Source: Ruminococcus sp. (GTDB lineage Bacteria; Bacillota; Clostridia; Oscillospirales; Ruminococcaceae). Taken from it: DNA of 64,000 nt. This document shows, one piece after another, positions 1-64,000 of this stretch (position 1 is the stretch's first letter; each line of letters opens with the position of its first letter). Location: assembly GCF_024692365.1 (NCBI RefSeq), contig NZ_JAILMR010000015.1, positions 1 to 64,000 of the forward strand, in the 5' to 3' direction. Under the pieces are notes generated by a model. That model did not search any database. It worked only from the letters and a program-made list of their open reading frames with translations, and was not told the origin of the DNA. A program made the translations under genes and the position numbers.

Positions 1-63
1 AGGATTCGAACCTTCGGAGTGACGGAGTCAGAGTCCGTTGCCTTACCGCTTGGCGACGCCCCA
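1..63 (-). tRNA. tRNA-Gln (anticodon CUG), 3' end cut by the window edge
   Basis: Read on the minus strand, the gene begins TGGGGCG and continues with a D-arm AAGCGGTAAGGC segment. The anticodon arm has stem CGGA/TCCG around loop CTCTGAC, giving anticodon CTG (glutamine, codon CAG). A T-loop GGTTCGAATCC follows, and the 3' acceptor strand and CCA lie outside the window. It sits 3 bp downstream of a second, nearly identical tRNA-Gln gene and is probably co-transcribed with it. Confidence 0.93.
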
Positions 64-66
64 GTA

Positions 67-141
67 TGGTTGGGATAGATGGATTCGAACCATCGAATGA
101 CGGAGTCAAAGTCCGTTGCCTTACCGCTTGGCTATACCCCA
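67..141 (-). tRNA. tRNA-Gln (anticodon UUG), CCA encoded
   Basis: The minus strand shows a complete cloverleaf. Acceptor TGGGGTA pairs with TATCCCA, with one G-T pair. The anticodon loop CTTTGAC lies between CGGA and TCCG, giving anticodon TTG (codon CAA). The T-arm is GGTTCGAATCC, followed by discriminator A and an encoded CCA. It is first in a tandem pair with tRNA-Gln(CUG); the two share the D and anticodon stems, which suggests a local duplication. Confidence 0.95.
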
Positions 142-192
142 TTGATCGATATTCGTTACATCTTTACTGCCCTTGTCTCTGACAGCTTAATT

Positions 193-221
193 ATTATAGC
201 ACACCTTTCCGAGAATTGCAA
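193..221 (-). promoter_or_regulatory. Promoter of the tRNA-Gln pair
   Basis: On the minus strand TTGCAA (221-216) and TATAAT (198-193) are separated by exactly 17 bp. The spacer ends in GTGTGC directly before the -10 box. The predicted start is about 45 nt upstream of tRNA-Gln(UUG). The rest of 142-426 holds no gene. Confidence 0.75.
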
Positions 222-360
222 GTGGTTTCATAAATTGTTTACATTTTAATTTCATTTTTGCAATAGGTATACTATTTTAAAGAGAGCATATTTTTTTTGC
301 ACCATCAACGTTATTTCTGAAAAATATTTTGAATTATAAGAATATTTAGCTGATTTTTCC

Positions 361-389
361 TTGACTTCAAGACTTTGATGTGATATTAT
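361..389 (+). promoter_or_regulatory. mscL promoter
   Basis: TTGACT (361-366) and TATTAT (384-389) are spaced by 17 bp, about 35 bp upstream of the mscL start. This fits a housekeeping sigma-A promoter. Confidence 0.7.
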
Positions 390-426
390 AATAATAGATA
401 AAATTTCCGAAAGGACGTGTAGAAGT

Positions 427-915
427 ATGTTTAAGAAGTTTATGACAGAATTCAAAGAGTTCGCACTCAAAGGCAACGTTATGGATATGGCGATCGGTGT
501 CATCATCGGCGGCGCTTTCAGCACTATCGTTACCGCACTCACTTCCTGCTTTATCAATCCCCTGATCGCAGTTATCACAGGCGGCGTGAAGTATGATGAG
601 GAAGGCAATCCCCAGATCGTAGGCGGTAAGTTCACTATCCGCGGCGTTGATTTTGATTACGGTGCATTCATTTCTGCTGTGCTTAACTTCCTTATCATAG
701 CACTCGTGCTTTTCCTGCTTCTCAAGGCTATAAACGGAGCTGTTTCTAAGGCTGCTGCTCTTGCGAAGAAGAAAGAGGAAGAAGAGGAAGCAGTTGCTGA
801 ACCTTCTGCTGAGGAAAAGCTCCTCACCGAGATCCGTGATCTGCTGACAGCAGGTGCAACTCCCGAGGCTCTCGCAAAGATCGAGGCTGCAAAGGCTGAC
901 GCTGCTAAGGAATAA
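427..915 (+). CDS. mscL: Large-conductance mechanosensitive channel MscL
   Basis: MscL is a homopentameric inner-membrane channel that opens under high membrane tension and releases solutes during hypo-osmotic shock. The 162-residue protein has the family layout. An amphipathic N-terminus (MFKKFMTEFKEFALKGN) leads into a Gly/Ala-rich first transmembrane helix (about residues 20-45). A periplasmic loop follows, then a second helix (about 80-103) and a charged C-terminal helix containing EKLLTEIRDLL, which forms the cytoplasmic bundle. The poly-Glu/Lys segment after helix 2 makes it slightly longer than typical MscL. It is a single-gene unit with its own promoter and terminator. The GGACG-type ribosome site before ATG 427 is adequate. 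Confidence 0.96.
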   Translation: MFKKFMTEFKEFALKGNVMDMAIGVIIGGAFSTIVTALTSCFINPLIAVITGGVKYDEEGNPQIVGGKFTIRGVDFDYGAFISAVLNFLIIALVLFLLLKAINGAVSKAAALAKKKEEEEEAVAEPSAEEKLLTEIRDLLTAGATPEALAKIEAAKADAAKE

Positions 916-925
916 TCTCTGTTTA

Positions 926-956
926 AAAAAGCTGTCCTGCGGGGCAGCTTTTTTTG
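926..956 (+). terminator. Intrinsic terminator of mscL
   Basis: AGCTGTCC pairs with GGGCAGCT (one G-T pair) and is followed by seven T residues. It lies 11 bp after the mscL stop and abuts the alr promoter. Confidence 0.88.
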
Positions 957-985
957 TTGACAAAACCTCCCTGAGGGAGTATAAT
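957..985 (+). promoter_or_regulatory. Perfect-consensus alr promoter with a palindrome in the spacer
   Basis: TTGACA (957-962) and TATAAT (980-985) match the sigma-A consensus at all twelve positions, with a 17-bp spacer. The spacer contains a perfect 13-bp palindrome at 967-979, arms CTCCCT and AGGGAG around one G, immediately before the -10 box. This position would suit a repressor operator, but no regulator is known from the sequence. Confidence 0.8.
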
Positions 986-1019
986 CATAATATCACATTT
1001 TAAAAAGGAAGTCTTGTAC

Positions 1020-2153
1020 ATGAAATTTTTGAAGCGCTGCTGGGCTGAGACAGATCTTTCGGCAGTGGGCTATAATCTTTGCGAATATAAAAAACTGCTC
1101 CCCGAGGATACCGAGCTTATGTGCGTGGTCAAGGCATCATGCTACGGTCATGGCGATGACCTTATCGTGCCCTATCTGCAAAAGAATTTCGGCGTGAAAT
1201 ATTTTGCCGTATCAAATCTTATCGAGGGCATACGCCTGAGAGATAGGGGCATTAAGGGCGATATCCTCATACTCGGCTATACTCCCCCCGAATTTGCCCC
1301 CGAGCTTGCTTCATACGATATTTTACAGGCTTGTACCGAGCTTTCCTACGCTCAGGCACTCAGCGTCAACGCGAAAGACACTGTTCGTCTTCACGGTGCT
1401 GTCGATACAGGCATGACCCGCATAGGCGTTCACGGCACAGCCGAAGAGCAGGCAGATGAACTGGCTGAAATTTCCAAACTGCCGAATATCGCCCTTGAAG
1501 GCATTTTCACTCACTTTTCTTCCGCTGACGGTGTACACGATTCCGATGAGGAGTACACACGTATGCAGTCGGAGAGATTCTTCAAAGTCAAAGAACTGCT
1601 GGAAGAAAAAGGCATACATCTGAAACACGCCCATATCAAGAATTCCGCAGGCGGTGCCTACGGTTACGGAGAGGGAAGCACCCTCGCACGGCTCGGAATA
1701 ATCCTCTACGGACTTTACCCCGACCCCGCCAAGCCCTTGCCTTTCAAGCCCAAGCCTGTTATGACCCTTAAAGCCGTGGTTTCTCAGGTGAAGTGGATAG
1801 ACGAGGGAACAGCTGTCAGCTACGGCAGAACTTTCGTCAGCGATAAGCGCATCAAGCTTGCCACCGTCACTGCTGGATATGCCGACGGCTACCCCAGAGC
1901 GCTCTCCAATAAGGGCGAAGTAATTATCCGCGGAAAAAAATGCCGTATCTGCGGAAGGGTCTGCATGGATCAGTTCATGTGCGACGTAACGGATATCCCC
2001 GATGTCACACCCGGGGACGAGGTAATACTGATGAACTCCGAGATTAACGCCGATACCATAGCCGCCCTTACAGGCACTATCGGCTACGAAGTCACCTGCG
2101 ATATAACTGCCCGCGTGCCGCGTCTTGCAGTGATAAGAGGTTTGATAAAGTAG
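1020..2153 (+). CDS. alr: Alanine racemase
   Basis: PLP-dependent interconversion of L- and D-alanine, supplying D-Ala for peptidoglycan. The 377-residue protein has the N-terminal TIM-barrel PLP lysine in VVKASCYGHG (Lys38; the usual motif is VVKADAYGHG, so D-A is S-C here). The C-terminal domain carries the second catalytic base in AGYADGYPR (Tyr near 271), plus RGKKCRICGRVCMDQFM, the usual Met-Asp-Gln motif. I chose ATG 1020 because AAGGAAG (1005-1011) is 8 nt away. An upstream in-frame TTG at 1014 is only 2 nt from that site. The gene is followed closely by a lipoprotein gene and is probably co-transcribed with it. Confidence 0.95.
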   Translation: MKFLKRCWAETDLSAVGYNLCEYKKLLPEDTELMCVVKASCYGHGDDLIVPYLQKNFGVKYFAVSNLIEGIRLRDRGIKGDILILGYTPPEFAPELASYDILQACTELSYAQALSVNAKDTVRLHGAVDTGMTRIGVHGTAEEQADELAEISKLPNIALEGIFTHFSSADGVHDSDEEYTRMQSERFFKVKELLEEKGIHLKHAHIKNSAGGAYGYGEGSTLARLGIILYGLYPDPAKPLPFKPKPVMTLKAVVSQVKWIDEGTAVSYGRTFVSDKRIKLATVTAGYADGYPRALSNKGEVIIRGKKCRICGRVCMDQFMCDVTDIPDVTPGDEVILMNSEINADTIAALTGTIGYEVTCDITARVPRLAVIRGLIK

Positions 2154-2166
2154 AGTGGAAAATAAA

Positions 2167-2835
2167 ATGAAAATCAAATTTATGGCTGTTATACTGACAG
2201 CATTTATGATGATGTGCGCATCAGCTTGCGCAAATTCGGAAAAGACTGACAAACCCGAAAAAGCAGAAAGCACAGCATATTCCACCGCCGAAACACAAAG
2301 CACCGCAAGCACGGTATCCATGCCCGACCCTGTGCCCGTACCCGAGGGCGGGTGGACTTACAAAGATGTCATCGAGACGGTTGCCGTTGATGGTAAAACA
2401 CTTAAAGAGGGCTTTACTGCTGATGATTTAGGCGATGGATATGAGATTCGGATCGACACCCAAGACGAAGATGAGTGCTGTTTTTCTTTACTTAAAGATG
2501 ATAAGTGTTGCTATACATTTATTACCCATGATAAATCCGAAATGAATAATTTAGGACAGGCAAAACCGGATTGTTTAACAACATCATATGATGATGAAGA
2601 TCTTGATCTTCAAGACCTAAGTCGAATGACAGAAAAGTATAGAAACTGTTCTTTCAACGGTGTAAAGCTCGGAGATACTCTTGATGATATAATAGAGGCG
2701 TATGGTCAGCCTGCACGTCAAGGCACTGTCTTCATAACTTATAAAGACAAGAACACTGACAACATTATACTTTCTTTTACTTTGAATGACGAGGGAAAGA
2801 TAAATTTTATGGGACTATCTCATTGTCAGGGTTGA
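2167..2835 (+). CDS. Secreted lipoprotein, SmpA/DUF4309-like C-terminal region
   Basis: A signal peptide (MKIKFMAVILTAFMMM) ends in lipobox ASAC, so the mature protein should be lipid-anchored at Cys. A Ser/Thr-rich linker follows to about residue 60. The last 65 residues (GVKLGDTLDDIIEAYGQP and a strand-rich tail) resemble the small lipoprotein fold of the SmpA/DUF4309 kind, in which a Gly-x-Pro turn follows a helix. ATG 2167 puts the signal peptide in the right place; a GTG at 2155 is possible. It begins 13 bp after alr and shares its transcript. The function is unknown. Confidence 0.72.
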   Translation: MKIKFMAVILTAFMMMCASACANSEKTDKPEKAESTAYSTAETQSTASTVSMPDPVPVPEGGWTYKDVIETVAVDGKTLKEGFTADDLGDGYEIRIDTQDEDECCFSLLKDDKCCYTFITHDKSEMNNLGQAKPDCLTTSYDDEDLDLQDLSRMTEKYRNCSFNGVKLGDTLDDIIEAYGQPARQGTVFITYKDKNTDNIILSFTLNDEGKINFMGLSHCQG

Positions 2836-2907
2836 TAATATGAGCTGTTATCCGGGTATAAAAACTCATTCGGTCAATACATAATAAGCTAAAATCCAAC
2901 CTCAAAC

Positions 2908-2940
2908 CAAAAAGTCTGCCGAAAACGCAGACTTTTTTTG
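2908..2940 (+). terminator. Intrinsic terminator of the alr operon
   Basis: AAAGTCTGC pairs with GCAGACTTT around CGAAAAC and ends in a T run. Confidence 0.88.
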
Positions 2941-3043
2941 ATAATTGTCATTTTTTCTGTGGTGTATATTGCCAATATTTTTGTGTGAAATATGTACGTT
3001 GTTACAAAAAATTCAAAAACAAAAAATAATTTAATTCATTCTC

Positions 3044-3072
3044 TTGACTTATTGTGTAGAAAATGTTATGAT
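3044..3072 (+). promoter_or_regulatory. Promoter of the SigH-like sigma factor gene
   Basis: TTGACT (3044-3049) and TATGAT (3067-3072) are spaced by 17 bp. The TTG of the -35 box opens a reading frame in phase with the sigma gene, so that frame's most upstream start is an artefact of the promoter. Confidence 0.72.
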
Positions 3073-3127
3073 ATGTTTACGTTGGAATGTACCACAGTAT
3101 AAGGCGGTTCGCAGGTGTATAGCAGTC

Positions 3128-3703
3128 ATGTTTAAGGATTACGAAAAGTTTAGCGATGAAGAGCTTGCAAAGCTCTCGGGAAGTGACAAGGCTGCGCTGA
3201 GTGCGCTTTTATACAGGTATATGGGCACAGCTGAGCGTATGGCTGCGGGTCTTGCACCAAGGGCGGGACGCGAACAGATCGTCAAAGATCTGGTGCAGGA
3301 GGGCATGATGTCACTGCTGCGTGCGGTGAACAGCTACCGTCCTGACAGAGGTGCGGGTTTTGCGGCGTATGCAGGGGTCTGCATAAGGCACAGTATGCTT
3401 TCATATATTATGAAAGACAGCAGATACAGCGGAGAGGAAAGGATATCCACCGAGGAGATAGAAGAAGATCTCAGCGGAAGTGATGAGGATATCCCCGATA
3501 ACGCGGTGATTGCAAAAGCCGAGCATGATGGGCTTTTTGAACGTATCGCCGATGAACTTTCCGAACGCGAATGGCAGGTGCTCCAGCTTTTCCTGGCGGG
3601 ACATTCATACAGACAGATATCCCAGAAACTGGATATCAGCGAAAAGTCTGTAAACAACACCATGCAGCGGGTCAGAAAAAAGCTGCGCGGGATATTCAGA
3701 TAA
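3128..3703 (+). CDS. RNA polymerase sigma-70 family factor, SigH-like
   Basis: The 191-residue protein has sigma region 2 (DLVQEGMMSLLRAVNSYRP, about 54-72, then RGAGFAAYA) and region 4 (LSEREWQVLQLFLAGHSYRQI and ISEKSVNNTMQRVRKKL near the C-terminus). The region 4 pattern, a long hydrophobic helix then S-V-x-N-x-x-Q-R-V-x-x-K-L, is close to Bacillus SigH (sigma-30). It is therefore more likely a SigH-type transition or stress factor than an ECF factor. The start is ATG 3128: the earlier part of the frame overlaps the promoter. No anti-sigma gene is adjacent. It is followed by a structured-RNA candidate and a zinc-ribbon gene with no clear promoter between. Confidence 0.8.
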   Translation: MFKDYEKFSDEELAKLSGSDKAALSALLYRYMGTAERMAAGLAPRAGREQIVKDLVQEGMMSLLRAVNSYRPDRGAGFAAYAGVCIRHSMLSYIMKDSRYSGEERISTEEIEEDLSGSDEDIPDNAVIAKAEHDGLFERIADELSEREWQVLQLFLAGHSYRQISQKLDISEKSVNNTMQRVRKKLRGIFR

Positions 3704-3762
3704 CGCTGCGCTGCTCACGGTGAGCGGACACGAACGTGACGGTGCAAATCCGTCGGCAGCGG
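3704..3762 (+). ncRNA. Candidate compact structured RNA with a closing stem and T-arm-like hairpin
   Basis: Directly after the sigma-factor stop, CGCTGC (3704-3709) pairs with GCAGCG (3756-3761). It encloses hairpin GCTCAC/GTGAGC (3713-3725), a CACG/CGTG segment, and GACGG/CCGTC around the 7-nt loop TGCAAAT (3738-3754). The last hairpin stacks on the closing stem as a tRNA T-arm does. The core GGTGCAAATCC also resembles the P5/L5 segment of cobalamin riboswitches, but the other B12-box elements are absent. It could be a riboswitch-like leader of the zinc-ribbon gene or a tRNA-like fold. No family assignment is made. Confidence 0.35.
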
Positions 3763-3796
3763 GACAATTACTATTTTTAAAACGAGGTAAGAGAAA

Positions 3797-4078
3797 ATGT
3801 ACGAGGACAAGACATTAATTTGCAAAGAGTGCGGAAGCGAGTTCATCTTTACTGCCGGCGAGCAGGAGTTCTATGCTGAGAAAGGCTTCACCAATGAGCC
3901 CCAGAGATGCAAGGCTTGCAGAGATGCAAGAAAGCAGGCAGGCAGAGCTGAAAGACAGACCTTCACAGCTGTATGTGCAGCTTGTGGTAAAGAGGCTACT
4001 GTACCTTTCAAGCCCCGCGAGGACAGACCTGTATACTGCAGCGAGTGCTTTGCAAAGATGAAAGAGGAACAGTTCTGA
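3797..4078 (+). CDS. Small zinc-ribbon protein
   Basis: The 93-residue protein has two zinc-binding halves. One is C-x2-C (CKECGSEF, residues 9-12) with CKACRDARK (about 38-41). The other is CAACGKEATVPFKPR (about 59-62) with YCSECFAKM (about 80-83). The spacing fits two zinc ribbons or one extended treble-clef pair, as in the zinc-ribbon families common in clostridia. These are of unknown function and probably bind nucleic acid or protein. There is an adequate ribosome site (GAGGTAAGAG) before ATG 3797. It lies behind the SigH-like gene and the RNA candidate, and tandem terminators end the unit. Confidence 0.8.
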   Translation: MYEDKTLICKECGSEFIFTAGEQEFYAEKGFTNEPQRCKACRDARKQAGRAERQTFTAVCAACGKEATVPFKPREDRPVYCSECFAKMKEEQF

Positions 4079-4113
4079 TTTAACTTATAATGTTAATGTC
4101 GGGTAATTCCCGT

Positions 4114-4145
4114 AAAAGCGCTGCCAATGGGCGGCGCTTTTTTTG
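4114..4145 (+). terminator. Intrinsic terminator after the zinc-ribbon gene
   Basis: AAGCGCTGCC pairs with GGCGGCGCTT over 10 bp (one T-G pair), followed by seven T. Confidence 0.9.
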
Positions 4146-4171
4146 TGTTATTTTTCATAAGCCGAGTTACA

Positions 4172-4193
4172 GCACCTCTCAGGTGCATTTTTT
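4172..4193 (+). terminator. Second, short tandem terminator
   Basis: GCACCT and AGGTGC form a 6-bp stem around CTC, followed by ATTTTTT. It lies 30 bp after the first terminator. Confidence 0.6.
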
Positions 4194-4239
4194 GCCTATA
4201 TACGCCCTTTTGCACAGGTAAGATTTGTTAAAAAAACTA

Positions 4240-4268
4240 TTGCAAACAGCCTGCGGTTGTGATATAAT
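4240..4268 (+). promoter_or_regulatory. Promoter of the yfhO-nudix-DHHW operon
   Basis: TTGCAA (4240-4245) and TATAAT (4263-4268) are spaced by 17 bp and leave a leader of about 55 nt before the YfhO start. Confidence 0.78.
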
Positions 4269-4330
4269 AAAATTTGTATGCGATACGTTAATTATATTAA
4301 AAAATATATAAAGGAAAGGAAAATTCTCAG

Positions 4331-6751
4331 ATGTTCAAAAGCAAACTAAAACCGCCCGAGGGCAAGGGGAAAGAAAAATATCTCCTGCTTTTCATCATAG
4401 CCTTTGTCGGCATGATGGTGGGCTTCCTGCCTGCGATGATACGCAATCACGGCATATTCATGTATTACGGTGATTTCAACTCGCAGCAGCTGATGTTCTA
4501 CAAGCACGCACAGCAGATGGTCAAGGAGGGCAATCTCGGCTGGGACTGGGGCACAGACCTTGGTTCGGGATTTGTCAGCACTTATTCCTTCTACCTGCTG
4601 GGTTCGCCCTTTTTCTGGCTGACTACTTTGTTCCCCGTGGGTTCGACGGTCTACCTGATGCCTTGGCTTCTCGCCATAAAAACAGGCGTTGCAGGTATGT
4701 GCGCCTATGCTTATCTGCGCAGATTCATCACCGATAAGAACTGCGCTGTTATCGGCGGACTTCTCTATGCTTTTTCGGGTTTCCAGACCTATAACATATT
4801 CTTCAACCACTTCCACGATGCAACTGCCTTTTTCCCCCTTCTGCTTCTGGCGTTTGAACTGCTGGTGCAGGAAAACAAAAAGGGCGCATTCGCCATCGCG
4901 GTAGCCATCACAGCTACGATAAGCTACTTCTTCTTTGTAAGCGCTGTGGTATTCACTGTTATATACTTCTTCCTCAGATGTATCGAAAAGGACTTCGATA
5001 TCACCCTCAAGAAATTCATCTATCTGGGTGTTGAGGCTGTTATCGGTCTTGCGATGTCCTGCATCATACTTCTGCCCTCGGTTCTGATGGTAATGAACAA
5101 CTACCGTGTAAACGAGCGCATGGTTGGTCTTGACTATATCCTTTATAACGATAAGGCACGTATTGCCAGAATATTCCAGGCATTCTTCACCCTTTCCGAT
5201 ATGCCCGCACGTGTGAATATCTTCGATGTTGACAGCGCAAGATGGGCTTCACTGGCAGGATATCTGCCCCTGTTCTCAATGTGCGGCGTTATCGCATATA
5301 TGCGTACCCGCAAAAAGCGCGACTGGCTAGGCTGGTCTGTTATCGTGTTTGTGATAATGGCTTGCGTGCCGATACTGAACTCCGCTTTCATGCTGTTCAA
5401 TTCATCTTACTATGCAAGATGGTACTATCACCCCATACTGATATTCGCACTCATGACCGCAAAGGTTCTGGAAGAAGACCCCGACCAGCTGAAAAAGGGC
5501 TTCCTGCCCACAGCTATCGCAGGTATCGGATTCCTCGCCGTTGGACTTCTCCCCAAGTACGAGGGCAAGGAGATAGTCTACGGCAAACTGGCGCAGTATC
5601 CCGAACTTTACTATATCCAGGTGGGTGTTACCATTGGTATGATATTTGCACTCTGTGCGCTGATATACTTTATCCCCCGCGGAAAGAGATTCACAACTAT
5701 CGCTGTTGGTATGACAGCAGTTGCCTGTGTAGTATGCAATTCTTCCGAGGTGTGGTACGGTGTTGAACAGGGCAACGACAATGCTGACTACATTGAAAGA
5801 GCCATAAACGGCGGCAAGAATATCGATACTGCCAAGCTTGATGCTGAGTTTGCATACGGCGGCGAGGACAGCGATTTCTACCGTATAGATACTTCCGACA
5901 GTGTTGATAACTGGTGTATGTTCTGGGATCTTTCTTCCATGAGATGTTTCCACAGCTGTGTTGATCCCTCTATCATGGATTTCTATGCCGAACTCGATCA
6001 GCAGAGAGATGTGGCTACACGTATGGAGCCCGAGTTCTACCCCCTCAGATCCCTGAATTCCGTCAGATATTACTTCGATGAACTCACCGATAAGCAGAGA
6101 ACAGGCGAAGTAGAGAATCCCAAGTCTGAAACTGTACCCAAGCTTCTCGGCTTCACCTATATCGATACCATGAACGGTTTCAATATCTACGAAAACGAGA
6201 ACTATATCCCTATGGGCTTCGCCTTTGATTACTATACCGACGATGAAGCTATAAAGGCGCAGGGCAAGCTTGAAAAGACCATAATGCTCACCAAGGCACT
6301 TGTTCTCGACAGCAATCAGGCAGCGGTTTATTCCGATTATATCAAGCCCTATGAGTTCACCGATGAAGAACTCAATCACCACAACTACATCAAGAACTGC
6401 GCTGAAAGAAAAGCGGAGAGCTGCTATTATTTCCGCCATGATACCAACGGTTTCACAGGCAAGATAAAGCTTGAAGAACCCAAGCTGGTATATTTCAGCG
6501 TACCCTACGAGAAAGGCTGGTCGGCTAAGGTCAACGGCGAAGATGTCAAGGTCGAGAAAGTCAACTACGGCATGATGGCAGTACTTGTACCCGCAGGTGA
6601 CAGCGAGATAGTATTCAGCTATTCCGCAGATGGTCAGACCAAGGGCATCGCACTGACCATATTCGGTTTTGTGGCTCTTGCAGGATACCTCGTTTACCGC
6701 AAGTTCTTCGATAAAGACGATAAGAAAACAGCAGAAGCTAAGGCAGAGTAA
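4331..6751 (+). CDS. YfhO family polytopic membrane protein (GT-C type glycosyltransferase fold)
   Basis: The 806-residue protein has about a dozen hydrophobic segments in residues 18-480, a soluble exported domain (about 490-765) and a final helix near 775. After the first helix the segment GIFMYYGDFNSQQ holds the acidic residue expected in the first loop of GT-C enzymes. The C-terminal region KLVYFSVPYEKGWSAKVNG is a hallmark of YfhO. Bacillus YfhO glycosylates lipoteichoic acid from a lipid-linked sugar, so a similar role in surface polymer decoration is inferred. The start follows AAAGGAAAGGA. A second YfhO-like gene runs off the right end of the window. Confidence 0.88.
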   Translation: MFKSKLKPPEGKGKEKYLLLFIIAFVGMMVGFLPAMIRNHGIFMYYGDFNSQQLMFYKHAQQMVKEGNLGWDWGTDLGSGFVSTYSFYLLGSPFFWLTTLFPVGSTVYLMPWLLAIKTGVAGMCAYAYLRRFITDKNCAVIGGLLYAFSGFQTYNIFFNHFHDATAFFPLLLLAFELLVQENKKGAFAIAVAITATISYFFFVSAVVFTVIYFFLRCIEKDFDITLKKFIYLGVEAVIGLAMSCIILLPSVLMVMNNYRVNERMVGLDYILYNDKARIARIFQAFFTLSDMPARVNIFDVDSARWASLAGYLPLFSMCGVIAYMRTRKKRDWLGWSVIVFVIMACVPILNSAFMLFNSSYYARWYYHPILIFALMTAKVLEEDPDQLKKGFLPTAIAGIGFLAVGLLPKYEGKEIVYGKLAQYPELYYIQVGVTIGMIFALCALIYFIPRGKRFTTIAVGMTAVACVVCNSSEVWYGVEQGNDNADYIERAINGGKNIDTAKLDAEFAYGGEDSDFYRIDTSDSVDNWCMFWDLSSMRCFHSCVDPSIMDFYAELDQQRDVATRMEPEFYPLRSLNSVRYYFDELTDKQRTGEVENPKSETVPKLLGFTYIDTMNGFNIYENENYIPMGFAFDYYTDDEAIKAQGKLEKTIMLTKALVLDSNQAAVYSDYIKPYEFTDEELNHHNYIKNCAERKAESCYYFRHDTNGFTGKIKLEEPKLVYFSVPYEKGWSAKVNGEDVKVEKVNYGMMAVLVPAGDSEIVFSYSADGQTKGIALTIFGFVALAGYLVYRKFFDKDDKKTAEAKAE

Positions 6752-6766
6752 TTTGGGAGGCAGCTT

Positions 6767-7312
6767 ATGTATCAAAAGGAAAAAGAGCTTTCCTCGGAAC
6801 AGATATTTGACGGTGTAGTAGTCAAGCTTTTCCGTGATGAGATAGAGCTTGAAGACGGCAGCAGGGGAGTGCGGGAGTTCATAAAGCACCCCGGCGGAGT
6901 ATGTGTGGCTGCTGTTGATGAAGACGAGCAGCTCTATATGGTGGAGCAGTACCGCTATCCATTCGGCAAAGTTCTTACAGAAGTTCCCGCAGGCAAGCTG
7001 GAATTCGGCGAAGACCCCGAAGAATGCGGCAGACGCGAGCTCAAAGAAGAAGTCGGTGCTACCGCTGACAACTTTGAATACCTGGGCTGCCTGTATCCCA
7101 CAGTAGCCTATGATACCGAGATAATCTATATGTATCTGGCAAGAGGGCTGCACTTCGGTGAACAGCATCTTGACGACGGCGAGTTCCTCGATGTCAAAAA
7201 GATACCGCTGAAAAAGGCTTTCGGCATGGTAATGGAAAATGAGCTCCCCGATGCCAAAACACAGATGGCAGTACTGAAAGCCTACATGAAACTCCACGGC
7301 AGTGAGGTCTGA
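6767..7312 (+). CDS. Nudix hydrolase, ADP-ribose pyrophosphatase type
   Basis: The 181-residue protein has a complete Nudix box (residues 76-98): Gly76, Glu82, and REL-KEEVG ending at 97. This is the Mg-binding catalytic helix. The upstream FIKHPGGVCVAAV and the EQYRYPFGK segment match the ADP-ribose/ADP-sugar branch (NudF-like), which cleaves ADP-ribose to AMP and ribose 5-phosphate. It is preceded by GGGAGG, 15 bp after the YfhO gene, and followed 2 bp later by the DHHW gene, so all three share one transcript. The link to surface glycosylation is only positional. Confidence 0.9.
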   Translation: MYQKEKELSSEQIFDGVVVKLFRDEIELEDGSRGVREFIKHPGGVCVAAVDEDEQLYMVEQYRYPFGKVLTEVPAGKLEFGEDPEECGRRELKEEVGATADNFEYLGCLYPTVAYDTEIIYMYLARGLHFGEQHLDDGEFLDVKKIPLKKAFGMVMENELPDAKTQMAVLKAYMKLHGSEV

Positions 7313-7314
7313 TA

Positions 7315-8529
7315 ATGAGTAAGAAGAAAACAAGAAAAAAGGCTAAAAACAAAACTCTTCCCCACAACGGTCATATCATAACGGCGGCTGTATTCCTGAT
7401 ACTGGTCTTTGGCATGACCTCAGCGGGGGTAATAAGCCCCGACAGAAAATTCTCCGAGATGGAGAACCGCACACTCCAGCAGGTGCCCGAATTCACCGCT
7501 GAAAGGCTGACAAAAGGCGACTTCACCAAGGATATTGAAAACTATATGTCAGACCAGATATTCCTGAAAGACGAACTCGTCACACTGAAGACCACCGCAG
7601 ATACCCTGCTTGGCAAAAGTTTCCTGAACGGTGTGTATCTCGCAGAGGACGGCTTTTATATTCAGGATTATCATGAGGATACCGCAAGGGTGGATATGAA
7701 TATATCTTCCCTGAATTCCTTTGCCGAGGGTCTTGACAGCAATATCCCCGTGACGTTCCTGCTTGTCCCCAACGCTTCCTGTGTGCTGAAAGATAAGCTC
7801 CCATCGGTGAATAAATGCGAAGACCAGCACGCCACAGCCGAGCATATCCGCGAGATACTTTCCGACCGCATAACCCTCGCTTACCCCGAGGGCGCACTAA
7901 AGTCGGCGGGCGGCGATTGTTACTACCGCACCGACCACCACTGGACTTCTCTCGGCGCAGAACTGGGATATTCCGTACTCAGACAGACTATGGATCTGCC
8001 TGCTGTGAACAGCTTTGAAAAGATTACCCGCGAACTTACGGGCTTCTACGGTACACTCTATTCAAAAGCGCCCTCATCATGGGCTAAAAGTGACACCATC
8101 AAACAGGTTACCTACGAGGGCAACGATATCACCGTGAAATACGTGTCACAGGGCGGCGACCATGCTGTTCCCGCAGAATGTACCGAAGTTGACGGCATAC
8201 CCACCAAACAGGGACTTTTCGTAAAAGCCCCCGAATCCACCAAGGATAAATACGCATCGATCATGGGCGGCAATTTCGCACTCTGCGAGATCGAAACAAA
8301 TGCCCCCTCAGATGAAAGGGTACTCCTCTTAAAGGACAGCTATGCAAACGCCGTCCTCCCCGAACTCTGCAATCAGTTCGGTCACATAAGCATGATCGAC
8401 CTGAGATACTACCATTTCGAGGCGGAGACAGTATCCGAGTACATAAAAAGCCACGATATCGACCGTGTGATATGTATCTACAACATCGACTTCATAAACT
8501 CCGACAGCAATTTCGGATATCTGGAATAA
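7315..8529 (+). CDS. DHHW-motif exported protein (AlgX/SGNH-like)
   Basis: The 404-residue protein has a basic N-terminus, one signal-anchor helix (about 19-40) and an extracellular domain. The motif YYRTDHHWTSLGA (DHHW at 207-210) defines the DHHW family, related to the AlgX/AlgJ SGNH-fold O-acetyltransferases. A Ser-bearing LLLKDSYANAVLP near residue 340 fits the catalytic Ser region. Substrate unknown; acetylation of a surface polymer made or decorated by the upstream YfhO gene is a reasonable inference. It is last in its operon. Confidence 0.82.
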   Translation: MSKKKTRKKAKNKTLPHNGHIITAAVFLILVFGMTSAGVISPDRKFSEMENRTLQQVPEFTAERLTKGDFTKDIENYMSDQIFLKDELVTLKTTADTLLGKSFLNGVYLAEDGFYIQDYHEDTARVDMNISSLNSFAEGLDSNIPVTFLLVPNASCVLKDKLPSVNKCEDQHATAEHIREILSDRITLAYPEGALKSAGGDCYYRTDHHWTSLGAELGYSVLRQTMDLPAVNSFEKITRELTGFYGTLYSKAPSSWAKSDTIKQVTYEGNDITVKYVSQGGDHAVPAECTEVDGIPTKQGLFVKAPESTKDKYASIMGGNFALCEIETNAPSDERVLLLKDSYANAVLPELCNQFGHISMIDLRYYHFEAETVSEYIKSHDIDRVICIYNIDFINSDSNFGYLE

Positions 8530-8533
8530 AAAC

Positions 8534-8562
8534 AAAAGGACTGCCGCGGCAGTCCTTTTTGT
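8534..8562 (+). terminator. Terminator between convergent operons
   Basis: AAAGGACTGCC pairs with GGCAGTCCTTT around GC and is followed by T residues on the plus strand. The opposite strand reads AAAAAGG...CCTTTTGTTTTT, so it can serve both sides. Confidence 0.88.
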
Positions 8563-8569
8563 ATTCCTG

Positions 8570-9634
8570 TTACGAATCTATCTTCATACTCTCAATAAGC
8601 CTGTCAAACATCTCTTTCAGACCTATCTCGGCTTTCCAGCCCAGTGCTTCAGCCTTGTCCGTTGCGAGGTTCATCTTTACCTTAGGATTGTATCCAAGCT
8701 TTGTAGCGTCCTCAACAATGTTGAAAACAAGCTTTGTGCCGCTGGCAGGATAGTTCTCGATAAGCATCTCCGCCATGCCGCGTATGCTGATGAGAGTGTC
8801 CTTGTTGGCGATGTTGTAAGCCTGTGCAGTCTCGCCTTTCAGCAGTACTGTCAGTATGCCCGTTACCGCATCGCTGATGTAGCAGTAGTTTCTCTCTGTT
8901 GAACCGTCTGTCATAAGCACGATGTCCTTGCCCTCAATGATGGCTCTGGCGAACTGTGCGAAAACTCTGCCGTCATTGTAGCCTACACCTGCGCCCATGC
9001 TCTGGCAAAGTCTTGCCACCTTGACAGGCACACCGTATTCGTGGGCGTAAGATGTACACAGTGTTTCAACTATCCTCTTGCCCTCGGAATAACTGCTTCT
9101 TACACTCATGGGGTCGATACTGCCGAAGGTCTTTTCGTCAACGCTATCCATGCTGAGGTCAACCACACCGTATATTTCCAGCGAGGAAAGATATACCATG
9201 CCCTCGACCTTTTTGGCTTTAGCCAGATCCAGCAGATTCTTGGTACCATCTATCGCTGTGAATATAGTCTCCACAGGGGTGTCAACAAATGCCTTTGAGC
9301 TTGTTATGCTGGCACCGTGTATGATGAAGTCGATACTGCCCTCATAGCTGTAGGGCGAAGTAACGTCCTGCACCAGAAATTCCAGCGCAGCCTTGTCAGC
9401 ATATTTAAACAGCTTTTCAGCCTTCTCCTTGTTGCGCACAGCCGCGATTACTTTCAGCCCCAGCCCTCTCTCGGCATTGGCGTTCAGCAGTGTCATTACC
9501 ACCTGTCCGCCGATAAGACCTGTCGCGCCTGTTACAAGTATAGTCTTGCCTTTCAGCTTGTCCCATTCTATAAAATCTGCACCTGAAGCACGCTCAACGT
9601 CCTCCTGCATTATCCTGTTATCCGAAAGCTTCAT
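8570..9634 (-). CDS. NAD(P)-dependent sugar-nucleotide epimerase/dehydratase (extended SDR)
   Basis: The 354-residue protein has the Rossmann motif GATGLIGG (about 36-43), an acidic VQDVTSP after strand 3, the active-site YLSSLEIYG segment and YSEGK (Tyr-x3-Lys). The Arg-containing RNYCYISDAV of nucleotide-sugar enzymes is also present. The extended SDR family converts NDP-sugars, for instance UDP-glucose/galactose epimerase, dTDP-glucose dehydratase or CDP-sugar enzymes. The exact substrate cannot be read. The start is ATG with GGGAGG 7 nt upstream. It is 19 bp after the dus gene and likely co-transcribed with it. Confidence 0.85.
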   Translation of the reverse strand: MKLSDNRIMQEDVERASGADFIEWDKLKGKTILVTGATGLIGGQVVMTLLNANAERGLGLKVIAAVRNKEKAEKLFKYADKAALEFLVQDVTSPYSYEGSIDFIIHGASITSSKAFVDTPVETIFTAIDGTKNLLDLAKAKKVEGMVYLSSLEIYGVVDLSMDSVDEKTFGSIDPMSVRSSYSEGKRIVETLCTSYAHEYGVPVKVARLCQSMGAGVGYNDGRVFAQFARAIIEGKDIVLMTDGSTERNYCYISDAVTGILTVLLKGETAQAYNIANKDTLISIRGMAEMLIENYPASGTKLVFNIVEDATKLGYNPKVKMNLATDKAEALGWKAEIGLKEMFDRLIESMKIDS

Positions 9635-9653
9635 TATTAGTCCTCCCTTGTTA

Positions 9654-10634
9654 TTATAAGTCGCTCTCTGCCCGTATTATCCGCGCCGCCATTTCCTCAG
9701 CCTGCGCATAGGTGGAAAGCTCACCGCATTCCGCTCTCAGCTTAGCCGAATTCGGCAGACCTTTGACATACCATGCTACGTTTTTACGTGCCTCTTTCAT
9801 GCCGCGGACTTCACCCTTGTATTTGCAGAGATAACTGCAATGTTTCAGCATTATCTCCATACGCTCTTTCAGAGCGGGTTCGGGCAGCTTTTCACCTGTT
9901 TCCAGAAAATGCCTTATCTCACGGAATACCCAGGGCTTGCCGTAGCTTCCTCTAGCCAGCATCACCAGATCGCAGCCTGTTTCTTCGTACATCTTTTTGC
10001 AGCTCTCGCCGTCCTTAACGTCGCCGTTGCCGAATACAGGTATGCTTACAGCCAGCTTCACCTGCCTGATGATCTCCCAGTCAGCTTCGCCCGAATAGAA
10101 CTGCTGCCTTGTACGTCCGTGTACCGCCATAGCCGCGATACCTGTCTGTTCCAGGGCTTTTGCGAATTCCACTGCGTTTCGCGAAGTATCGTCCCAGCCC
10201 GCGCGGAACTTGACTGTCACGGGACAGCCCGCGTTTTTCACGACTTCCTTGGCGATCTCAACCGCCCGCGGAGTATCTTTCATCAGCGCCGAACCCGAGC
10301 CGTTTCCGACTATCTTAGGCACAGGACACCCCATGTTTATATCGATTATGTCAGGCTTGTATTTACCCAGCAGATAAGCCGCCTTGCCCATATAGTAGGG
10401 GTCTTCCCCGAATATCTGCAAAGCATAGGGACGGTCCTCTTCCTCTATCTCACAAAGCTCTCCTGTCTTCTTATCGTTGTAGCAAAGCCCCTTTGAGGAT
10501 ATCATCTCGCTGACCATGTAAGCCGCCCCGAATTCTCTGCAAAGCAGCCTGTAAGATTTGTCTGCCACCGAAGCCATAGGCGCCAGTGCCGCAGTTTTTT
10601 CGACGTTCACTCCGCCGATGCTCACATATTCCAT
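9654..10634 (-). CDS. dusB: tRNA-dihydrouridine synthase (DusB type)
   Basis: FMN-dependent reduction of uridine to dihydrouridine in the tRNA D-loop. The 326-residue TIM barrel begins with KTAALAPMASVADKSYR. It has the catalytic-Cys motif INMGCPVPKIVGNGSGSAL, the FMN/RNA-binding VKFRAGWDD and VHGRTRQQFYSG, and the phosphate-binding FGNGDV and MLARGSYGKPW. A C-terminal helical tRNA-binding domain (about 245-326) completes it. The length and KMYEETGCD region fit DusB. The gene starts just after the terminator of the small gene upstream and has its own GGGAGA ribosome site. Confidence 0.93.
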   Translation of the reverse strand: MEYVSIGGVNVEKTAALAPMASVADKSYRLLCREFGAAYMVSEMISSKGLCYNDKKTGELCEIEEEDRPYALQIFGEDPYYMGKAAYLLGKYKPDIIDINMGCPVPKIVGNGSGSALMKDTPRAVEIAKEVVKNAGCPVTVKFRAGWDDTSRNAVEFAKALEQTGIAAMAVHGRTRQQFYSGEADWEIIRQVKLAVSIPVFGNGDVKDGESCKKMYEETGCDLVMLARGSYGKPWVFREIRHFLETGEKLPEPALKERMEIMLKHCSYLCKYKGEVRGMKEARKNVAWYVKGLPNSAKLRAECGELSTYAQAEEMAARIIRAESDL

Positions 10635-10647
10635 GCTCTTTCTCCCG

Positions 10648-10682
10648 AAAAGCGGAGACCGCCAAAAGTGATCTCCGCTTTG
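10648..10682 (-). terminator. Terminator of the small gene upstream of dus
   Basis: On the minus strand AAAGCGGAGA pairs with TCTCCGCTTT around about 13 nt. It lies between the stop of the 91-residue gene and the dus ribosome site. Confidence 0.75.
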
Positions 10683-10697
10683 TTTAATAAATTCAGT

Positions 10698-10973
10698 TTA
10701 AGCCTTGACCTTCAGCCATGCACAAGCGATATCAAGTGCGTCGTAAAGGCTGTCGGTGTCTGCCTGCTTGTCGATGTTCGGCTTGGTAAGGTCGGTAGAC
10801 ATCTTTCTTATCTTGACCTTGTCAGCAACTTCCAGCTCGCCGACTTTCTTGGTGTGCTTTATCTCTATCCATACAACAAAATCGTCGTACATATTGCCGT
10901 AATAGAGCTGATTGCCCTTTCTTACCAGGGGAAGTCCCTTGTAGGTGAAAAATTTCTTTACTGCTTCACTCAT
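10698..10973 (-). CDS. Unrecognised 91-residue protein
   Basis: I do not recognise a family. The protein is compact and mixed alpha/beta: MSEAVKKFFTYKGLPLVRKG, a strand-rich middle (QLYYGNMYDDFVVWIEI) and a C-terminal helix ending DALDIACAWLKVKA. It has no signal peptide, Cys motif or membrane segment. The acidic/aromatic middle resembles small cytosolic adaptor-like proteins, but that is not evidence of function. It starts with a GGCGGAGAT site, follows the Gld-type ABC operon by 41 bp on the same strand, and has its own terminator. Confidence 0.6.
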   Translation of the reverse strand: MSEAVKKFFTYKGLPLVRKGNQLYYGNMYDDFVVWIEIKHTKKVGELEVADKVKIRKMSTDLTKPNIDKQADTDSLYDALDIACAWLKVKA

Positions 10974-11014
10974 TATCTCTCCGCCTTTCTGTCTTTTGTG
11001 ATACTGTAAAAGTA

Positions 11015-12520
11015 TCAGTAGTTGTCGTCTATGTTTTTGCCGTTTTTCAGATTCTCGACATTGGTTTTCAGGCTGTCAACCCAGGTGCTCTGTATCCTGT
11101 ACGAAGTCTTGCCGTTGAGTTTGACGAGGTAACGTCTCGAAGTATCCTTGTAAAGCTCAATAACGTCCTCGCCGCCGTCTTTGCGTACCTGTTTGATGAT
11201 AACAGCAGGCTCTCCCGATGGTTCTTCAAAACATATCTCATTGGTGGGGCATGACATTATGAACTGATAAAGGCTCTTGTACTGATATATATCCAGTTCC
11301 TTGCCATCTACCTTGACCGAAGTCACATCAGCCGCCTTGCCGTTTTCGTCCTTGTCATTGCTTCCGCCGTTGGTGGTCATATCAAACAGAGTTTCCTTGC
11401 CGTCTATCGTTACCGACATATTAGCAAGGTCTACCAGATAGTTTGATGTTATAAGATTGGATATAACGTCCTCTATCTTGAAAGTCACCCAGGGCAGACT
11501 TGCTTCGGGTATAACGTATACAGCATTACTGCCCGCAACACCGCTGAGAGTACAGTAGTAGCCCTCGAGTACAGGTGTTTCGCCCTCAGCTGCCTCGCTG
11601 TAAGATTCACCGCCGACTTTCAGCGTATAGTCGTAGCCATCGCCTTTAAGACTTACCACACACCTTGGTTCGTCAAGACCATACTCAGCCAGCTGTTCAT
11701 CAGTGGGAGCAACAGCCTCACATCTTGCAGCCGTAAGCCCCCACATACCGTGGGTAACATCGCTGGAGCCCGTAATATTAAGGTATGAGAATATAGGCTC
11801 GCTTATTACCTGGCTGGAAAGCATATTGCTTTCCTCGTTAGGGTCGTTCTCGAATACTACCTGATAGTCCCAGTCGCTGCGGGTTATGACTTCCTTGCCG
11901 TATTCAGGCCAGTCCTCATTGTTCACAGGCTTTTCTATCAGCGAAAGGTTAGCAAAAGCATTTGCGCCTTTCAGCATATCCGAGATACGTGAGCCCAGTA
12001 TCATGTATACCGTGCTGCTGTTATCAAGTTTGATGTAGGTGTACTTCGATTCGGGAGCAACATCACCTATCAGCACTTTCATTGAAGTGCCGTCGGTGTA
12101 GCTGACTTCAAAAGAAGCCCTCGGCTCGTCCAATCCGTACTTTGAAAGCTCCTGTGCGTCCTCTTCGGCTATTTTTGAAGCCTCCAGATAACCGCAGTCG
12201 GAAATCAGGCTTTCCTTCATCGCCCTGTTCTGGTTCACCGAGACTATCTCTTCCACTGTCCACGAGCTTTTGCCCGATGCGGGCTTGTCCAGCGTGAATC
12301 CGCCGTTCTCGTTTTCGGCTTTTATGGAAGCTATTTCCTCTTCGCCTTTTTCCAGTACGATGTAGTGTTCCATCTCAGCAGCGGAAGATACACTATCCGC
12401 CGCCGAGCTTTCTTCCTTTTTGTTTTTATCCTTGTCTGTGGCGTTCAGGAAGACCAGCATACCTGCCAGACTAGCCGATATCACGCCGCAGATAATGATA
12501 CCTTGTACCTTGCCGTTCAT
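11015..12520 (-). CDS. DUF4340 domain protein of a Gld-type ABC system
   Basis: The 501-residue protein has one N-terminal membrane helix (about 8-25), a short charged linker and a long extracytoplasmic region with repeated DUF4340 units. Each unit has a LSKYGLDEPRASFEVSYTDG or LAEYGLDEPRCVVSLKGD type core (near 130 and 285), as is typical of the family. DUF4340 proteins accompany GldG-like and ABC-2 permease genes and probably form the outer part of the complex. The start codon overlaps the stop of the GldG-like gene (TAATG), which implies translational coupling. The substrate is unknown. A 7-bp hairpin (10999-11017) covers its stop codon. Confidence 0.85.
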   Translation of the reverse strand: MNGKVQGIIICGVISASLAGMLVFLNATDKDKNKKEESSAADSVSSAAEMEHYIVLEKGEEEIASIKAENENGGFTLDKPASGKSSWTVEEIVSVNQNRAMKESLISDCGYLEASKIAEEDAQELSKYGLDEPRASFEVSYTDGTSMKVLIGDVAPESKYTYIKLDNSSTVYMILGSRISDMLKGANAFANLSLIEKPVNNEDWPEYGKEVITRSDWDYQVVFENDPNEESNMLSSQVISEPIFSYLNITGSSDVTHGMWGLTAARCEAVAPTDEQLAEYGLDEPRCVVSLKGDGYDYTLKVGGESYSEAAEGETPVLEGYYCTLSGVAGSNAVYVIPEASLPWVTFKIEDVISNLITSNYLVDLANMSVTIDGKETLFDMTTNGGSNDKDENGKAADVTSVKVDGKELDIYQYKSLYQFIMSCPTNEICFEEPSGEPAVIIKQVRKDGGEDVIELYKDTSRRYLVKLNGKTSYRIQSTWVDSLKTNVENLKNGKNIDDNY

Positions 12521-14211
12521 TACTTATTCTTTCTCCTTAACCATACGAACAGACCAACACCCAGTACAACCAGAGGTATGATAGCGCAGAATGTCCACAT
12601 CAGTATGGTCTTCGTGTTCTGTGCGATATCAAAGGCAGTGCCCTTGATAGTCTTGGGCTTGATGAATACGCCGTCGGTCTTGTGGGATATGCCCGCGATA
12701 ACGCTGAAGAAATACTCGCTGTTGCCGTACTGCTGTGCCGAAAGGATATTCGACTGTAACAGATACTCAGAACCGAAGCACAGTACATTGCTGTGTTTAG
12801 ACTCTCCGCTGCCGTCATCAGCGAATTTTGCCTTTGAACCTATTGCAAACAAGCACTGCTGACCAGTAGTCAGTGTATCCGAAGGTACCATCTGATACTG
12901 TTCGTTGTATGTCAATTTGGCAGTGTATGCATTATCGGTAGTCTTGACATACTGCTGTGTAGTGATCATGCCCTGTTCATCATAAAGGGTGTTTACAGGT
13001 CTGGTGTACATGGAACTTATAACTAAGTTCTTGTTCAGCACGTCCTGATTGAAGTCCGATGAAAGATCGGTAGAAATTGTGCAGTAAGGGTAGTTGATGT
13101 AGTTTTCACCGTAGGTCTCGCAAATAACGCCCTCGCCTACAGATAATCCGTACTCCTCTAAGAATTCATCAAGGTTAGGTGTCTTGTCCTGACTGTAAGA
13201 AGCCACATAGATAAGCTGCTTGCCAAGCTCATTGCCGTTGTTCAGAAAATCGCTGACTTTCTGAACTTCCTCGGGCAGATAATCTACCGTTGGTGCGGGG
13301 ATAACAGCTATATCAGTGTCAGCGGGTATCTCGTCCTTGGTGATGTCTATCTCGTTGACATTGTAGCCGTTAGCCACGAGAAGTGTCTTAAAGTAGGAGA
13401 AGGGGGAAGTTTTCGACATGATGTCGCTGACTTCGTTTCTGCCTGTCAGGAAAGTAACATATACGGGATTCGGGTCTGTAACCGTCATCAGCGCAGATGT
13501 GAATGCCTGTTCAGCATTTGAAGACTCAACATAGCTGCCGTAATATGCCAGCAGCTGTAGGTCGTTGCCTGCCTGTTCTCTCATCATATCGATGCTGTAA
13601 CCCGACTGCGAAAGACTGCTTACCAGTTCATCCTTGAAAGTCAGCAGGTCAACCATGCCCAGCTTTCTTGTTCTCTTGACAGTTTCGCCGTCAACTTCGC
13701 TGCTTGTCTCGAATATGATATCAAAGTTCGATATTGTATCGCTGTAACTCTTGATGATATCGGGGTTTGAATCTATATCCACAAATCTGTAGGATATGTG
13801 ATGATTCATTTTGCAGTAGTTTTTAAGAAGTTCTATCGCCTGCTTGTTGTAGGCTGAATAGTTCAGGTAAGTTTCCTCGTCCGCAAATATCGTTACAAGT
13901 ACGTCCCTGTCAACGTTCTTTACATACTCCTCGGTCTCATCGGTCATGGAGTATATCTTTTCCTTTGTAAGGTCGATGTTTATCGGATAGCGCTCAAAAA
14001 GCACCGTAGTAACAACGTTCAGCAGTACCAGTACCGCCAGAAATCCGCAAGTCAGCGCTGTTGCCATAGTGCCGTGCTTCAGCTTCTTGGCAATATTGCT
14101 GTTAGAATCTGACTTATCCTTGTTGCTCTTTTTGGACTTCTTTTCTTCGTCCACGATATTTTTAAGCTTCTCCGAATTGCTTGAGGTGACTTTTTCTTCC
14201 TTGTTTTCCAT
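12520..14211 (-). CDS. GldG-like ABC transporter auxiliary/permease protein
   Basis: The 563-residue protein has a charged Lys/Ser-rich cytoplasmic N-terminus (about 1-45), one membrane helix (about 50-70), a large extracytoplasmic ABC-auxiliary domain, and a final helix before the basic tail RRKNK. The motif YPINIDLTKEKIYSMTDET after helix 1 is the GldG/ABC_transp_aux signature. I chose ATG 14211 because AGGAGG sits 8 nt upstream, whereas a GTG at 14220 would overlap the ribosome site. In Bacteroidetes GldAFG is an ABC complex of the gliding machinery; in Firmicutes the role is unknown. Confidence 0.87.
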   Translation of the reverse strand: MENKEEKVTSSNSEKLKNIVDEEKKSKKSNKDKSDSNSNIAKKLKHGTMATALTCGFLAVLVLLNVVTTVLFERYPINIDLTKEKIYSMTDETEEYVKNVDRDVLVTIFADEETYLNYSAYNKQAIELLKNYCKMNHHISYRFVDIDSNPDIIKSYSDTISNFDIIFETSSEVDGETVKRTRKLGMVDLLTFKDELVSSLSQSGYSIDMMREQAGNDLQLLAYYGSYVESSNAEQAFTSALMTVTDPNPVYVTFLTGRNEVSDIMSKTSPFSYFKTLLVANGYNVNEIDITKDEIPADTDIAVIPAPTVDYLPEEVQKVSDFLNNGNELGKQLIYVASYSQDKTPNLDEFLEEYGLSVGEGVICETYGENYINYPYCTISTDLSSDFNQDVLNKNLVISSMYTRPVNTLYDEQGMITTQQYVKTTDNAYTAKLTYNEQYQMVPSDTLTTGQQCLFAIGSKAKFADDGSGESKHSNVLCFGSEYLLQSNILSAQQYGNSEYFFSVIAGISHKTDGVFIKPKTIKGTAFDIAQNTKTILMWTFCAIIPLVVLGVGLFVWLRRKNK

Positions 14212-14223
14212 CACAGACACCTC

Positions 14224-14961
14224 CTAGCTCCAGCGGCGCTTTTCAAGCACTCTCACTGTCAAAAACAGGAAAGCAGCCACAGCGCTTATAAAGAAGATCA
14301 CATTGGAAAAATTGAATATACCATAAGTGAATTCGATGTACCTTTCGCCAAAGGATATTTTTTCCAGTGCAGTCCTTATGCCCTCTATCACCTTAGTGTA
14401 CCAGTGACCCTCGTCCAGCGCGGGCAGAAGTCCGCCGATGGTGGAAAGGAATGATACTGCAATAAGCACGATAAAGCTTATTACCGCAGCCACTACCTGG
14501 CTCTCGGTGAATGATGAGCAGAATATGCCTATGGCGATGAATGCACCGCCCAGCAGCAGCAAGGCAACTATGTTGCCCACTATAACGTTCCAGTCAGGCT
14601 CGCCGTATATGGATACTACCACAGCCATCACCGCAGTGATGGATACAGCAGCTGTGTATACCAGAAAAGCCGCCAGGAACTTGCCTGTAACTATACCGCC
14701 CAGACTTACAGGGGCAGTCAGCAGACACTGATCTGTCCTTGTTCTCTTTTCCTCCGATATAGTACGCATGGTAAGTATCGGTATCAGTACGATAAGTATG
14801 GTCAGCAGTGAAGAAAACATACTGTCCATCTTGGCATATCCGCTGTTAAGACTGTCAGACGAGAACATAAGTCCCGCATAAGCGAAAAATGCCGCAATAA
14901 ATATATATCCGATAGGGGAGGTGAAATAGCTGCGCACCTCACGCCTGAAAATAGCGCCCAT
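14224..14961 (-). CDS. ABC-2 type permease (GldF-like)
   Basis: The 245-residue protein has six predicted membrane segments. It opens MGAIFRREVRSYFTSPIGYIF, the typical start of the GldF/ABC-2 family. The conserved cytoplasmic EEKRTRTDQCLLTAPVSLGG after helix 2 is the coupling element, followed by GKFLAAFLVY. It lies between the ATPase gene (1-nt overlap, TGATG) and the GldG-like gene (12-bp gap), so the three are translated as a set. Direction of transport and substrate are unknown. Confidence 0.9.
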   Translation of the reverse strand: MGAIFRREVRSYFTSPIGYIFIAAFFAYAGLMFSSDSLNSGYAKMDSMFSSLLTILIVLIPILTMRTISEEKRTRTDQCLLTAPVSLGGIVTGKFLAAFLVYTAAVSITAVMAVVVSIYGEPDWNVIVGNIVALLLLGGAFIAIGIFCSSFTESQVVAAVISFIVLIAVSFLSTIGGLLPALDEGHWYTKVIEGIRTALEKISFGERYIEFTYGIFNFSNVIFFISAVAAFLFLTVRVLEKRRWS

Positions 14962-15941
14962 CAGTTCTCAGCCTCCTCATAATTATTGCTTTCTTCGAGA
15001 GCGGGGATAGCCTCGCCCATAGTAAGTTTCAGGAAGATGTCTTCCAGATTCATCTCAGCACTTCTGAGTTCAAGTATCGTGAATCCGTTCTGAGCCATCT
15101 TGTTGAAAAGCTCGTAGCGAATCTCCTTGCCCTCAAATGACTCGATGCGGTAATCACAGATGTCGTTCTTATGCTCTGCATCGCAGTAGACCTTGTCAAC
15201 GCCGTCGATACTCTGTATCAGGCGCATAACGCTGTCCTTTTTGCCGTCTATCTTGCAGATGAACTTATTGTCGCCTGTCAGCTTGTGTGAAAGGTTCTCT
15301 TCCGTATCATTTGCAACGACTCTGCCCTCGTTGATAACAACTATCCTGTCGCATACAGCCTGCACTTCTGAAAGTATGTGTGATGAAAGTATCACTGTGT
15401 GATTCTTTCCCAGCTTGCGTATAAGAGTTCTTATCTCGATTATCTGCTTGGGGTCAAGACCAACAGTAGGTTCGTCCAGTATCAGCACCTTGGGATTTCC
15501 CACCAGTGCCTGTGCCAGACCAACTCTCTGCTTGTAACCCTTTGACAGGTTCTTTATCAGTCTGTCGTATACATGGTCTATCTTAACAAGGCTGCATATA
15601 TCCTGCAAATGGGATATCTTAGGCAGCTTGCACTTTTTCAGATCGTATATGAAATACAGATACTCCTTTACCGTCATATCAAGGTAAAGGGGCGGTATCT
15701 CAGGGAGATAGCCTATGTTCTTCTTAGCCTTTACAGGATCTTCAAGTATATCGATGCCGTCGATCAGCGCCTTGCCTGCGGTGCATGAGATGTATCCCGT
15801 AAGAATGTTCATAGTCGTGGATTTACCCGCACCGTTAGGTCCCAGAAAACCCAGTACCTCTCCGTCCTCAGCCTTGAAGCTGATATTGTTCACGGCTTTT
15901 TTGTCGCCGTAATGCTTTGATAAATTAATTACCTCTATCAA
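14961..15941 (-). CDS. ABC transporter ATP-binding protein (GldA-like)
   Basis: The 326-residue protein has Walker A GPNGAGKST (about 34-42), a Q-loop near YLPEIPPLYLDM, signature LSKGYKQRVGLAQAL (a variant of LSGGQ common in this branch), Walker B VLILDEPTVGLDP and switch His in VILSSHIL. An extra C-terminal region (about 215-326) ends in an acidic tail, as in GldA/NosF-type ATPases. The start is TTG 15941 with GGAGG 8 nt upstream; no closer ATG fits. It is the first gene of the Gld-type operon. A TATAAT -10 box lies at about 15975-15980 on the minus strand. Confidence 0.92.
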   Translation of the reverse strand: MIEVINLSKHYGDKKAVNNISFKAEDGEVLGFLGPNGAGKSTTMNILTGYISCTAGKALIDGIDILEDPVKAKKNIGYLPEIPPLYLDMTVKEYLYFIYDLKKCKLPKISHLQDICSLVKIDHVYDRLIKNLSKGYKQRVGLAQALVGNPKVLILDEPTVGLDPKQIIEIRTLIRKLGKNHTVILSSHILSEVQAVCDRIVVINEGRVVANDTEENLSHKLTGDNKFICKIDGKKDSVMRLIQSIDGVDKVYCDAEHKNDICDYRIESFEGKEIRYELFNKMAQNGFTILELRSAEMNLEDIFLKLTMGEAIPALEESNNYEEAEN

Positions 15942-16052
15942 TTTACTTTCCTCCCACTAAGGAAAATTTGTGCATTATAAAGTATAACCCCATACTGTGT
16001 AAGCCCTGTGACAGCTTAGGGAAAACCGCGGAATATTCGGCTTGATCTTCTG

Positions 16053-16892
16053 TCAGTCAAGATCTAAATCCGCATATATATCTATACCCAACTCTTCGGC
16101 AACATATTTTAGCTGGAATTTTTTTGCGTCATAGTCTTTACCCATGACTTTGCATTCCGATGCCACTGTCACCCAACCCTTTTCACTGTCTTGTTTTTTC
16201 AGCTCGAAGCGGTAAGTCTGAGGATCCTTTGTAAGTGCGATATAGTCGTTGCATATATCATTGAATTTCTCGGTTAGTTCCTCGGTCTTTGTATCGTCAA
16301 TGATACAGATGGACATATCAATATAGTTGTACTTATCGCAAGCCCAGTCAGCTAAGTTAGTACCAACATACTTTTCACCGCTGCCGGGTTTGATGAATTC
16401 GGCAAGCAAGTCCGCACTCGACAGCTTGCAGTTGGTCGTATGGGCTGATAACGTAAATCCGTCGCTGTTTATAGAAAGAGCCCCATCGGTTTTCGCAGTC
16501 TCTTTAAAATACTTTGAAAGGATCTGATCCGCTATCTCTTCATAGACTTCCGTGCCCTGCGCTCTGGCGACCATATCAGCTACGGTGTAGTCAGTATCAT
16601 AAGCAATATATTTTTTGCCTTCGTCGTCGCCGCGGTTGATCCAGATACTGGTAGATCTGTCGCTGCCGTCGTTGCCTGTGTATATTACCTGCCAGGTGTA
16701 TTCCGTGCGGTCTTCTATATCGAATCTCTGCTCTGTCGGCTTGCTTATGCTGTAATTGCCGTCAAAAGCATAGTCCAGATATTCCTTATAATCCTTTGAA
16801 ATATCGGGTGCCTCAGCTTTTCCGCAGCCGGTCAGCAATAACGCTGTACAAGCAACGGCAGCTGCAAGTTTTTTAATTCTGCTGTGTTCCAT
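16053..16892 (-). CDS. Secreted lipoprotein of unknown function
   Basis: The 279-residue protein has a signal peptide (MEHSRIKKLAAAVACTALLL) ending in lipobox LTGC. The mature part has about 250 residues, rich in Asp, Lys and Tyr, with alternating helix and strand. No domain is recognised. It starts 13 bp after the ribF stop and so is probably the last gene of the rimP-infB-ribF operon. This is an odd place for an exported protein and may only reflect read-through. Confidence 0.72.
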   Translation of the reverse strand: MEHSRIKKLAAAVACTALLLTGCGKAEAPDISKDYKEYLDYAFDGNYSISKPTEQRFDIEDRTEYTWQVIYTGNDGSDRSTSIWINRGDDEGKKYIAYDTDYTVADMVARAQGTEVYEEIADQILSKYFKETAKTDGALSINSDGFTLSAHTTNCKLSSADLLAEFIKPGSGEKYVGTNLADWACDKYNYIDMSICIIDDTKTEELTEKFNDICNDYIALTKDPQTYRFELKKQDSEKGWVTVASECKVMGKDYDAKKFQLKYVAEELGIDIYADLDLD

Positions 16893-16905
16893 TTTTTACC
16901 ACGTC

Positions 16906-17826
16906 TTATTCTAATCCGTAAAAATCCCTGACTTTCAGCGTATCCTTACCTATCTGCGCTTTCAGATCATCGATACTGTCAAATCCCTTTTCGGGACGTA
17001 TGAACTTGTCCAGCAGTATCTCAATCTCCTTGCCGTAAAGGTCGCCGTTGAAGTCGAGAATGTAAGTTTCTGCCAGTGGTGCATCGTGAGCTTTCAGCGT
17101 AGGCTTCACGCCGATGTTTGTCACGCCGAACTTTTCTTCGTCCCCGATGATGACTCTTGTGGCATATACCCCGAATTTCGGCATTATCTGCCCCTGTGGT
17201 ATCACCTGATTTATCGTGGGGAAATTCCACTGCCTGCCTAACTGCCTGCCGTGCTCGACTACCAGTTTCAGTCCGAAGATGTATCCCAGCAGTTCGTTTG
17301 CACGCTCTATGTGTCCCGTGCGTATGCACTCGCGTATCACTGTCGAACTTACTTCTTCGCCCTTGTAGCTCAGCTTGTCGCATACCCTGACATCTATGCC
17401 GTATATCCTGCCGTAAAGCTCCAGCGTGTTGCAGTCGCCCTCCGCCCCTTTGCCGAAACGGAAATCACTGCCGCATACAACAGCTTTGCAGCCCAGCAGT
17501 CCCACCAGTATGTCCTTTACGAAATCTTCTGCCGACATACCTTTCAGCTCGTCAAAAGCAGGGGAGTATAAAAGGTCAACCCCCATATTCTCGAAATGCC
17601 TGCGCTTTTCCTCATCGCTGAGTATCATTTCTATCCTGCCGTCGTGACCCTTTGAAGTCACTGTGTCAGTCCTGAAAGTGAATACCGCCGACTTTACGCC
17701 AAGCTCTTTCGCCAGCGAGATCGCATTGTTTATGACCAGCCTGTGTCCTCTGTGTACGCCGTCAAACAGCCCCAGCGCACAGACAGTCCCCTTGTCGGGC
17801 GAAAAGCCCCTGTCGATATCTTTCAA
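16906..17826 (-). CDS. ribF: Bifunctional riboflavin kinase / FAD synthetase
   Basis: Converts riboflavin to FMN and then FAD. The 306-residue protein has the N-terminal FAD synthetase nucleotidyl-transferase motif GLFDGVHRGHR (19-29) and RFGKGAEGD, with SSTVIRECI. The C-terminal flavokinase domain has LGRQWNFPTINQ and YVLD-like strands ending ETYILDFNGDLYG. The start is TTG 17826, 9 nt after GAGGAA; no ATG is nearby. It follows truB by 17 bp in the conserved infB-rbfA-truB-ribF order of Firmicutes. Confidence 0.94.
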   Translation of the reverse strand: MKDIDRGFSPDKGTVCALGLFDGVHRGHRLVINNAISLAKELGVKSAVFTFRTDTVTSKGHDGRIEMILSDEEKRRHFENMGVDLLYSPAFDELKGMSAEDFVKDILVGLLGCKAVVCGSDFRFGKGAEGDCNTLELYGRIYGIDVRVCDKLSYKGEEVSSTVIRECIRTGHIERANELLGYIFGLKLVVEHGRQLGRQWNFPTINQVIPQGQIMPKFGVYATRVIIGDEEKFGVTNIGVKPTLKAHDAPLAETYILDFNGDLYGKEIEILLDKFIRPEKGFDSIDDLKAQIGKDTLKVRDFYGLE

Positions 17827-17843
17827 ATCAAATCATTCCTCGA

Positions 17844-18743
17844 TCATACGAAAAAATTCTTGACGCTCCGAAATCCTCCGTCAGTCATTCTGCCAAGCCC
17901 GATGAAACCGCCGTCCGCACCGTATACACGGTAGACCTGACCGTCCTCAGCGCCTGCCTGCTCTGCCCTCAGCTTAACACCGTTCTTGTAAAGTCCAGTG
18001 ACTCTCTCGTTAAGCTTCAGCGCAGGATAGACCTCAAAGCATTTGTCGAGCCGTGTAAGCACGCCCTCAGCACCGCTCTCACCGACTATCCTTTGTATAT
18101 CCTCTATACTCAGACATTCTTCCAGCGCCAGCCCCGCCGAGTACGTTCTCACCAGTGAGGTCATAGCTCCGCCGCAGCCCAGCATATCGCCGATGTCGTT
18201 TATAAGTGTGCGGATATACGTGCCTTTTTCGCAAAGCACTGTCATGTGCCCCTCGCGGGACATCTCATCATAATCATCTATCACCAGTGAAAGCACGGTT
18301 ATCTCCCTTGCCTGACGCTCGATGACTTTTCCCTCACGCGCCAGCTCGTAAAGCTTTTTGCCGTCAACTTTCACCGCCGAATACATGGGCGGCACCTGCA
18401 TTATCTTTCCGATGAACTTTTCAGCTGCCGCTTTAAGTTCCTCAGCAGTCACAGACCTGCCGTCCTCACTAAGTATCTTACCCGTGATATCCTGTGTGTC
18501 AGTAGTTATACCTAACCTGAACCCCGCATGATACCCTTTTCTGACATCGGGCAGTATGTCGCAAGCCTTTGTGGCTTTTCCCACAAATACAGGCAGTACG
18601 CCCTCCGCCATAGGGTCGAGAGTACCGCCGTGACCTATCTTGCGGGTATGCAGTATGCCCCGCATTTTAGCCACCACATCGAATGATGTCCAGCCTGCGG
18701 GCTTGTATACCGCGATAACGCCGCTTATTTCCTGTCCTGTCAT
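17844..18743 (-). CDS. truB: tRNA pseudouridine(55) synthase
   Basis: Isomerises U55 of the tRNA T-loop. The 299-residue protein has the TruB motif KIGHGGTLDPMAEGVLPV with catalytic Asp43. It continues with KGYHAGFRLGITTDTQD, QVPPMYSAVKVDGKKLYELAREG and EKGTYIRTLINDIG, all standard TruB landmarks, and a C-terminal PUA-like part. The start codon overlaps the nrnA stop by 4 nt (ATGA), showing translational coupling. Confidence 0.95.
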   Translation of the reverse strand: MTGQEISGVIAVYKPAGWTSFDVVAKMRGILHTRKIGHGGTLDPMAEGVLPVFVGKATKACDILPDVRKGYHAGFRLGITTDTQDITGKILSEDGRSVTAEELKAAAEKFIGKIMQVPPMYSAVKVDGKKLYELAREGKVIERQAREITVLSLVIDDYDEMSREGHMTVLCEKGTYIRTLINDIGDMLGCGGAMTSLVRTYSAGLALEECLSIEDIQRIVGESGAEGVLTRLDKCFEVYPALKLNERVTGLYKNGVKLRAEQAGAEDGQVYRVYGADGGFIGLGRMTDGGFRSVKNFFV

Positions 18744-19690
18744 ATCCCGAGTACCTGCCCCGCTTTTTCAATAAGCAAAGCCTTTACATCTTCAAGTGAG
18801 CCCCTTATCTCGCAGCCTGCCGCACGTATGTGTCCGCCGCCGCCGAATAATCCGCAGAACGCCGACGCGTCCATTTCTTCGGTAGTTCTCACCGATATCT
18901 TGTAGACATTCTCATGTCTCTGCTTTACCGTGATGCCGATAACTACGCCTTCAGCCGAAAGCGGTATCGAAGCCAGACCGTCAAATTCAGCAGGGTCAGC
19001 GCCGCAGCTTTTCATGAGCTCCGTCGTTATCGTTATCATCGCACATCTGTCATTAAGATAGTATTCCATACCACCTGTCACAGCCTGCTCGACTTTCAGT
19101 CTGCCCTTGCTCTTAACATCGAACATCTTCCTGTTCACGTTGGCAAAGTTAATGTCATAAGCCATGAGCTCTGCCGCTGCCATGTGCGTTTCGGGAGTAG
19201 TGTTCTCGTACTTGAAACAGCCTGTATCCGTAGCAATTCCCGTGTACAGGCACTTCGCTGTGATGTCGCTGAGCTTTCTGCCCGAATCCTTGAATATCTT
19301 GTAGAGGATATGCGCAGCCGCTGCTGTCTGCCCCTCCACATGGGTCAGCTTCGCAAAATGCTTGTTCGAGATATGATGATCTATGCAAAGATCAACCATT
19401 CCCGCCTGCTGATACTTCGCCAGCCCGCTGCCCATCAGGGTAACGTCCGCAATGTCAACAGCTATGATATACTCAGGCTCGAAATTCTGCTCCTTGTACT
19501 CCGTGTACATAAAATCATATCTGTCGGGGAAACCGTCCGAGTTCACCACATTAGCCAGCTTTCCCATATCTCTCAGAAAATAGCACAGCCCGAAGCCGCT
19601 GCCCAGCGTATCACCGTCAGGGCTCTTGTGTGTCAATATGAGAAATTTGTCATTTTCTTCAAATATCCTGTTTATCTCGCTGTATTCCAT
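18740..19690 (-). CDS. nrnA: DHH/DHHA1 phosphoesterase, NrnA-like oligoribonuclease / pAp phosphatase
   Basis: Degrades short oligoribonucleotides to mononucleotides and removes the 3'-phosphate of pAp. The 316-residue protein has the family metal motifs: LTHKSPDGDTLGSG (about 19-32), VDIAD (78-82), DHHISN (104-109, the DHH triad) and TDTGCFKYENT. The C-terminal DHHA1 motif GGGGHIRAAGCEI lies near 290. It lies between rbfA and truB, the usual location in Firmicutes. Confidence 0.93.
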   Translation of the reverse strand: MEYSEINRIFEENDKFLILTHKSPDGDTLGSGFGLCYFLRDMGKLANVVNSDGFPDRYDFMYTEYKEQNFEPEYIIAVDIADVTLMGSGLAKYQQAGMVDLCIDHHISNKHFAKLTHVEGQTAAAAHILYKIFKDSGRKLSDITAKCLYTGIATDTGCFKYENTTPETHMAAAELMAYDINFANVNRKMFDVKSKGRLKVEQAVTGGMEYYLNDRCAMITITTELMKSCGADPAEFDGLASIPLSAEGVVIGITVKQRHENVYKISVRTTEEMDASAFCGLFGGGGHIRAAGCEIRGSLEDVKALLIEKAGQVLGI

Positions 19691-19711
19691 ACAATAGCCC
19701 TTTCTATACGA

Positions 19712-20101
19712 TCAGTCCTCAGCGGACTCGTCCTCTTCATTTTCGGAATTTTCTTCCTTTACCAGCTCTCTGAGCTTTTTGGTTATAGCCGCCGAATGCT
19801 CTATCGAATCATCAGCAACAAATTTCAGCTCGGGACACTTTTTCAGACCCAGCACATTTGATATCTCCCTCTTGAGATATCCCGTAGCCGATTCAAATCC
19901 CTTTACAGCCTTTTTGGCTTCTTCCAGTCCTCTGAAACTGGAAATATATACCTTGCAGAAAGAGCCGTCCCTTGCCACATCGCAGCGTACTACGGTCAGG
20001 AACTCTCCTCCGTTTATCCTCGGGTCTTTCAGGTCTGCCATCTTTCCCGAGATTATACGTCTTATATCCTCGGACATACGTCCTGCCTTGTGTGATGCCA
20101 T
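19712..20101 (-). CDS. rbfA: 30S ribosome-binding factor RbfA
   Basis: Cold-shock-related assembly factor that binds the 5' helix of 16S rRNA during 30S maturation. The 129-residue KH-fold protein has the family start R-M-S-E-D-I-R-R-I-I, the DPRINGGEFLTVVRCDVARDG strand region and YLKREISNVLGLKKCPELKFV. An acidic tail (about 112-129) is appended. It has a good AAGGAG site and standard operon position. Confidence 0.94.
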   Translation of the reverse strand: MASHKAGRMSEDIRRIISGKMADLKDPRINGGEFLTVVRCDVARDGSFCKVYISSFRGLEEAKKAVKGFESATGYLKREISNVLGLKKCPELKFVADDSIEHSAAITKKLRELVKEENSENEEDESAED

Positions 20102-20129
20102 TTATATAGCTCCTTCCTTGCTTTATCTT

Positions 20130-20552
20130 TTACAGCCACATATCCATAGCCGCGCCGTCATGTTCGTTCGGTCTGCTTTTGAAGCCGAAAGGCTCGTAAA
20201 AGCTTTCTCTGCCGAGATTTGCCATCAGATGTATCTTTATCTGCCAGCCCTCTTTTTTCTCGCCGCGGAGCTTTTCGACAAGCCGCCCCACCATCTGCGA
20301 AGCCAGCCCGTTGTGACGGCATTTCTCCGTCACCATCACCTCAGCGAGATACGCCACATAGCCGCCGTCCCAGAGAAGCCTTACAAACCCGACAGCTTCG
20401 CCGTCAAGCATCGCCGCTATGACCGCATAGCTGTTGTCAAGTCCTGCCTGCGCCTGTTCGGGAGCAATGCTTTTCCAGCCTACTTCCTCCCGCAGACGCA
20501 GATAGTCCTCAACATTCAGTTTATCCGTAAATTCAAACTTAGTATCGTTCAT
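20130..20552 (-). CDS. GNAT family N-acetyltransferase
   Basis: The 140-residue protein has a GNAT core: YVAYLAEVMVTEKCRHNGLASQMVGRLV gives strand 4 and the acetyl-CoA pyrophosphate loop (R-x-x-G-x-A). The C-terminal FYEPFGFKSRPN is the typical last-strand motif. The start is ATG 20552; the longer frame overlaps the end of infB and its extra 40 residues are not GNAT-like. It sits between infB and rbfA, a position usually without an acetyltransferase. Substrate unknown; a ribosomal or aminoglycoside target is only a guess. Confidence 0.86.
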   Translation of the reverse strand: MNDTKFEFTDKLNVEDYLRLREEVGWKSIAPEQAQAGLDNSYAVIAAMLDGEAVGFVRLLWDGGYVAYLAEVMVTEKCRHNGLASQMVGRLVEKLRGEKKEGWQIKIHLMANLGRESFYEPFGFKSRPNEHDGAAMDMWL

Positions 20553-20587
20553 TTCGTTTATCAAGATCTTTCGACCCGCCCGAGGGC

Positions 20588-23152
20588 TTAATCGCGGTAC
20601 TCTTCCATGATGTATCCCTCGAAGATGTCGCCTTCCTTGATGTCGGAGAACTTCTCCAGAGTGATACCGCACTCGAAGCCTTCGCTTACTTCCTTAGCAT
20701 CGTCCTTGAAACGCTTCAGCGAACTCATCTTGTCGTCAGCAACGATGATACCGTCACGAACAACTCTGATAAGGTCGTTTCTGCCGATCTTGCCGTTCAG
20801 TACGTAGCAGCCTGCAACAGTGCCGACAGAGCTGATCTTGTATACCTGTCTTACTTCAACACGAGCAGTTTCAACTTCTCTGAACTTAGGAGCAAGCATA
20901 CCCTTCATAGCGTCGGTGATCTCTTCGATAGCATCGTAGATTATACGGTACAGTCTGATCTCGACACCGTCCTGCTCAGCGTTTGCCTTTGCAACAGGGT
21001 CGGGACGAACGTTGAATCCGACGATGATAGCGTTGGATGCATTAGCAAGCATAACGTCGCTCTCGTTTACCGCACCAACAGCACCGTGGATAACTCTTAC
21101 TCTTACCTCTTCGTTGGATATCTTTTCCAGCGACTGCCTTACAGCTTCCACAGAACCCTGAACGTCTGCCTTTACGATGATAGGCAGCTCCTTCATCTCG
21201 CCCTCGGAGATCTGAGAGAACAGATTGTCCAGTGTTACCTTCTGGAACTTCTTGAACTCGTCTTCCTTAGCTTCGTGCTTACGCTGCTCGACCAGCTCTC
21301 TTGCCAGCTTCTCATCCTCAACTGCGTTGAATGTCTCACCTGCGGTAGGTACTTCGCCCAGACCTGTGATCTCAACAGGTGTGGAAGGACCAGCCTCGGT
21401 GATAGGTCTGCCGCGGTAATCTGTCATTGTTCTTACTCTGCCCACAGATGTGCCCGCGATGATAACGTCACCTGCATGGAGAGTACCGTTCTGTACCAGT
21501 ACAGTTGCAACAGGACCCTTGCCCTTGTCAAGACGTGCCTCGATAACAGCACCCTTAGCAAGTCTGTGAGGATTAGCTTTCAGCTCCTTGACCTCTGCTA
21601 CCAGCAGTACGTTCTCAAGCAGGTCGTCGATACCCATACCTGTCTTAGCAGATACAGGCACAGCGATAACGTCGCCGCCCCACTCTTCAACTACCAGCTC
21701 GTGCTCGGTCAGCTGCTGTTTAACTCTGTCAGGGTCTGCACCCTCTTTATCCATCTTGTTTATAGCAACGATAACGGATACGCCCGCTGCCTTTGCGTGG
21801 TTTATGGACTCAACGGTCTGTGGCATGATACCATCATCAGCCGCAACAACGAGTATTGCGATATCTGTGATGTTCGCACCTCTCGCTCTCATGGAAGTGA
21901 AAGCTTCGTGACCTGGAGTATCCAGGAATGTGATCTTCTGTCCGTTGCATTTAACCTGGTAAGCACCGATATGCTGTGTGATACCGCCTGCTTCGCCCTC
22001 TGCAACGTTTGCATTTCTTATTCTGTCGAGTATGGAAGTCTTACCGTGATCGACGTGACCCATTACTACAACGACAGGGCAGCGCTCTTCCAGATCCTCG
22101 GGAGCGTCAGCTTCGTCTTCAATAAGTCTTTCTTCGATGGTGATGTGTACTTCCTTCTCAACCTTTGCACCCAGCTCTTCTGCGACCAGTGAAGCAGTAT
22201 CAAAGTCAACTACTTCGTTGATGGATGCGAATACGCCCAGTGCCATCAGCTTCTTGATAACTTCGGTAGCAGTTACTTTCAGTCTGCTTGCCAGTTCGGA
22301 TACTACGATCTCGTCGGGTATCATTACTTTCAGCTGCTGCTTTCTTGCCTTTTCAAGAGCCAGTCTGTTCAGCTTGTCCTGCTCTGTCTCCTTCTTGTGA
22401 GAATGCTGCTGCTTCTTGTACTGCTGGGACTTCTGGGTTATCTTCTGCTTCTTGCGGAAGTTGTCGTTCTTGTTGCCCTGCTTGCTGGTAGCCATGTTGT
22501 CGTACTTCTCGTTGTACTTGTCCAGCTCGATGTAGCTGCCGCGGGTATCAACAGTTCTTCTCTTCTCGCCCGAATGGTCATCAGTGCTCTCCGATACAGT
22601 ATAGCCCTTGCTGTCATCGCTGCCGAAGGAGCTTCCGCCGCCCAGCTGCATTTTCACACCGTGATCCTGCTTCTTGGCTTCCTTCTTTTCCTTCTTCTTG
22701 TCAGCCTTCTTCTCGGGCTTCTTTTCTTCTGCCTTAACTTCGGGCTTCTTTTCCTCGACTTTCACTTCAGCCTTCTTCTCCTCTGCCTTGGGCTCTTCCT
22801 TCTTCTCTTCGGGCTTAGCCTCAGCCTTTGGCTCTGGCTTCTTTTCTTCCGCCTTGACCTCAGTCTTCTTCTCGGTCTTGGGCTCTGCCTTTTTCTCAGC
22901 CTTCTTGGGCTTGGGTTCCTCAGCAGGCTTTACAGTGTTTGCAAAGTATGCGTCGAAGTTCTCCACCTGATTGTTCTGTGTGAAGTATTCAAATACATAG
23001 CTTACCTCTTCGGGTGTCAGGGCAGCCTGTGTCTTTCTGGAAACTCCGTCCAGCTTTTCAAGACACTCTATTATATCATTGTTGCCGAGAGCCAGGCTCT
23101 TGGCGAGGTCATTAAGTTTTATCTTCTTAGTTGCTTTCGTACTCATAGGCAA
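20588..23152 (-). CDS. infB: Translation initiation factor IF-2
   Basis: GTPase that brings fMet-tRNA to the 30S P site. The 854-residue protein has an IF2N domain, a long Lys/Glu/Pro/Ala repeat linker (about 70-160), and a second IF2N (about 270-320). The G domain follows with [28 protein letters not shown] and SAKTG. Domain II, the IF-2 domain and the fMet-tRNA-binding C2 domain complete it. TTG 23152 is 7 nt after GGAGG, better spaced than the in-frame ATG two codons later. The protein is typical apart from the very repetitive linker. Confidence 0.97.
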
Positions 23153-23253
23153 TAAATATCCTCCTTCTGTTTACGATGAACATATTTTTTCTTCCAAAGC
23201 TTCCCGTCGGGAAAACTCATATTTTTCCGATCTATATTCAGTGTCAGAACACT

Positions 23254-23586
23254 TTAAATACCGAACTCGTCCTTGTCAATGATTATCTCTTCAAGCCCCT
23301 TTGCGCAGCTCTTGGCGAATCCCGCATCGGTCATCGCAACTACGCCGACCCGCTTTCCGAGACCCAGAGCTACCTCGTCCATAGTCATGCCCAGGGCGTA
23401 AAGCTTCACATCGTATTTCGCACAAGTGTACCTTACCTCTTTCAGTGACTTTTCCGAGATATCAGCCGCCGTGAATACCGCTTTAGCATTTCCGACGGAA
23501 CAGGCGTCCTTTACCATGTCCATGCCCATAACGAGCTTGCCTGCCTTGCGGCTCATCGAAAGTATACCTGATTTATTACTGCTCAT
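23254..23586 (-). CDS. ylxQ: YlxQ-like L7Ae/L30e/S12e/Gadd45 RNA-binding protein
   Basis: The 110-residue protein begins SGILSMSRKAGKLVMGMDMV, the L7Ae-family N-terminal signature of the nusA-infB operon, and has an AVFTAADISEKSLKEVRYTC helix-strand. YlxQ binds RNA with a K-turn type fold; its job in the operon is not settled. The first 11 nt overlap the 3' end of ylxR (ATGAGCAGTAA), implying coupled translation. Confidence 0.92.
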   Translation of the reverse strand: MSSNKSGILSMSRKAGKLVMGMDMVKDACSVGNAKAVFTAADISEKSLKEVRYTCAKYDVKLYALGMTMDEVALGLGKRVGVVAMTDAGFAKSCAKGLEEIIIDKDEFGI

Positions 23587-23854
23587 TGCCGCTCAGCTCC
23601 TTTTCCATTGAATCATATAACTCATCATCTATCCTGCACGCAAAACTCTTTTCCAGTCGTCTTGCCTTGCGTGCCTTTTTCAGACATTCAGCGTCTGCAC
23701 ATATATATGCGCCTCTGCCCGCCTTTTTTCCTGTCAGGTCAAGGCTTATCTCGCCCTCTTTTGAACGTACCACCCTGACAAGCTCTTTCTTCGGCTTCAT
23801 TTCGCCGCAGCCGAGACACATTCTCATCGGTATCTTCTTCGGCTTTACAGGCAT
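23576..23854 (-). CDS. ylxR: YlxR (DUF448) RNA-binding protein
   Basis: The 92-residue protein has the family motif RMCLGCGEMKPKKELVRVVR (a Cys-x2-Cys pair) and KKAGRGAYIC with a further Cys. The basic surface is expected to bind RNA. ATG 23854 immediately follows the nusA stop; a longer frame into nusA is not supported. The order nusA-ylxR-ylxQ-infB is conserved in Firmicutes. Confidence 0.93.
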   Translation of the reverse strand: MPVKPKKIPMRMCLGCGEMKPKKELVRVVRSKEGEISLDLTGKKAGRGAYICADAECLKKARKARRLEKSFACRIDDELYDSMEKELSGNEQ

Positions 23855-23855
23855 C

Positions 23856-24974
23856 TTATTCTTCCTCAGTCTCCGCACTCTCGGGAGCATTCTCGGGAAC
23901 GATGTCTATCTTGTAGCCTGTAAGACCTGCCGCCAGCTTAGCGTTCTGACCCTTGTTGCCTATCGCCAGTGAGAACTGATTGTTCGGAACGATAACGCGG
24001 CACTTCTTGATAACTCTTTCGAATTCCTTTTCTTCGCCCTTGTGCTCGATCTTTACCTCGGGCTCCAGCAGTTCAACACTGAGTACCTCAGCAGGTGCCA
24101 GTGCCTTAGCGATGAACTCGGACTCGTCCTCTACCCAGTTGATAACGTCTATCTTCTCGCCCTTGAGCTCCTGTACAACAGCGGAGATTCTGGACTTCTT
24201 GGGACCTATGCAAGCGCCCACAGCGTCAACGTTCTTGTCCTTGGACCATACAGCGATCTTGCTTCTTATACCCTCTGTTCTTGATATAGCCTTGATCTCA
24301 ACAGTACCGTCAGCTATCTCGGGAACTTCCAGCTCAAACAGTCTCTTTACCAGGTCCTTGTGAGTTCTTGAAAGCTTAACAACAGGCTGTCTCTTCTCGC
24401 CGCCGCCAAGGCTCACGATGTATACCTTGATCTTGTCGCCCTCTTTGAGTATCTCGCCGGGTATCTGCTCACTGCGGTAGAAGTAGTGCTCGTTCTTGTC
24501 GATGGTGATAACAGCGTTGCCTGTTGCAGGCTCTACCTTCTGTACCGTAGCAGTAACGATCTCGTGTTCCTTGTCCTTATACTGCTCTATCAGCTTGTTT
24601 CTCTCGAAATCCTTGATATCGTGCTTGATGGACTGCTTTGCGAACTGTGCCGCAACTCTGCCTATCTTAGCGGGGTTGACAGGTATCTCTACCCAGTCGC
24701 CCACCTTGATGGAAGGATCGTAGGTCTGTGCTTCGCCGATGTAGATCTCGTTAGCGGGGTCATCCACGAACATTACCTTCATAACTTCCTTGAGTATGCA
24801 CATCTCCAGCTTGCCTGTTTCGGGCACGATATCAACTCTGATATGCTCGCTCTCGGGATTTTCCTTCTTTATTGCCTTGATGATACCCTCTCTGATCTTT
24901 TCGATAAGTACGTCCTTGTCGATCTCGTTCTCGTTGACCAGATCTGTCAGTGCTTTAAAAAACTGCTCGTTCAT
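23856..24974 (-). CDS. nusA: Transcription elongation/termination factor NusA
   Basis: Binds RNA polymerase and nascent RNA, and affects pausing, intrinsic termination and antitermination. The 372-residue protein has an N-terminal polymerase-binding domain (1-125), an S1 domain (about 130-200, HEIVTATVQKVEPATGNAVI), KH1 (ISRTEGIRSKIAVWS and VGACIGPKKSRI) and KH2 (VIVPNNQFSLAIGNKGQNAKLAAGLTG, quoted in part). The C-terminal acidic repeats of E. coli NusA are absent, as usual in Firmicutes. A 436-bp non-coding stretch with a dispersed repeat separates it from rimP. Confidence 0.96.
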   Translation of the reverse strand: MNEQFFKALTDLVNENEIDKDVLIEKIREGIIKAIKKENPESEHIRVDIVPETGKLEMCILKEVMKVMFVDDPANEIYIGEAQTYDPSIKVGDWVEIPVNPAKIGRVAAQFAKQSIKHDIKDFERNKLIEQYKDKEHEIVTATVQKVEPATGNAVITIDKNEHYFYRSEQIPGEILKEGDKIKVYIVSLGGGEKRQPVVKLSRTHKDLVKRLFELEVPEIADGTVEIKAISRTEGIRSKIAVWSKDKNVDAVGACIGPKKSRISAVVQELKGEKIDVINWVEDESEFIAKALAPAEVLSVELLEPEVKIEHKGEEKEFERVIKKCRVIVPNNQFSLAIGNKGQNAKLAAGLTGYKIDIVPENAPESAETEEE

Positions 24975-25204
24975 CTTTTATGACCATTCCTCTCTGAAAA
25001 TATTCTCTTAACTTTATCCCTGACGGACGGCTAACCGTCCAATTGTTTGCTTATTGCTTTTTGAGAAGTCCCGCCTGTTCTATCCGCAGGACTTGCGAGC
25101 TGCGTTCAGCTAATTAGCCGTATGATAATTGTTCTCACAAACGTTTGTTGCGAACTAAATATTCTGACAAACTTTTGTCCGTGATAATTATTTTAAATGG
25201 TGGC

Positions 25205-25396
25205 GAAGCCCCCATACCCCCGACGCTTCAAACCCTAACCGCGACTGCGTCGGCGGTGTGCGCGTGAAGCCTTGACGCTCCGTGCGCTCCGTTCGTTCCT
25301 CACTTCGCGTACTCGGTCAAGATAGCGCTAACAGCGACTGCGTCGGCTGTGGCTTTGAAGCTGTTTGCCATTCTAACAAAACTTTGCACGTTGAAT
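25205..25396 (+). repeat. Dispersed intergenic repeat, copy A (between rimP and nusA)
   Basis: This stretch shares ordered blocks with 39008-39175 read on the other strand: CCCCCATACCCCCGACGCT (25209-25227), GCGCTAAC-GCGACTG-GTCGGC-GTGG, GCTGTTTGCCAT and ACTTTGC. It also contains two internal copies of GCGACTGCGTCGGC. The whole gap 24975-25410 has no gene. Its left part (24975-25200) holds two small inverted repeats, GGACGG/CCGTCC at 25025-25040 and AAGTCC/GGACTT at 25066-25092. The element interrupts an operon and lies in the same orientation relative to transcription as copy B. Confidence 0.75.
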
Positions 25397-25410
25397 TAGC
25401 CGTTTGAGCA

Positions 25411-25956
25411 TCAATCAAACTTCGCGCCTGCCAGCTCCTCTTCCAAGTCGCCGTCATCGTAGAGTTTTACAAAAGCGCAGTCGTTCAGGCTGAACTGCAC
25501 ATTCGCCACGCCGTCGCCGTTCTCGTCCAGTGTCTGACAGGCTATCAGCTTTTCTTCCTCATCATAGCCCACCAGTCCAACGATGAACTCGCGCTCACCG
25601 TTCTCATCGGGACGTATCAGTCTTACTCTCACAACATCGCCGATGCACACTTCAAAGTGTATCGGTTTTCTCAGCTCTCTGCCCAGTCCGGGACTGCCGC
25701 ACTCAAAAACATAGCTCTGCGGGATAGGGTCTGCCTCGTCGAGTATCTTATTGAAAGGTCTCGTGAAATTCTCGCAGTCCTCCATAGTCACGCCGCCGTC
25801 TTTGTCGATAAGTACCCGCAGATACCAGGTTGCGCCCTCTTTCTCGAACCTAACGTCCCAGAGGAAAAGCCCCAGCTCGTCAGCCAGCGGCTGTGCCAGT
25901 CCGGCTACGATGTCTGCCGTGTTCATTTTTGAGCTTCCGCCCTTGCCTTTACTCAA
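25411..25956 (-). CDS. rimP: Ribosome maturation factor RimP
   Basis: Needed for 30S maturation. The 181-residue protein has the RimP N-terminal domain with LGLFLWDVRFEKEGATWYLR, the invariant-type IDKDGGVTMEDCENFTRP, and SYVFECGSPGLGRELRKP (family SPGL-R-L). A C-terminal SH3-like domain follows. I chose TTG 25956 because GGGAGG sits 9 nt upstream and the resulting MSKGKGGSSK start matches clostridial RimP style; ATG 25926 is the alternative. It is the first gene of the long operon ending near 16053. Confidence 0.92.
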   Translation of the reverse strand: MSKGKGGSSKMNTADIVAGLAQPLADELGLFLWDVRFEKEGATWYLRVLIDKDGGVTMEDCENFTRPFNKILDEADPIPQSYVFECGSPGLGRELRKPIHFEVCIGDVVRVRLIRPDENGEREFIVGLVGYDEEEKLIACQTLDENGDGVANVQFSLNDCAFVKLYDDGDLEEELAGAKFD

Positions 25957-25999
25957 ATCATCAGACCTCCCTGTGATTTTTCGCATCCGTCCCGATGCG

Positions 26000-26005
26000 A
26001 TTATA
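26000..26005 (-). promoter_or_regulatory. Putative -10 box of the rimP-nusA-infB operon
   Basis: TATAAT on the minus strand lies 44 bp before the rimP TTG. The -35 region falls in the preceding terminator and is poor. A palindrome TCGCATC/GATGCGA (25981-25999) directly abuts the box. Confidence 0.4.
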
Positions 26006-26020
26006 GTCCATACAAACACA

Positions 26021-26052
26021 AAAGACCGTGAATTTTTAAATTCCGGTCTTTC
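26021..26052 (-). terminator. Terminator of the SLOG-LCP-PII operon
   Basis: AAAGACCG and CGGTCTTT, with inner GAATTT/AATTC pairing, form a long stem. On the minus strand it runs into TTTTGTGTTTG. It separates the upstream unit from rimP. Confidence 0.78.
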
Positions 26053-26135
26053 GTCAAGCCTATTGCATATATTATACCATAAATAGTACATTTTTGCAAG
26101 AGATGTCCGGAATATTAACAGGAAATTTACAATCG

Positions 26136-26567
26136 TCAGCCCTTTTCACCTTGCAAGGTGCCATCGGTGACCTTTTTCTTCCCATTTTCTTCCTTGCTCT
26201 TTTTGTGATCTTTATTGTCCCCTGCACGCCGCTTCTTGCGCCTGCCCTCAACAAAATCCAGCGGCACAGTGAACATTATGCCGGTGTTCGGCTGAGAAAG
26301 ATCGCCCACAGTGTTGTATACCACTCTCCGCGCCAGATCAAGCTGATCGTTCTCGATAACAGAGATTATGGTCTTGTTGTCGTCTACTTCACCGCTGAAC
26401 ATACTGCGTATCGATGAACTCAGAAAGCTCGAATTCATCTTCGAGAGCGTCATTGCCATGCCCGAAGAGGGTATTATCGTAGCACCGCTGATGCCAGCCG
26501 CCGAAAGTCCCTCCAGCAGGTACTCCAGCGCTTCAGTTTTGTTCAGTATCAGGACCATGAGCTTCAT
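26136..26567 (-). CDS. PII-like protein with a basic C-terminal tail
   Basis: The 143-residue protein has a ferredoxin-like PII-type domain (1-107): MKLMVLILNKTEALEYLLEGL, GISGATIIPSSGMA, KTIISVIENDQLD and TGIMFTVPLDFVEG. This matches the small clostridial PII-like family, which may bind nucleotides; the T-loop region here is Ser/Met-rich. The last 35 residues are extremely Lys/Glu-rich and probably disordered or nucleic-acid binding. It follows the LCP gene by 23 bp. No ammonium or ABC transporter is adjacent, so the partner is unknown. Confidence 0.72.
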   Translation of the reverse strand: MKLMVLILNKTEALEYLLEGLSAAGISGATIIPSSGMAMTLSKMNSSFLSSSIRSMFSGEVDDNKTIISVIENDQLDLARRVVYNTVGDLSQPNTGIMFTVPLDFVEGRRKKRRAGDNKDHKKSKEENGKKKVTDGTLQGEKG

Positions 26568-26590
26568 TTATATCACTTTCCTTAGTAGTC

Positions 26591-27592
26591 TTACTGGTTA
26601 GCCGCCTTTTGTTCAGCCTCTGCTTCTTCTGCTTTAGCCTGTGCCTGAATATTTGCTTCGGGGTCAACGGCTGAGCCGTCCTCCGCAGTGGTCTCGGCTA
26701 TCTTTTCTTTCAGCTCGGTGATGAAATCATCGCTGACAACGAAAGTTGCGTCCTTTTCGCCCCATGTTCCCCTGGGTATCAGCTTCTCCGCAGGCGTCTT
26801 GCTGCTTGAAAGCATCTCCTTGATGTATGACTTCTGTAACTTGAAGTCTTCCAGGTTCATGTCGGTGTCACTGTTTGTTGTGATTATGTTGTATATATTG
26901 TCCAGATTATCCTGTGTGATGTATGACTGCTGGAACATACTGTTTATCAGTGATTCCATAGCCTCGCCCAGGAACTCGTTGTTGCCCTGCTTGCCGTTTG
27001 AGAATACAGGGTACTGTGTCAGCAGTCTTATCTGTCTGCCGCTGAGTGATGCGAGTTCGCCCTTCTGTATCGAGATATCGTTCTCGTCATTGTCCTTTGA
27101 GAGATAGTATAACTCCTCGGGTGCCTTGTAGGTCACACCGCCGTAGATGTCGCACACACGCTCAAAAGCATCGTTTGAAAGCGAAGCATAGTTATCAACT
27201 TTCAGACCGAAAGTACCCTCAAACGCAGTCTTAACGCCCGCCATACCCGCATTTGAATAAATGTCGCGCATAGTCAGATTGTTTGATTTGTTTACCGTCA
27301 TAGCCGATATCGGCACCACAAGGATACTGTTGTCCGTCGGGTCAACTCTTATCAGCACCATGTCCGAAAGCACACCCTTGCTGTTCACCCTCGAGAACAG
27401 GTCATTGAAAGTCTGCACCGTGACCACAGCATCTTCGTCCTCATTGTTTTTCAGCAGACCGAAGCTTTTCAGCAGATAAACTGCAAGCATCGATATCAGT
27501 GCCATGAATATCAGCACCGTTATAACGTATACCAGTGCAACGGGTGCTTGTGATCTTCTTTTCTTTTTTCTTTTCTTTGCGGCAGATGACAT
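26591..27592 (-). CDS. Degenerate LytR-CpsA-Psr (LCP) family protein
   Basis: The 333-residue protein has a basic cytoplasmic start (KKRKKKRRSQ), one membrane helix (about 20-44) and an extracellular LCP-like domain. The LSDMVLIRVDPTDNSILVVPIS segment aligns with the LCP R-S-D...S-I-P-R-D region. The two catalytic Arg residues and the Asp of PRD are replaced (LSD, ISA), so phosphotransferase activity in cell-wall polymer attachment is doubtful. FGLKVDNYASLSNDAFERVCDIYGGV keeps the LCP core fold. An Ala/Glu-rich tail ends the protein. Confidence 0.78.
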   Translation of the reverse strand: MSSAAKKRKKKRRSQAPVALVYVITVLIFMALISMLAVYLLKSFGLLKNNEDEDAVVTVQTFNDLFSRVNSKGVLSDMVLIRVDPTDNSILVVPISAMTVNKSNNLTMRDIYSNAGMAGVKTAFEGTFGLKVDNYASLSNDAFERVCDIYGGVTYKAPEELYYLSKDNDENDISIQKGELASLSGRQIRLLTQYPVFSNGKQGNNEFLGEAMESLINSMFQQSYITQDNLDNIYNIITTNSDTDMNLEDFKLQKSYIKEMLSSSKTPAEKLIPRGTWGEKDATFVVSDDFITELKEKIAETTAEDGSAVDPEANIQAQAKAEEAEAEQKAANQ

Positions 27593-27635
27593 ATATTTTC
27601 TCCTTACTGTTTATTATTTCCTGTTTTTCATCTAT

Positions 27636-28217
27636 CTATTCATAGTAGAACTGCGGGTTCTTGTCAAGCTCGATAACGTGCATATCCAGCCCGTTCCTCT
27701 TAGCCATGTTGATGGTCTGCAAAGTGCCCGAACCACGCTGTTTTTCCTTATATATCGCAATAAGCTCCGAAGAATTGTCCACCATGAACTTGTTACGCCT
27801 GCGGTAGCGTCCGCTGTCATCAGCGTTGCCTGTCACCACCACAGCCGAAGCCATTCTCAGCAGCAGACTGTAAATATACCGGTCTTTCGGCAGCTTTATC
27901 TCGCGTATCTGATCTTCGTAGGGCAGAGCGCAGATTAGTTCTATCCCGGGGTGATCCTCGCTGTGCATCAGATCCATTATCACCGATCCGCAGATTATAT
28001 CCGAACCCTCAGCCATGCCTGTTATGAAAGTGCGTATACCCCGACCGTAAGCTTCGTGACATAAAAGATGCACTGTGCTTATCAGATTTTTGACCCCTTG
28101 TTTGGAGATATCCCCTTCAAAGGGCAGGTCACGCCGACGGTGTCCCGTAAAGCAGCAGGTAGAAGCTTTATCAGTGTAAAACTCCTCCGCGGAGATGATA
28201 TCAACATTATCCATCAT
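27636..28217 (-). CDS. SLOG family protein (DprA/YpsA-like Rossmann fold)
   Basis: The 193-residue protein has CCFTGHRRRDLPF, the nucleotide-binding G-H-R motif at the N-terminus. TFITGMAEGSDIICG is the second SLOG motif, and ICALPYEDQ with a late IAIYKEKQRGSGTLQTINMAKRNG completes the fold. This is the DUF1273/YpsA branch, thought to bind nucleotides or related ligands; function unknown. The start is ATG 28217 behind GGCGGTGG; a second ATG follows at once. It heads an operon with the LCP and PII-like genes. Confidence 0.85.
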   Translation of the reverse strand: MMDNVDIISAEEFYTDKASTCCFTGHRRRDLPFEGDISKQGVKNLISTVHLLCHEAYGRGIRTFITGMAEGSDIICGSVIMDLMHSEDHPGIELICALPYEDQIREIKLPKDRYIYSLLLRMASAVVVTGNADDSGRYRRRNKFMVDNSSELIAIYKEKQRGSGTLQTINMAKRNGLDMHVIELDKNPQFYYE

Positions 28218-28250
28218 CACAGCCACCGCCTTTCGATAACACTTAAAATT

Positions 28251-28279
28251 ATTATAGCACACATTTCCCCATTTTTCAA
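28251..28279 (-). promoter_or_regulatory. Promoter of the SLOG operon
   Basis: On the minus strand TTGAAA (28279-28274) and TATAAT (28256-28251) have a 17-bp spacer that ends in GTGTGC, the same extension as in the tRNA-Gln and SGNH promoters. Confidence 0.78.
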
Positions 28280-28336
28280 TACCTTTTTTGATTTATCTTA
28301 AAACCCGCCGCCTGTAACTTATATCTCCGTATCAAC

Positions 28337-28370
28337 GCAAAAAAACAGAGCCTTAAAAGACTCTGTTTTC
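28337..28370 (-). terminator. Terminator of the LRR-dockerin gene
   Basis: On the minus strand AAAACAGAGTC pairs with GGCTCTGTTTT and is followed by a T run. It lies 10 bp after the stop codon. Confidence 0.85.
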
Positions 28371-28379
28371 ATATATCTG

Positions 28380-29483
28380 TCAAAGCAGTTTCTTGCCCTT
28401 GATGTGTGCCGCTATCTTTGTGATATCGGTAACGTTGATATTTCCGTCATTGTTTACATCTGCGCGATACTCCTGCTCCGCGGTAAGCAGTTTTTTTCCC
28501 TTTATGTGCGCCGCAGTCTTGGTGATGTCGGTAACATTTATCTTGCCGTCATTGTTTACATCGCCCTTGATGCCAGCGTCTGACATTTCGACGAATCTGA
28601 ACTCATTGTCCTTTGCATACTTTTCAGCAGCAGTATCTTTATTGCCTTTTATGGTGAAACCTTTGACCTTATCTTTATAATATCTATTATCCTCAGAACT
28701 ATAATATCCGAAGGCTTTTTCTTCTATTTTCGCAACGCTGTCGGGTATAGTTACGTTTGTAAGTTTTGGGCAGTTATTAAATGCGAAATCGCCTATATAT
28801 GTTACACTGTCGGGTATATTGACATAGGTAAGTTTTTTACAATTTGCGAAAGCATAATAGTTTATCTTTATGACACCGTTCGGTATAGTTACGTTTGTCA
28901 GGCTTTTGCAGTCGATAAATGTTCCGGATTCAATGCTTTTGAGACCTTTGGATAACTTGATATCTGTCAGGTTTTCACATAGTTGAAATGCTTGGTCGCC
29001 TATGTTGGTTACGCTGTCGGGTATATTGATCTTGTTCAGGCTTGAACAATTCACAAATGCACATTTTCCTATGCTTGTTACGCTGTCAGGTATGGTTATA
29101 TTTGCCAGTTTTATGCAGCTGATAAAAGCATAGTCATCTATTTTTGTTACGCTAGTGGGTATAGTTACATTTGTCAGGCGGGTACACTCCATAAACATAC
29201 ATTCGCCTATGCTTGTCACACCATTTTCGATGACCACTTTTTTTATCTCTTTTCTTATAGCGGCAAATGACTGATTGTCGTGCATTTCCCCCTCACCGCT
29301 GATAGTCAGCGTGCCGTCTTCATCAAGCGTCCATATGACATTTTCACCCAATTTGCCGCTTGTGGGCTTTTCTGCCTCGGCACTCGCCATCAGCGTGAAA
29401 ACATCACTGTCCACATTCCCGAAGACTCCGCCTGCGCCGAATATCAGTGAAACAGCCAGCAATCCTGCCATTATCTTTTTCAT
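28380..29483 (-). CDS. Secreted BspA-type leucine-rich repeat protein with C-terminal dockerin
   Basis: The 367-residue protein has a signal peptide (about 1-33, MKKIMAGLLAVSLIFGAGG...). A short strand region WTLDEDGTLTISGEGEM follows, then about eight 23-residue LRR_5 repeats (pattern L-x-x-V-x-I-P-D-S-V-T-x-I-G-x-x-A-F-x-x-C). The type I dockerin (about 304-367) has two Ca-binding loops, DVNNDGKINVTDITK and DVNNDGNINVTDITK, each followed by AAHIKGKK. The LRR part is presumably a binding surface. The dockerin should attach the protein to a cohesin on a scaffoldin. ATG 29483 has GAGGTG 7 nt before it. It is divergent from the other dockerin gene. Confidence 0.9.
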   Translation of the reverse strand: MKKIMAGLLAVSLIFGAGGVFGNVDSDVFTLMASAEAEKPTSGKLGENVIWTLDEDGTLTISGEGEMHDNQSFAAIRKEIKKVVIENGVTSIGECMFMECTRLTNVTIPTSVTKIDDYAFISCIKLANITIPDSVTSIGKCAFVNCSSLNKINIPDSVTNIGDQAFQLCENLTDIKLSKGLKSIESGTFIDCKSLTNVTIPNGVIKINYYAFANCKKLTYVNIPDSVTYIGDFAFNNCPKLTNVTIPDSVAKIEEKAFGYYSSEDNRYYKDKVKGFTIKGNKDTAAEKYAKDNEFRFVEMSDAGIKGDVNNDGKINVTDITKTAAHIKGKKLLTAEQEYRADVNNDGNINVTDITKIAAHIKGKKLL

Positions 29484-29721
29484 AAATAAACACCTCACAT
29501 AAATTTTGAATACACTCTGCCGATGTTTTGGCAGATGAAAATTTGCTTACAGTTTTTTACATTTTTGCGAATTTTTCGCTCTTCAAATTATACATCTGTT
29601 TTTTTGAATGTCAAGACCGAAGCTGATTTTTTTCATCTTTTCTTTCGGTATTCTTCACATATCCACCACAGTGATTATGTGCAACCAAATGATTTTATAT
29701 TTAACTCGGACATATTTCTGT

Positions 29722-29749
29722 AAAAGTTGTACAAAAACGTACAACTTTT
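29722..29749. repeat. Perfect 11-bp inverted repeat in a gene-free stretch
   Basis: AAAAGTTGTAC (29722-29732) and GTACAACTTTT (29739-29749) are perfect complements around 6 nt. No gene ends nearby on either strand, so it need not be a terminator. The gap 29484-30118 is AT-rich. Apart from this repeat, a possible small ORF and a promoter, I see nothing in it. Confidence 0.7.
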
Positions 29750-29871
29750 CGCCCAAAATCGCTGATAGTGAAAAGCCTTTTAAAATTTACTCCCTATGCG
29801 CACGATGACAGGCAGCCGACGACTATGGCTACGGTATAGCGTTCGGCGTGTTATACTGTATACGGAGCATA

Positions 29872-29949
29872 ATGAAAAAGGCTCAGCATCTTGACAATCC
29901 TCGCAGGGAATATCTTCACAAAGTATCCCCGCGGGCTCATATTTATTGA
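29872..29949 (+). CDS. Possible 25-residue small ORF
   Basis: ATG 29872 follows GGAG by 4 nt and opens a 25-codon frame, MKKAQHLDNPRREYLHKVS and six more residues. It lies in the divergent gap before the PQQ-dockerin gene. The composition is basic and not signal-like. It could be a leader peptide or chance; nothing else supports it. Confidence 0.15.
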   Translation: MKKAQHLDNPRREYLHKVSPRAHIY

Positions 29950-30025
29950 TTCGATATAGCTTAAAACTATACTGTGCGTTCGCTTTTTTATATACCGCAA
30001 ACGTCTGTTTGCACAGACTATACTA

Positions 30026-30054
30026 TTGAAAAAATAATTATAATATGTTATACT
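30026..30054 (+). promoter_or_regulatory. Promoter of the PQQ-dockerin gene
   Basis: TTGAAA (30026-30031) and TATACT (30049-30054) have a 17-bp spacer, 65 bp before the start codon. An inverted repeat GTCTGT/ACAGAC lies just upstream (30003-30018). Confidence 0.65.
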
Positions 30055-30118
30055 TAGAAACATTATAGGTGTTTCTAAGAAAACACTAACAAAATTTATA
30101 CAGAATGGAGAATGAAAA

Positions 30119-31987
30119 ATGAAGAGAACATCTGCAAAAATTTTCAGCGCCTTTTGTGCAGCACTGCTGACAGTAAACGCAGCAGCAGTAAGCGCTTTCG
30201 CTGAAGGCAAAGCACTCAAACCCGATTTCAAAAAAGCCGATGATGCTGTCCTCTACTGGGCAACTCAGGTCGGTGAAGATAAAATGATGTGGACAGATTC
30301 ACCCACAGCCTTCACCGTGGCAGATAACGGCTTCCTCTATATATGCTCTGCTGATTATATCGTAAAAATAGATAAATTCACAGGCAAAGAAGTTTCAAGA
30401 GCTAAAATGGCAGGTGCGGCAATGTACGCTACCAAAGGTCCCGCTTATGCTGACGGCAAAGTGTTCATGGCTCTCGATGGCGGTATTATACAGGCTTTCG
30501 ATGCTGAGACACTTACTTCTCTCTGGATATACACAAACAAGAACGGCGGCAGCCCCAAGTGCGATATCACTGTTGAAAACGGCTATCTCTATACAGGTTT
30601 CTGGAAAAGTGAGACCGATGATGCCGATTTCGTAAAGGTAAGCGTTGCAGATAAAGACACTGCCAAGACCGATGAAGTAAAGACCGCTGAATGGGAGTTC
30701 ACACATAAGGGCGGCTTCTATTGGACAACTGCTGTGATAGATGACGGCACGGTAATTTTCGGCGCTGAAAACAGCACTGATTCAGGAAGTGATAATCTCA
30801 GTCTGGTAGCACTTGACGATGCAACAGGCGAAAGGAAAAAATTCGCTGCATCTGCGAATGGCGATGTTCGCAGCAAGGTCGTACTCAAGGACGGCGTAGT
30901 GTATTTTACTTCCAGAAATAATAAGGTTTCTACCGCTTCACCCAAAACAGGAGAAGGCTGCACGCTCGACCTGAATCTGGCTCTTGATCTTCAGAATTTT
31001 GCCTGCACCAGCACTCCTATCGTTGAAAACGGCAGAATATATGTTACCCTGAATGGTCCAGGCTGGGATGCATACAACCACTCTCTCATCGTTGTACTTG
31101 ATGCAGTTGAAGAAGAAAACGGCAAAATAATGCCAAGGATAGCTTACGTTGTTGAAACTTCCGCTGCTTGTCAGGCTGAGGGCGTTTTCGCAGGCGTTGA
31201 TGAGGAAGGCTATAACGTTATATACTATGTTGAAAACGGTATGACAGGTATTGTCCGCAAGCTGAGAGATAAGGCAGGCATGAACGAACCTATCGATACT
31301 GTTGAGGAAACCGATACAGCAGGCAATAAGCATATCTGCCCTCCCGCAATTTTCACCCCTCAGGGCGACCACGCACAGTGCTGTGCAGTTGATCCTATTT
31401 ATGATGAAGAAACAGGACTCCTCTATATCCGTTACGATTCCTTCAATGTTCTTGCAATAGGCGAAACAGTTAAGTTCGATATCGAGTGCCCTGATATAAC
31501 AATTCACCCCAACGGTGTCAAGACTTTTGTCTTCAAGGCAGATGAATCTCCCGCCGCTAAGGAGTATACAATTGATGTCACAAACGGTCCCAAGAAGACC
31601 ATAGGCGATATCACAGCTAAGGATCTTACATTCAGCGTTGATAAGTTCACCGCCGATGATGAAGTTCTGACAGCTACCTTTGCTTACGGTCTGTACAACG
31701 GCAACGGCGAAAAGGCTTCCACATCTAACGATATCGATGTTCTTGTTGCCGAGACAGATAATCAGTATAAACGCGCGCTCGCACAGAAGGGCGATGTAAA
31801 CGGCGACGGTAAGATCAATGTTACCGATATCACAAAGCTTGCAGCACACATCAAGGGCAAAAAGACCCTTGATAAGTACAGCATCAATGCTGCCGATGTA
31901 AATGCTGACGGTAGGATAAATGTTACTGATATCATACGCGTTGCCGCACAGATAAAGGGCAAAAAGATGATAACAACCGAAAGATGA
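30119..31987 (+). CDS. Secreted PQQ-like beta-propeller protein with C-terminal dockerin
   Basis: The 622-residue protein has a signal peptide (about 1-28, ending AFAEG). Repeated propeller blades follow to about 450 (for example DKFTGKEVSRAKM, DAETLTSLWIY, DDATGERKKFA, GDHAQCCAVDPIYDEETG), each with the D-x-x-T-G turn of PQQ/quinoprotein-like repeats. A strand-rich spacer (about 455-550) leads to a type I dockerin (556-622) with loops DVNGDGKINVTDITK and DVNADGRINVTDIIR. No catalytic PQQ-enzyme residues are evident, so ligand binding or polysaccharide recognition on a cellulosome-like complex is likelier. GGAGAATGAAAA precedes the start. Confidence 0.88.
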   Translation: MKRTSAKIFSAFCAALLTVNAAAVSAFAEGKALKPDFKKADDAVLYWATQVGEDKMMWTDSPTAFTVADNGFLYICSADYIVKIDKFTGKEVSRAKMAGAAMYATKGPAYADGKVFMALDGGIIQAFDAETLTSLWIYTNKNGGSPKCDITVENGYLYTGFWKSETDDADFVKVSVADKDTAKTDEVKTAEWEFTHKGGFYWTTAVIDDGTVIFGAENSTDSGSDNLSLVALDDATGERKKFAASANGDVRSKVVLKDGVVYFTSRNNKVSTASPKTGEGCTLDLNLALDLQNFACTSTPIVENGRIYVTLNGPGWDAYNHSLIVVLDAVEEENGKIMPRIAYVVETSAACQAEGVFAGVDEEGYNVIYYVENGMTGIVRKLRDKAGMNEPIDTVEETDTAGNKHICPPAIFTPQGDHAQCCAVDPIYDEETGLLYIRYDSFNVLAIGETVKFDIECPDITIHPNGVKTFVFKADESPAAKEYTIDVTNGPKKTIGDITAKDLTFSVDKFTADDEVLTATFAYGLYNGNGEKASTSNDIDVLVAETDNQYKRALAQKGDVNGDGKINVTDITKLAAHIKGKKTLDKYSINAADVNADGRINVTDIIRVAAQIKGKKMITTER

Positions 31988-32046
31988 TATCCACGGACGC
32001 CGCTGCGTTTGCGGAAATATCAGGATTTATTTAACAGACACTGATA

Positions 32047-32130
32047 ACAGATCTGCGACACATGGAATGTTCGATAGTAAACAGCGTTATATCGTTTACT
32101 CAATTTATCAGTCCATGTGTGCAGGTCTGT
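32047..32130 (+). other. Long hairpin between the dockerin gene and the DUF4430 operon
   Basis: A 19-bp stem with one bulged G pairs 32047-32066 with 32112-32130. It includes ACACATGGA with TCCATGTGT, and CTGC with GCAG. Inside lies a 7-bp stem AGTAAAC/GTTTACT (32076-32100). It ends 26 nt before the DUF4430 gene and is followed by ATTGCTTTATTTT. It may be the terminator of the PQQ-dockerin gene or a leader element of the operon. I find no cobalamin-box sequence in it. Confidence 0.6.
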
Positions 32131-32155
32131 ATTGCTTTATTTTCGGAGGTCGGGT

Positions 32156-34075
32156 ATGATCGGAAAAGACCGTAAAAGTATAATAGCTTCCGCGGCAGCC
32201 GCCCTGATGCTTACAGCAGGGGCTGTCTGCTTTGCTGCGGGCTTTTACCGAAATGCCCCCCGCGAAGATACCCCCATCGGGATAGAACACCGCGAAGCCA
32301 TGCTTCCCGAGATATCCCCCGACGGACTTTCAGCTGATAACAGTACCCCCGAACAGGAAGATACAAGTTCCCGCAAAGATGAAAGTTCATCACCAGAAAG
32401 CACTCCCGATACCGATAACAGCCGTCCCATCTATGATGAAAACAGCGGTTCAGCCGATGCAGATAATTCCGCGGTTGTGATATATTCGCAAAATGACAGT
32501 CAGGAAACTTCCGATGATGACAGTTACCCCCAAACGGTCATCATTCAGGCACCTGACGACGTTAACACCCCTGCCAAGACCACCCCCGACGGCAGAGAAG
32601 CTGACCGCGAATACTTCACGACTTCCATATCTGACGGCGAAACAGTCACCGACAGCACCTACTTCTTCACCGTGACACATCTTGTAGAAAGCCTTGAAAC
32701 TGTGGGTTGTGATGTTGAAGTCAACGGTTCGCTGATGACAGGATTTGCGGGCAGAGTGCATCTAAGGGAAGGCGCTAACACCATAAGGGTCAGCTGTGCC
32801 TATAAAGATGCCGAAAACAAGGTGTACAGGGCTTTCCGTGACTACACCCTGTACCTTTCATCACCCGCCGCCGAGATAGTTACCGACCTTTTTGACCGTG
32901 AAGTCTACGACCCCGAATTTACATTCACAGCTTACTGCGAAGAGGGTCTTGAAGTAAGGCTGAACGGCAGGCTTATCACAGGCGAGGACAGCTTCACCGT
33001 AACACTCTCCGAGGGCGAGAACATGATAAAACTCACCTCGGGAAAAACCACTATGGATTTCTCGGTGACCTACATACCTGTCCGCACCCTTGCGATAATC
33101 ACCGACCTCAGCAGCTGCACCGTTTATACCGACAGCATAACTTTCAGCGCAAAGGCAGTTGGCGGAAATTCCCCAAAGCTTTCTGTTCTTGTGAACGACA
33201 AAGCCCTCCGCGGCAGTTATACTTTTACAGCCCCCCTTAACGAGGGCGACAATACAATCCGTCTGTTTGCAAAGGACGGCAACGAACAGACCGAACAGAC
33301 TTTCAAAGTAACTTCGCTTCACAATATCGATGAAAGCAAACTTCCGTATTTTGAAAGCATAAACCTTGACGATGGTATCACCGTTAAAGGAAGTACCTAT
33401 ACCCTCACCCTAAAAGCCGCCGATTGTGAAGGCAATCGTCTGTATTCAGATAATATAGAAGTCGTATGCGGCAGCACAGTTCCCTGCAAGTGGCAGGATG
33501 CTTCATGCACAGGCTACATATTGAAACTCCGCGGTGGCGAGAACACCGTCACCATAAAACTGCGTGACAGTACAGGCAGACAGAGCGAATTCTGCTATAA
33601 AATAAACTGCGAAACAGCCGAAGTCGGTGAAGAAGTTGGCAGGATACAGATATCTGTCAATGCTGACCTTGTAGGGCTTGGCACACTTTGCGAAAGTGAC
33701 AGCTTCCCCGTGCTTGAGGGCGAAACAGGTTTCGATACGATGGTGAGGTTCCTTGAAGAGAACGGATATGAAGTGACCTACCGCGGCAGTGCCAACAGCA
33801 GATATCTCGCAAGGATATCCATGGCGGGAAGATTCGCGGGTGCTGAACTAACCGATAAAGCAAGGGCTTATCTTGCGGGCGCGGGCGTTACCCCAAACGA
33901 CAGCCGCGATGATGATTCACTCGGCGAATTCGATTACACAGCGGGTTCGGGCTGGATGTACAGCCGCAACGGCAAAAAGCCCGCCTATGCAATGACCTCG
34001 GCAGTATTTGCCGACGGCGAGAGAGTAGCCCTTGTGTTCTCCCTCGACCTTGGAAATGATATGAGTGGTGAATGA
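32156..34075 (+). CDS. Exported multi-domain protein with C-terminal DUF4430 (transcobalamin beta-like)
   Basis: The 639-residue protein has a signal/anchor helix (about 7-26, ASAAAALMLTAGAVCFAAGF) and a Ser/Asp/Pro-rich spacer (about 40-150). Several Ig-like strand repeats follow (about 165-490), each with a G-E-N-x-I-x-x-x motif (REGANTIRVSC, SEGENMIKLTS, NEGDNTIRLFA, RGGENTVTIKL). The C-terminal DUF4430 domain (about 500-635) has GETGFDTMVRFLEENGYEV and GSGWMYSRNGKKPAY. DUF4430 corresponds to the C-terminal beta domain of transcobalamin/intrinsic factor. The next gene encodes the other half. ATG 32156 has CGGAGG 6 nt upstream. Confidence 0.82.
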   Translation: MIGKDRKSIIASAAAALMLTAGAVCFAAGFYRNAPREDTPIGIEHREAMLPEISPDGLSADNSTPEQEDTSSRKDESSSPESTPDTDNSRPIYDENSGSADADNSAVVIYSQNDSQETSDDDSYPQTVIIQAPDDVNTPAKTTPDGREADREYFTTSISDGETVTDSTYFFTVTHLVESLETVGCDVEVNGSLMTGFAGRVHLREGANTIRVSCAYKDAENKVYRAFRDYTLYLSSPAAEIVTDLFDREVYDPEFTFTAYCEEGLEVRLNGRLITGEDSFTVTLSEGENMIKLTSGKTTMDFSVTYIPVRTLAIITDLSSCTVYTDSITFSAKAVGGNSPKLSVLVNDKALRGSYTFTAPLNEGDNTIRLFAKDGNEQTEQTFKVTSLHNIDESKLPYFESINLDDGITVKGSTYTLTLKAADCEGNRLYSDNIEVVCGSTVPCKWQDASCTGYILKLRGGENTVTIKLRDSTGRQSEFCYKINCETAEVGEEVGRIQISVNADLVGLGTLCESDSFPVLEGETGFDTMVRFLEENGYEVTYRGSANSRYLARISMAGRFAGAELTDKARAYLAGAGVTPNDSRDDDSLGEFDYTAGSGWMYSRNGKKPAYAMTSAVFADGERVALVFSLDLGNDMSGE

Positions 34076-35259
34076 TGTTGAAGATTTCTGCGGTGCTGTT
34101 GACTGCGGCAGTGATGATGTGTACTCCGATATCTGCTTCGGCGCTGGATACAAAACAGGCTGAGGGCTACGCGCGGGGGATAGTCACCTATGAAAAACAT
34201 AAAAACGGTATCCCCGAGGGCGACAGCCTGCTTTCGGGCAGGATAGCCGAGGACGCTGGCTATGACAGTTCTGACTGGCTGGCAATAGGCGCTGTAAGGT
34301 CGGGGCTTGAAAAGGATACAAGTGAATATTTCTCGGTGTGGAAAAATCGCATTGAAGAAGAATACTCCGATGATACCGCCATTGACCGCCTTAACGCCAC
34401 CGACTGGCACCGCGCAGTGCTGACGGGTATATGCCTTGGGGCTAATCCCAATGATATCTCTGATGTTGACCTGCTTGGCAGAGGCACTTATCTTCGGGGC
34501 GAGGGCAGACCTCTTGATGCACAGGGTCTTAACGGCGAGATATGGGCGCTAATAGCTATGGACAGCTGTGACTGGAAACTTCCCGAGAACGCAAAGCCCG
34601 ACAGGGCGGAGATAATCCATACGATAATAAACAGCCGCAATTCCGACGGCGGATTTTCCCTGACCGTCGGCGATGGCAGAAGTGACCCCGATATCACGGC
34701 GATGGCTTTGCAGGCGCTTTCCCCCTACCGATGCTGTGAAGAGACCGAGGATACGGTAGCAAGGGCTGTGGATTATCTGGCGGAAAGTCAGAGTGATAAT
34801 GATAACTGCGAAACCACAGCGCAGATAATATGCGCACTGTGCTGTCTTGATATCGACCCAGATGAGGACAGCAGATTCGCAGGGCTGACCGATGAACTGA
34901 TAAGCTACGCCAATGATGACGGCGGATTCGCCCATAACAAGGGCGGCGAAAGCAGTGAACTGGCTTCATCACAGGCGCTTATCGCCCTTTGCAGTATACA
35001 AAGGCTTAGGGCAGGTGAAAGGTCGGTATACGATATGAACGGGGGACTTCCCGAAAAGCCCAGAAAGACTACGCTTGCAGAAATGACAGCGGCTAAGAAC
35101 AGAAACACTGAACCCCCCGCTTCGGGCAATGCCCCCGAGGGTATGCCAAAAAGCAAAAAAATGCTGATAGCCGTTTCGGGATCGATAATAGTTTTCGCCG
35201 CGGCGGCAGTGGTCGGCGGTGTTATGATGCGCAGGAGAAAGGAAAAGGAAAATGAATAG
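34072..35259 (+). CDS. Membrane-anchored alpha/alpha-barrel (prenyltransferase/terpene-cyclase-like) protein, transcobalamin alpha-like
   Basis: The 395-residue protein has a signal peptide (about 1-24). Its alpha/alpha repeats contain the family motif NSDGGFSLTVGDG and a later NDDGGFAHNKGGES (D-G-G-F is the QW/PFTB repeat core), with ITAMALQALSPY and SSQALIALCSI. One C-terminal membrane helix (about 362-382) and a basic tail complete it. The same fold forms the alpha domain of transcobalamin. The start overlaps the DUF4430 gene by 4 nt (ATGA), so the two are coupled. No catalytic Asp-rich DXDD motif of cyclases is evident, which favours binding over catalysis. Confidence 0.78.
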   Translation: MMLKISAVLLTAAVMMCTPISASALDTKQAEGYARGIVTYEKHKNGIPEGDSLLSGRIAEDAGYDSSDWLAIGAVRSGLEKDTSEYFSVWKNRIEEEYSDDTAIDRLNATDWHRAVLTGICLGANPNDISDVDLLGRGTYLRGEGRPLDAQGLNGEIWALIAMDSCDWKLPENAKPDRAEIIHTIINSRNSDGGFSLTVGDGRSDPDITAMALQALSPYRCCEETEDTVARAVDYLAESQSDNDNCETTAQIICALCCLDIDPDEDSRFAGLTDELISYANDDGGFAHNKGGESSELASSQALIALCSIQRLRAGERSVYDMNGGLPEKPRKTTLAEMTAAKNRNTEPPASGNAPEGMPKSKKMLIAVSGSIIVFAAAAVVGGVMMRRRKEKENE

Positions 35260-36193
35260 TATCCCCGTAAAAATAAAAGAACAGCTTACAAAGGTCATAG
35301 TCGGTAAGGACGATACTGTTGAACTGCTGATAGCCGCAGTACTGGCAGGCGGTCATGTACTGCTGGAGGATACTCCCGGTACAGGCAAAACTACCCTTGC
35401 GCTGGCGCTTTCAAAGTGCATGGGTCTGAAATTCCGAAGGATACAGATGACCCCCGATACTACGGCTTCGGATATAACAGGCTATTCGGCTTACGATGAG
35501 GGCAAGGGCGAATTCGTCTACCACAAGGGTGCGGCAATGACCGACCTTCTTCTTGCGGACGAATTGAACAGAACATCGGGCAGAACACAGGCGGCACTTC
35601 TTGAAGCGATGGAAGAACGCAGGCTGACTGTCGATGGCGTGACCTATGACCTCTCAAAGAACTTCGCAGTAATAGCGACCCAGAACCCCGCAGGCACAGC
35701 AGGAACTTCTGCCATACCCCTTTCTCAGCTTGACAGATTCATGGTAAGGCTTCGTCTTGGTGCCCCCGACAGGGAAGCCCTGAGAAAACTGCTGACCGAC
35801 CGTATCCTCACTGACCCCCTTGATAAGACCGAACAGGTTTGTTCCGCGGAAGACCTTGATGGTCTCAGGGCTGATATCAACAAGGTGACTATCAAGGACG
35901 AGATAATGGATTATATCTGCGACCTTATGCAGGCGGCGGCAGAGTGTAAAGATACCGAGGGCGGTATATCCCCCCGAGGTGCGCTGGCGCTTTGCAGGAT
36001 AGTGAAAGCAGGGGCTTTTCTGGACGGCAGGGACTATGTGGTTCCCAGCGATATCCGCGCCTGCTTTATCCCAGTGTGCGCCCACAGGGCTGTGCTGACC
36101 AGAGAAGCAAGGGCGGCAGGTAAAACTCCAGAGGAGGTTTTTGAAGCCATATTCAAAAGTCTGCCTTACCCCGAAAACAAGGAGAATGTATGA
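35252..36193 (+). CDS. MoxR-family AAA+ ATPase
   Basis: The 313-residue protein has Walker A PGTGKTTLA (42-50), Walker B LLLADELNR, sensor ATQNP and SQLDRFMVRLRLG, then a C-terminal lid (about 205-300). MoxR ATPases act as chaperones in maturation of secreted or membrane complexes and typically neighbour DUF58 and transglutaminase-like genes, as here. It overlaps the alpha-barrel gene by 8 nt and the DUF58-like gene by 4 nt. Confidence 0.92.
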   Translation: MNSIPVKIKEQLTKVIVGKDDTVELLIAAVLAGGHVLLEDTPGTGKTTLALALSKCMGLKFRRIQMTPDTTASDITGYSAYDEGKGEFVYHKGAAMTDLLLADELNRTSGRTQAALLEAMEERRLTVDGVTYDLSKNFAVIATQNPAGTAGTSAIPLSQLDRFMVRLRLGAPDREALRKLLTDRILTDPLDKTEQVCSAEDLDGLRADINKVTIKDEIMDYICDLMQAAAECKDTEGGISPRGALALCRIVKAGAFLDGRDYVVPSDIRACFIPVCAHRAVLTREARAAGKTPEEVFEAIFKSLPYPENKENV

Positions 36194-37110
36194 AACTGCT
36201 GATATTCGCAGTATGCTTTGCGGCGACACTGGCGGCGGGCTTTTTCTCGGTGATAGGGCTGTACATCGCGGCGGGACTGCTGGCGGTGCTTGTCATGGCA
36301 ATGATAGAAAATCTGGCAGATAATTACAAGGTGAAAGTCAGCTATGAGAAGCTTTTTCTGAACAAAAGCGAAGCACCCGCGCTTATATTCGGCGGCAAAA
36401 AACGTCTGCGCGGCGAAGTCGTCTGCCAGAACATGGTCACAGGAGAGATCTCGCGCACCAACACCGATATCCGCAAAGACAGGACACTGACCCTGCCCCC
36501 GCAGGATAAATGCGGCACACTGCTGATAAGGTATTTTAAGTTTTACAGATATGACCTGCTGGGTCTGACGAAGCGTTTGTCGGTGTGTTATGCAGAGGAC
36601 TGTGTGACGGTACTCCCCGATGGACCCTCTGCCGAACTTGAAGATATCATCACCGAAACCACAGGCGGCGAGGAACGCGACGGCGCAAGAGAAGCACGCC
36701 CCGATGAACCCTGGCGCAGGGTCAACCTGAAACTGACCCACCGTTTCAGCAAGCCCTATATAAACACCTATTCCCCCGACAAAAAGGGCGAACTGTGGCT
36801 GGCGGCTGACTGCGGTCACGGTGACAGGGCTGATATCATCGCGGAGAAGATATGCGGCATCGCACAGATCTTGACATCAAAAGGCATGGGCTACAATCTT
36901 GCCCTGCCCGACAATGAGGGCGGTATTCGTCTGCTGAAAAATACTGACAGCGAAAATGTTCAGCGCGAGATACTGACCATGCCCCTTTATAACACAAATG
37001 CGCACAGCATAATGGTCAGACTGACAGAAGAACTCGATAATGATGCCGAGATACTGGCATTCACGACGAACGATGCGGTCAACGATGAAAGGATAACGAT
37101 AATAAACTGA
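36190..37110 (+). CDS. DUF58-like membrane protein
   Basis: The 306-residue protein has two N-terminal hydrophobic segments (about 3-42) and a soluble strand-rich part. The motif DEPWRRVNLKLTHRFSKPY corresponds to the DUF58 D-x-x-R-x-I-x-W...A-R signature, here diverged. DUF58 proteins pair with MoxR ATPases. The start overlaps the moxR stop by 4 nt. It has no VWA MIDAS motif that I can see. Role in the cluster: probably assembly or activation of the surface receptor, by inference. Confidence 0.75.
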   Translation: MKLLIFAVCFAATLAAGFFSVIGLYIAAGLLAVLVMAMIENLADNYKVKVSYEKLFLNKSEAPALIFGGKKRLRGEVVCQNMVTGEISRTNTDIRKDRTLTLPPQDKCGTLLIRYFKFYRYDLLGLTKRLSVCYAEDCVTVLPDGPSAELEDIITETTGGEERDGAREARPDEPWRRVNLKLTHRFSKPYINTYSPDKKGELWLAADCGHGDRADIIAEKICGIAQILTSKGMGYNLALPDNEGGIRLLKNTDSENVQREILTMPLYNTNAHSIMVRLTEELDNDAEILAFTTNDAVNDERITIIN

Positions 37111-37123
37111 ACGGAGCATTACC

Positions 37124-38941
37124 ATGAGTACCGAGGGTAACAAATTTGCCGCGCCTGTTTTCGGGGCGGCGGCAGGACTTTGTGCATATATGCTTGGCGG
37201 GTTGTACGCGGGAGCGGCGGCTCTGCTTTTGTGCGCCCTTACGGCATTCCTTGTGGGACGTTTCGGGCGCAAATGGGGCTTTCTGCCTGTTATCGGCGGA
37301 GCTCTGGCGGCGGGGATATTCCATGAGAGATTTCTGGCGGAATGTGCCCTTTGTGCGGATAATGCCGAGTTTATGTATTCGATAAAGCGGGGGCTGACGT
37401 ATACCCCCGTGGCAGGCGGAACGGACAGCGCGTATATCCTGCTTGTGATAGCCTGCGGGCTCATCTGCGCGGTGTATGCGGCGGCGGGCGTAAGGGTGAC
37501 GGCGGTCATTCTCGGGGCTTTTTCGGCGCTGGGCTATGTGCTTTTCGGCGGGAACGCCTTTGTGCTTTGCGGGTCGCTGGCGCTGGCGGTATCGGTGTGC
37601 TGTTTCGGTGCTGATGATATCCGCAAAGCGGGTCTTGCAGTCGGTGCGGCTGTGCTGGCGCTCCCTGCGGCGTTTATCCATCTGCCCGAACTTCCGCCAT
37701 TTGGTGAAGTTTCAGCGTCCGGCGGCGAAAGCCTGTACCTTGCAGAAGAATATGAACAGCCCCACTGCACCAAGGCACAGTATGCCCGAGGTTCTGCTAT
37801 AATGACGGCACTTGGGGGCGAGGGATTTTCCCCCGAAACGCAGACTTCCAAGCTTCTTGAAGCAGCTGGAACAGCTCTGCCCACAGAGGAAGTTGAAGTC
37901 AGCGGGGAATATGTTCCCGCGAATGTATGCGGTGAGATATCGGACGGAAAATTCACGGTCTGCCCGCATCTCAACGAGAATATTTTCAGGCTGACAGCAC
38001 GTTTGCAGGAGGGCGATTATCTCGACTGCGAGGGGCTTTACAGGGAGTACGTCTATTCGGCTTACGGAAGTCTGACAGAAAAAGAGAACTCAAATCTCCG
38101 TGATATCGCCGAGATAGATGGCACTCTGCCGTTGGATAAAAAGCTTGCCGCGGTTAAAAGCGCGGTGCGGGAAAAGTTATCCGACAGAAGCACAGACAGC
38201 ACAGATTTCGCAGAACTGACGGTCGGACTTGCGCGAAGCTGCGGCATTGCGGCGAGAGAAGTCAAAGGCATATACTTTGAAGATATGCCAGATGGCGGTC
38301 GCGCAAAGCTTGCCGATGGCGAACGCAGAACATGGTCGGAAGTATACATAGACGGCGCTGGCTGGGTGGTTTTCGAGACTGCGCCCATGTATGAGGAAGT
38401 TTCTCCGCTGCTGCCCGAGGGTGCTTCGGCTGACGGTGAAAAATCCGACGAAGACAGCCTGACTTCGGGGGCTGAGGATATAATCTACACTGCCGCCCCG
38501 CCGAGAACAGCTGCAGAGATACGCGAAGAAAAGAAAACGGAAAAGCAGCCGCTTTGGGTGCTGACCGCAGTGCCTGCGGGTGCAATTGTCGCTCTGTTGG
38601 CGGCGGGTCGTATAAGGGCGGCTGTCAGAAGAAAAAATCGCAAAACCCGCGATACAGCGGCGGCGCTGAAAGCATGGCATTTTCAGGGAAAAGAGCTGAT
38701 GGAGCTTGCACTCGGCATCAGCGGACTAAGCCCCGAAGAACTAGCAGAGCGAGCAGAGGGACTTCTCGGAGAACGTTTCAAAGAATCGGAACGTGCCTAT
38801 GAAAAGCTGAGATTTTCGGACGATCCCCCCGATGAAAGCTCACTCACCGCGGCAACGAGGTTTTATGAAGAATCACGGCGGGCTTGCAGAAAGCAGGGGC
38901 TTTTGAAAAGTCTGGGGCTCTGGCTTAGAGGATTTATTTAA
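37124..38941 (+). CDS. TgpA-like membrane protein with an inactivated transglutaminase domain
   Basis: The 605-residue protein has about six hydrophobic segments in 1-190, a soluble domain with a transglutaminase-like core (about 340-440), one more helix (about 475-495) and a cytoplasmic helical tail. The core DSTDFAELTVGLARSCGIAAREVKG aligns with G-x-C-x-x-F-A...L-R-x-x-G-I-x-A-R. The catalytic Cys is Ser/Thr here, the His position is Thr in RRTWSEVYI, and the Asp site is VFETAP. It is therefore probably a non-catalytic peptide-binding domain. Together with MoxR and DUF58 it forms the well-known trio. Confidence 0.8.
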   Translation: MSTEGNKFAAPVFGAAAGLCAYMLGGLYAGAAALLLCALTAFLVGRFGRKWGFLPVIGGALAAGIFHERFLAECALCADNAEFMYSIKRGLTYTPVAGGTDSAYILLVIACGLICAVYAAAGVRVTAVILGAFSALGYVLFGGNAFVLCGSLALAVSVCCFGADDIRKAGLAVGAAVLALPAAFIHLPELPPFGEVSASGGESLYLAEEYEQPHCTKAQYARGSAIMTALGGEGFSPETQTSKLLEAAGTALPTEEVEVSGEYVPANVCGEISDGKFTVCPHLNENIFRLTARLQEGDYLDCEGLYREYVYSAYGSLTEKENSNLRDIAEIDGTLPLDKKLAAVKSAVREKLSDRSTDSTDFAELTVGLARSCGIAAREVKGIYFEDMPDGGRAKLADGERRTWSEVYIDGAGWVVFETAPMYEEVSPLLPEGASADGEKSDEDSLTSGAEDIIYTAAPPRTAAEIREEKKTEKQPLWVLTAVPAGAIVALLAAGRIRAAVRRKNRKTRDTAAALKAWHFQGKELMELALGISGLSPEELAERAEGLLGERFKESERAYEKLRFSDDPPDESSLTAATRFYEESRRACRKQGLLKSLGLWLRGFI

Positions 38942-39007
38942 TTCATAATTGTTGGAGGGGGCTGACGGTGACTGCATAGCCCGTTCCCAAATTTTAGAAT
39001 AATAGTC

Positions 39008-39175
39008 ACACGGCAAAGTCGTTAAACATGGCAAACAGCGAGAGCCCACTGCCGACACAGTCGCAGTTAGCGCCTCTTGCGGCGAGAGTGAACGACGGGA
39101 GCGGAGCGACCAAAGAGAACGAAGCCGCAAGCCCTCACAGGCGCGAAGGTCGAGCGTCGGGGGTATGGGGGTTGA
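39008..39175 (-). repeat. Dispersed intergenic repeat, copy B (inside the DUF4430-ECF operon)
   Basis: The block order matches 25205-25396 on the opposite strand: AGCGTCGGGGGTATGGGGG (39153-39171), ACACAGTCGCAGTTAGCGC, ATGGCAAACAGC and GGCAAAGT. The flanks on both sides (to about 38945 and 39205) contain GACGGTGACTGC, twice, a sequence related to the internal GCGACTGCGTCGG of copy A. The gap 38942-39222 is otherwise empty. As at copy A, it lies between two genes of one operon. Confidence 0.75.
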
Positions 39176-39222
39176 CGGTGACTGCGTCGACCGTTGCCCC
39201 CATTTAGATAGGAGTTGAGAGC

Positions 39223-39708
39223 ATGAAAATTCGGGATATAGCTATATATGCAGGGGCGGCGGCTGTTCTGGCGGCGGCTTTTATGTTCGTGGATATCAAA
39301 ACTCCCGAGGAATATTATGCTCTTCATCCCGCGGCAGTTACCGAGGACGGCGAGTTCGTCACGATAAAGGTGGATTGCTCGGCGGCGGTGGGCAGGGCTG
39401 AGGGTCTGCCCGAGGACGGTACTATGCTTGAGGGTAAGTACGCCCTGACTTCGGGGGAAAGCGTCTACGATGTTACCGCGAGAGTGCTGAGGTATGAGGG
39501 ACTGGACTTCGCAACAAAGGGCGGCAGAGCAGTGTATATCAGCGGTATCGGCGGACTTGAAGAGTTCGACATGGGCGCGGAAAGCGGCTGGATATACACG
39601 GTGAACGGCGATACCCCCGGTATCAACTGCGGTGATTATCAGCCCGAGAGCGGTGACGAGATAGAGTTCAGGTACGTTGACAAGTTTTTCGGGGAGGCGG
39701 GCAGATGA
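39223..39708 (+). CDS. Small DUF4430 (transcobalamin beta-like) exported protein
   Basis: The 161-residue protein has one N-terminal helix (about 7-24), a linker, and a single DUF4430 domain (about 45-158). It contains TSGESVYDVTARVLRYEGLDF, MGAESGWIYTVNGDTPG and GDEIEFRYVD, the expected strand and W-x-Y motifs. This is a minimal version of the C-terminal domain of the first gene in the cluster. ATG 39223 follows AGGAG. It overlaps ecfT by 4 nt. By analogy with transcobalamin, the W/Y segment could cover a bound corrinoid; this is inference. Confidence 0.85.
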   Translation: MKIRDIAIYAGAAAVLAAAFMFVDIKTPEEYYALHPAAVTEDGEFVTIKVDCSAAVGRAEGLPEDGTMLEGKYALTSGESVYDVTARVLRYEGLDFATKGGRAVYISGIGGLEEFDMGAESGWIYTVNGDTPGINCGDYQPESGDEIEFRYVDKFFGEAGR

Positions 39709-40565
39709 GAGGATTTGCGCCGCTTTCGCGGCTTGCGGCGGTCATTGGGGCGCTGATGGTGATAATGTTCTCGCGTTCGCTGAGTGCGGCGTGTGCGGGA
39801 TTTATCGCGGGGCTTATCTGCCTGCTACTGAATGAGGGCGGGCGCAGGGCAATTAAAGCAGGGGCGGCAGGACTGGCGGTCTGCGCGGCTACTGCGATAA
39901 TCGACCCCCTGTTCTCGCATAGAGGAATGACCATACTGCTTTTCGTGAACGACCGTCCCTACACGCTTGAATCCATGCTTTACGGGCTTGAACTCGGGCT
40001 TTCACTAAGCGGCGCGGGAGTATGGCTGACGGTGCTGAGAGGTCTGGTGAACGAGCGTGAAATGCTTGGCATCTTCGGGAGATTTTCCCCTAAACTGGCT
40101 ATGACTATCAGCATGACCCTCGGCTTCATACCGCGGCTTATACGGAAAAGCAGGCGTATCCGCGAAGCACAGCGGGGCGCGGGACTTTTCAGCGGTGACA
40201 GCCCCTCGGGACGGCTGGAAGAAGTTTCCGCGGTGTTTACAGCCTGCATGGCGTGGTCGGCAGAAGCCGCGGCAGGTGCGGCGCAGTCCATGAACGCCCG
40301 CGGATTCGGAACTCATCGTGTGACATTTTCGGACAGGCGTACTTTGCGCCTTAAAGACTATCTGTTCATTTCGATCGTGTTACTGCTGACGATCAGTGGG
40401 CTGGTGCTATCTGCACTTGGCGGGGCAACGGAATTCTTCCCGCGGGTAAGTTTTGGCAGATATGAGATGGCTATGGCGGCGGTATATATGGCGGAATGTA
40501 TTCTGCCCATAATTATTCTTGCAAAGGAGAGGCTTCGATGGACGCTGTGTACTGCGAGGGGCTGA
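39705..40565 (+). CDS. ecfT: ECF transporter transmembrane protein EcfT
   Basis: The 286-residue protein has about six membrane helices. The cytoplasmic coupling helices contain PRLIRKSRRIREAQRGAG and AAAGAAQSMNARGFG, the two Ala-Arg-Gly type motifs by which EcfT contacts the ATPase grooves. EcfT holds the S component and both ATPases. It overlaps the small DUF4430 gene by 4 nt and the EcfA gene by 28 nt. Confidence 0.92.
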   Translation: MRGFAPLSRLAAVIGALMVIMFSRSLSAACAGFIAGLICLLLNEGGRRAIKAGAAGLAVCAATAIIDPLFSHRGMTILLFVNDRPYTLESMLYGLELGLSLSGAGVWLTVLRGLVNEREMLGIFGRFSPKLAMTISMTLGFIPRLIRKSRRIREAQRGAGLFSGDSPSGRLEEVSAVFTACMAWSAEAAAGAAQSMNARGFGTHRVTFSDRRTLRLKDYLFISIVLLLTISGLVLSALGGATEFFPRVSFGRYEMAMAAVYMAECILPIIILAKERLRWTLCTARG

Positions 40566-42124
40566 CTTTTAAATATAATGATGCGAAAGCGCCTGCGCTG
40601 GAGGGTATCGACCTGAAAGTGGGCAGGGGCGAGCTTGTGCTGCTTATGGGGCGTTCGGGCTGCGGAAAGACTACTCTGCTGAAGCTGTTAAAGCCCGAGA
40701 TAGCGCCTTTCGGTGAGTTGTCGGGGAGCATATCGTTGCTTGGAAAGAAAGCGGAAAGCCCTCAGCCTATGGTGGGCTATGCGGCGCAGTCCCCCGAGGA
40801 AAGCTTCGTCAGTGATACGGTTTACGGCGAGATAATGTTCGCCCCCGAAAATGCGGGGCTTAGTGCGGAAGAAGTCCGTCGGGCGGCGGCTGAGACTATA
40901 ACTCGTTTCGGTCTGGGTAAGTTTCTTCGCAGAAAGCTCGATGAACTATCGGGCGGCGAAAAACAGCTGGTCAGCCTTTGTGCGGCTCTGGTAATGCAGC
41001 CCGAGATCCTTCTTCTTGACGAGCCTTTCAGCCGACTTGACCCCGTAACTGCGGAGGATATCAGCAGTCTGATACTGCGTCTGAACCGTGAAGCGGGCAC
41101 AACTGTCATCATCGCCGAGCACAGCACCGAGCTTTTGTTTGCTGAATGCGACAGGGTCATATTCATGGAGAACGGTCGTATCACGGCGAATACTTCACCG
41201 CGGGAGATGTGCGGAGTATCGGCGGCGGATAGTTTTTTGCCTGCGGCGGCGAGGGCTTTCCTCGGGCATGAGAAATGTCCGCTGACGGTGAGAGAGGGCA
41301 GGCGTTTGCTTGCTGAGATACCTCACGCGAAAGAAGTTGCTTTGCCCGAAGCAAGAGTTTTCGGTGAAGAAGCACTGAGGACTGACGGACTGAGATTCGC
41401 TCTTGAAAGGCGGGGTGAGGATATCCTTGACGGCGTGGATATTGTTCTGCACAAGGGGGAACATCTGGCGCTGATAGGTGCTAACGGCTGCGGAAAAACC
41501 ACGCTTTTGCGATGTCTTGCGGGGCTGACAAAGGCGTATTCGGGTACGGTGAAGGTCTTCGGAAAACGAATGAAAAAGCCTGCGGGGATGGTGGCGTTAC
41601 TGCCGCAGGAAGCTCGTGACATATTCATTCAGCCCACGGTGCGTGAGGACTATATCTTCGCCCTGAAAGCTATGGAAAAGCCCGAAAAAATGGCGGACGA
41701 AATGCTGGCGAAGATGGGCTGTGAGCATCTTGCGGATGTTCACCCCTACGACCTTAGCGGCGGCGAAACTCAACTTTGCACCCTCGGCAGAGTGCTTTTG
41801 TGTGAGCCCGATATACTTCTGCTGGACGAGCCTACAAAGGGTCTTGATGCAGTTTCGCGCAAGGCTTTCGGCGGGCTGATACGCGGTCTTTGCAATGAGG
41901 GCAAGGCTGTGCTGACAGTGACTCACGACCTCGAAAGCGCGGCAGAGTTGGCTGACAGCTGTGCCATACTTTGCGGCGGTCGGGTGGAAAGCCTGATGCC
42001 CGCGGGAGAGTTCTTCGCGCGGGCGGGAAGCCTCAGCACAGCGGCAGGCAGGATATCCCGCGGCGAAGTCGAAAATGCATACACGGTCGAAAGACTGCGG
42101 GCGGCTGTATGGGGGGCAGACTGA
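40538..42124 (+). CDS. Fused double ECF ATPase (EcfA1-EcfA2)
   Basis: The 528-residue protein carries two ABC domains. Domain 1 has Walker A GRSGCGKT (38-45), signature LSGGEKQ (137-143) and Walker B ILLLDEPFSRLDP. Domain 2 has Walker A GANGCGKT (314-321), signature LSGGETQ (407-413) and Walker B ILLLDEPTKGLD. Both have a switch His (AEHST, VTHDL). Single-chain double EcfA proteins are typical of clostridial ECF importers. The start is ATG 40538 behind GGAGAGG; the longer frame lies within ecfT. Confidence 0.94.
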   Translation: MDAVYCEGLTFKYNDAKAPALEGIDLKVGRGELVLLMGRSGCGKTTLLKLLKPEIAPFGELSGSISLLGKKAESPQPMVGYAAQSPEESFVSDTVYGEIMFAPENAGLSAEEVRRAAAETITRFGLGKFLRRKLDELSGGEKQLVSLCAALVMQPEILLLDEPFSRLDPVTAEDISSLILRLNREAGTTVIIAEHSTELLFAECDRVIFMENGRITANTSPREMCGVSAADSFLPAAARAFLGHEKCPLTVREGRRLLAEIPHAKEVALPEARVFGEEALRTDGLRFALERRGEDILDGVDIVLHKGEHLALIGANGCGKTTLLRCLAGLTKAYSGTVKVFGKRMKKPAGMVALLPQEARDIFIQPTVREDYIFALKAMEKPEKMADEMLAKMGCEHLADVHPYDLSGGETQLCTLGRVLLCEPDILLLDEPTKGLDAVSRKAFGGLIRGLCNEGKAVLTVTHDLESAAELADSCAILCGGRVESLMPAGEFFARAGSLSTAAGRISRGEVENAYTVERLRAAVWGAD

Positions 42125-42810
42125 TGAAGAAAAGTTTGAAAGCGGCGCTGTTTGCGGGGTGCATGGCACTTATCGCAGGCGGGTGTCTGCTGTTCGGTGA
42201 CAGGTCTGTCAGCTGGCTGATAGGTTCAGCGGGCATCGCGGTATGCGGTATATTTTTCGCAAGATTCGAGAAGAAAGAAACGACATCGGGGGAGATAGCC
42301 CTTGCGGCTGTGATGACTGCGCTTTCGGTAACAGGGCGGATAATTTTCGCGCCCTTGCCCGCATTCAAGCCCTGCGCGGCAGTGATAATACTGGCGGGGA
42401 TTTATCTGGGGGCTGAACAGGGTTTTCTGGTGGGTGCGCTGACGGCGCTGATATCCAACTTCTTTTTTACCCAAGGGATATGGACGCCTTTTCAGATGAT
42501 GATATGGGGTCTGACAGGTCTGCTGGCGGGGCTTATCGGAGACCGCCTGAAAAAGAACAGACTGATGCTGTGCATTTTCGGGGCTCTGGCGGGGCTGTGC
42601 TACTCGGTGTTCATGGACGTTTGCAGCGTGCTATGGCTTGGCGGCGGCTTCACCCCCGAGAGGTTCCTTGGGCTGACCATTGCATCGGCATGGTTCACAG
42701 TAAGCTACATGGTTTCGAACTGCATATTCCTGCTGATGTTCGTGAAAACCGCGGAGCGGATATTAGAGCGGCTGCGGGGGAAGTATGGGATAACAAAAGG
42801 CGGGGGATAG
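42124..42810 (+). CDS. ECF transporter S component (substrate-binding membrane subunit)
   Basis: The 228-residue protein has about six membrane helices. The segments ALAAVMTALSVTGRIIFAPLPAFKP and IILAGIYLGAEQGFLVGALTALISNFFF resemble the helix 1-3 pattern of ECF S proteins, including the small-residue A-x-x-x-A face used to bind EcfT. The start codon overlaps the EcfA stop by one base (TGATG). The substrate is not readable from the sequence; clustering with transcobalamin-like proteins suggests a corrinoid. Its stop codon lies inside the following terminator stem. Confidence 0.85.
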   Translation: MKKSLKAALFAGCMALIAGGCLLFGDRSVSWLIGSAGIAVCGIFFARFEKKETTSGEIALAAVMTALSVTGRIIFAPLPAFKPCAAVIILAGIYLGAEQGFLVGALTALISNFFFTQGIWTPFQMMIWGLTGLLAGLIGDRLKKNRLMLCIFGALAGLCYSVFMDVCSVLWLGGGFTPERFLGLTIASAWFTVSYMVSNCIFLLMFVKTAERILERLRGKYGITKGGG

Positions 42811-42845
42811 TTGTACTAAAAGTACAACTACCCCCGCTTTTTTAT
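42800..42845 (+). terminator. Strong terminator of the ECF operon
   Basis: GCGGGGG pairs with CCCCCGC and TAGTTGTACT with AGTACAACTA around AAA, with one bulged A, and the stem is followed by seven T. The S-component stop TAG is part of the stem. Confidence 0.92.
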
Positions 42846-42867
42846 TACTCTATTAAACCGTAGTTCC

Positions 42868-44193
42868 TCAGCTTATCAGCCACCCCAGCACCTCAAAATC
42901 AGGCGCTTCATCACCGTTGATAAACTCCACTGTCACCGTGTGTTCCGCGGTTTCATCGGAAGAGAATATCTCGTCCGCTTTGGGATAATTGCCCCAGCCG
43001 CCGGGGAAATCGCCGTCCACGATGACCGCCGCATTGTCGTCAACCTTTACAGCCACCTTGCCGAAAGTTCCGCCGGTATTCTTCTGATAAAGCATACCCA
43101 GATTTTTGCACTTTATCTTGAAAACAGCCGTACCGCCCGACTTTGAGCCCCAGCCGCCGCTGAAATTCCCGAACTGCGCACTTTCGGTGAAAGTACCCGC
43201 ATCAACAACTTCTACCAACTCGGGAGTGTCAGCCGAACCCAGTGTCGCACCCGCGAACCTGTCACCCGTAGGAGATTCCACCGCCGCAGGGTCAAATGGG
43301 GTGACTTCCTTGCTTTCGGCTTCAAGACCACCCTTCACCTGTTCAAACAGGTTAAGCACGCACTGCGCCATTACCGCATGACCCGCATCGTTCGGGTGAA
43401 CGTTGTCCTTTGAAGTGTCCTTCCACGCAAAATTTCCCGCATCGATCTCGGGTATTATGGCATCGTGATATGATATCATCGGCAGATCATAGGTCTGCGC
43501 GACTTTCAGATGCGCCGCCTGCGGAGAACCGCCGCCCTCTGTCGATGGTTCAATAAGTATCACCGCGGGCTGATTTTCAAGAGCCAGACAGTACCTCACA
43601 AGGCTGTCCATGGTCGCCTGATAAAGTTCGTTATCCTGATCGTTGATGAACTCGATAAATATAATGTCCGATTCAGCAGGAACATCTCTGTACGCCCTGT
43701 GTACCGCAAGATAGGAATCCGTCGCACCTATGCCCGCATTAGTACCCAGCACATACAGGCTGAGATTTTCCTCCCACCATGCCGTGATGAGGTTAGTGTA
43801 CTGCTTTGCCGAACCCGAAGCCCCCGAACCCGCGGTTATCGAATCGCCGAGATAGCAGATATTCGTGATAGCCTTTGGGTCATCAACAGCCCGCTGTATC
43901 TTAGCCGCCAGCCGAGAAGTGTCCCCGCGGTTCAGCAAAGACCTGCCCAGCATATTTTCCGTAGCCCCCTGTTTGAAGTCGTAAGCCCCGTCATTTACGG
44001 GGTATTCCTCCAACAGCTTAGCCGAAGCCGTTTCTTCCACAGCCCCACCGTCCGATGCCTCTCCAACCTCAGAAGATACCTCAGCCGAACTCTCCGCCGC
44101 CTTTGAACTCTCACCCGAAGAATTCCCGCCGCAGCCCGTTAAAGCCGCCCCGCAGATAGTCAGCGCAAGTATAAGTGCAAGATTCTTTTTCAT
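42868..44193 (-). CDS. SGNH/GDSL-hydrolase lipoprotein with C-terminal beta domain
   Basis: The 441-residue protein has signal MKKNLALILALTICGAAL and lipobox LTGC, then a Ser/Glu-rich linker (about 25-60). The SGNH domain has YLGDSITAGSGASG (nucleophile Ser near 119), GTNAGIGATDS, FIEFINDQDN and DNVHPNDAGH (Asp/His). The last 150 residues form a strand-rich domain resembling the carbohydrate-binding domain fused to acetylxylan-type esterases (WGSKSGGTAVFKIKCKNLG). It is probably an esterase on plant or surface polysaccharide, anchored to the membrane. It is monocistronic. Confidence 0.85.
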   Translation of the reverse strand: MKKNLALILALTICGAALTGCGGNSSGESSKAAESSAEVSSEVGEASDGGAVEETASAKLLEEYPVNDGAYDFKQGATENMLGRSLLNRGDTSRLAAKIQRAVDDPKAITNICYLGDSITAGSGASGSAKQYTNLITAWWEENLSLYVLGTNAGIGATDSYLAVHRAYRDVPAESDIIFIEFINDQDNELYQATMDSLVRYCLALENQPAVILIEPSTEGGGSPQAAHLKVAQTYDLPMISYHDAIIPEIDAGNFAWKDTSKDNVHPNDAGHAVMAQCVLNLFEQVKGGLEAESKEVTPFDPAAVESPTGDRFAGATLGSADTPELVEVVDAGTFTESAQFGNFSGGWGSKSGGTAVFKIKCKNLGMLYQKNTGGTFGKVAVKVDDNAAVIVDGDFPGGWGNYPKADEIFSSDETAEHTVTVEFINGDEAPDFEVLGWLIS

Positions 44194-44290
44194 AATACAT
44201 ATCCTTTCAAATTTTTATAGTAAACTAAATTTTGTAGGTTACTATGTTTAACCAATCCATACCGTTTTCGGCTATCCCTATGATACCTGT

Positions 44291-44319
44291 ATTATAGCAC
44301 ACATCTTTTCAAAAGTAAA
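44291..44319 (-). promoter_or_regulatory. Promoter of the SGNH lipoprotein gene
   Basis: On the minus strand TTTACT (44319-44314) and TATAAT (44296-44291) have a 17-bp spacer ending TGTGTGC. In the other direction, the gap 44194-44600 holds a TATAAT at 44534-44539 that may serve the adaptor gene. I see nothing else in the gap. Confidence 0.7.
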
Positions 44320-44600
44320 TAGGTTTTGCAGATTAATTTTCTTATATACTCATATCCGATCAAACCTCTGTCCGACCGACCCACGCCCCTCTGCACATTG
44401 ATTTTCTCCGCAGATATCCGCAGGTTTCATCTTTCATGATATGCGAATATCCTATAATCACCCTTGTGCATAGTGCCGAAAATCTTTGTTTAATTTTGTC
44501 CTGTTGCACATAGCAAAAAAAGCCAGAAAATGTTATAATTAAGTAGTATGCAAAATTGCTGTATCACCAGCTTACAACAAGTCTTTCGGAGGAACACATG

Positions 44601-45665
44601 ATGAATGGTCTTGTACATATAAAAAGGATATTCTGCCGCACTTTGCCCGCACTGCTGTGCGCGGCGGCAGTTTTTATGACCTCGGGCTGCTATCTTCTGC
44701 CCGATGAGGAGGAAGCTGCCATACCACCCGCAGTTAAAGCCAGCGAAGTCAGCTATACCACTGTGACCGCCACGCGCAAGGATATCGAGAAAAAGATAGT
44801 CAGCACAGGCACCGTCACCGCTGAAAGACAGTACGACCTCGCTTACGAAAAGCAAAGCGGAGTCATACTCGAATTCAATGTCCGCGCAGGTGACAAAGTC
44901 AAAAAGGACGACCCCATCTGCGAGATAGATACCTCCGACCTTGATGACCAGATAGCCGAAAAGGAACTGTATCTGCAAAAAGCAAAACTCAACGTGGATA
45001 TGATATGGGAAAACGGCGGTACTCAGGCGCAGATAGATTCCGCCTATGTTGATGTTCAGCTGATGGAGCGTGAACTTGATAAACTCCGCACCAAAAAAGA
45101 GGGCTCGGTACTCCGCTCACCTATCGACGGCGTGGTTTCACAGCTTGCCGATGTACGTGAGGGCGACACCGTAAGTTCGGGTCAGACAGTTGCCACCGTT
45201 ATTGACACTACTGCGCTGTACATCGCAGTAAAGCCCGAGGATATGACCAAGTTCACAGTTGATACCAAGGTGCAGATACGCATCAACGAAAACTACTATG
45301 ACGGCGTTGTTTTCATGGACCCCGCCGCCCTTGCCGAATATAAAGAGGAAGTTAAAGCCAGCCACGATAAAGAGGACAAAACAGGCATCGACTATCAGTC
45401 CGATATGATATACGTCCGATTTGAGGGCGATATCCCTCCCGATGCGCTGGGTCAGCTTGCCGATGTGATACTCGTGCTTGACAGGTCTGAAAATGCCATC
45501 GTCATATCCAATAACCTCATCAAAAAAGTTGACGGCGAAAAAGTCGTATACGTCCTGAAAGGCGGCGAAAAGACAGCTGTCCCTGTGGAGATAGGCTTGT
45601 CCACAGGTTCACAGTCCGAGATAATCTCGGGGATATCCGAGGGCGACGAACTTGTGCTTAAATAA
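44601..45665 (+). CDS. Efflux periplasmic-adaptor (MacA/HlyD-like) lipoprotein
   Basis: The 354-residue protein has a hydrophobic signal region (about 12-30) with lipobox TSGC. A lipoyl-like half (EKKIVSTGTVTAERQYDLAY, FNVRAGDKVKKDDPICEID), a coiled-coil (about 105-155), a second lipoyl half (SVLRSPIDGVVSQLADVREGDTV, in part) and beta-barrel domains follow. MacA-like adaptors bridge a MacB-type permease and the outer wall. ATG 44601 has GGAGG 8 nt upstream; ATG 44598 is adjacent. The downstream permease gene is 21 bp away, but no ATPase gene is present. Confidence 0.88.
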   Translation: MNGLVHIKRIFCRTLPALLCAAAVFMTSGCYLLPDEEEAAIPPAVKASEVSYTTVTATRKDIEKKIVSTGTVTAERQYDLAYEKQSGVILEFNVRAGDKVKKDDPICEIDTSDLDDQIAEKELYLQKAKLNVDMIWENGGTQAQIDSAYVDVQLMERELDKLRTKKEGSVLRSPIDGVVSQLADVREGDTVSSGQTVATVIDTTALYIAVKPEDMTKFTVDTKVQIRINENYYDGVVFMDPAALAEYKEEVKASHDKEDKTGIDYQSDMIYVRFEGDIPPDALGQLADVILVLDRSENAIVISNNLIKKVDGEKVVYVLKGGEKTAVPVEIGLSTGSQSEIISGISEGDELVLK

Positions 45666-45686
45666 AAAGCAAGGAGCAATAACCAG

Positions 45687-48650
45687 ATGTTTACACTTCT
45701 GCTTCGCAAGATGCGAAATACCAAATGGATGGTCTTCTGCCTGCTGATAGGCTTCATCATAGCCTCCGCCATGATGAGTACCATACCCATATATATGAAC
45801 GCTTCACTGCGCCGTATGCTGATAAAGGATATGGAAGCTTTCCAGAAAGAGTATATGATATATCCAGGGGCTTACAATACCTCTAAGGTCTTCAAAAACG
45901 GCATGAAGACCGATGCCCAGTTACAGACCCTTGACGAGTATACCGACTTCACCGATAAGCAGTTTGATGAACTCGGTCTGCCAAGCGCTGGCAGTAAAAA
46001 AGTCATTCAGGATACCTACCTGTACTGTAAGTCTATCTCCATTGAAGACGGCGGTTCTCCCGCCAAGCTTACCCTCGGGGGTATGTCCGATATCTGCGAA
46101 CATTCAACCGCCATATCTGGAAGAATGATGGAAAAAGGCAAACGTGCCGACGGCGTTTTCGAGTGCATGGCTACCGAAAAATCCCTGAAGACCAACGGTC
46201 TTGCCCTTGATACGGTCTACGAGATAGCAAATGTAATGGACGATCTGGGTTCTATAAAGATCGAGATAGTAGGTCTTATCGATGTTGCCGACGAAAACGA
46301 CCCATTCTGGGCTGAGGGTATTGACGAAGCCTATACCGCCACAGTTTTCACCGACTACGACACCATGCTTAACGAGATGATACCGACAGGTGCTGTCAAT
46401 ATCGCCAAGGTGAACTACAACTTTTTCATCGATTATACCAGACTGGATATCACAGGGCTGAAAACTCTCAACAGCAAGTACAACTCCCAGAAAGATAATT
46501 TCAAGAAAAACAATATCGGCTTCACCATACCCGCCAAGGATATCCTCAGCGATTACGCAGAACGTTCCGACCGCCTGACCCTTCTGCTGTGGCTTCTCCA
46601 GATACCTGTTATCCTCATGATAATCTTCTACCTGTTCATGGTATCAAAGCTGAATATCGAACAGGAAAAGAACGAGATAGCCATATTCAAAAGCCGAGGT
46701 GCCAGCAACCGTCAGGTGCTGGGGATATACGCACTGGAATCTCTTGTACTGGGTGTTATCACCGCTATTGCGGGACCTTTCGCAGGACTGGGGCTTTGCA
46801 GGATACTGGGCGCTTCAAACGGTTTCCTTGAATTTGTAAACCGCCGCGCCATGCCGGTAAAACTCACCCCCGAAGCATTCCTCTATGCGGCGGCGGCAGT
46901 GCTGGTGTTCTTTGTGACTACCCTCGTGCCAATAATCCCCGCATCAAGGACTACCATCGTTGAACATAAACGTTCAAAGACCAAGACCCATAAACTGGCA
47001 CTCTGGGAGAAAGTCGGACTTGATGTGATACTGGCAGGCGGTTCATTCGCGTGGCTTTACTACTACAAGCGCACTCAGGCAAAACTCCTTGACCTCGGTG
47101 TTACCGATACCACAGCCACCATCAACCCACTGATGTTCGTGACTTCCACCGCATTCATACTGGGACTTGGGCTTTTCCTCATAAGGGTCTACCCGCTGTT
47201 CATCAGGCTGATAAGCAAGGTGGGCAACCGTTTCTGGTCACCTGCCCAGTACGTTTCGCTGAACAATATCGGCAGGTCGGCAACAGGCAGAGAACGCTTC
47301 CTGATGCTGTTTCTGGTGCTGACGGTTTCCCTCGGTGTGTTCTTTGCGAATACCGCCCGCGCCCTCAACCGCAACGCGGAAGAAACAGTTGAATACGCCA
47401 ACGGCGCTGATATCGTCCTCACCGAGGAATGGTATTCCAGCAAGACCGAATCCGCCCGCAAAAATGCAGGTCAGCCCGCCAACACAGGAGGAAGTGTTTC
47501 GGGAAAAACTGCCGATGAAGAGGACACTGATACCGCCACCGTTGTCACCTACAACGAACCTCTCTTTGAAAGGTTTGAAAAACTCTCGGGCGTTAAAAAT
47601 GCCGCCAAGGTTTTCAGGCGGGACGGCATTACCATCAAAAGCAGCAAGATGACAGTCACCAAGCGCAAAGCTGAAAAATCTGCGGAGAAAAAGCGCGAGG
47701 ACTTCCTCGACCAGGATATGAACACCAAGTCCTCAAACATCGACAGGAACGTCCGCCTGATGACGATACAGCCCGCCGCTTTTTCCGAGGTAATAAATTT
47801 CCAGCAAAGGCTTCTGCCCACCCATATCAACAACTATCTTGAAGCCCTTGCAGAGTACGCCCCGGGCGTAATACTCTCATCGTCCTTCAAGGATTACGGT
47901 CTTGAACTTGGTGATACGGTCGAATGTGAATGGGGTGCTAACGAACCATTCGATGTTACGGTACTGGCTTTTGTTGACTACTGGCCAAGCCTCGACCCAT
48001 ATGCAGAGGCTAACGACGGCAGCTATATGGATTTCGCCGTGATGAATTTCGACTACGTCAACGTTCAGACCAACATGGAACCCTATCAGGTATGGATAGA
48101 CCTTGAGGACGATGCCTCGGTGCAGGAATTCTATGATTCCGTTGAAGCGGCACATATCGAAGTCACAGGCATGACTTCCACCAAGCAGGATATCATCACC
48201 AAAAAGAATGACCCCATGCTGCAGGGCATGAACGGTGCGCTGACACTGGGCTTCATCACCATTATGATAATGTGCATAATCGGCTTCCTTATCTACTGGA
48301 TTCTTTCAATAAAAAGCCGCACTCTGCAATTCGGCATACTCAGGGCGATGGGCATGAAGTACCGCGAGATAATATCCATGATAGTCTATGAACAGATACT
48401 GGTTTCGGGGGTTGCGATACTTGCAGCCATATTCATAGGCGGCATCACCAGCGAACTTTTCGTACCCCTTTTCCAGAGTGTTCTCGATGTAAGCAGCCGC
48501 GTTCCCGAATTTGCGGTAATACCTCAGCGGGGAGATTATCTGAAACTCTATACCGTGATAGCTGTAATGCTGCTGGTGGGATTCCTTGTCCTCGGCAGAC
48601 TGATAGGCAGGATAAATATTTCCAAGGCATTGAAGCTTGGGGAGGATTGA
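45687..48650 (+). CDS. Large FtsX/MacB-type ABC transporter permease
   Basis: The 987-residue protein has an N-terminal helix (about 13-36), an extracellular domain (about 40-300), three helices (about 305-430) and a further helix pair (about 448-505). A second extracellular domain (about 530-850) contains a Gly/Thr/Asp-rich insert near 580-615. Three C-terminal helices (about 855-980) complete the double FtsX layout. The cytoplasmic segments EIAIFKSRGASNRQVLGIYALE and QFGILRAMGMKYREI, each quoted in part, match the coupling helix family motif. It has no Walker motifs, so it needs a separately encoded ATPase. A substrate such as a lipid, peptide or antibiotic is unknown. Confidence 0.88.
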   Translation: MFTLLLRKMRNTKWMVFCLLIGFIIASAMMSTIPIYMNASLRRMLIKDMEAFQKEYMIYPGAYNTSKVFKNGMKTDAQLQTLDEYTDFTDKQFDELGLPSAGSKKVIQDTYLYCKSISIEDGGSPAKLTLGGMSDICEHSTAISGRMMEKGKRADGVFECMATEKSLKTNGLALDTVYEIANVMDDLGSIKIEIVGLIDVADENDPFWAEGIDEAYTATVFTDYDTMLNEMIPTGAVNIAKVNYNFFIDYTRLDITGLKTLNSKYNSQKDNFKKNNIGFTIPAKDILSDYAERSDRLTLLLWLLQIPVILMIIFYLFMVSKLNIEQEKNEIAIFKSRGASNRQVLGIYALESLVLGVITAIAGPFAGLGLCRILGASNGFLEFVNRRAMPVKLTPEAFLYAAAAVLVFFVTTLVPIIPASRTTIVEHKRSKTKTHKLALWEKVGLDVILAGGSFAWLYYYKRTQAKLLDLGVTDTTATINPLMFVTSTAFILGLGLFLIRVYPLFIRLISKVGNRFWSPAQYVSLNNIGRSATGRERFLMLFLVLTVSLGVFFANTARALNRNAEETVEYANGADIVLTEEWYSSKTESARKNAGQPANTGGSVSGKTADEEDTDTATVVTYNEPLFERFEKLSGVKNAAKVFRRDGITIKSSKMTVTKRKAEKSAEKKREDFLDQDMNTKSSNIDRNVRLMTIQPAAFSEVINFQQRLLPTHINNYLEALAEYAPGVILSSSFKDYGLELGDTVECEWGANEPFDVTVLAFVDYWPSLDPYAEANDGSYMDFAVMNFDYVNVQTNMEPYQVWIDLEDDASVQEFYDSVEAAHIEVTGMTSTKQDIITKKNDPMLQGMNGALTLGFITIMIMCIIGFLIYWILSIKSRTLQFGILRAMGMKYREIISMIVYEQILVSGVAILAAIFIGGITSELFVPLFQSVLDVSSRVPEFAVIPQRGDYLKLYTVIAVMLLVGFLVLGRLIGRINISKALKLGED

Positions 48651-48665
48651 TGGTTTGATAAATAT

Positions 48666-48705
48666 AAAAGCTGTGAAGCAGAAAACTCCGCTTCACAGCT
48701 TTTTA
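48666..48705. terminator. Bidirectional terminator between permease and cytidylyltransferase genes
   Basis: AAAAGCTGTGAAGC pairs with GCTTCACAGCTTTT around 10 nt, with T-rich flanks on both strands. Both flanking genes end here. Confidence 0.9.
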
Positions 48706-48708
48706 ATA

Positions 48709-49461
48709 TCACTTCTGTTTCAGTATATCAGGTGTAGAACCAATGCCGAATGCCTGTTCGTTCTCGCGGTACTGGATAAGTGCGCGGTACATATATACAT
48801 CTTCAGGGGTAGTTACCTTGATGTTTCCGCGGTTGCCCTCTACCATGTGTGCTTCCTTGCCGATACTCTTGATGAGTGTGCAGGAGTCAACAAGGTTGTC
48901 ATAGCGGTTCTCGGTAGCTCTTACCTTGTCGTGATCGGCGATTATCTCACCGAGGTAGAAACTCTGGGGTGCCTGTGCAGCGTAGGTATCCTTACGGTAG
49001 GGAACAGTTTCAACTGTCTTGCCTGTGGTGCTCATGAGGATAGTTTCAAAACAGGGAGTGCAGGTGATGGCGTTGCCGTTCTGCTTTACGCCCTCGATAT
49101 TATTGCATATTGTATCGTAGCTTACCCAGGGACGTACACCGTCGTGGATAAGTACGATGGAATCATCGGGGTTCTCGCTCTGGGCTTTTTTCAGACCGTT
49201 ATAGATGGAATCCTGACCTGTCTCGCCGCCCTCGACTATTCCGCACACCTTGCTGATGGCGAATTTCTTCACCAGCTTGTTCATGTAGGGGATATAGTCT
49301 TTCAGCATTACGATGTATATCTTATCGATCTCATTATGGTTCTCGAAGAGTTCAAGGGTGTGGACGATGATGGGTTTGCCGTTTATCTCAAGGAACTGCT
49401 TGGGTATGCCTGCGCCCATTCTTACGCCGCTGCCGCCTGCGAAAATTACTGCTATATTCAT
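48709..49461 (-). CDS. IspD/TarI-type cytidylyltransferase
   Basis: Transfers CMP to an alcohol phosphate (ribitol 5-phosphate or methylerythritol 4-phosphate). The 250-residue protein has AVIFAGGSGVRMGAGIPKQF (CTP-binding G-G-x-G-x-R-x-G, then PKQF), EGGETGQDSIYNGL, VLIHDGVRPWV and NIKVTTPEDVYMYR. The neighbouring CDP-glycerol transferase and LicD genes favour a teichoic-acid-like TarI role over IspD. No TarJ dehydrogenase is next to it. It lies 15 bp after the transferase gene. Confidence 0.85.
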   Translation of the reverse strand: MNIAVIFAGGSGVRMGAGIPKQFLEINGKPIIVHTLELFENHNEIDKIYIVMLKDYIPYMNKLVKKFAISKVCGIVEGGETGQDSIYNGLKKAQSENPDDSIVLIHDGVRPWVSYDTICNNIEGVKQNGNAITCTPCFETILMSTTGKTVETVPYRKDTYAAQAPQSFYLGEIIADHDKVRATENRYDNLVDSCTLIKSIGKEAHMVEGNRGNIKVTTPEDVYMYRALIQYRENEQAFGIGSTPDILKQK

Positions 49462-49476
49462 TTTTTATTCCTCCCG

Positions 49477-50751
49477 TTACTTGCTTTCGGTCATATACTT
49501 CTTGATAAGTCCTACTACGCGCTCGGCTGCCTTGCCATCTTCCTTGCTTCCTCTGTCAGCAAGGAACTGCTTAACGTCATCGGCATACTTGACTTCATCA
49601 AATGCGAGTATATTTGCTTCCATCTGATCGTTGTTCTCAGCGATGGGGAAAGGTGTGGAGTCAAGGGGATAGTAGAATCCTCTTTCCTTGTCGTAGGATT
49701 TGAGGTCGTTGGCGTAGATGAAACCGGGTCTGCCTGTGAGGACGAAGTCACATATCCAGCTGGAGTAATCGGTGATACCGATATCGCAGGCTGCCATGAG
49801 TTCCTGAATGTCGGGGTAGAGGTTGCCCTGAAGTATATCTGGGTTGTTCCTTACTGCCTTGACATTTGCCAGCTTGTTTGCTACCTTGAAGTGATATCTG
49901 TTGACTATCTTCCACTTGCCGCCGAAACGTTTTCTTGCGGCTTCAAGTATCCTGTTATAGTCGATATCGTAGCAATCGAGATTTCTTGCATCACGGAAAG
50001 TGGGTGCATAGAGTATAAGGTTGCAGTCTTCCTCGATATCGAAGAAATCACATACCTTAGCCTTGATAGCTTTCTTTTCTTCATCGGAACAGAAAAGTAC
50101 ATCGTTTCTGGGGTGACCGTATTCAAGCACCCTTACCCTTTTGCTCTTCCAGTAAGTGGTACGGTATACCATAGTCTCGAAAGAGGAATTGGATATCATG
50201 AAATTGGTTATCCTGCCTGCGGTCTCGGCGCATTTTCTCCAGTGATTATCGGATACAGCGTCGGGGTCGATCTTTTTAAGACCCATAGAACCGTGCCATG
50301 TGTTTATATATATCTGGTTGCCCTTTTTGGGAACATAGTTCCAGGGGAAGTTTACTGCGTTATCTACCCACACCCTTGCTGTTGCCATCTCATAGAGATG
50401 TTCGAGGGAGTTTCTTCTTACAACTCTAACCTCGGGAGGGAAGGGCAGGGGGAAACCGTCCATTATCTTTTTGGAAGTTACAAATACGATATCGTAATTC
50501 AGACCCTGTCTGATTATCTCATCGCAGATATACTTGGGGTTGCACTCATATACATTATTATAATGCATGAACACTATCTTATTCTTTTCTACCTTATCCC
50601 TTGTGCTGTATGATATATATTTTTTCATCAGGTAGGATATCAGCAGGTCGGTCTTCTGTCTTGCACGCATGAAAGTGAACTTGAAGAAAGATTTTTCTGC
50701 GGCACGGCGCTGTATCTGACCCAGCTTGCCTTTTACTTTATACTCACTCAT
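49477..50751 (-). CDS. CDP-glycerol:poly(glycerophosphate) glycerophosphotransferase (TagB/TarL family)
   Basis: Transfers polyol phosphate from CDP-polyol to a wall teichoic acid chain. The 424-residue protein has the family motifs INTWHGSMGLKKIDPDA (catalytic His), NSSFETMVYRTTYW, GHPRNDVLF, ILYAPTFRD, and ITDYSSWICDFVLTGRPGFIYAND (quoted in part), with a conserved acidic substrate site. The N-terminal amphipathic basic segment would bind the membrane. It overlaps the LicD-like gene by 8 nt (ATGAGTGA). Confidence 0.93.
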   Translation of the reverse strand: MSEYKVKGKLGQIQRRAAEKSFFKFTFMRARQKTDLLISYLMKKYISYSTRDKVEKNKIVFMHYNNVYECNPKYICDEIIRQGLNYDIVFVTSKKIMDGFPLPFPPEVRVVRRNSLEHLYEMATARVWVDNAVNFPWNYVPKKGNQIYINTWHGSMGLKKIDPDAVSDNHWRKCAETAGRITNFMISNSSFETMVYRTTYWKSKRVRVLEYGHPRNDVLFCSDEEKKAIKAKVCDFFDIEEDCNLILYAPTFRDARNLDCYDIDYNRILEAARKRFGGKWKIVNRYHFKVANKLANVKAVRNNPDILQGNLYPDIQELMAACDIGITDYSSWICDFVLTGRPGFIYANDLKSYDKERGFYYPLDSTPFPIAENNDQMEANILAFDEVKYADDVKQFLADRGSKEDGKAAERVVGLIKKYMTESK

Positions 50752-52210
50752 TTATATTTCCTCCGTTTGAACGGGGCGTATCCCCGTATTTTCCAAAATT
50801 TACACTGACCACGTCATGACCTGCTTTGCGCAGGCTGGCGGGTATAAGTTTCATATAATCGCCGTAGGAATATTCCAGATACTTGTCGTAGTTTGAAGGT
50901 ACGGGATATTCGCGGTCTCCGAATCGGAGATATTTCGGTCTGCCCAGCCACTTTGCGGGGAATGCCCCGTGACGAAGATGTTCGCCCGTGCCGTCGTAAA
51001 GACTGTGGGTGGGGAATTTATCAAAGAATGTGACTGTGCGTTCCTGTATTTTTTCTAAGGTACGGATATCCGTGTGCTTTATGAACAGGGTAGTCAGCCT
51101 GCACAGAAGTTTCAGTTTTCCGTAGAAGTGCATGGGTGTGCCTTCCCATTTATGGAAGACCATTGACCTCACGAATAGGGTGAGGAATACATGGAGCTTT
51201 TGCAGGGCTTTTATATCCGCTGTTTTATCGTGTACGAAGATATCTATGAAAATGCCCTGATGCATATTTCCGAAGCGGGATGAGAACCGTGTTTTGAACT
51301 CGGTGCCGTTCAGCCTTATCTTGGTAAATATGCTGTGGTATTCGCTGTCGGTATCGGCGGACTGGAAAAAGAAGTCCTTGCTGTTTATCTCTTTTTCTAC
51401 CACCGAGATGAACCGTTTGTAGTCATCTCTCAGCATCATGACGTCCATATCATCGTCCCATGGTATCATGCCGCTGTGGCGCACAGCACCCAGAAGTGTA
51501 CCTCCGCCCAGGTAATATTTTATACCGTTCTTGCGGCATATCCTGTCGAATTCTTCAAGGCACAGGAACAGTGACTTGTGCAGAAGCGAGAGTTTTCCGT
51601 CGTAGGTATTATCGAAGCAGAAAAGTTTATCACCGTTTTTCTTTGCGAAGTCCAGCATGAAAATGCTGTCCTCGTAGGTAAGAAGTGGCTTATATCCGCC
51701 AGAGACAAGGGACTTTGCTTTGATATTGCACCCGCCGAATCCGCAGTAGTAAACTCCGTTTTTGATATTCTTTCGTGATGCCATAAAAAGGGCGGCGGCG
51801 AAAACATCGTGTATAACGGACGAACTGTTCTCGCGGGGAGTACGGCTGTGGGCAAAGCCTGCGCCGAATATCCTGCCTGTATAGAGGACTGCGCATTTAC
51901 CCCTGTATTTTTCGGCTTCCTCAGGGATATCCGTTATGAGGATATGTGGGAACATATCTCCCGAGGGGACAACGCCCTCACAAAAAGAAAAGCGACAGCA
52001 CAGCACTTCTTCATTCCCCGAAAGAGGGACATCTGTGCAGTACACGTCCTTTATTTCAAATATATTTTCAAAGGTCTGTTTTATCTGTTTATCTTCACAG
52101 AAAAGCATTATGCCGCGGCGGCTGAGTATATCAAAGCGGACACAGTCTGCTTTTGCACAGCGCTGTACCCAGTCATCGGTATAATCATTAAGCACGGTCT
52201 CGGTCAGCAT
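50744..52210 (-). CDS. LicD-family protein with an additional N-terminal domain
   Basis: The 488-residue protein has the LicD nucleotidyltransferase-like core from about 215: YYLGGGTLLGAVRHSGMIPW followed by DDDMDVMMLRDDYKRF, the metal-binding D-D-D-x-D. LicD proteins attach phosphocholine or similar groups to teichoic acids or glycans. The first 200 residues (including FGAGFAHSR and YYCGFGGCNIKAKSLVSGGY) match nothing I recognise and may be a Rossmann-like or binding domain. It heads the operon with its own promoter. Confidence 0.84.
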   Translation of the reverse strand: MLTETVLNDYTDDWVQRCAKADCVRFDILSRRGIMLFCEDKQIKQTFENIFEIKDVYCTDVPLSGNEEVLCCRFSFCEGVVPSGDMFPHILITDIPEEAEKYRGKCAVLYTGRIFGAGFAHSRTPRENSSSVIHDVFAAALFMASRKNIKNGVYYCGFGGCNIKAKSLVSGGYKPLLTYEDSIFMLDFAKKNGDKLFCFDNTYDGKLSLLHKSLFLCLEEFDRICRKNGIKYYLGGGTLLGAVRHSGMIPWDDDMDVMMLRDDYKRFISVVEKEINSKDFFFQSADTDSEYHSIFTKIRLNGTEFKTRFSSRFGNMHQGIFIDIFVHDKTADIKALQKLHVFLTLFVRSMVFHKWEGTPMHFYGKLKLLCRLTTLFIKHTDIRTLEKIQERTVTFFDKFPTHSLYDGTGEHLRHGAFPAKWLGRPKYLRFGDREYPVPSNYDKYLEYSYGDYMKLIPASLRKAGHDVVSVNFGKYGDTPRSNGGNINE

Positions 52211-52278
52211 AGCTGCACCTCCAGTATCAAGGCATTACTAGCACTCTTTGTGCGATATTGCCTAAAATATACCTGTAT

Positions 52279-52307
52279 ATTATATCACTATTCACCTTAC
52301 TTGTAAA
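52279..52307 (-). promoter_or_regulatory. Promoter of the LicD-TagB-TarI operon
   Basis: On the minus strand TTTACA (52307-52302) and TATAAT (52284-52279) have a 17-bp spacer. The remainder of 52211-52462 holds only the PspC terminator. Confidence 0.75.
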
Positions 52308-52394
52308 GCGAGTAAAGTCCCGCAAAGCAAAGTTTTAGCGATATTAACAACTAATGGGGCTTAATCATGGTAAATTTATGCTGATTCCTCATGT

Positions 52395-52441
52395 AAAAAG
52401 CAAGGACGTTCACTGCGCGGTGCAGGAACGTCCTTGCCTTA
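52395..52441 (-). terminator. Terminator of the PspC genes
   Basis: GCAAGGACGTTC and GAACGTCCTTGC form a 12-bp stem with 14 nt between. On the minus strand TTTTT follows. Confidence 0.88.
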
Positions 52442-52462
52442 TTATGGTAAAAGGTGAATGAT

Positions 52463-52648
52463 CTACTGACCTTCGGGAAGGATTATTGCGGCTGCGATAT
52501 AGGGGATAACTCCTATGCCGCCAACGCAGGTGAGGATAATTACGCCCAGTCTTATCAGGTTTACATCAATATTGAAGTATGCTGCAAGACCTGTGCATAC
52601 GCCTGCCAGCATGGAACCGTTCCTTATTCTGTAAAGTTTTTTCTCCAT
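52463..52648 (-). CDS. PspC domain protein (short)
   Basis: The 61-residue protein has KLYRIRNGSMLAGVCTGLAAYFN, the PspC N-terminal motif quoted in part, and one or two membrane segments to the C-terminal LPEGQ. PspC proteins respond to envelope stress. ATG 52648 is 6 nt after AAAGGAG; an upstream extension is not PspC-like. It is a paralogue of the next gene, 68 bp away. Confidence 0.87.
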   Translation of the reverse strand: MEKKLYRIRNGSMLAGVCTGLAAYFNIDVNLIRLGVIILTCVGGIGVIPYIAAAIILPEGQ

Positions 52649-52716
52649 AGTTAAGCTCCTTTCGGTGTGGTATTTTACTGAAATTATACTATTGTTTTCT
52701 TGGTTTGTCAATACCG

Positions 52717-53007
52717 TCAGAGGATATCTTTATCGGTATTGTTATTGTTGTTATCGGGGGTGATGTCCACAACGGGGGAATAATTCTGGTTCGGTGCCTG
52801 ACCACGTGCCATTGAAGCATCTGGTACCTCGGGGAGGAAGATGGCTGCTACTATATATGCGATTATGGGAAGTCCGCCGACACAGCAGCCTGCCACGCAG
52901 ATTATCCTGATGATGTTGGGGTCGAGGTTGAGATATGCGCCCAAGCCGTTGCATACACCTGCGATCATTGATCCGTTTCTTACTCTGTAAAGCTTATTTC
53001 CGTTCAT
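52717..53007 (-). CDS. PspC domain protein with Asn/Asp-rich tail
   Basis: The 96-residue protein repeats the PspC motif (KLYRVRNGSMIAGVCNGLGA, LDPNIIRIICV, IAYIVAAIFLPE). It adds a hydrophilic tail (about 63-96) with an Asn run. It is over 50 percent alike to the gene downstream over the shared part, so the pair is probably a tandem duplication. GGAGATAAC precedes the ATG. A TATAAT lies at 53104-53099 on the minus strand. Confidence 0.88.
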   Translation of the reverse strand: MNGNKLYRVRNGSMIAGVCNGLGAYLNLDPNIIRIICVAGCCVGGLPIIAYIVAAIFLPEVPDASMARGQAPNQNYSPVVDITPDNNNNNTDKDIL

Positions 53008-53144
53008 AATGTTATCTCCTTTCGATCGTTCCGTTTGTGATATATTTTTCTTTTCGTTTTGTTTGTGGGGGATCTTTCCCTGTCTCTTTTCTGAATATAT
53101 TATACACTGTAAATTCTTAAATAGTCATTAAATGCTGCGGATAA

Positions 53145-53414
53145 CTACCTGTGATTAAGTTCGATCATGAATGTTTTGTTATCATTTTTCTGTGTGCTGT
53201 AATGTGCTTTCAGGTCGGGCATCCAGCCTGAAAGATGCAGGAATGTGTGATCGGTTTCTGTGTCGGTCTCGGTGATGTTGCTTTGGGGAGTTTCGTGAAT
53301 GGTACTGTTATCTCTGAAAATTATCTGATAAGATATCATCACGGTGAGGTAAGCTGTCAACATTATCAGCAAAGAAGGCAGTGCTTTTTCACCTATCTTC
53401 TGTGTTATTTTCAT
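53145..53414 (-). CDS. Unrecognised 89-residue membrane protein
   Basis: The protein has one N-terminal hydrophobic helix (about 13-33, SLLIMLTAYLTVMISYQIIF), then a Thr/Glu/His-rich extracytoplasmic tail. No family is recognised. It is 24 bp downstream of the alpha/beta hydrolase gene and probably co-transcribed with it. GGAGAAACA precedes the ATG. Confidence 0.5.
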   Translation of the reverse strand: MKITQKIGEKALPSLLIMLTAYLTVMISYQIIFRDNSTIHETPQSNITETDTETDHTFLHLSGWMPDLKAHYSTQKNDNKTFMIELNHR

Positions 53415-53438
53415 TTTGTTTCTCCTTGGGTCTGTTCT

Positions 53439-54386
53439 CTATTTTTCTATTTCTGTGAGGAATGTCTTTATCTCTTTTGCTATTTTTTCTGATTCATAGT
53501 GGTGGACGTAGTGTCCGCAGTCAAGCTGTATCGTTCTGCCGTGGGAGGAGGCATCGACCATTTTTTGGTGCGAGTCCATCCACGGTTTTTTGTCTGTATT
53601 ATCCGCCGACAGAAACTGCAAAGTTGGTGTTTTGGGTAAGGGGAGTGCGTCTATTTTTTCGCAGTTTTGTACCATGCTGTCTATCTCTTTTCTTATGGTA
53701 TCGTTACCGTCGTTGGTTGTATAGATTGCGATATACTGTTTCTTTTCCTCGGCGTTATGGCATTCGGGAAGATCGGATATCGCCATAAGCGGTCTGTTTA
53801 TACCCGAAAGTGCAACTGCTTTGCCGATGACTTTCTGTAACTTGATAGTGGTTTCGCTTTCAAGTTCGGTGATAACTGAGGTACTCATATCAAGTCCGAT
53901 TATCGCTTCAACTTCATCGGGATATTTCTGCGCCCAGTAGGTGGCTTCAAGACCTGAAAGGGAGTGGGGGCAAAGTACGTAGGGGGCTTCGATTCCTGCA
54001 TTTTTCAGTGCTTCTCTGTCCTGACGGATAAGGGTATCGATATCCCTTTCGCCGCCTACCTTATCGCTGAGACCGTAGCCGAATTTTTCAAGGACTACTA
54101 TTTTATAATCATCGCTGAGTTTTTCGTACAGGGGTCTGAAATCATACATAGGTGAGGGAGTACCCCAGCCCGACATGAGGACGATGGTGTGTTTGCCCTC
54201 GCCTTCGGTATACAGACTCATGTTTTTGCCGTCAACTTCTACCATAGTGCAGCGGTCGTCTTTCAGCAGGTCTTTTTCATTCTGCTGCATTATCTTGTTG
54301 ACAACGCCGCATATCACCAGAAGTGCGATGATGGCTATCAGTATCCATAAGAATATCTTTCCTATGGTTTTCAGAACTTTGCCCAT
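53439..54386 (-). CDS. Membrane-anchored alpha/beta hydrolase
   Basis: The 315-residue protein has one N-terminal helix (about 10-28) and then an alpha/beta hydrolase domain. It contains TIVLMSGWGTPSPMYDFRP (oxyanion region), VVLEKFGYGLSD and the nucleophile elbow CPHSLSGLEA (Ser near 139; P-H-S in place of the common G-H-S). An acid lies in the LSADNTDKKPWM region and the catalytic His in LDCGHYVHHY. The substrate is unknown. GGAGAAAACA precedes ATG 54386. Confidence 0.85.
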   Translation of the reverse strand: MGKVLKTIGKIFLWILIAIIALLVICGVVNKIMQQNEKDLLKDDRCTMVEVDGKNMSLYTEGEGKHTIVLMSGWGTPSPMYDFRPLYEKLSDDYKIVVLEKFGYGLSDKVGGERDIDTLIRQDREALKNAGIEAPYVLCPHSLSGLEATYWAQKYPDEVEAIIGLDMSTSVITELESETTIKLQKVIGKAVALSGINRPLMAISDLPECHNAEEKKQYIAIYTTNDGNDTIRKEIDSMVQNCEKIDALPLPKTPTLQFLSADNTDKKPWMDSHQKMVDASSHGRTIQLDCGHYVHHYESEKIAKEIKTFLTEIEK

Positions 54387-54489
54387 GTTTTGTTTTCTCC
54401 TTTTTTCTGTTTGTCAAGCGCGGGGGTCTGTAAGCGGGGGATCGATTTTGAAATTGTGTTATGAGACCGTTCAAAATTGATCGAGAAGT

Positions 54490-55224
54490 TTATGCGGGGT
54501 ACAGTGCCCAGACGGTTATCATTGCATCGTAGATGCCGTGGCATATCATCAGTGAGAGGAGGGTGCAGCCTTTTATCTTGTTTTTGTAGGTGCAGAATAT
54601 GAATCCTATCACTGCGGTGATGAAGACCTGTGCGATGTTGCCTGTGAAAATGTGGAACAGACCGAACATCAGTGAGGAACCTATGGCGGCGTATATCTCT
54701 TTGCCGAAAAGGTTCTTCAGTTTGCTGAAAGCGAATCCGCGGAACACCAGTTCCTCTGCGGCGCCCACTGACAGTATGCAGTAGGCGAATTCGTAGATGA
54801 TCTGCCAAGGTTCGGTATAGCACTTGCCGCTGCTGACGTATTTTCCGAATCCTGCGAATACTGGTATACCTGTCAGCACCAGTGATGTGCCAAGCCCCAG
54901 ACCTATGCCGATAAGTATCTGCTTTGCCAGACTTTTCTTTTCAAATCCCAGGTCGGCGGCACTCATTTTATCCTGACGGATAAATATTATCGGTATCACT
55001 GCGGCCGCCCAGTAAAGGACGAAAAGCAGTGTTGCCCGAAGTTCAATGGGCATACCGTTTATAAAATTAGCGGTGAAGTATCTCACCATCCACACGCCCA
55101 CAAGACTTCCCATAAAGCCCAGCGTAAGGCTTATCAGGTCATTTTCGCGCTGTTTTGCCAAACGTGCCGAGCTTGTTGTGCGCCCTCTTTTCCAGACGCG
55201 CTCTCTTTTTAATTCATTGCTCAT
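54490..55224 (-). CDS. CPBP-family intramembrane metalloprotease (CAAX/Abi-like)
   Basis: The 244-residue protein has about seven hydrophobic segments. The CPBP motifs are AAEELVFRGFAF (E-E-x-x-x-R, near 165) and MFGLFHIFTGN (F-x-x-x-H, near 198), which coordinate the active-site metal. Such proteins process prenylated or small peptides in some systems and act in bacteriocin immunity in others. The basic N-terminus (RERVWKRGRTTSSARLAKQREN) lies in the cytoplasm. Confidence 0.88.
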   Translation of the reverse strand: MSNELKRERVWKRGRTTSSARLAKQRENDLISLTLGFMGSLVGVWMVRYFTANFINGMPIELRATLLFVLYWAAAVIPIIFIRQDKMSAADLGFEKKSLAKQILIGIGLGLGTSLVLTGIPVFAGFGKYVSSGKCYTEPWQIIYEFAYCILSVGAAEELVFRGFAFSKLKNLFGKEIYAAIGSSLMFGLFHIFTGNIAQVFITAVIGFIFCTYKNKIKGCTLLSLMICHGIYDAMITVWALYPA

Positions 55225-55277
55225 ATCATTATCTCCGTTTATTCTAGCTGACGTTTGGTTTATGTTTTCTGATTTCT

Positions 55278-56072
55278 TTATTTATTATTGAAGGTGACCT
55301 TGATATCGCCCACACCTGAATCTGTATCTACAGAGTATTTCTTATAGAATTCATCCTGATCGTTGGTGAGGTTTATATTGCAGTCGCCTGCGCCGCAGTC
55401 AACATCGATATCGCCGTTGACTTCACCGGTATAAGTGAATTCACCTGCGCCGATATCTACATCAAGACCGCCTGTAACTGCTTTGGTGATGGTGATCTCG
55501 CCTGCACCTATATCTGTTCTGACTAAGCCTTTAGCGGTCAGACCGTTGACAGTTATCTCACCTGCGCCTGAATCAATGGAAGCTTCACGGCACTTGATAT
55601 CTGTTATGGTTATCTCACCTGCACCGACTTCAAGATACAGTTCTTCGTATTCGATCTCGGGGAGATAGAGAATTGCGTCAACAGTGGAACTGCCTATATC
55701 GAAGACGTTGAAGTTGAAGTGGAAGTTCCAGTTTTGTGTAAGATCAACCAGAAGAATTCCGTCATTTTCTTTAATGACATAGTCCTCGGGAACATTGCCT
55801 TCAATGTGGATTCGGTCATCGGAACTGGGGCGGATATCGAGTTTGCCTGCGCCCGCATCTATCTTGACAGAACTTGCTTTGCCAAGTTCAAAATTATCGG
55901 AAACGGAAATCACTTTGCCTATGTTATGTTCTGAAGCTTCAGCTTGATCATAGAAGTTACCGCCGACCACCAGCATCGCTGTGCCGACTATTATCAGCCC
56001 TACCGAGAAGAAGGGAAAAACTCTCTTTCTGTGTGTGGTATATGTCTTTTCTTCAAGATCTATATTATTCAT
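55278..56072 (-). CDS. DUF4097-type beta-helix membrane protein
   Basis: The 264-residue protein has a short cytoplasmic start, one helix (about 20-39), and a strand-repeat domain. Repeated IDAGAGKLDI, EVGAGEITI, IDSGAGEITV, DIGAGEITI, DIGAGEFTY and DCGAGDCNI motifs are spaced about every 20 residues, the DUF4097/head-less adhesin-like beta-helix pattern. ATG 56072 has GGAGG 8 nt upstream and overlaps the end of the DUF1700 gene by 8 nt. It forms a module with DUF1700 and PadR, probably sensing or modifying the envelope. Confidence 0.88.
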   Translation of the reverse strand: MNNIDLEEKTYTTHRKRVFPFFSVGLIIVGTAMLVVGGNFYDQAEASEHNIGKVISVSDNFELGKASSVKIDAGAGKLDIRPSSDDRIHIEGNVPEDYVIKENDGILLVDLTQNWNFHFNFNVFDIGSSTVDAILYLPEIEYEELYLEVGAGEITITDIKCREASIDSGAGEITVNGLTAKGLVRTDIGAGEITITKAVTGGLDVDIGAGEFTYTGEVNGDIDVDCGAGDCNINLTNDQDEFYKKYSVDTDSGVGDIKVTFNNK

Positions 56073-56940
56073 AACGCTGTCCTCCTTTTCCGAATATCTT
56101 TCCGAAAATGCTGCGCATACTGTGTACGCAAGCGCCTGCAAGTCTTCTGATACCTGCAAAGCCGGGTCTTGCAACAAGACCGAAAATGCCGAGCATTATC
56201 ATGCCGATGCCTATCATCATGATGCCTTCGGGAGTGTATCCAAACAGGTTTACGATACCTGATATCACCATTGAAAATCCGCCTGCCACCAGAGCGATAA
56301 CGATGGCGAAAAGTGCTGCAAGTATGCTGAAGAGTACACCGCCGACAGCTGCAACAACGCCAATCCACAGTGGGAAAGTCACGATAAGGAGGATTATCTT
56401 GAGAAGAGTATTATTGCGGGTGGTCCTCTGTGATGTTGTCATTGTGGGGTCGTTGAAGCTTCTGTTGAAAGCATCTTTTGCTTCGTTGATAGCTCCGCCC
56501 AGTACCTGATTTGCTTTTGTAGCTGCATCGAAGAATATGCCCGATGTCGGTGAAGAAGCGTACTGAGAATTGTTTGCATAAGATGATGTATTCTCGGTGC
56601 CTGTATAGCCGTAGCCGTAATTATAGGAGCCGTTCTTCTCGGTATTCTCTTTGCCGACTTCTTCAAATGCAACGTCCTGAACGTCTTCAAAGGGAACTCT
56701 TCTTGCTTCTCCAACTTCAAAAGCAGCGTCGCCGTCGGGGTGGATACCGTTCTCTATAAGTATCTCCTTAGCAAGTGCTTCGGGGTCACCCAGAGTTTTT
56801 GCTGTCTGTTCGTCACTGCCGTAACCTGCATCGAGGAAAATCTCCTCATAGTAGCTGAGCGCGTCCTCGATATCCTCGCGGGGCAGCCCGCCTTTTTCAA
56901 GGTTATATCTGAGGCTTGTCAGAAATTCAAGTCTGTTCAT
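56065..56940 (-). CDS. DUF1700 (HAAS) domain membrane protein
   Basis: The 291-residue protein has an N-terminal helical HAAS domain (NRLEFLTSLRYNLEKGGL, DIEDALSYYEEIFLDAG, LGDPEALAKEIL). A Gly/Asn/Ser-rich linker (about 90-140) follows, then several C-terminal hydrophobic segments (about 170-260). DUF1700 proteins are the partners of PadR-like regulators in clostridia and may sequester them. The gene overlaps both neighbours, by 14 nt with padR and 8 nt with the DUF4097 gene. Confidence 0.87.
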   Translation of the reverse strand: MNRLEFLTSLRYNLEKGGLPREDIEDALSYYEEIFLDAGYGSDEQTAKTLGDPEALAKEILIENGIHPDGDAAFEVGEARRVPFEDVQDVAFEEVGKENTEKNGSYNYGYGYTGTENTSSYANNSQYASSPTSGIFFDAATKANQVLGGAINEAKDAFNRSFNDPTMTTSQRTTRNNTLLKIILLIVTFPLWIGVVAAVGGVLFSILAALFAIVIALVAGGFSMVISGIVNLFGYTPEGIMMIGIGMIMLGIFGLVARPGFAGIRRLAGACVHSMRSIFGKIFGKGGQRYE

Positions 56941-57259
56941 TATCGTCCGCCCCCTTGTTCATCAATATACTGTCTACCTTTTCTTTGTGTGCCTGCCATT
57001 CCTGACGATATTCTTCCAGAGCCTCGTTACCCTTAGGGGTGACTCTGTAATATCTTCGGTTCCTTCCCATGAATTCCTTATCATAAGTCTCCAGATAGTC
57101 GTTTTTCTGGAGCCTTCTGAGTACGGGGTAGAGGGTTGATTCCGAGATATCAACGGCTTTTCTGAGAAATTGTGTTATCTCGTAACCGTAGGTATCGTCG
57201 TTCTGGACTACTGAAAGCACCATGGCATCAAGCAGTCCTGCATTGACCGAAAATCCCAT
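56927..57259 (-). CDS. PadR-family transcriptional regulator
   Basis: The 110-residue winged-helix protein has DAMVLSVVQNDDTYGYEITQFL, then ISESTLYPVLRRLQKNDYLE (recognition helix and wing) and RYYRVTPKGNEALEEY, followed by a C-terminal dimerisation helix. ATG 57259 follows AAAGGAG by 7 nt; the longer frame at 57292 is not needed. It presumably autoregulates through the 27-bp palindrome in its own promoter, and controls the DUF1700 and DUF4097 genes downstream. Confidence 0.93.
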   Translation of the reverse strand: MGFSVNAGLLDAMVLSVVQNDDTYGYEITQFLRKAVDISESTLYPVLRRLQKNDYLETYDKEFMGRNRRYYRVTPKGNEALEEYRQEWQAHKEKVDSILMNKGADDNEQT

Positions 57260-57428
57260 ATTTCTGCTCCTTTCTTTGATAACTCTGTGCATAGTCGTTC
57301 TCCTTGCCCGCGGGGCGTTTCTCTTGTTTTTTGTGTGTCATCTCGTCTCTTTTGCTCTGCATCGCATTTTATACTGTGTAATATATTTTCTCTCACAGTA
57401 TTTTGAACTTTGTAATATCTTTGTTCTG

Positions 57429-57462
57429 ATGATATTATACGACGTATAATATCATTTGTCAA
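57429..57462 (-). promoter_or_regulatory. padR promoter containing a 27-bp perfect palindrome (operator)
   Basis: On the minus strand TTGACA (57462-57457), a 17-bp spacer and TATAAT (57439-57434) match the sigma-A consensus exactly. The palindrome 57429-57455 has arms ATGATATTATACG and CGTATAATATCAT around one base. It covers nearly the whole spacer and the -10 box, so a bound PadR dimer would block RNA polymerase. Confidence 0.88.
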
Positions 57463-57479
57463 TATAATATTGCGAAATT

Positions 57480-57799
57480 ATAAGTAGTTTGTATGGTTGC
57501 ACAATGAGATCATGATGTGATTTGGATTAATGAAGCATTTTACACAAGAGGAGTTCTTCAAGTGGTGATGCGGTGTGGATCCTGAGAGAGTGATGGTGGG
57601 GTTTTGGGGTGTGGTTGGTGGTTAATAAGAGGCGTGAGGTTTGAAGTGTATGGGACTTCTTATTTATATATAAAGTGGAGTTGCTGTGCAAATTGGGTTT
57701 ACTATATATAGATATGGTGGATATCCGGTTGGGGGAGCAGGGATATTATTATGATTGCTTCCGGAGCAGGACGTTGGTTAGAAAAGTCTTGGGAGAATC
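57480..57799. other. G/T-rich non-coding stretch
   Basis: The plus strand is strikingly rich in G and T and poor in C, with runs such as GGTGGGGTTTTGGGGTGTGG. I find no open frame with a ribosome site, no tRNA and no clear hairpin. It precedes the tandem AT-rich repeats, and its base composition differs from the rest of the window. Confidence 0.6.
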
Positions 57800-58063
57800 G
57801 GGTGATCTTTTGGCAGATTGGGGCTAATTAAGCTATGTTTGAAATTGTGAAATGCTGTTCATAATTTGAATTGTTTATAATGTCAATAGAGAAGTTATAT
57901 AAATCGTTTAATTAGCAACAATGCTTAAAATCTAGTGGAAAATACTGGAAAACGGCTAAACTTCCTTAATAATTCGGAAGAAAACTATATAAATTAAGCT
58001 CTTTCACGAAATATTTTAGATTTTAATTGTACAATTATTATACACAAAATTTGGTGAATGATG
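57800..58063 (+). repeat. AT-rich tandem unit, copy 1
   Basis: The unit begins GGGTGATC and contains TAATTAAGC, TTTGAAATTGTGAAATG and GTTCATAATTTGAATTGT. The conserved core TTAGCAACAATGCTTAAAAT follows at 57911-57930, then a CTTCC/GGAAG hairpin (57960-57979), TATATAAATTAAGCT, and TTGTACAATTATTATACAC. Copy 2 repeats the same order. The core folds as TTAGCA and TGCTTAA around ACAA. Confidence 0.8.
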
Positions 58064-58315
58064 TGGGTGATCGGTTAATTAAGTTGGGTCTGAAATTGTG
58101 AAATGGCGTTCATAATTTGAATTGTAGATAATCACAAAGAGATGTTTATATAAATCGATAAATTAGCAACAATGCTTAAAATTTACTGGAATATATTGGA
58201 AGTTGGCAAAATTTCCTTAATAAATCGGAAGAATCTCGTATAAATTAAGCTGAATGAAGTAATAATTTAGAAGATTACTGTACAATTATCGTACACAATT
58301 TAATTTTGGTTCGGG
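58064..58315 (+). repeat. AT-rich tandem unit, copy 2
   Basis: Collinear with copy 1 over its full length. It has TTAATTAAGTT, GTCTGAAATTGTGAAATGG and CGTTCATAATTTGAATTGT, then the core at 58163-58182, a TTCC/GGAA hairpin (58213-58230), GTATAAATTAAGCT and CTGTACAATTATCGTACAC. The conserved cores of copies 1 and 2 are 252 bp apart. Confidence 0.8.
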
Positions 58316-58490
58316 ACAGTACAAATCGCAGCTGAGAACTTAGTTATAATATTTAACATTAATTGTACAATATAACAAGAAAAACGTTTTCTAAATGCAT
58401 ATATTAGCAACAATGCTTAAAATCTCCTGGAAATATATGGTATAAAGCTATATTTTCTTAATAATTGCAAAAAAATAAGTACAAATTCTG
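58316..58490 (+). repeat. AT-rich tandem unit, copy 3 (diverged)
   Basis: It contains TATTTAAC, then TTGTACAATATAACAAGAAAA, given here as the family box, and the core at 58404-58423, 241 bp after that of copy 2. The second hairpin is replaced by TATTTT and AAAATA around the conserved TTAATAA, so the pairing is kept by different bases. The 5' part resembles copy 4 more than copies 1 and 2. Confidence 0.7.
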
Positions 58491-58649
58491 AGGACGCTGA
58501 CACAAGCTGTCGATATGGCGGACATTATTTGTAAATAATTAGATAAGCGCGATTTTAGGCGGGAATGGAGAACGAAAACTTTCGGTTGAGATTTTCGCAA
58601 GTAAATTGTTCAAAAATTGCGGTTTAGAAGCGACTTTAACGTTCATCTG

Positions 58650-58830
58650 ACTGTTCAGTTTTCTGTTAAAGTATTTAACCCATCGTTGTACAATACCACA
58701 AGAAAATCGATTTCTAAATCGGTGGTTTAGCAACCATGCTTAAAATTTGGTGGATAATTTTTCCAGCTAGTCAAAAATCATTAATAACTGGGTGAAAAAT
58801 TGTATAAATAAAAGCTGCTCGGCAATAATA
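58650..58830 (+). repeat. AT-rich tandem unit, copy 4 (diverged)
   Basis: It contains TATTTAAC, TTGTACAATACCACAAG and AAAATCG, then the core TTAGCAACCATGCTTAAAAT at 58727-58746. This core has one change, in the hairpin loop. ATTAATAA and TTGTATAAATAAAAGCT follow. It is 323 bp after copy 3; about 140 bp between them (58500-58640) are unrelated to the unit. Confidence 0.68.
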
Positions 58831-58842
58831 AGCAGAGCAGCT
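58813..58842 (+). terminator. Hairpin at the end of the repeat array
   Basis: AGCTGCTC pairs with GAGCAGCT over 8 bp around 14 nt. Only a weak T content follows, so termination is uncertain. Confidence 0.4.
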
Positions 58843-58871
58843 GTAAATCGGTCAAATATAGTTATTTTTAG

Positions 58872-58908
58872 ACGAAAATTGCGAAGTGAGAACTTCATGG
58901 ATTTTCGT
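58872..58908 (+). other. Hairpin with GAGA tetraloop upstream of spoVAC
   Basis: ACGAAAAT pairs with ATTTTCGT, and inside, GAAGT pairs with ACTTC around a GAGA (GNRA-type) loop. It ends 12 bp before the spoVAC ribosome site and could influence its translation. Confidence 0.45.
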
Positions 58909-58932
58909 TAATGGTTTTCGGGAGGTCGTATC

Positions 58933-59391
58933 ATGCAGGATTTTACAGAGAAGACAGGCATCACAAAGGAGCGCTACAAGCAGATGTGTGCCGCCGCGGA
59001 GCGTGGCAGTAAGTGGTACAAAAATGTGCCAAAAGCCTTTGTTATCGGTGGGTTGATATGCGTTGCGGGGCAGGCGCTGTCAGCAGGATACCGCGCTTTT
59101 GGTCTGGACGAAAAGGCAAGTGTAACGGCGGTTTCGATCACGCTGATATTTATTTCGGCACTGCTGACGGGGCTGGGGCTTTACGAAAAGATCGCTAAAC
59201 ACGCGGGGGCGGGCACTCTTGTACCGATAACGGGCTTCGCGAATTCTGTATGCGCACCTGCTGTGGAATTCCGCACAGAGGGCTATATCACGGGTGTCGG
59301 CGCGAAAATTTTCATTATAAGCGGTCCTGTGATACTTTACGGAACGCTGGCGAGCATTGTCTATGGGCTGATATACTATCTTTTTAGATGA
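58933..59391 (+). CDS. spoVAC: Stage V sporulation protein AC
   Basis: SpoVAC is a small membrane protein of the SpoVA channel that moves dipicolinic acid in spores; in Bacillus it is mechanosensitive. The 152-residue protein has four hydrophobic segments and the family core KHAGAGTLVPITGFANSV followed by CAPAVEFRTEGYITGVGAK. GGGAGG is 7 nt before ATG. The expected spoVAD and spoVAE neighbours are absent; the next gene is convergent and unrelated. Confidence 0.92.
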   Translation: MQDFTEKTGITKERYKQMCAAAERGSKWYKNVPKAFVIGGLICVAGQALSAGYRAFGLDEKASVTAVSITLIFISALLTGLGLYEKIAKHAGAGTLVPITGFANSVCAPAVEFRTEGYITGVGAKIFIISGPVILYGTLASIVYGLIYYLFR

Positions 59392-59398
59392 TTGTCGT

Positions 59399-60097
59399 TC
59401 ACTCAAAAGAGCGGAAACAACCTTGTGAGCGCATGGAGATAACTGCGTCTTTTCCTGATATGACGTGGTCGAGGAGGTAGACTTCATCTTCAAGGAGATT
59501 TCTTATCTTTCGGGTCAGGAGGACATCTTCCTCGGTGGGGTCGGAAGTGCCGTCGGGGCGGTTATGGGCGAGGAGGAGCATTTCTGCGTTGTTAGAGCGC
59601 AGGAAGTTTTTCAGTTTTTACACATCGAAAGCGATCTGGTCGGTGATGCCGACGGAGAGGACGGTGCAGGCGGTGATTTTTCCCGATCTGCTGATGCTGA
59701 AAGCGCAGAGTCTGCCGACGGTGTCGCCTTTGAAGAAGTTTTTCAGGTATCGGCTGAGGGATTCAAAATCGTCTGCCTGAACGGATACAAGGCTCTCTTT
59801 TTCGGCGCGGCTGAAGACTTGTCCCAGAAAGACAAGGTGTTCGGCGCATTTTATGCCCACGCCTTTCACGCGGCAGAGAGAATTGATATCGGCGGAAAGC
59901 ACGGTGTGCAGGTTGCCGAAAGTATTCAGCAGATTTTGTGCGGTATCACAGGTGTCGGCGCGGGGAATGACGTTGAAAAGCAGCATTTCGAGAACTTCCT
60001 GCTCGGTGAAAGAACTGAGGTCGGTGTCATTCCTGAATTTCTGCCGCATACGTTCGCGGTGGCCGTTATGCCCTGAGTTTTCAACCATAGTATCCAT
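59399..60097 (-). pseudogene. radC: radC-like JAB-domain gene split by an in-frame stop
   Basis: The frame from 60097 reads an intact RadC N-terminal region (GHRERMRQKFRND, ADTCDTAQNLLNTFG, helix-hairpin-helix VKGVGIKCAEHLVFLG) and stops at TAA 59620-59618 just after SVGITDQIAFDV. The same frame continues at once with KLKNFLRSNNAEMLLLAHN and ends with the RadC C-terminal region TEEDVLLTRKI and LLDHVISG. The JAB metal motif is also altered, HNRPDG in place of HNHPxG. Two independent defects suggest a decayed gene; a sequencing error would explain only one. Confidence 0.85.
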
Positions 60098-60120
60098 CCT
60101 TTGTTGATTATTTGGGGTCG

Positions 60121-60648
60121 TTACTGCGAGTTACTGTTATCTGTCAAAAGTTCGTCCCGACCGATATCGTGCAGTATCATATTAATGATATCATCAGCTG
60201 ACATATCCTCTGTTATTGCCTTTTCGGGGATATAGCGCAGATAGTCCTTATCGTTCCACCATTCGCGCATTTCTTTTTCCCCGAAGTCGCCGCACTTATC
60301 ACGGGTGGCGTGGCGGCGGAGAGTTTCCTCAAAGGGGATATCGAAGTAGTAGGCGTACAGCTCGTTTGGGTAGAGTTCCTGCGCTTTTTGGAAGAGAGGT
60401 CTGTACCAGTCCGATTTTGTTATGCCCTCGATGATGGCGGTATCAAAATGTTCGCGGGCGTATTCCAGAAGAGATATCATCAGCGGCAGGGCGGGAGTAT
60501 TTTCGCCGTCGCGGGCATATAGCATTTCGCGGCGGACGTAGTCTTGCGGAATCAGCATGGTGTTTCTGCCGATTAGATGTTGAAGCCGTGTTGCAACGGT
60601 TGATTTTCCGCTGGCTGAATTTCCGCGCAGGATTATAAGCTTGGGCAT
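60121..60648 (-). CDS. P-loop kinase, zeta-toxin/AAA family
   Basis: The 175-residue protein has Walker A LRGNSASGKSTVA (8-20), a second-strand IPQDYVRREML and FDTAIIEG with a Walker B-like acidic residue. A lid ETLRRHATRDKCGDFGEKEM resembles small-molecule or zeta-type kinases. Function unknown; no antitoxin gene is next to it, so a toxin role is not supported. It follows the radC remnant on the same strand. AAGGAGGAAATC precedes the ATG. Confidence 0.8.
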   Translation of the reverse strand: MPKLIILRGNSASGKSTVATRLQHLIGRNTMLIPQDYVRREMLYARDGENTPALPLMISLLEYAREHFDTAIIEGITKSDWYRPLFQKAQELYPNELYAYYFDIPFEETLRRHATRDKCGDFGEKEMREWWNDKDYLRYIPEKAITEDMSADDIINMILHDIGRDELLTDNSNSQ

Positions 60649-60662
60649 GATTTCCTCCTTTG

Positions 60663-60696
60663 AAAAATAACGGCATTTCTTTTTAAGGAAATGCCG
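60663..60696 (-). terminator. Terminator of the PLP-enzyme gene
   Basis: On the minus strand CGGCATTTC pairs with GAAATGCCG around 8 nt, followed by TTATTTTT. Confidence 0.82.
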
Positions 60697-60722
60697 CGAA
60701 GTTTATCATGTTGTTTTTTGTA

Positions 60723-61922
60723 TCAGTCTACGGTCTCAAGACCCTCTGCCTTGAATGCCTGTCTGAGGTCGTTGATGAGGTCGTTCTTGTCCTCGATACC
60801 GATAGCCACACGGTAGAATCCGCCGTGGAATTCCTGTGGGTAGAGGTACATTCTCTCGTCGTCCTCACCGAGGAATACTATCAGGCTGCCTGTGTTGCCC
60901 AGTGATACAGCTGATGTGAATACATTCAGGTGAGTAACTACTCTGTTGTAGAGGTCGTGCTCGCCCTTGAGACCGAAGCTGAGTACGCCGCCGAAGCCGT
61001 GTTTCATCTGCTTTACTGCCAGCTCGTGACCCTTGAAGCTCTTCAGACCGGGGTAAGCTACGAAGCTTACGCAGGGCTGTTTTTCAAGCCATTCAGCTAC
61101 TGCCAGAGCGTTGTCGTTATGCACCTGCATACGCAGGGGGAATGTAGCAGCACCTCTCTGTATCAGCCATGCGTTGAAGGGGCTGATGCAGCCGCCGATA
61201 TTTACCTGTGCCTGATAACGGATAGCTTCGCAGGTCTCGTGGTCGGTGATGATAGCACCGCCCATGGAATCGCCGTGGCCGTTGATGTACTTTGTAAGGC
61301 TTTCAACTACGAAATCAACGCCGTATTCCAGAGGTCTGGTGTTGTAAGGCGATGAGAATGTATTATCAACGGATACCTGTATATTGTTCTCGTGTGCCAG
61401 CTTTACGATAGCTTCGATATCGCAGATACAGCAGGTAGGATTGCCGGGAGTCTCGAAGTGGATAAGCTTGGTGTTGGGCTTGATTGCAGCCTTTATCTTT
61501 TCGATGTCAGTGCAGTCAACTATGCTTGTCTCGATGCCCCACTTTTCGCACCAGAGTTCGTTGAAGATACGGTAGGTAGCGATATATGTAACAGTGGAGA
61601 ATATAACGTGGTCGCCCTTTTTGAGCTTTGTGAAGAACAGAGCGGAAAGTGCTGCAACACCGCTTGCGAGAACTACGCAGTCCTCACCGCCGTGGAGATT
61701 GGCAACTTTCTTTTCCAGCATACCCTGATTAACGCCGCCGTTTCTGGTATAGATATTAGCTTCTGATGCAGACCAGTTCATAGTAGAAGGGTCATAGGGC
61801 AGCAGGAAGCTGTTTGCCATATAGATAGAAGGCTCGATAGCGCCGCTTGCGGGGTCGGGCTCAGCGCCGACATGGATAGCGCGGGTGGTAAAACTCATTT
61901 CTTCAAGATTCTTGTCACTCAT
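60723..61922 (-). CDS. Cys/Met-metabolism PLP-dependent enzyme (cystathionine synthase/lyase family)
   Basis: The 399-residue protein has the fold-type I features: FTTRAIHVGAEPDPASGAI, an active-site Tyr/Arg segment NIYTRNGG, CVVLASGVAALSA, VDNTFSSPYNTRPLEYGVD, the PLP lysine in ESLTKYINGHGDSMGG and C-terminal YRVAIGIEDKNDLI. Members include cystathionine gamma-synthase, beta/gamma-lyase and O-acetylhomoserine sulfhydrylase. The exact reaction is not settled: the usual NPT after Y-x-R is GVN here. LysR is upstream on the same strand. No SAM riboswitch or T-box is visible in the leader. Confidence 0.9.
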   Translation of the reverse strand: MSDKNLEEMSFTTRAIHVGAEPDPASGAIEPSIYMANSFLLPYDPSTMNWSASEANIYTRNGGVNQGMLEKKVANLHGGEDCVVLASGVAALSALFFTKLKKGDHVIFSTVTYIATYRIFNELWCEKWGIETSIVDCTDIEKIKAAIKPNTKLIHFETPGNPTCCICDIEAIVKLAHENNIQVSVDNTFSSPYNTRPLEYGVDFVVESLTKYINGHGDSMGGAIITDHETCEAIRYQAQVNIGGCISPFNAWLIQRGAATFPLRMQVHNDNALAVAEWLEKQPCVSFVAYPGLKSFKGHELAVKQMKHGFGGVLSFGLKGEHDLYNRVVTHLNVFTSAVSLGNTGSLIVFLGEDDERMYLYPQEFHGGFYRVAIGIEDKNDLINDLRQAFKAEGLETVD

Positions 61923-62020
61923 TATTTTACTTCCTTTCAGAATAATGCTTTATCGTAATAAAATACCAAAGCTTATTATATCATATCAGACGACGAAATT
62001 TGTAAATTTAATGTGAATTT

Positions 62021-62965
62021 TTACCGCGAAATATCAGAGCTTTCGTCGAGAAGGATGAAGCCATAGCTGTCGATGACCTTTTTCAGGGTATCCACATAGC
62101 GTTTTGCGGCGTTGGAAAGTCCTGTGCGGCTGTTCTCTATCCAGCCCACCAGCATATCTTCATCGGTGACGAGAGGTACGGCGGTTATGGTTCCGCTGTT
62201 GATATCACTGCCCAGCACGCCGCTGGAAATGGTATAGCCGTTGAGTCCGCCTAAGAGATTGAAAAGTGTGGCGCGGTCGCTGACGTGTATCTGCTTTTTG
62301 AATGTGCGGGTGCTGCATATCTCTTCGGAGAAATAGAAGGAATTCAGCTGACCCTGTTCAAAGCATACAAAGGGGTAGTCTTCAAGCTGTTCATAGGTGA
62401 CCTGCTTTTCCTTTGCGAGGGGGTGTTCCTTGCTGATGAAAACGTGGGGGTCGGCGCGGAAAAGGGGGTGGAAGACCAGATTGTTCTCTTTCAGCAGTTT
62501 GAGTATCACCTTGCGGTTGAAGTCGTTGATGAACAGTATACCCACCTCACTGTTGAGGTCTTTGACATCGTCGATTATCTCGCCTGTGCGGGTCTCGCGG
62601 AGAGTATACTCATAGGATTCGTGGTCAAGCTCGGCGAGCATTATCACGAAAGCTTCAACTGCAAAGGCGTAATGCTGGGTGGATATGGAGCATATCCTTT
62701 TTATCTTTTTGTCGCCCGAATAGTGGGCTTCAAGGAGTTCAGCCTGCTCGACTACCTGTCTTGCGTAGCTGAGGAATTCGGTGCCCTCGGAAGACAGGGT
62801 CATGCCGCGGGGGGTGCGGCGGAATATCTCGATGCCAAGCTCTTTTTCAAGCTCCTTTACGGCGTTTGAAAGGCTGGGCTGGGAGATATACAGCTGTTTT
62901 GCGGCTTCGCTGAGGGAGCCGCAGCTCACGATGGTTATTACATATTTCAGCTGCTGTAAGGTCAT
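62021..62965 (-). CDS. LysR-family transcriptional regulator
   Basis: The 314-residue protein has an N-terminal winged helix MTLQQLKYVITIVSCGSLSEAA, quoted in part, with ISQPSLSNAVKELEKELGI (recognition helix) and RRTPRGMTLSSEGTEF. A substrate-binding domain (about 90-295) follows. It lies 98 bp upstream of the PLP-enzyme gene in the same direction rather than divergent. That gap contains GATATAATAAG as a probable -10 for the enzyme. A role in sulfur amino-acid control is inferred from position only. Confidence 0.9.
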   Translation of the reverse strand: MTLQQLKYVITIVSCGSLSEAAKQLYISQPSLSNAVKELEKELGIEIFRRTPRGMTLSSEGTEFLSYARQVVEQAELLEAHYSGDKKIKRICSISTQHYAFAVEAFVIMLAELDHESYEYTLRETRTGEIIDDVKDLNSEVGILFINDFNRKVILKLLKENNLVFHPLFRADPHVFISKEHPLAKEKQVTYEQLEDYPFVCFEQGQLNSFYFSEEICSTRTFKKQIHVSDRATLFNLLGGLNGYTISSGVLGSDINSGTITAVPLVTDEDMLVGWIENSRTGLSNAAKRYVDTLKKVIDSYGFILLDESSDISR

Positions 62966-62980
62966 TGTTTTCCGCCTCCT

Positions 62981-64000
62981 TTAATTTTCCTCTGCGGTGA
63001 GGTGAACTATCACGGGCATGATGTAAACTGCCGCAAACACTGCTGCGCTTGCTGCCATGACAGTCCACATAAGTGCTTTTGAAGCCTTTTCGGAGACTTT
63101 CAGCTTTTTGCTGATAACGAAGTGCCAGAGTATGCAAAGGCCTGCGCCTCCAATACTCAGGAATACGCCCGAAATAAAGCCCTTGGGCATTGCGGTGACG
63201 GTGATATTGTTTTCGCCGTCGGTGAGCTCAACTGCGGTGAGGTCACCGAGAACCCTTATACATGGTACGGACTTTCCGTTGATATGGACTTTCAGACCGT
63301 CGGTATAGGGCACATTTATCAGGCAGTACTGTCCTGCGCTTGCGTTAATGGTGCCTGTGAGTTTTCCGCACTTGCGGGTGAAGCCTACTGTCTGTGCGGC
63401 TTCGGCGGCTGCTCTGAGTTTATCGGTATCTATTGCAGTTACGCCGAGGGAGTGCAGGTCGATATCTTTTTTGACATTGGCTGTAATGGTGATAGTTTCA
63501 TTTTCAAATTCACCCAGTTTCTGCATACCGTTGAAATCGCCGCTGGGGTAGTTCGACTTTATCATGTTGCCGTTTACGAGTATATCGAAGCTGCCGTCGA
63601 TAGGACTGCCGAGAGATACCTGCGGCTGGTCGAAAGCATCGAAGTAGACGGACTGTCTGCCGTTGATATCGAGGGTGAGTTCGCAGGTATCGCCGTTTGA
63701 AACGGTATATCCGCTGCCGTTTTCGGTGCCCTCAAAGGTATAGGTCTTTACTGCGTCTTCGGTGAGTACGTTGTCGCAGATGAACTGCTGTATCTCACAG
63801 CGGGACATATCGGGAAGGTCGCCTTCGATGGCTGAGATATCGCCGATGATAACACCCGATGGGAGATAAGCGCTGTTTTCGGTTATGGAGTAATCGCCGT
63901 TGGTGTATACTGCGTTTTCGGCTTCGCCGCGGACTATCTGATACTTTATGCTCATGAGCATATCGGTGAGTTCGGTGCCGCCGTAGCTGCCTACGTCCAT
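62981..64000 (-). CDS. YfhO-like membrane protein, C-terminal part (5' end outside the window)
   Basis: The 339 visible residues form an extracellular strand-rich domain and two C-terminal hydrophobic segments (about 275-295 and 310-332). The segment INVPYTDGLKVHINGKSV corresponds to the YfhO motif F-x-x-P-Y-x-x-G-W-x-x-x-V-N-G, and DGENNITVTAMPKGF to the following turn. The upstream membrane region should lie beyond 64000 on the minus strand. With the first YfhO gene at 4.3 kb this makes two family members in the window. It stops 15 bp before the LysR start. Confidence 0.82.
   Translation of the reverse strand: MDVGSYGGTELTDMLMSIKYQIVRGEAENAVYTNGDYSITENSAYLPSGVIIGDISAIEGDLPDMSRCEIQQFICDNVLTEDAVKTYTFEGTENGSGYTVSNGDTCELTLDINGRQSVYFDAFDQPQVSLGSPIDGSFDILVNGNMIKSNYPSGDFNGMQKLGEFENETITITANVKKDIDLHSLGVTAIDTDKLRAAAEAAQTVGFTRKCGKLTGTINASAGQYCLINVPYTDGLKVHINGKSVPCIRVLGDLTAVELTDGENNITVTAMPKGFISGVFLSIGGAGLCILWHFVISKKLKVSEKASKALMWTVMAASAAVFAAVYIMPVIVHLTAEEN

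Follow-up and report, generated by a model that had tools for sequence, protein, structure and literature searches.

Gene content and order of the locus

The window, that is, the whole 64,000-nucleotide stretch of Ruminococcus sp. DNA analysed here, carries a gene cluster in which EcfT, two EcfA ATPase domains and an S component are encoded together, as in an ECF transporter, alongside two DUF4430 proteins, an alpha/alpha-barrel protein and a MoxR/DUF58/TgpA trio (Table 1). All nine coupled open reading frames of the preliminary description are present on the plus strand, and the junctions between them (32156–42810) measure, in order, -4, -8, -4, +13, +281, -4, -28 and -1 nt, lengths that hold for the gene starts used (those of EcfAA and the S component were read individually). 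Its statement that the genes mostly overlap by 1–28 nt is thus correct, leaving unmentioned the 281-nt gap that separates the TgpA-like gene from DUF4430-S; its gene set stands in full but had overlooked a conserved leading beta-propeller gene. The gene order of the window recurs in 11 of 50 wide loci taken from relatives, so the gene set is far beyond what chance would produce. One locus of this layout, L041, has DUF58 and TgpA within a single open reading frame. Propeller homologs precede DUF4430-L in 10 of the 11 (L032–L034, L036, L037, L039, L040, L041, L044 and L055), and the eleventh, L035, in which a contig end cuts DUF4430-L, stops before that position. As for the DUF58-type protein, six orthologs were scanned: that of L037 scored over the cut-off (26.4 bits), four fell just below it and that of L036 had no match.

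Table 1 Genes of the cluster, all on the plus strand; values after family names refer to profile matches.
Gene product	Position	Strand	Features
Beta-propeller, secreted PQQ-type, with C-terminal dockerin	30119–31987	+	PQQ_2 5.7e-11, Dockerin_1 8.4e-13 (Pfam)
DUF4430-L	32156–34075	+	N-terminal hydrophobic span, cadherin/Ig-like domains, divergent C-terminal DUF4430 (Pfam E 0.00097, below cut-off)
Barrel	34072–35259	+	Signal peptide, alpha/alpha toroid of prenyltransferase type (Pfam E 4.6e-05, below cut-off), one C-terminal hydrophobic span, basic tail (MRRRKEKENE)
MoxR-type AAA ATPase	35252–36193	+	AAA_3 2.6e-48, AAA_lid_2 6.2e-22 (Pfam)
DUF58-family protein	36190–37110	+	No Pfam match to DUF58; assigned via orthologs
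TgpA-like membrane protein	37124–38941	+	Transglut_core 2.7e-09; DUF4129-like tail 0.00091 (below cut-off); several hydrophobic spans
DUF4430-S	39223–39708	+	One N-terminal hydrophobic span, then transcobalamin-like beta-grasp domain; PF14478 E 5.2e-14, above curated cut-off
EcfT	39705–40565	+	CbiQ/EcfT 0.00027 (below Pfam cut-off); orthologs at equivalent position in relatives
EcfAA, two fused ECF ATPases	40538–42124	+	ABC_tran 1.7e-55, two stretches; TIGR04520 7.6e-81, below that model's cut-off for a two-domain protein
S component, CbrT family	42124–42810	+	PF07155 (riboflavin-named family) 7.8e-12, over cut-off; 6fnp_A (CbrT) match

The S component belongs with CbrT

Searched alone, the S component has 6fnp_A, the CbrT chain of ECF-CbrT, as its best PDB chain (E 2.1e-7), and a 22-member profile of its family matches 6FNP CbrT at E 1.4e-21 (80.5 bits), with the next ECF S chain among solved structures at 0.0048. 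By sequence, and in a comparison limited to solved structures, the window S component groups with CbrT over other S chains; the preliminary description had allowed for a firm placement in a non-corrinoid vitamin family, and what emerged was the corrinoid family. An NCBIfam folate-type family is matched weakly, below its cut-off. ECF-CbrT of Lactobacillus delbrueckii transports cobalamin and cobinamide (PMC5997447), and the window system shares with it the S family, EcfT and two EcfA ATPase domains. Unlike ECF-CbrT, the window system is a dedicated module with fused EcfAA and a putative surface receptor.

A proposed transcobalamin-type receptor, fused in relatives and split in the window

The relationship proposed earlier between DUF4430 and the beta domain of transcobalamin is borne out by a broad 20-member DUF4430 profile, for which the top four PDB sequences are all transcobalamin-2, if weakly so (5no0 at E 0.0012; 4zrp, 7qbf and 2bb5 at 0.018). 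A narrower DUF4430 profile retrieved only chance-level PDB matches and no transcobalamin, which was likewise not found by plain searches with single DUF4430-S and barrel sequences or by a profile of the fused proteins described below. DUF4430-S combines a DUF4430 domain, an N-terminal span and predicted export, the features of the transcobalamin-like clade of the SLBB superfamily.

In 10 of the 50 wide relative loci, and in the best 80 of 399 contig loci, the barrel and DUF4430 form one protein; with five contigs common to both sets, these amount to 85 distinct fused loci. Fused-type loci occur by the dozen in gut and rumen Clostridia, named Ruminococcus flavefaciens strains among them. The fused protein runs from the barrel through two membrane spans to DUF4430, barrel first as in transcobalamin, and 76 of 77 motif-selected fused open reading frames have two hydrophobic spans, joined by a loop of 4–15 residues, between the two domains. 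It is at this short inter-span loop that the window version is divided: the barrel half ends there and the DUF4430-S half starts there, DUF4430-S aligns with the C-terminal part of the fused proteins, and the window barrel scores 130.5 bits against a profile of fused barrels. The toroid and beta domain of the window are thus on two chains, not on one as in transcobalamin. The survey of co-occurrence that had been suggested for barrel, DUF4430 and S component finds them linked across relatives, 73 of the 80 fused loci adjoining EcfT, EcfA and S. Eight loci of the same genus, several of them cut by contig ends, showed no barrel beside the DUF4430–ECF set. Like vertebrate transcobalamin, intrinsic factor and haptocorrin, the fused relatives have a toroid followed by a DUF4430-type beta domain; unlike these carriers, the fused protein is hairpin-anchored in the membrane, the window version consists of two chains, and the barrel is without a sequence match to transcobalamin.

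When the barrel profile was compared with the PDB, the toroid fold class was matched and transcobalamin was not among the matches; among solved structures, those nearest in sequence are proteins of the squalene-cyclase type (E 3.6e-14) and prenyltransferase beta subunits (E 1.7e-4). Such neighbours would suit an extracellular enzyme, whether terpene-cyclase/prenyltransferase-like or corrinoid-acting, in place of half a binding site. DxDD is the catalytic motif of class II terpene cyclases; all 19 barrel rows examined have I, L, V, M or A and never D at position four of their DxDD-like motif, which speaks against a class II terpene cyclase. The catalytic cyclase that the preliminary description had weighed against its own proposal therefore agrees with the nearest structures, which are terpene cyclases, but not with the motif. 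The barrel is moreover predicted to be exported and tethered to the membrane, and its counterparts in relatives are fused to a transcobalamin-type domain and linked to riboswitches, all of which makes an enzymatic role for the barrel very improbable.

Cobalamin riboswitches and B12-related genes

A cobalamin riboswitch heads 67 of the 80 fused loci, at a median of 145 nt ahead of the first system gene. By Rfam cut-offs alone, riboswitches were present at 32 of 75 fused loci (RF00174 was sought in all 75 genomes and RF01689 in 50), a count that became 43 of 75 for those kept after reading each sequence and 41 of 75 by a scripted motif test. Searches covering over 40 genomes ran with stricter filters, at which weak matches are lost, and in the genomes of L083–L161 riboswitches were placed at loci by coordinates alone, several coincidentally within coding sequence. 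Across the 80 loci, every one of the 48 matches to the custom covariance model R2 at E < 1e-6 falls on the operon strand and ahead of the operon, 20 of the R2 matches holding by construction, because the model was trained on those 20 sequences (18 from L082–L161 and two, from L057 and L062, on contigs that recur as L151 and L142). The same strand and position apply to all seven R2 matches at E < 1e-6 in the search of the window and 48 of the 50 relative loci. Riboswitches accompany 17 of the 50 relative loci, among them 4 of the 11 of window layout (L040, L041, L055 and, below the Rfam cut-off, L044).

The window itself yielded no cobalamin riboswitch with Rfam at gathering and loose thresholds or with two custom covariance models, of which R1 has only 12 base pairs and was applied only in one search for a window riboswitch; the best candidate, at 11.4 bits and on the wrong strand, was rejected. 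Its whole genome has no RF00174 or RF01689 match, and RF00174 is likewise without a match in the closest relatives' genomes, those of L032–L037 and L039.

The window's genome encodes a MetH-like protein (a B12-binding_2 domain in an 800-aa frame), and CbiD was not found in it. It also encodes a MetE-length Meth_synt_2 protein, which makes a strict need for B12 less than obvious. Of the 51 genomes with the S component, 4 carry CbiD, versus 20 of the 49 without it (Fisher p 1.3e-4, uncorrected for relatedness), a contrast that is weaker outside the window's genus (p 0.06), and PF02607 is unrelated to the S component (44 of 51 genomes with it versus 42 of 49 without). In the same-genus loci L042 and L043, metH (1.7e-143, below the model cut-off for full-length MetH) directly precedes DUF4430-EcfT-A-S. 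MetH requires a complete cobamide, and its position next to the system in these two loci would count against a cargo of corrinoid precursors or fragments, such as cobinamide or a lower-ligand base, in place of complete cobamides. A precursor cargo would fit with CbrT accepting cobinamide besides cobalamin (PMC5997447) and with a PduO-type adenosyltransferase not being found in the window's genome; on balance we consider it unlikely.

These data also bear on whether the window copy switched to another ligand, a different tetrapyrrole or a vitamin, after riboswitch loss, splitting of the receptor, insertion of the trio and replacement of the surface protein. Such a switch would be compatible with the missing riboswitch, with a trio found only in loci of the window layout, with the riboflavin name of the Pfam S-component family and with the uptake of other tetrapyrroles by ECF transporters, for example heme in S. 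lugdunensis (PMC7299338). Against it, the S component is 37–43% identical to the riboswitch-linked S proteins of the fused-type loci L052, L057, L058, L061 and L062 and matches CbrT unaided, window-layout relatives (L040, L041, L055 and weakly L044) retain the riboswitch, and the genome pairs a MetH-like gene with the absence of CbiD. We judge a ligand switch improbable, a shade more so than a precursor cargo; the window copy probably retains the ancestral substrate.

The MoxR/DUF58/TgpA trio and the surface proteins

In all 11 trio loci the trio sits exactly between the two receptor halves, and its three genes occur together only in these loci of window layout; none of them was found in the stretches examined of the 85 distinct fused loci, and the trio is absent from the split locus L056 within the stretch examined. 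A role for the trio in assembling, closing or opening the split receptor would explain this placement, as well as window genes that overlap or lie 13 nt apart. Its confinement to the window layout, however, leaves gene position as what speaks for such a role, and comparable gene sets occur in unrelated settings, for example the bifidobacterial PFNA cluster; we regard the earlier proposal, that the trio assembles or opens the complex, as doubtful, though the least improbable of the alternatives considered here. We would guess at an envelope maintenance factor that was added later. An anti-phage defence role was also considered and rejected, with weak AAA matches for MoxR only and none for the other two proteins.

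The propeller profile matches BamB and quinoproteins. A BtuG-like propeller was rejected in a comparison of sequences only: at E values of 1 or less the profile retrieved 26 PDB sequences, and BtuG (3DSM) was not one of them. The surface protein encoded between riboswitch and barrel in fused loci (copies from L117, L100, L087 and L114) matched no Pfam family over the cut-off. The window system resembles BtuG/BtuB of Bacteroides (PMC6143338) in its proposed pairing of a surface B12 catcher with a transporter and in having a beta-propeller, here a predicted one, but differs in transporter and envelope and in a propeller that is nearer to BamB and quinoproteins by sequence.

A model for corrinoid scavenging

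Computation establishes the homology of the parts, their gene linkage, the fused and split topologies, and the riboswitches in relatives. The CbrT-family S component, the transcobalamin-2 match, the fused domain order and these riboswitches, indirect evidence as they are, point to a corrinoid (B12 and relatives) scavenging operon in which a split transcobalamin-type receptor feeds a CbrT-type ECF importer, a reading to which we assign a probability of about 0.8. Of the surface corrinoid trap operated by the trio that was envisaged at the outset, the trap for corrinoids is thereby kept and the part given to the trio is not. In the proposed scheme, the barrel and DUF4430-S would each supply one half of a bacterial receptor of the transcobalamin type, both being anchored in the membrane through a span of their own and exposing their domains on the outside. 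The halves would close round a corrinoid and pass it on, and the CbrT-type S component, together with EcfT and EcfAA, would import it using ATP. The beta-propeller and DUF4430-L may act as accessory proteins for capture or tethering at the surface.

A bolder version, to which we give little credence, is that the membrane-anchored halves close round a corrinoid and the trio actively opens or re-sets them, and that the fused form, kept under cobalamin riboswitches in gut Clostridia, lies near the stock that gave rise to animal B12 carriers. If true, the system would do reversibly, and with an input of energy, what is a passive process in animal transcobalamin.

Transcobalamin-like SLBB proteins with an alpha/alpha toroid and CbiO/CbiQ genes, as well as a fusion of a beta-propeller with an SLBB domain, were described by Burroughs, Balaji, Iyer and Aravind in 2007 (PMC1796856), and the corrinoid role is a genomic prediction of that work. 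Its main text does not use the words riboswitch, MoxR, transglutaminase or split, and the S-component family and the split topology do not figure in its sections on these proteins that we drew upon. The gene control and layout described here make the probable B12 role much firmer. Corrinoid capture by Gram-positive gut and rumen bacteria is poorly known, and a 2019 survey of gut genomes named the identification of B12 transport systems as an open problem (PMC6593275). Gene regulation and the transporter now lend the domain-based prediction of 2007 independent support across dozens of loci in gut and rumen Clostridia, named R. flavefaciens strains included, and make it directly testable. Natural fused and split counterparts of transcobalamin would, in turn, offer material for studying the origin of animal B12 carriers and the trapping of the vitamin by the two domains.

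Gene content and setting of the operon

All nine genes of the cluster in the preliminary description are present in the window, and their junctions were read. A tenth gene, for a beta-propeller, is counted as a member: of the 11 relatives sharing the window gene order, 10 have it before DUF4430-L and the eleventh is cut by a contig end. One dockerin gene adjoins the cluster and another lies inside it. The genome measures 3.68 Mb (completeness 93.8%) and the contig that contains the window 116.5 kb; the nearest relatives carrying the same operon are genomes of a single genus.

Features of the window, of a distant locus and of fused loci
Feature	Position	Observation
Divergent gene, BspA-type leucine-rich repeats and dockerin	window 28380-29498	adjoins cluster
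Palindrome resembling GATATAGTTTAAAACTATATC	window 29953-29973	upstream of beta-propeller gene; kept with few changes in 7/7 compared (window, L032, L033, L034, L036, L037, L039); possible operator
Beta-propeller, secreted, with dockerin	window 30119-31987	tenth cluster gene, ahead of DUF4430-L
Long hairpin	window about 32047-32130	separates beta-propeller gene from DUF4430-L gene; z-score -4.16, 0/200 shuffles as stable; sequence kept in L032 and L033, partly in L034
281-nt gap TgpA/DUF4430-S	window 38942-39222	two near-copies of GGGGGCTGACGGTGACTGC inside
Relative of window beta-propeller	L078 7092-8588	genome of another family; phmmer E 1.1e-9; between cobalamin riboswitch and DUF4430
RF00174 above cut-off upstream (direct scan)		L083, L084, L086, L087, L088, L100, L101, L114
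AdoCbl-II above cut-off upstream (direct scan)		L103, L107, L117

A putative receptor split at its inner loop

The S-component search matched 51 of 100 genomes, own genome included (52 matches in total), and wide stretches were taken for 50 of these matches, all but the window's own and one at a contig edge (G011). The window layout recurs in 11 of the 50 loci. In ten others, barrel and DUF4430 form one protein beside the S component, accompanied by EcfT and EcfA in nine (L063 has S only). Eight loci, all of the window's genus, carry DUF4430 followed by EcfT-EcfA-S, with no barrel seen within the stretch examined; the DUF4430 protein starts with a lipoprotein-like signal in L042 and L045, and MetH is the adjoining gene in L042 and L043. 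In L056 alone, barrel and DUF4430 are separate but adjacent genes, with no MoxR/DUF58/TgpA trio; the other 20 loci are cut short or more divergent. Two genes, Spo0A-like and SpoIVB-like by sequence, precede the DUF4430-ECF set in L045 and L047; we take them to encode a response regulator and a PDZ protein, respectively. In the distant relatives L071, L073, L075, L076 and L077, EcfA and the S component share one ORF of 860-971 aa.

Scanning with an alignment of the fused protein yielded 399 loci, of which the best 80 were examined (five on contigs also among the 50). EcfT, EcfA and S accompany the fused gene in 73 of these best 80, S only in four, and three are incomplete. Within the stretch examined, L115, L123, L127 and L143 have the fused gene beside S with neither EcfT nor EcfA seen, and look as if they share an ECF module encoded elsewhere. 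Named sources, many of them from gut or rumen, include Ruminococcus, R. flavefaciens, Oscillospiraceae, Lachnospiraceae and further Clostridia; the fused form also occurs within the window's genus (L067, on the same contig as L153).

Among fused ORFs chosen by two motifs, 76 of 77 have two hydrophobic spans between barrel and DUF4430, separated by a loop of 4-15 residues that is often KKRxxKN-like; the positive-inside rule predicts that barrel and DUF4430 both lie outside. In the window, the barrel has a single C-terminal span followed by MRRRKEKENE; DUF4430-S opens with a single span, after which comes VDIKTPEEYY, which aligns with TDFxSxEEYY of the fused proteins. The two halves end and start at the inter-span loop, which places the split in the short inner loop, with the topology kept.

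The window and barrel-less layouts form one clade (100/98) in a tree built from 69 S components; within it, the barrel-less rows adjoin the window-layout loci L044 and L055; fused rows surround this clade, and L056 groups with them. Receptor splitting seems to have occurred more than once; as the tree is rooted only at its midpoint, we infer the direction of the fused/split change.

The trio was found only in the 11 window-layout loci among the loci examined (0/80 fused loci). In the window it is encoded between the barrel and DUF4430-S, a position suggestive, and only suggestive, of a tie to the split receptor.

Fused loci also encode an exported surface protein of 225-519 residues (73/80), placed between the barrel and either the riboswitch or S, with a P-x-T-G-type C-terminal motif in 51 of the 73 and, in L117, NF033846 (NPXTG anchor) above cut-off. 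Since DUF4430 domains are present in its L052 and L054 relatives, it may, judging from sequence, be a divergent second DUF4430 protein. Its profile matched none of the ten window proteins; the window has the beta-propeller and DUF4430-L instead.

Evidence for a corrinoid substrate

For 13 of the 50 loci, a same-strand RF00174 match precedes the operon, and for eleven of these it exceeds the Rfam cut-off; chance predicts about 0.02 such loci (81 matches in the 100 genomes searched; 3 kb upstream, one strand, ~2.5 Mb per genome). RF01689 and R2, a home-made cobalamin riboswitch covariance model, add L062, L052, L054 and L061, bringing the total to 17.

Riboswitches accompany 67 of the best 80 fused loci (19 long classic, 48 short or AdoCbl-II), a figure that includes R2 matches, the 20 R2 training sequences matching by construction. 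They always lie ahead of the first system gene, at -108 to 1123 nt (median 145), negative values denoting overlap with the earliest possible gene start. Rfam cut-offs alone give 32 of 75 fused loci, and a direct Rfam scan of 24 of the 80 found an above-cut-off element upstream in 11. None was found in 13 fused loci (L090, L097, L105, L109, L113, L115, L118, L123, L127, L133, L143, L147 and L153); in L097 and L113 the available sequence starts less than 130 nt from the fused gene. Four of the 11 window-layout loci have one before the beta-propeller gene (L040, L041, L055 and, below cut-off, L044). Neither Rfam nor home-made models found a cobalamin riboswitch at the window copy, which is the main reason for caution about its substrate.

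The best PDB chain for the S component is CbrT, far above the next chain with the family profile; ECF-CbrT imports cobalamin and cobinamide (PMC5997447). Against this, Pfam places the window S component in the broad, riboflavin-named PF07155. A broad DUF4430 profile scores best in the PDB against transcobalamin-2 (E 0.0012).

Searches of the own genome recovered a MetH-like 800-aa frame with a B12-binding_2 domain and a MetE-like 758-aa Meth_synt_2 protein, and neither CbiD nor a PduO-type adenosyltransferase. Of the 51 genomes that have the S component, 4 also have CbiD, versus 20 of the 49 that do not (p 1.3e-4, a statistic that ignores relatedness; p 0.06 outside the window's genus); G007, the sole genome of that genus to have CbiD, has no S component. 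Gene content and CbiD pattern are consistent with an organism that uses corrinoids without synthesizing the ring itself.

Relation to known systems

Burroughs et al. 2007 described bacterial toroid-SLBB proteins in operons with CbiO and CbiQ and a second paralogous SLBB protein, considered B12 scavenging the probable function, and proposed transfer to animals (PMC1796856); the concept of a bacterial transcobalamin-like B12 system is therefore not new. The terms riboswitch, MoxR, transglutaminase and split are absent from that paper's main text, and an open-licence PubMed Central search found no report of the riboswitch control, CbrT assignment, membrane-hairpin split or trio. The new evidence for a corrinoid substrate is indirect and strong, and the window system is one of ordinary parts and of a known kind, in an unusual split layout.
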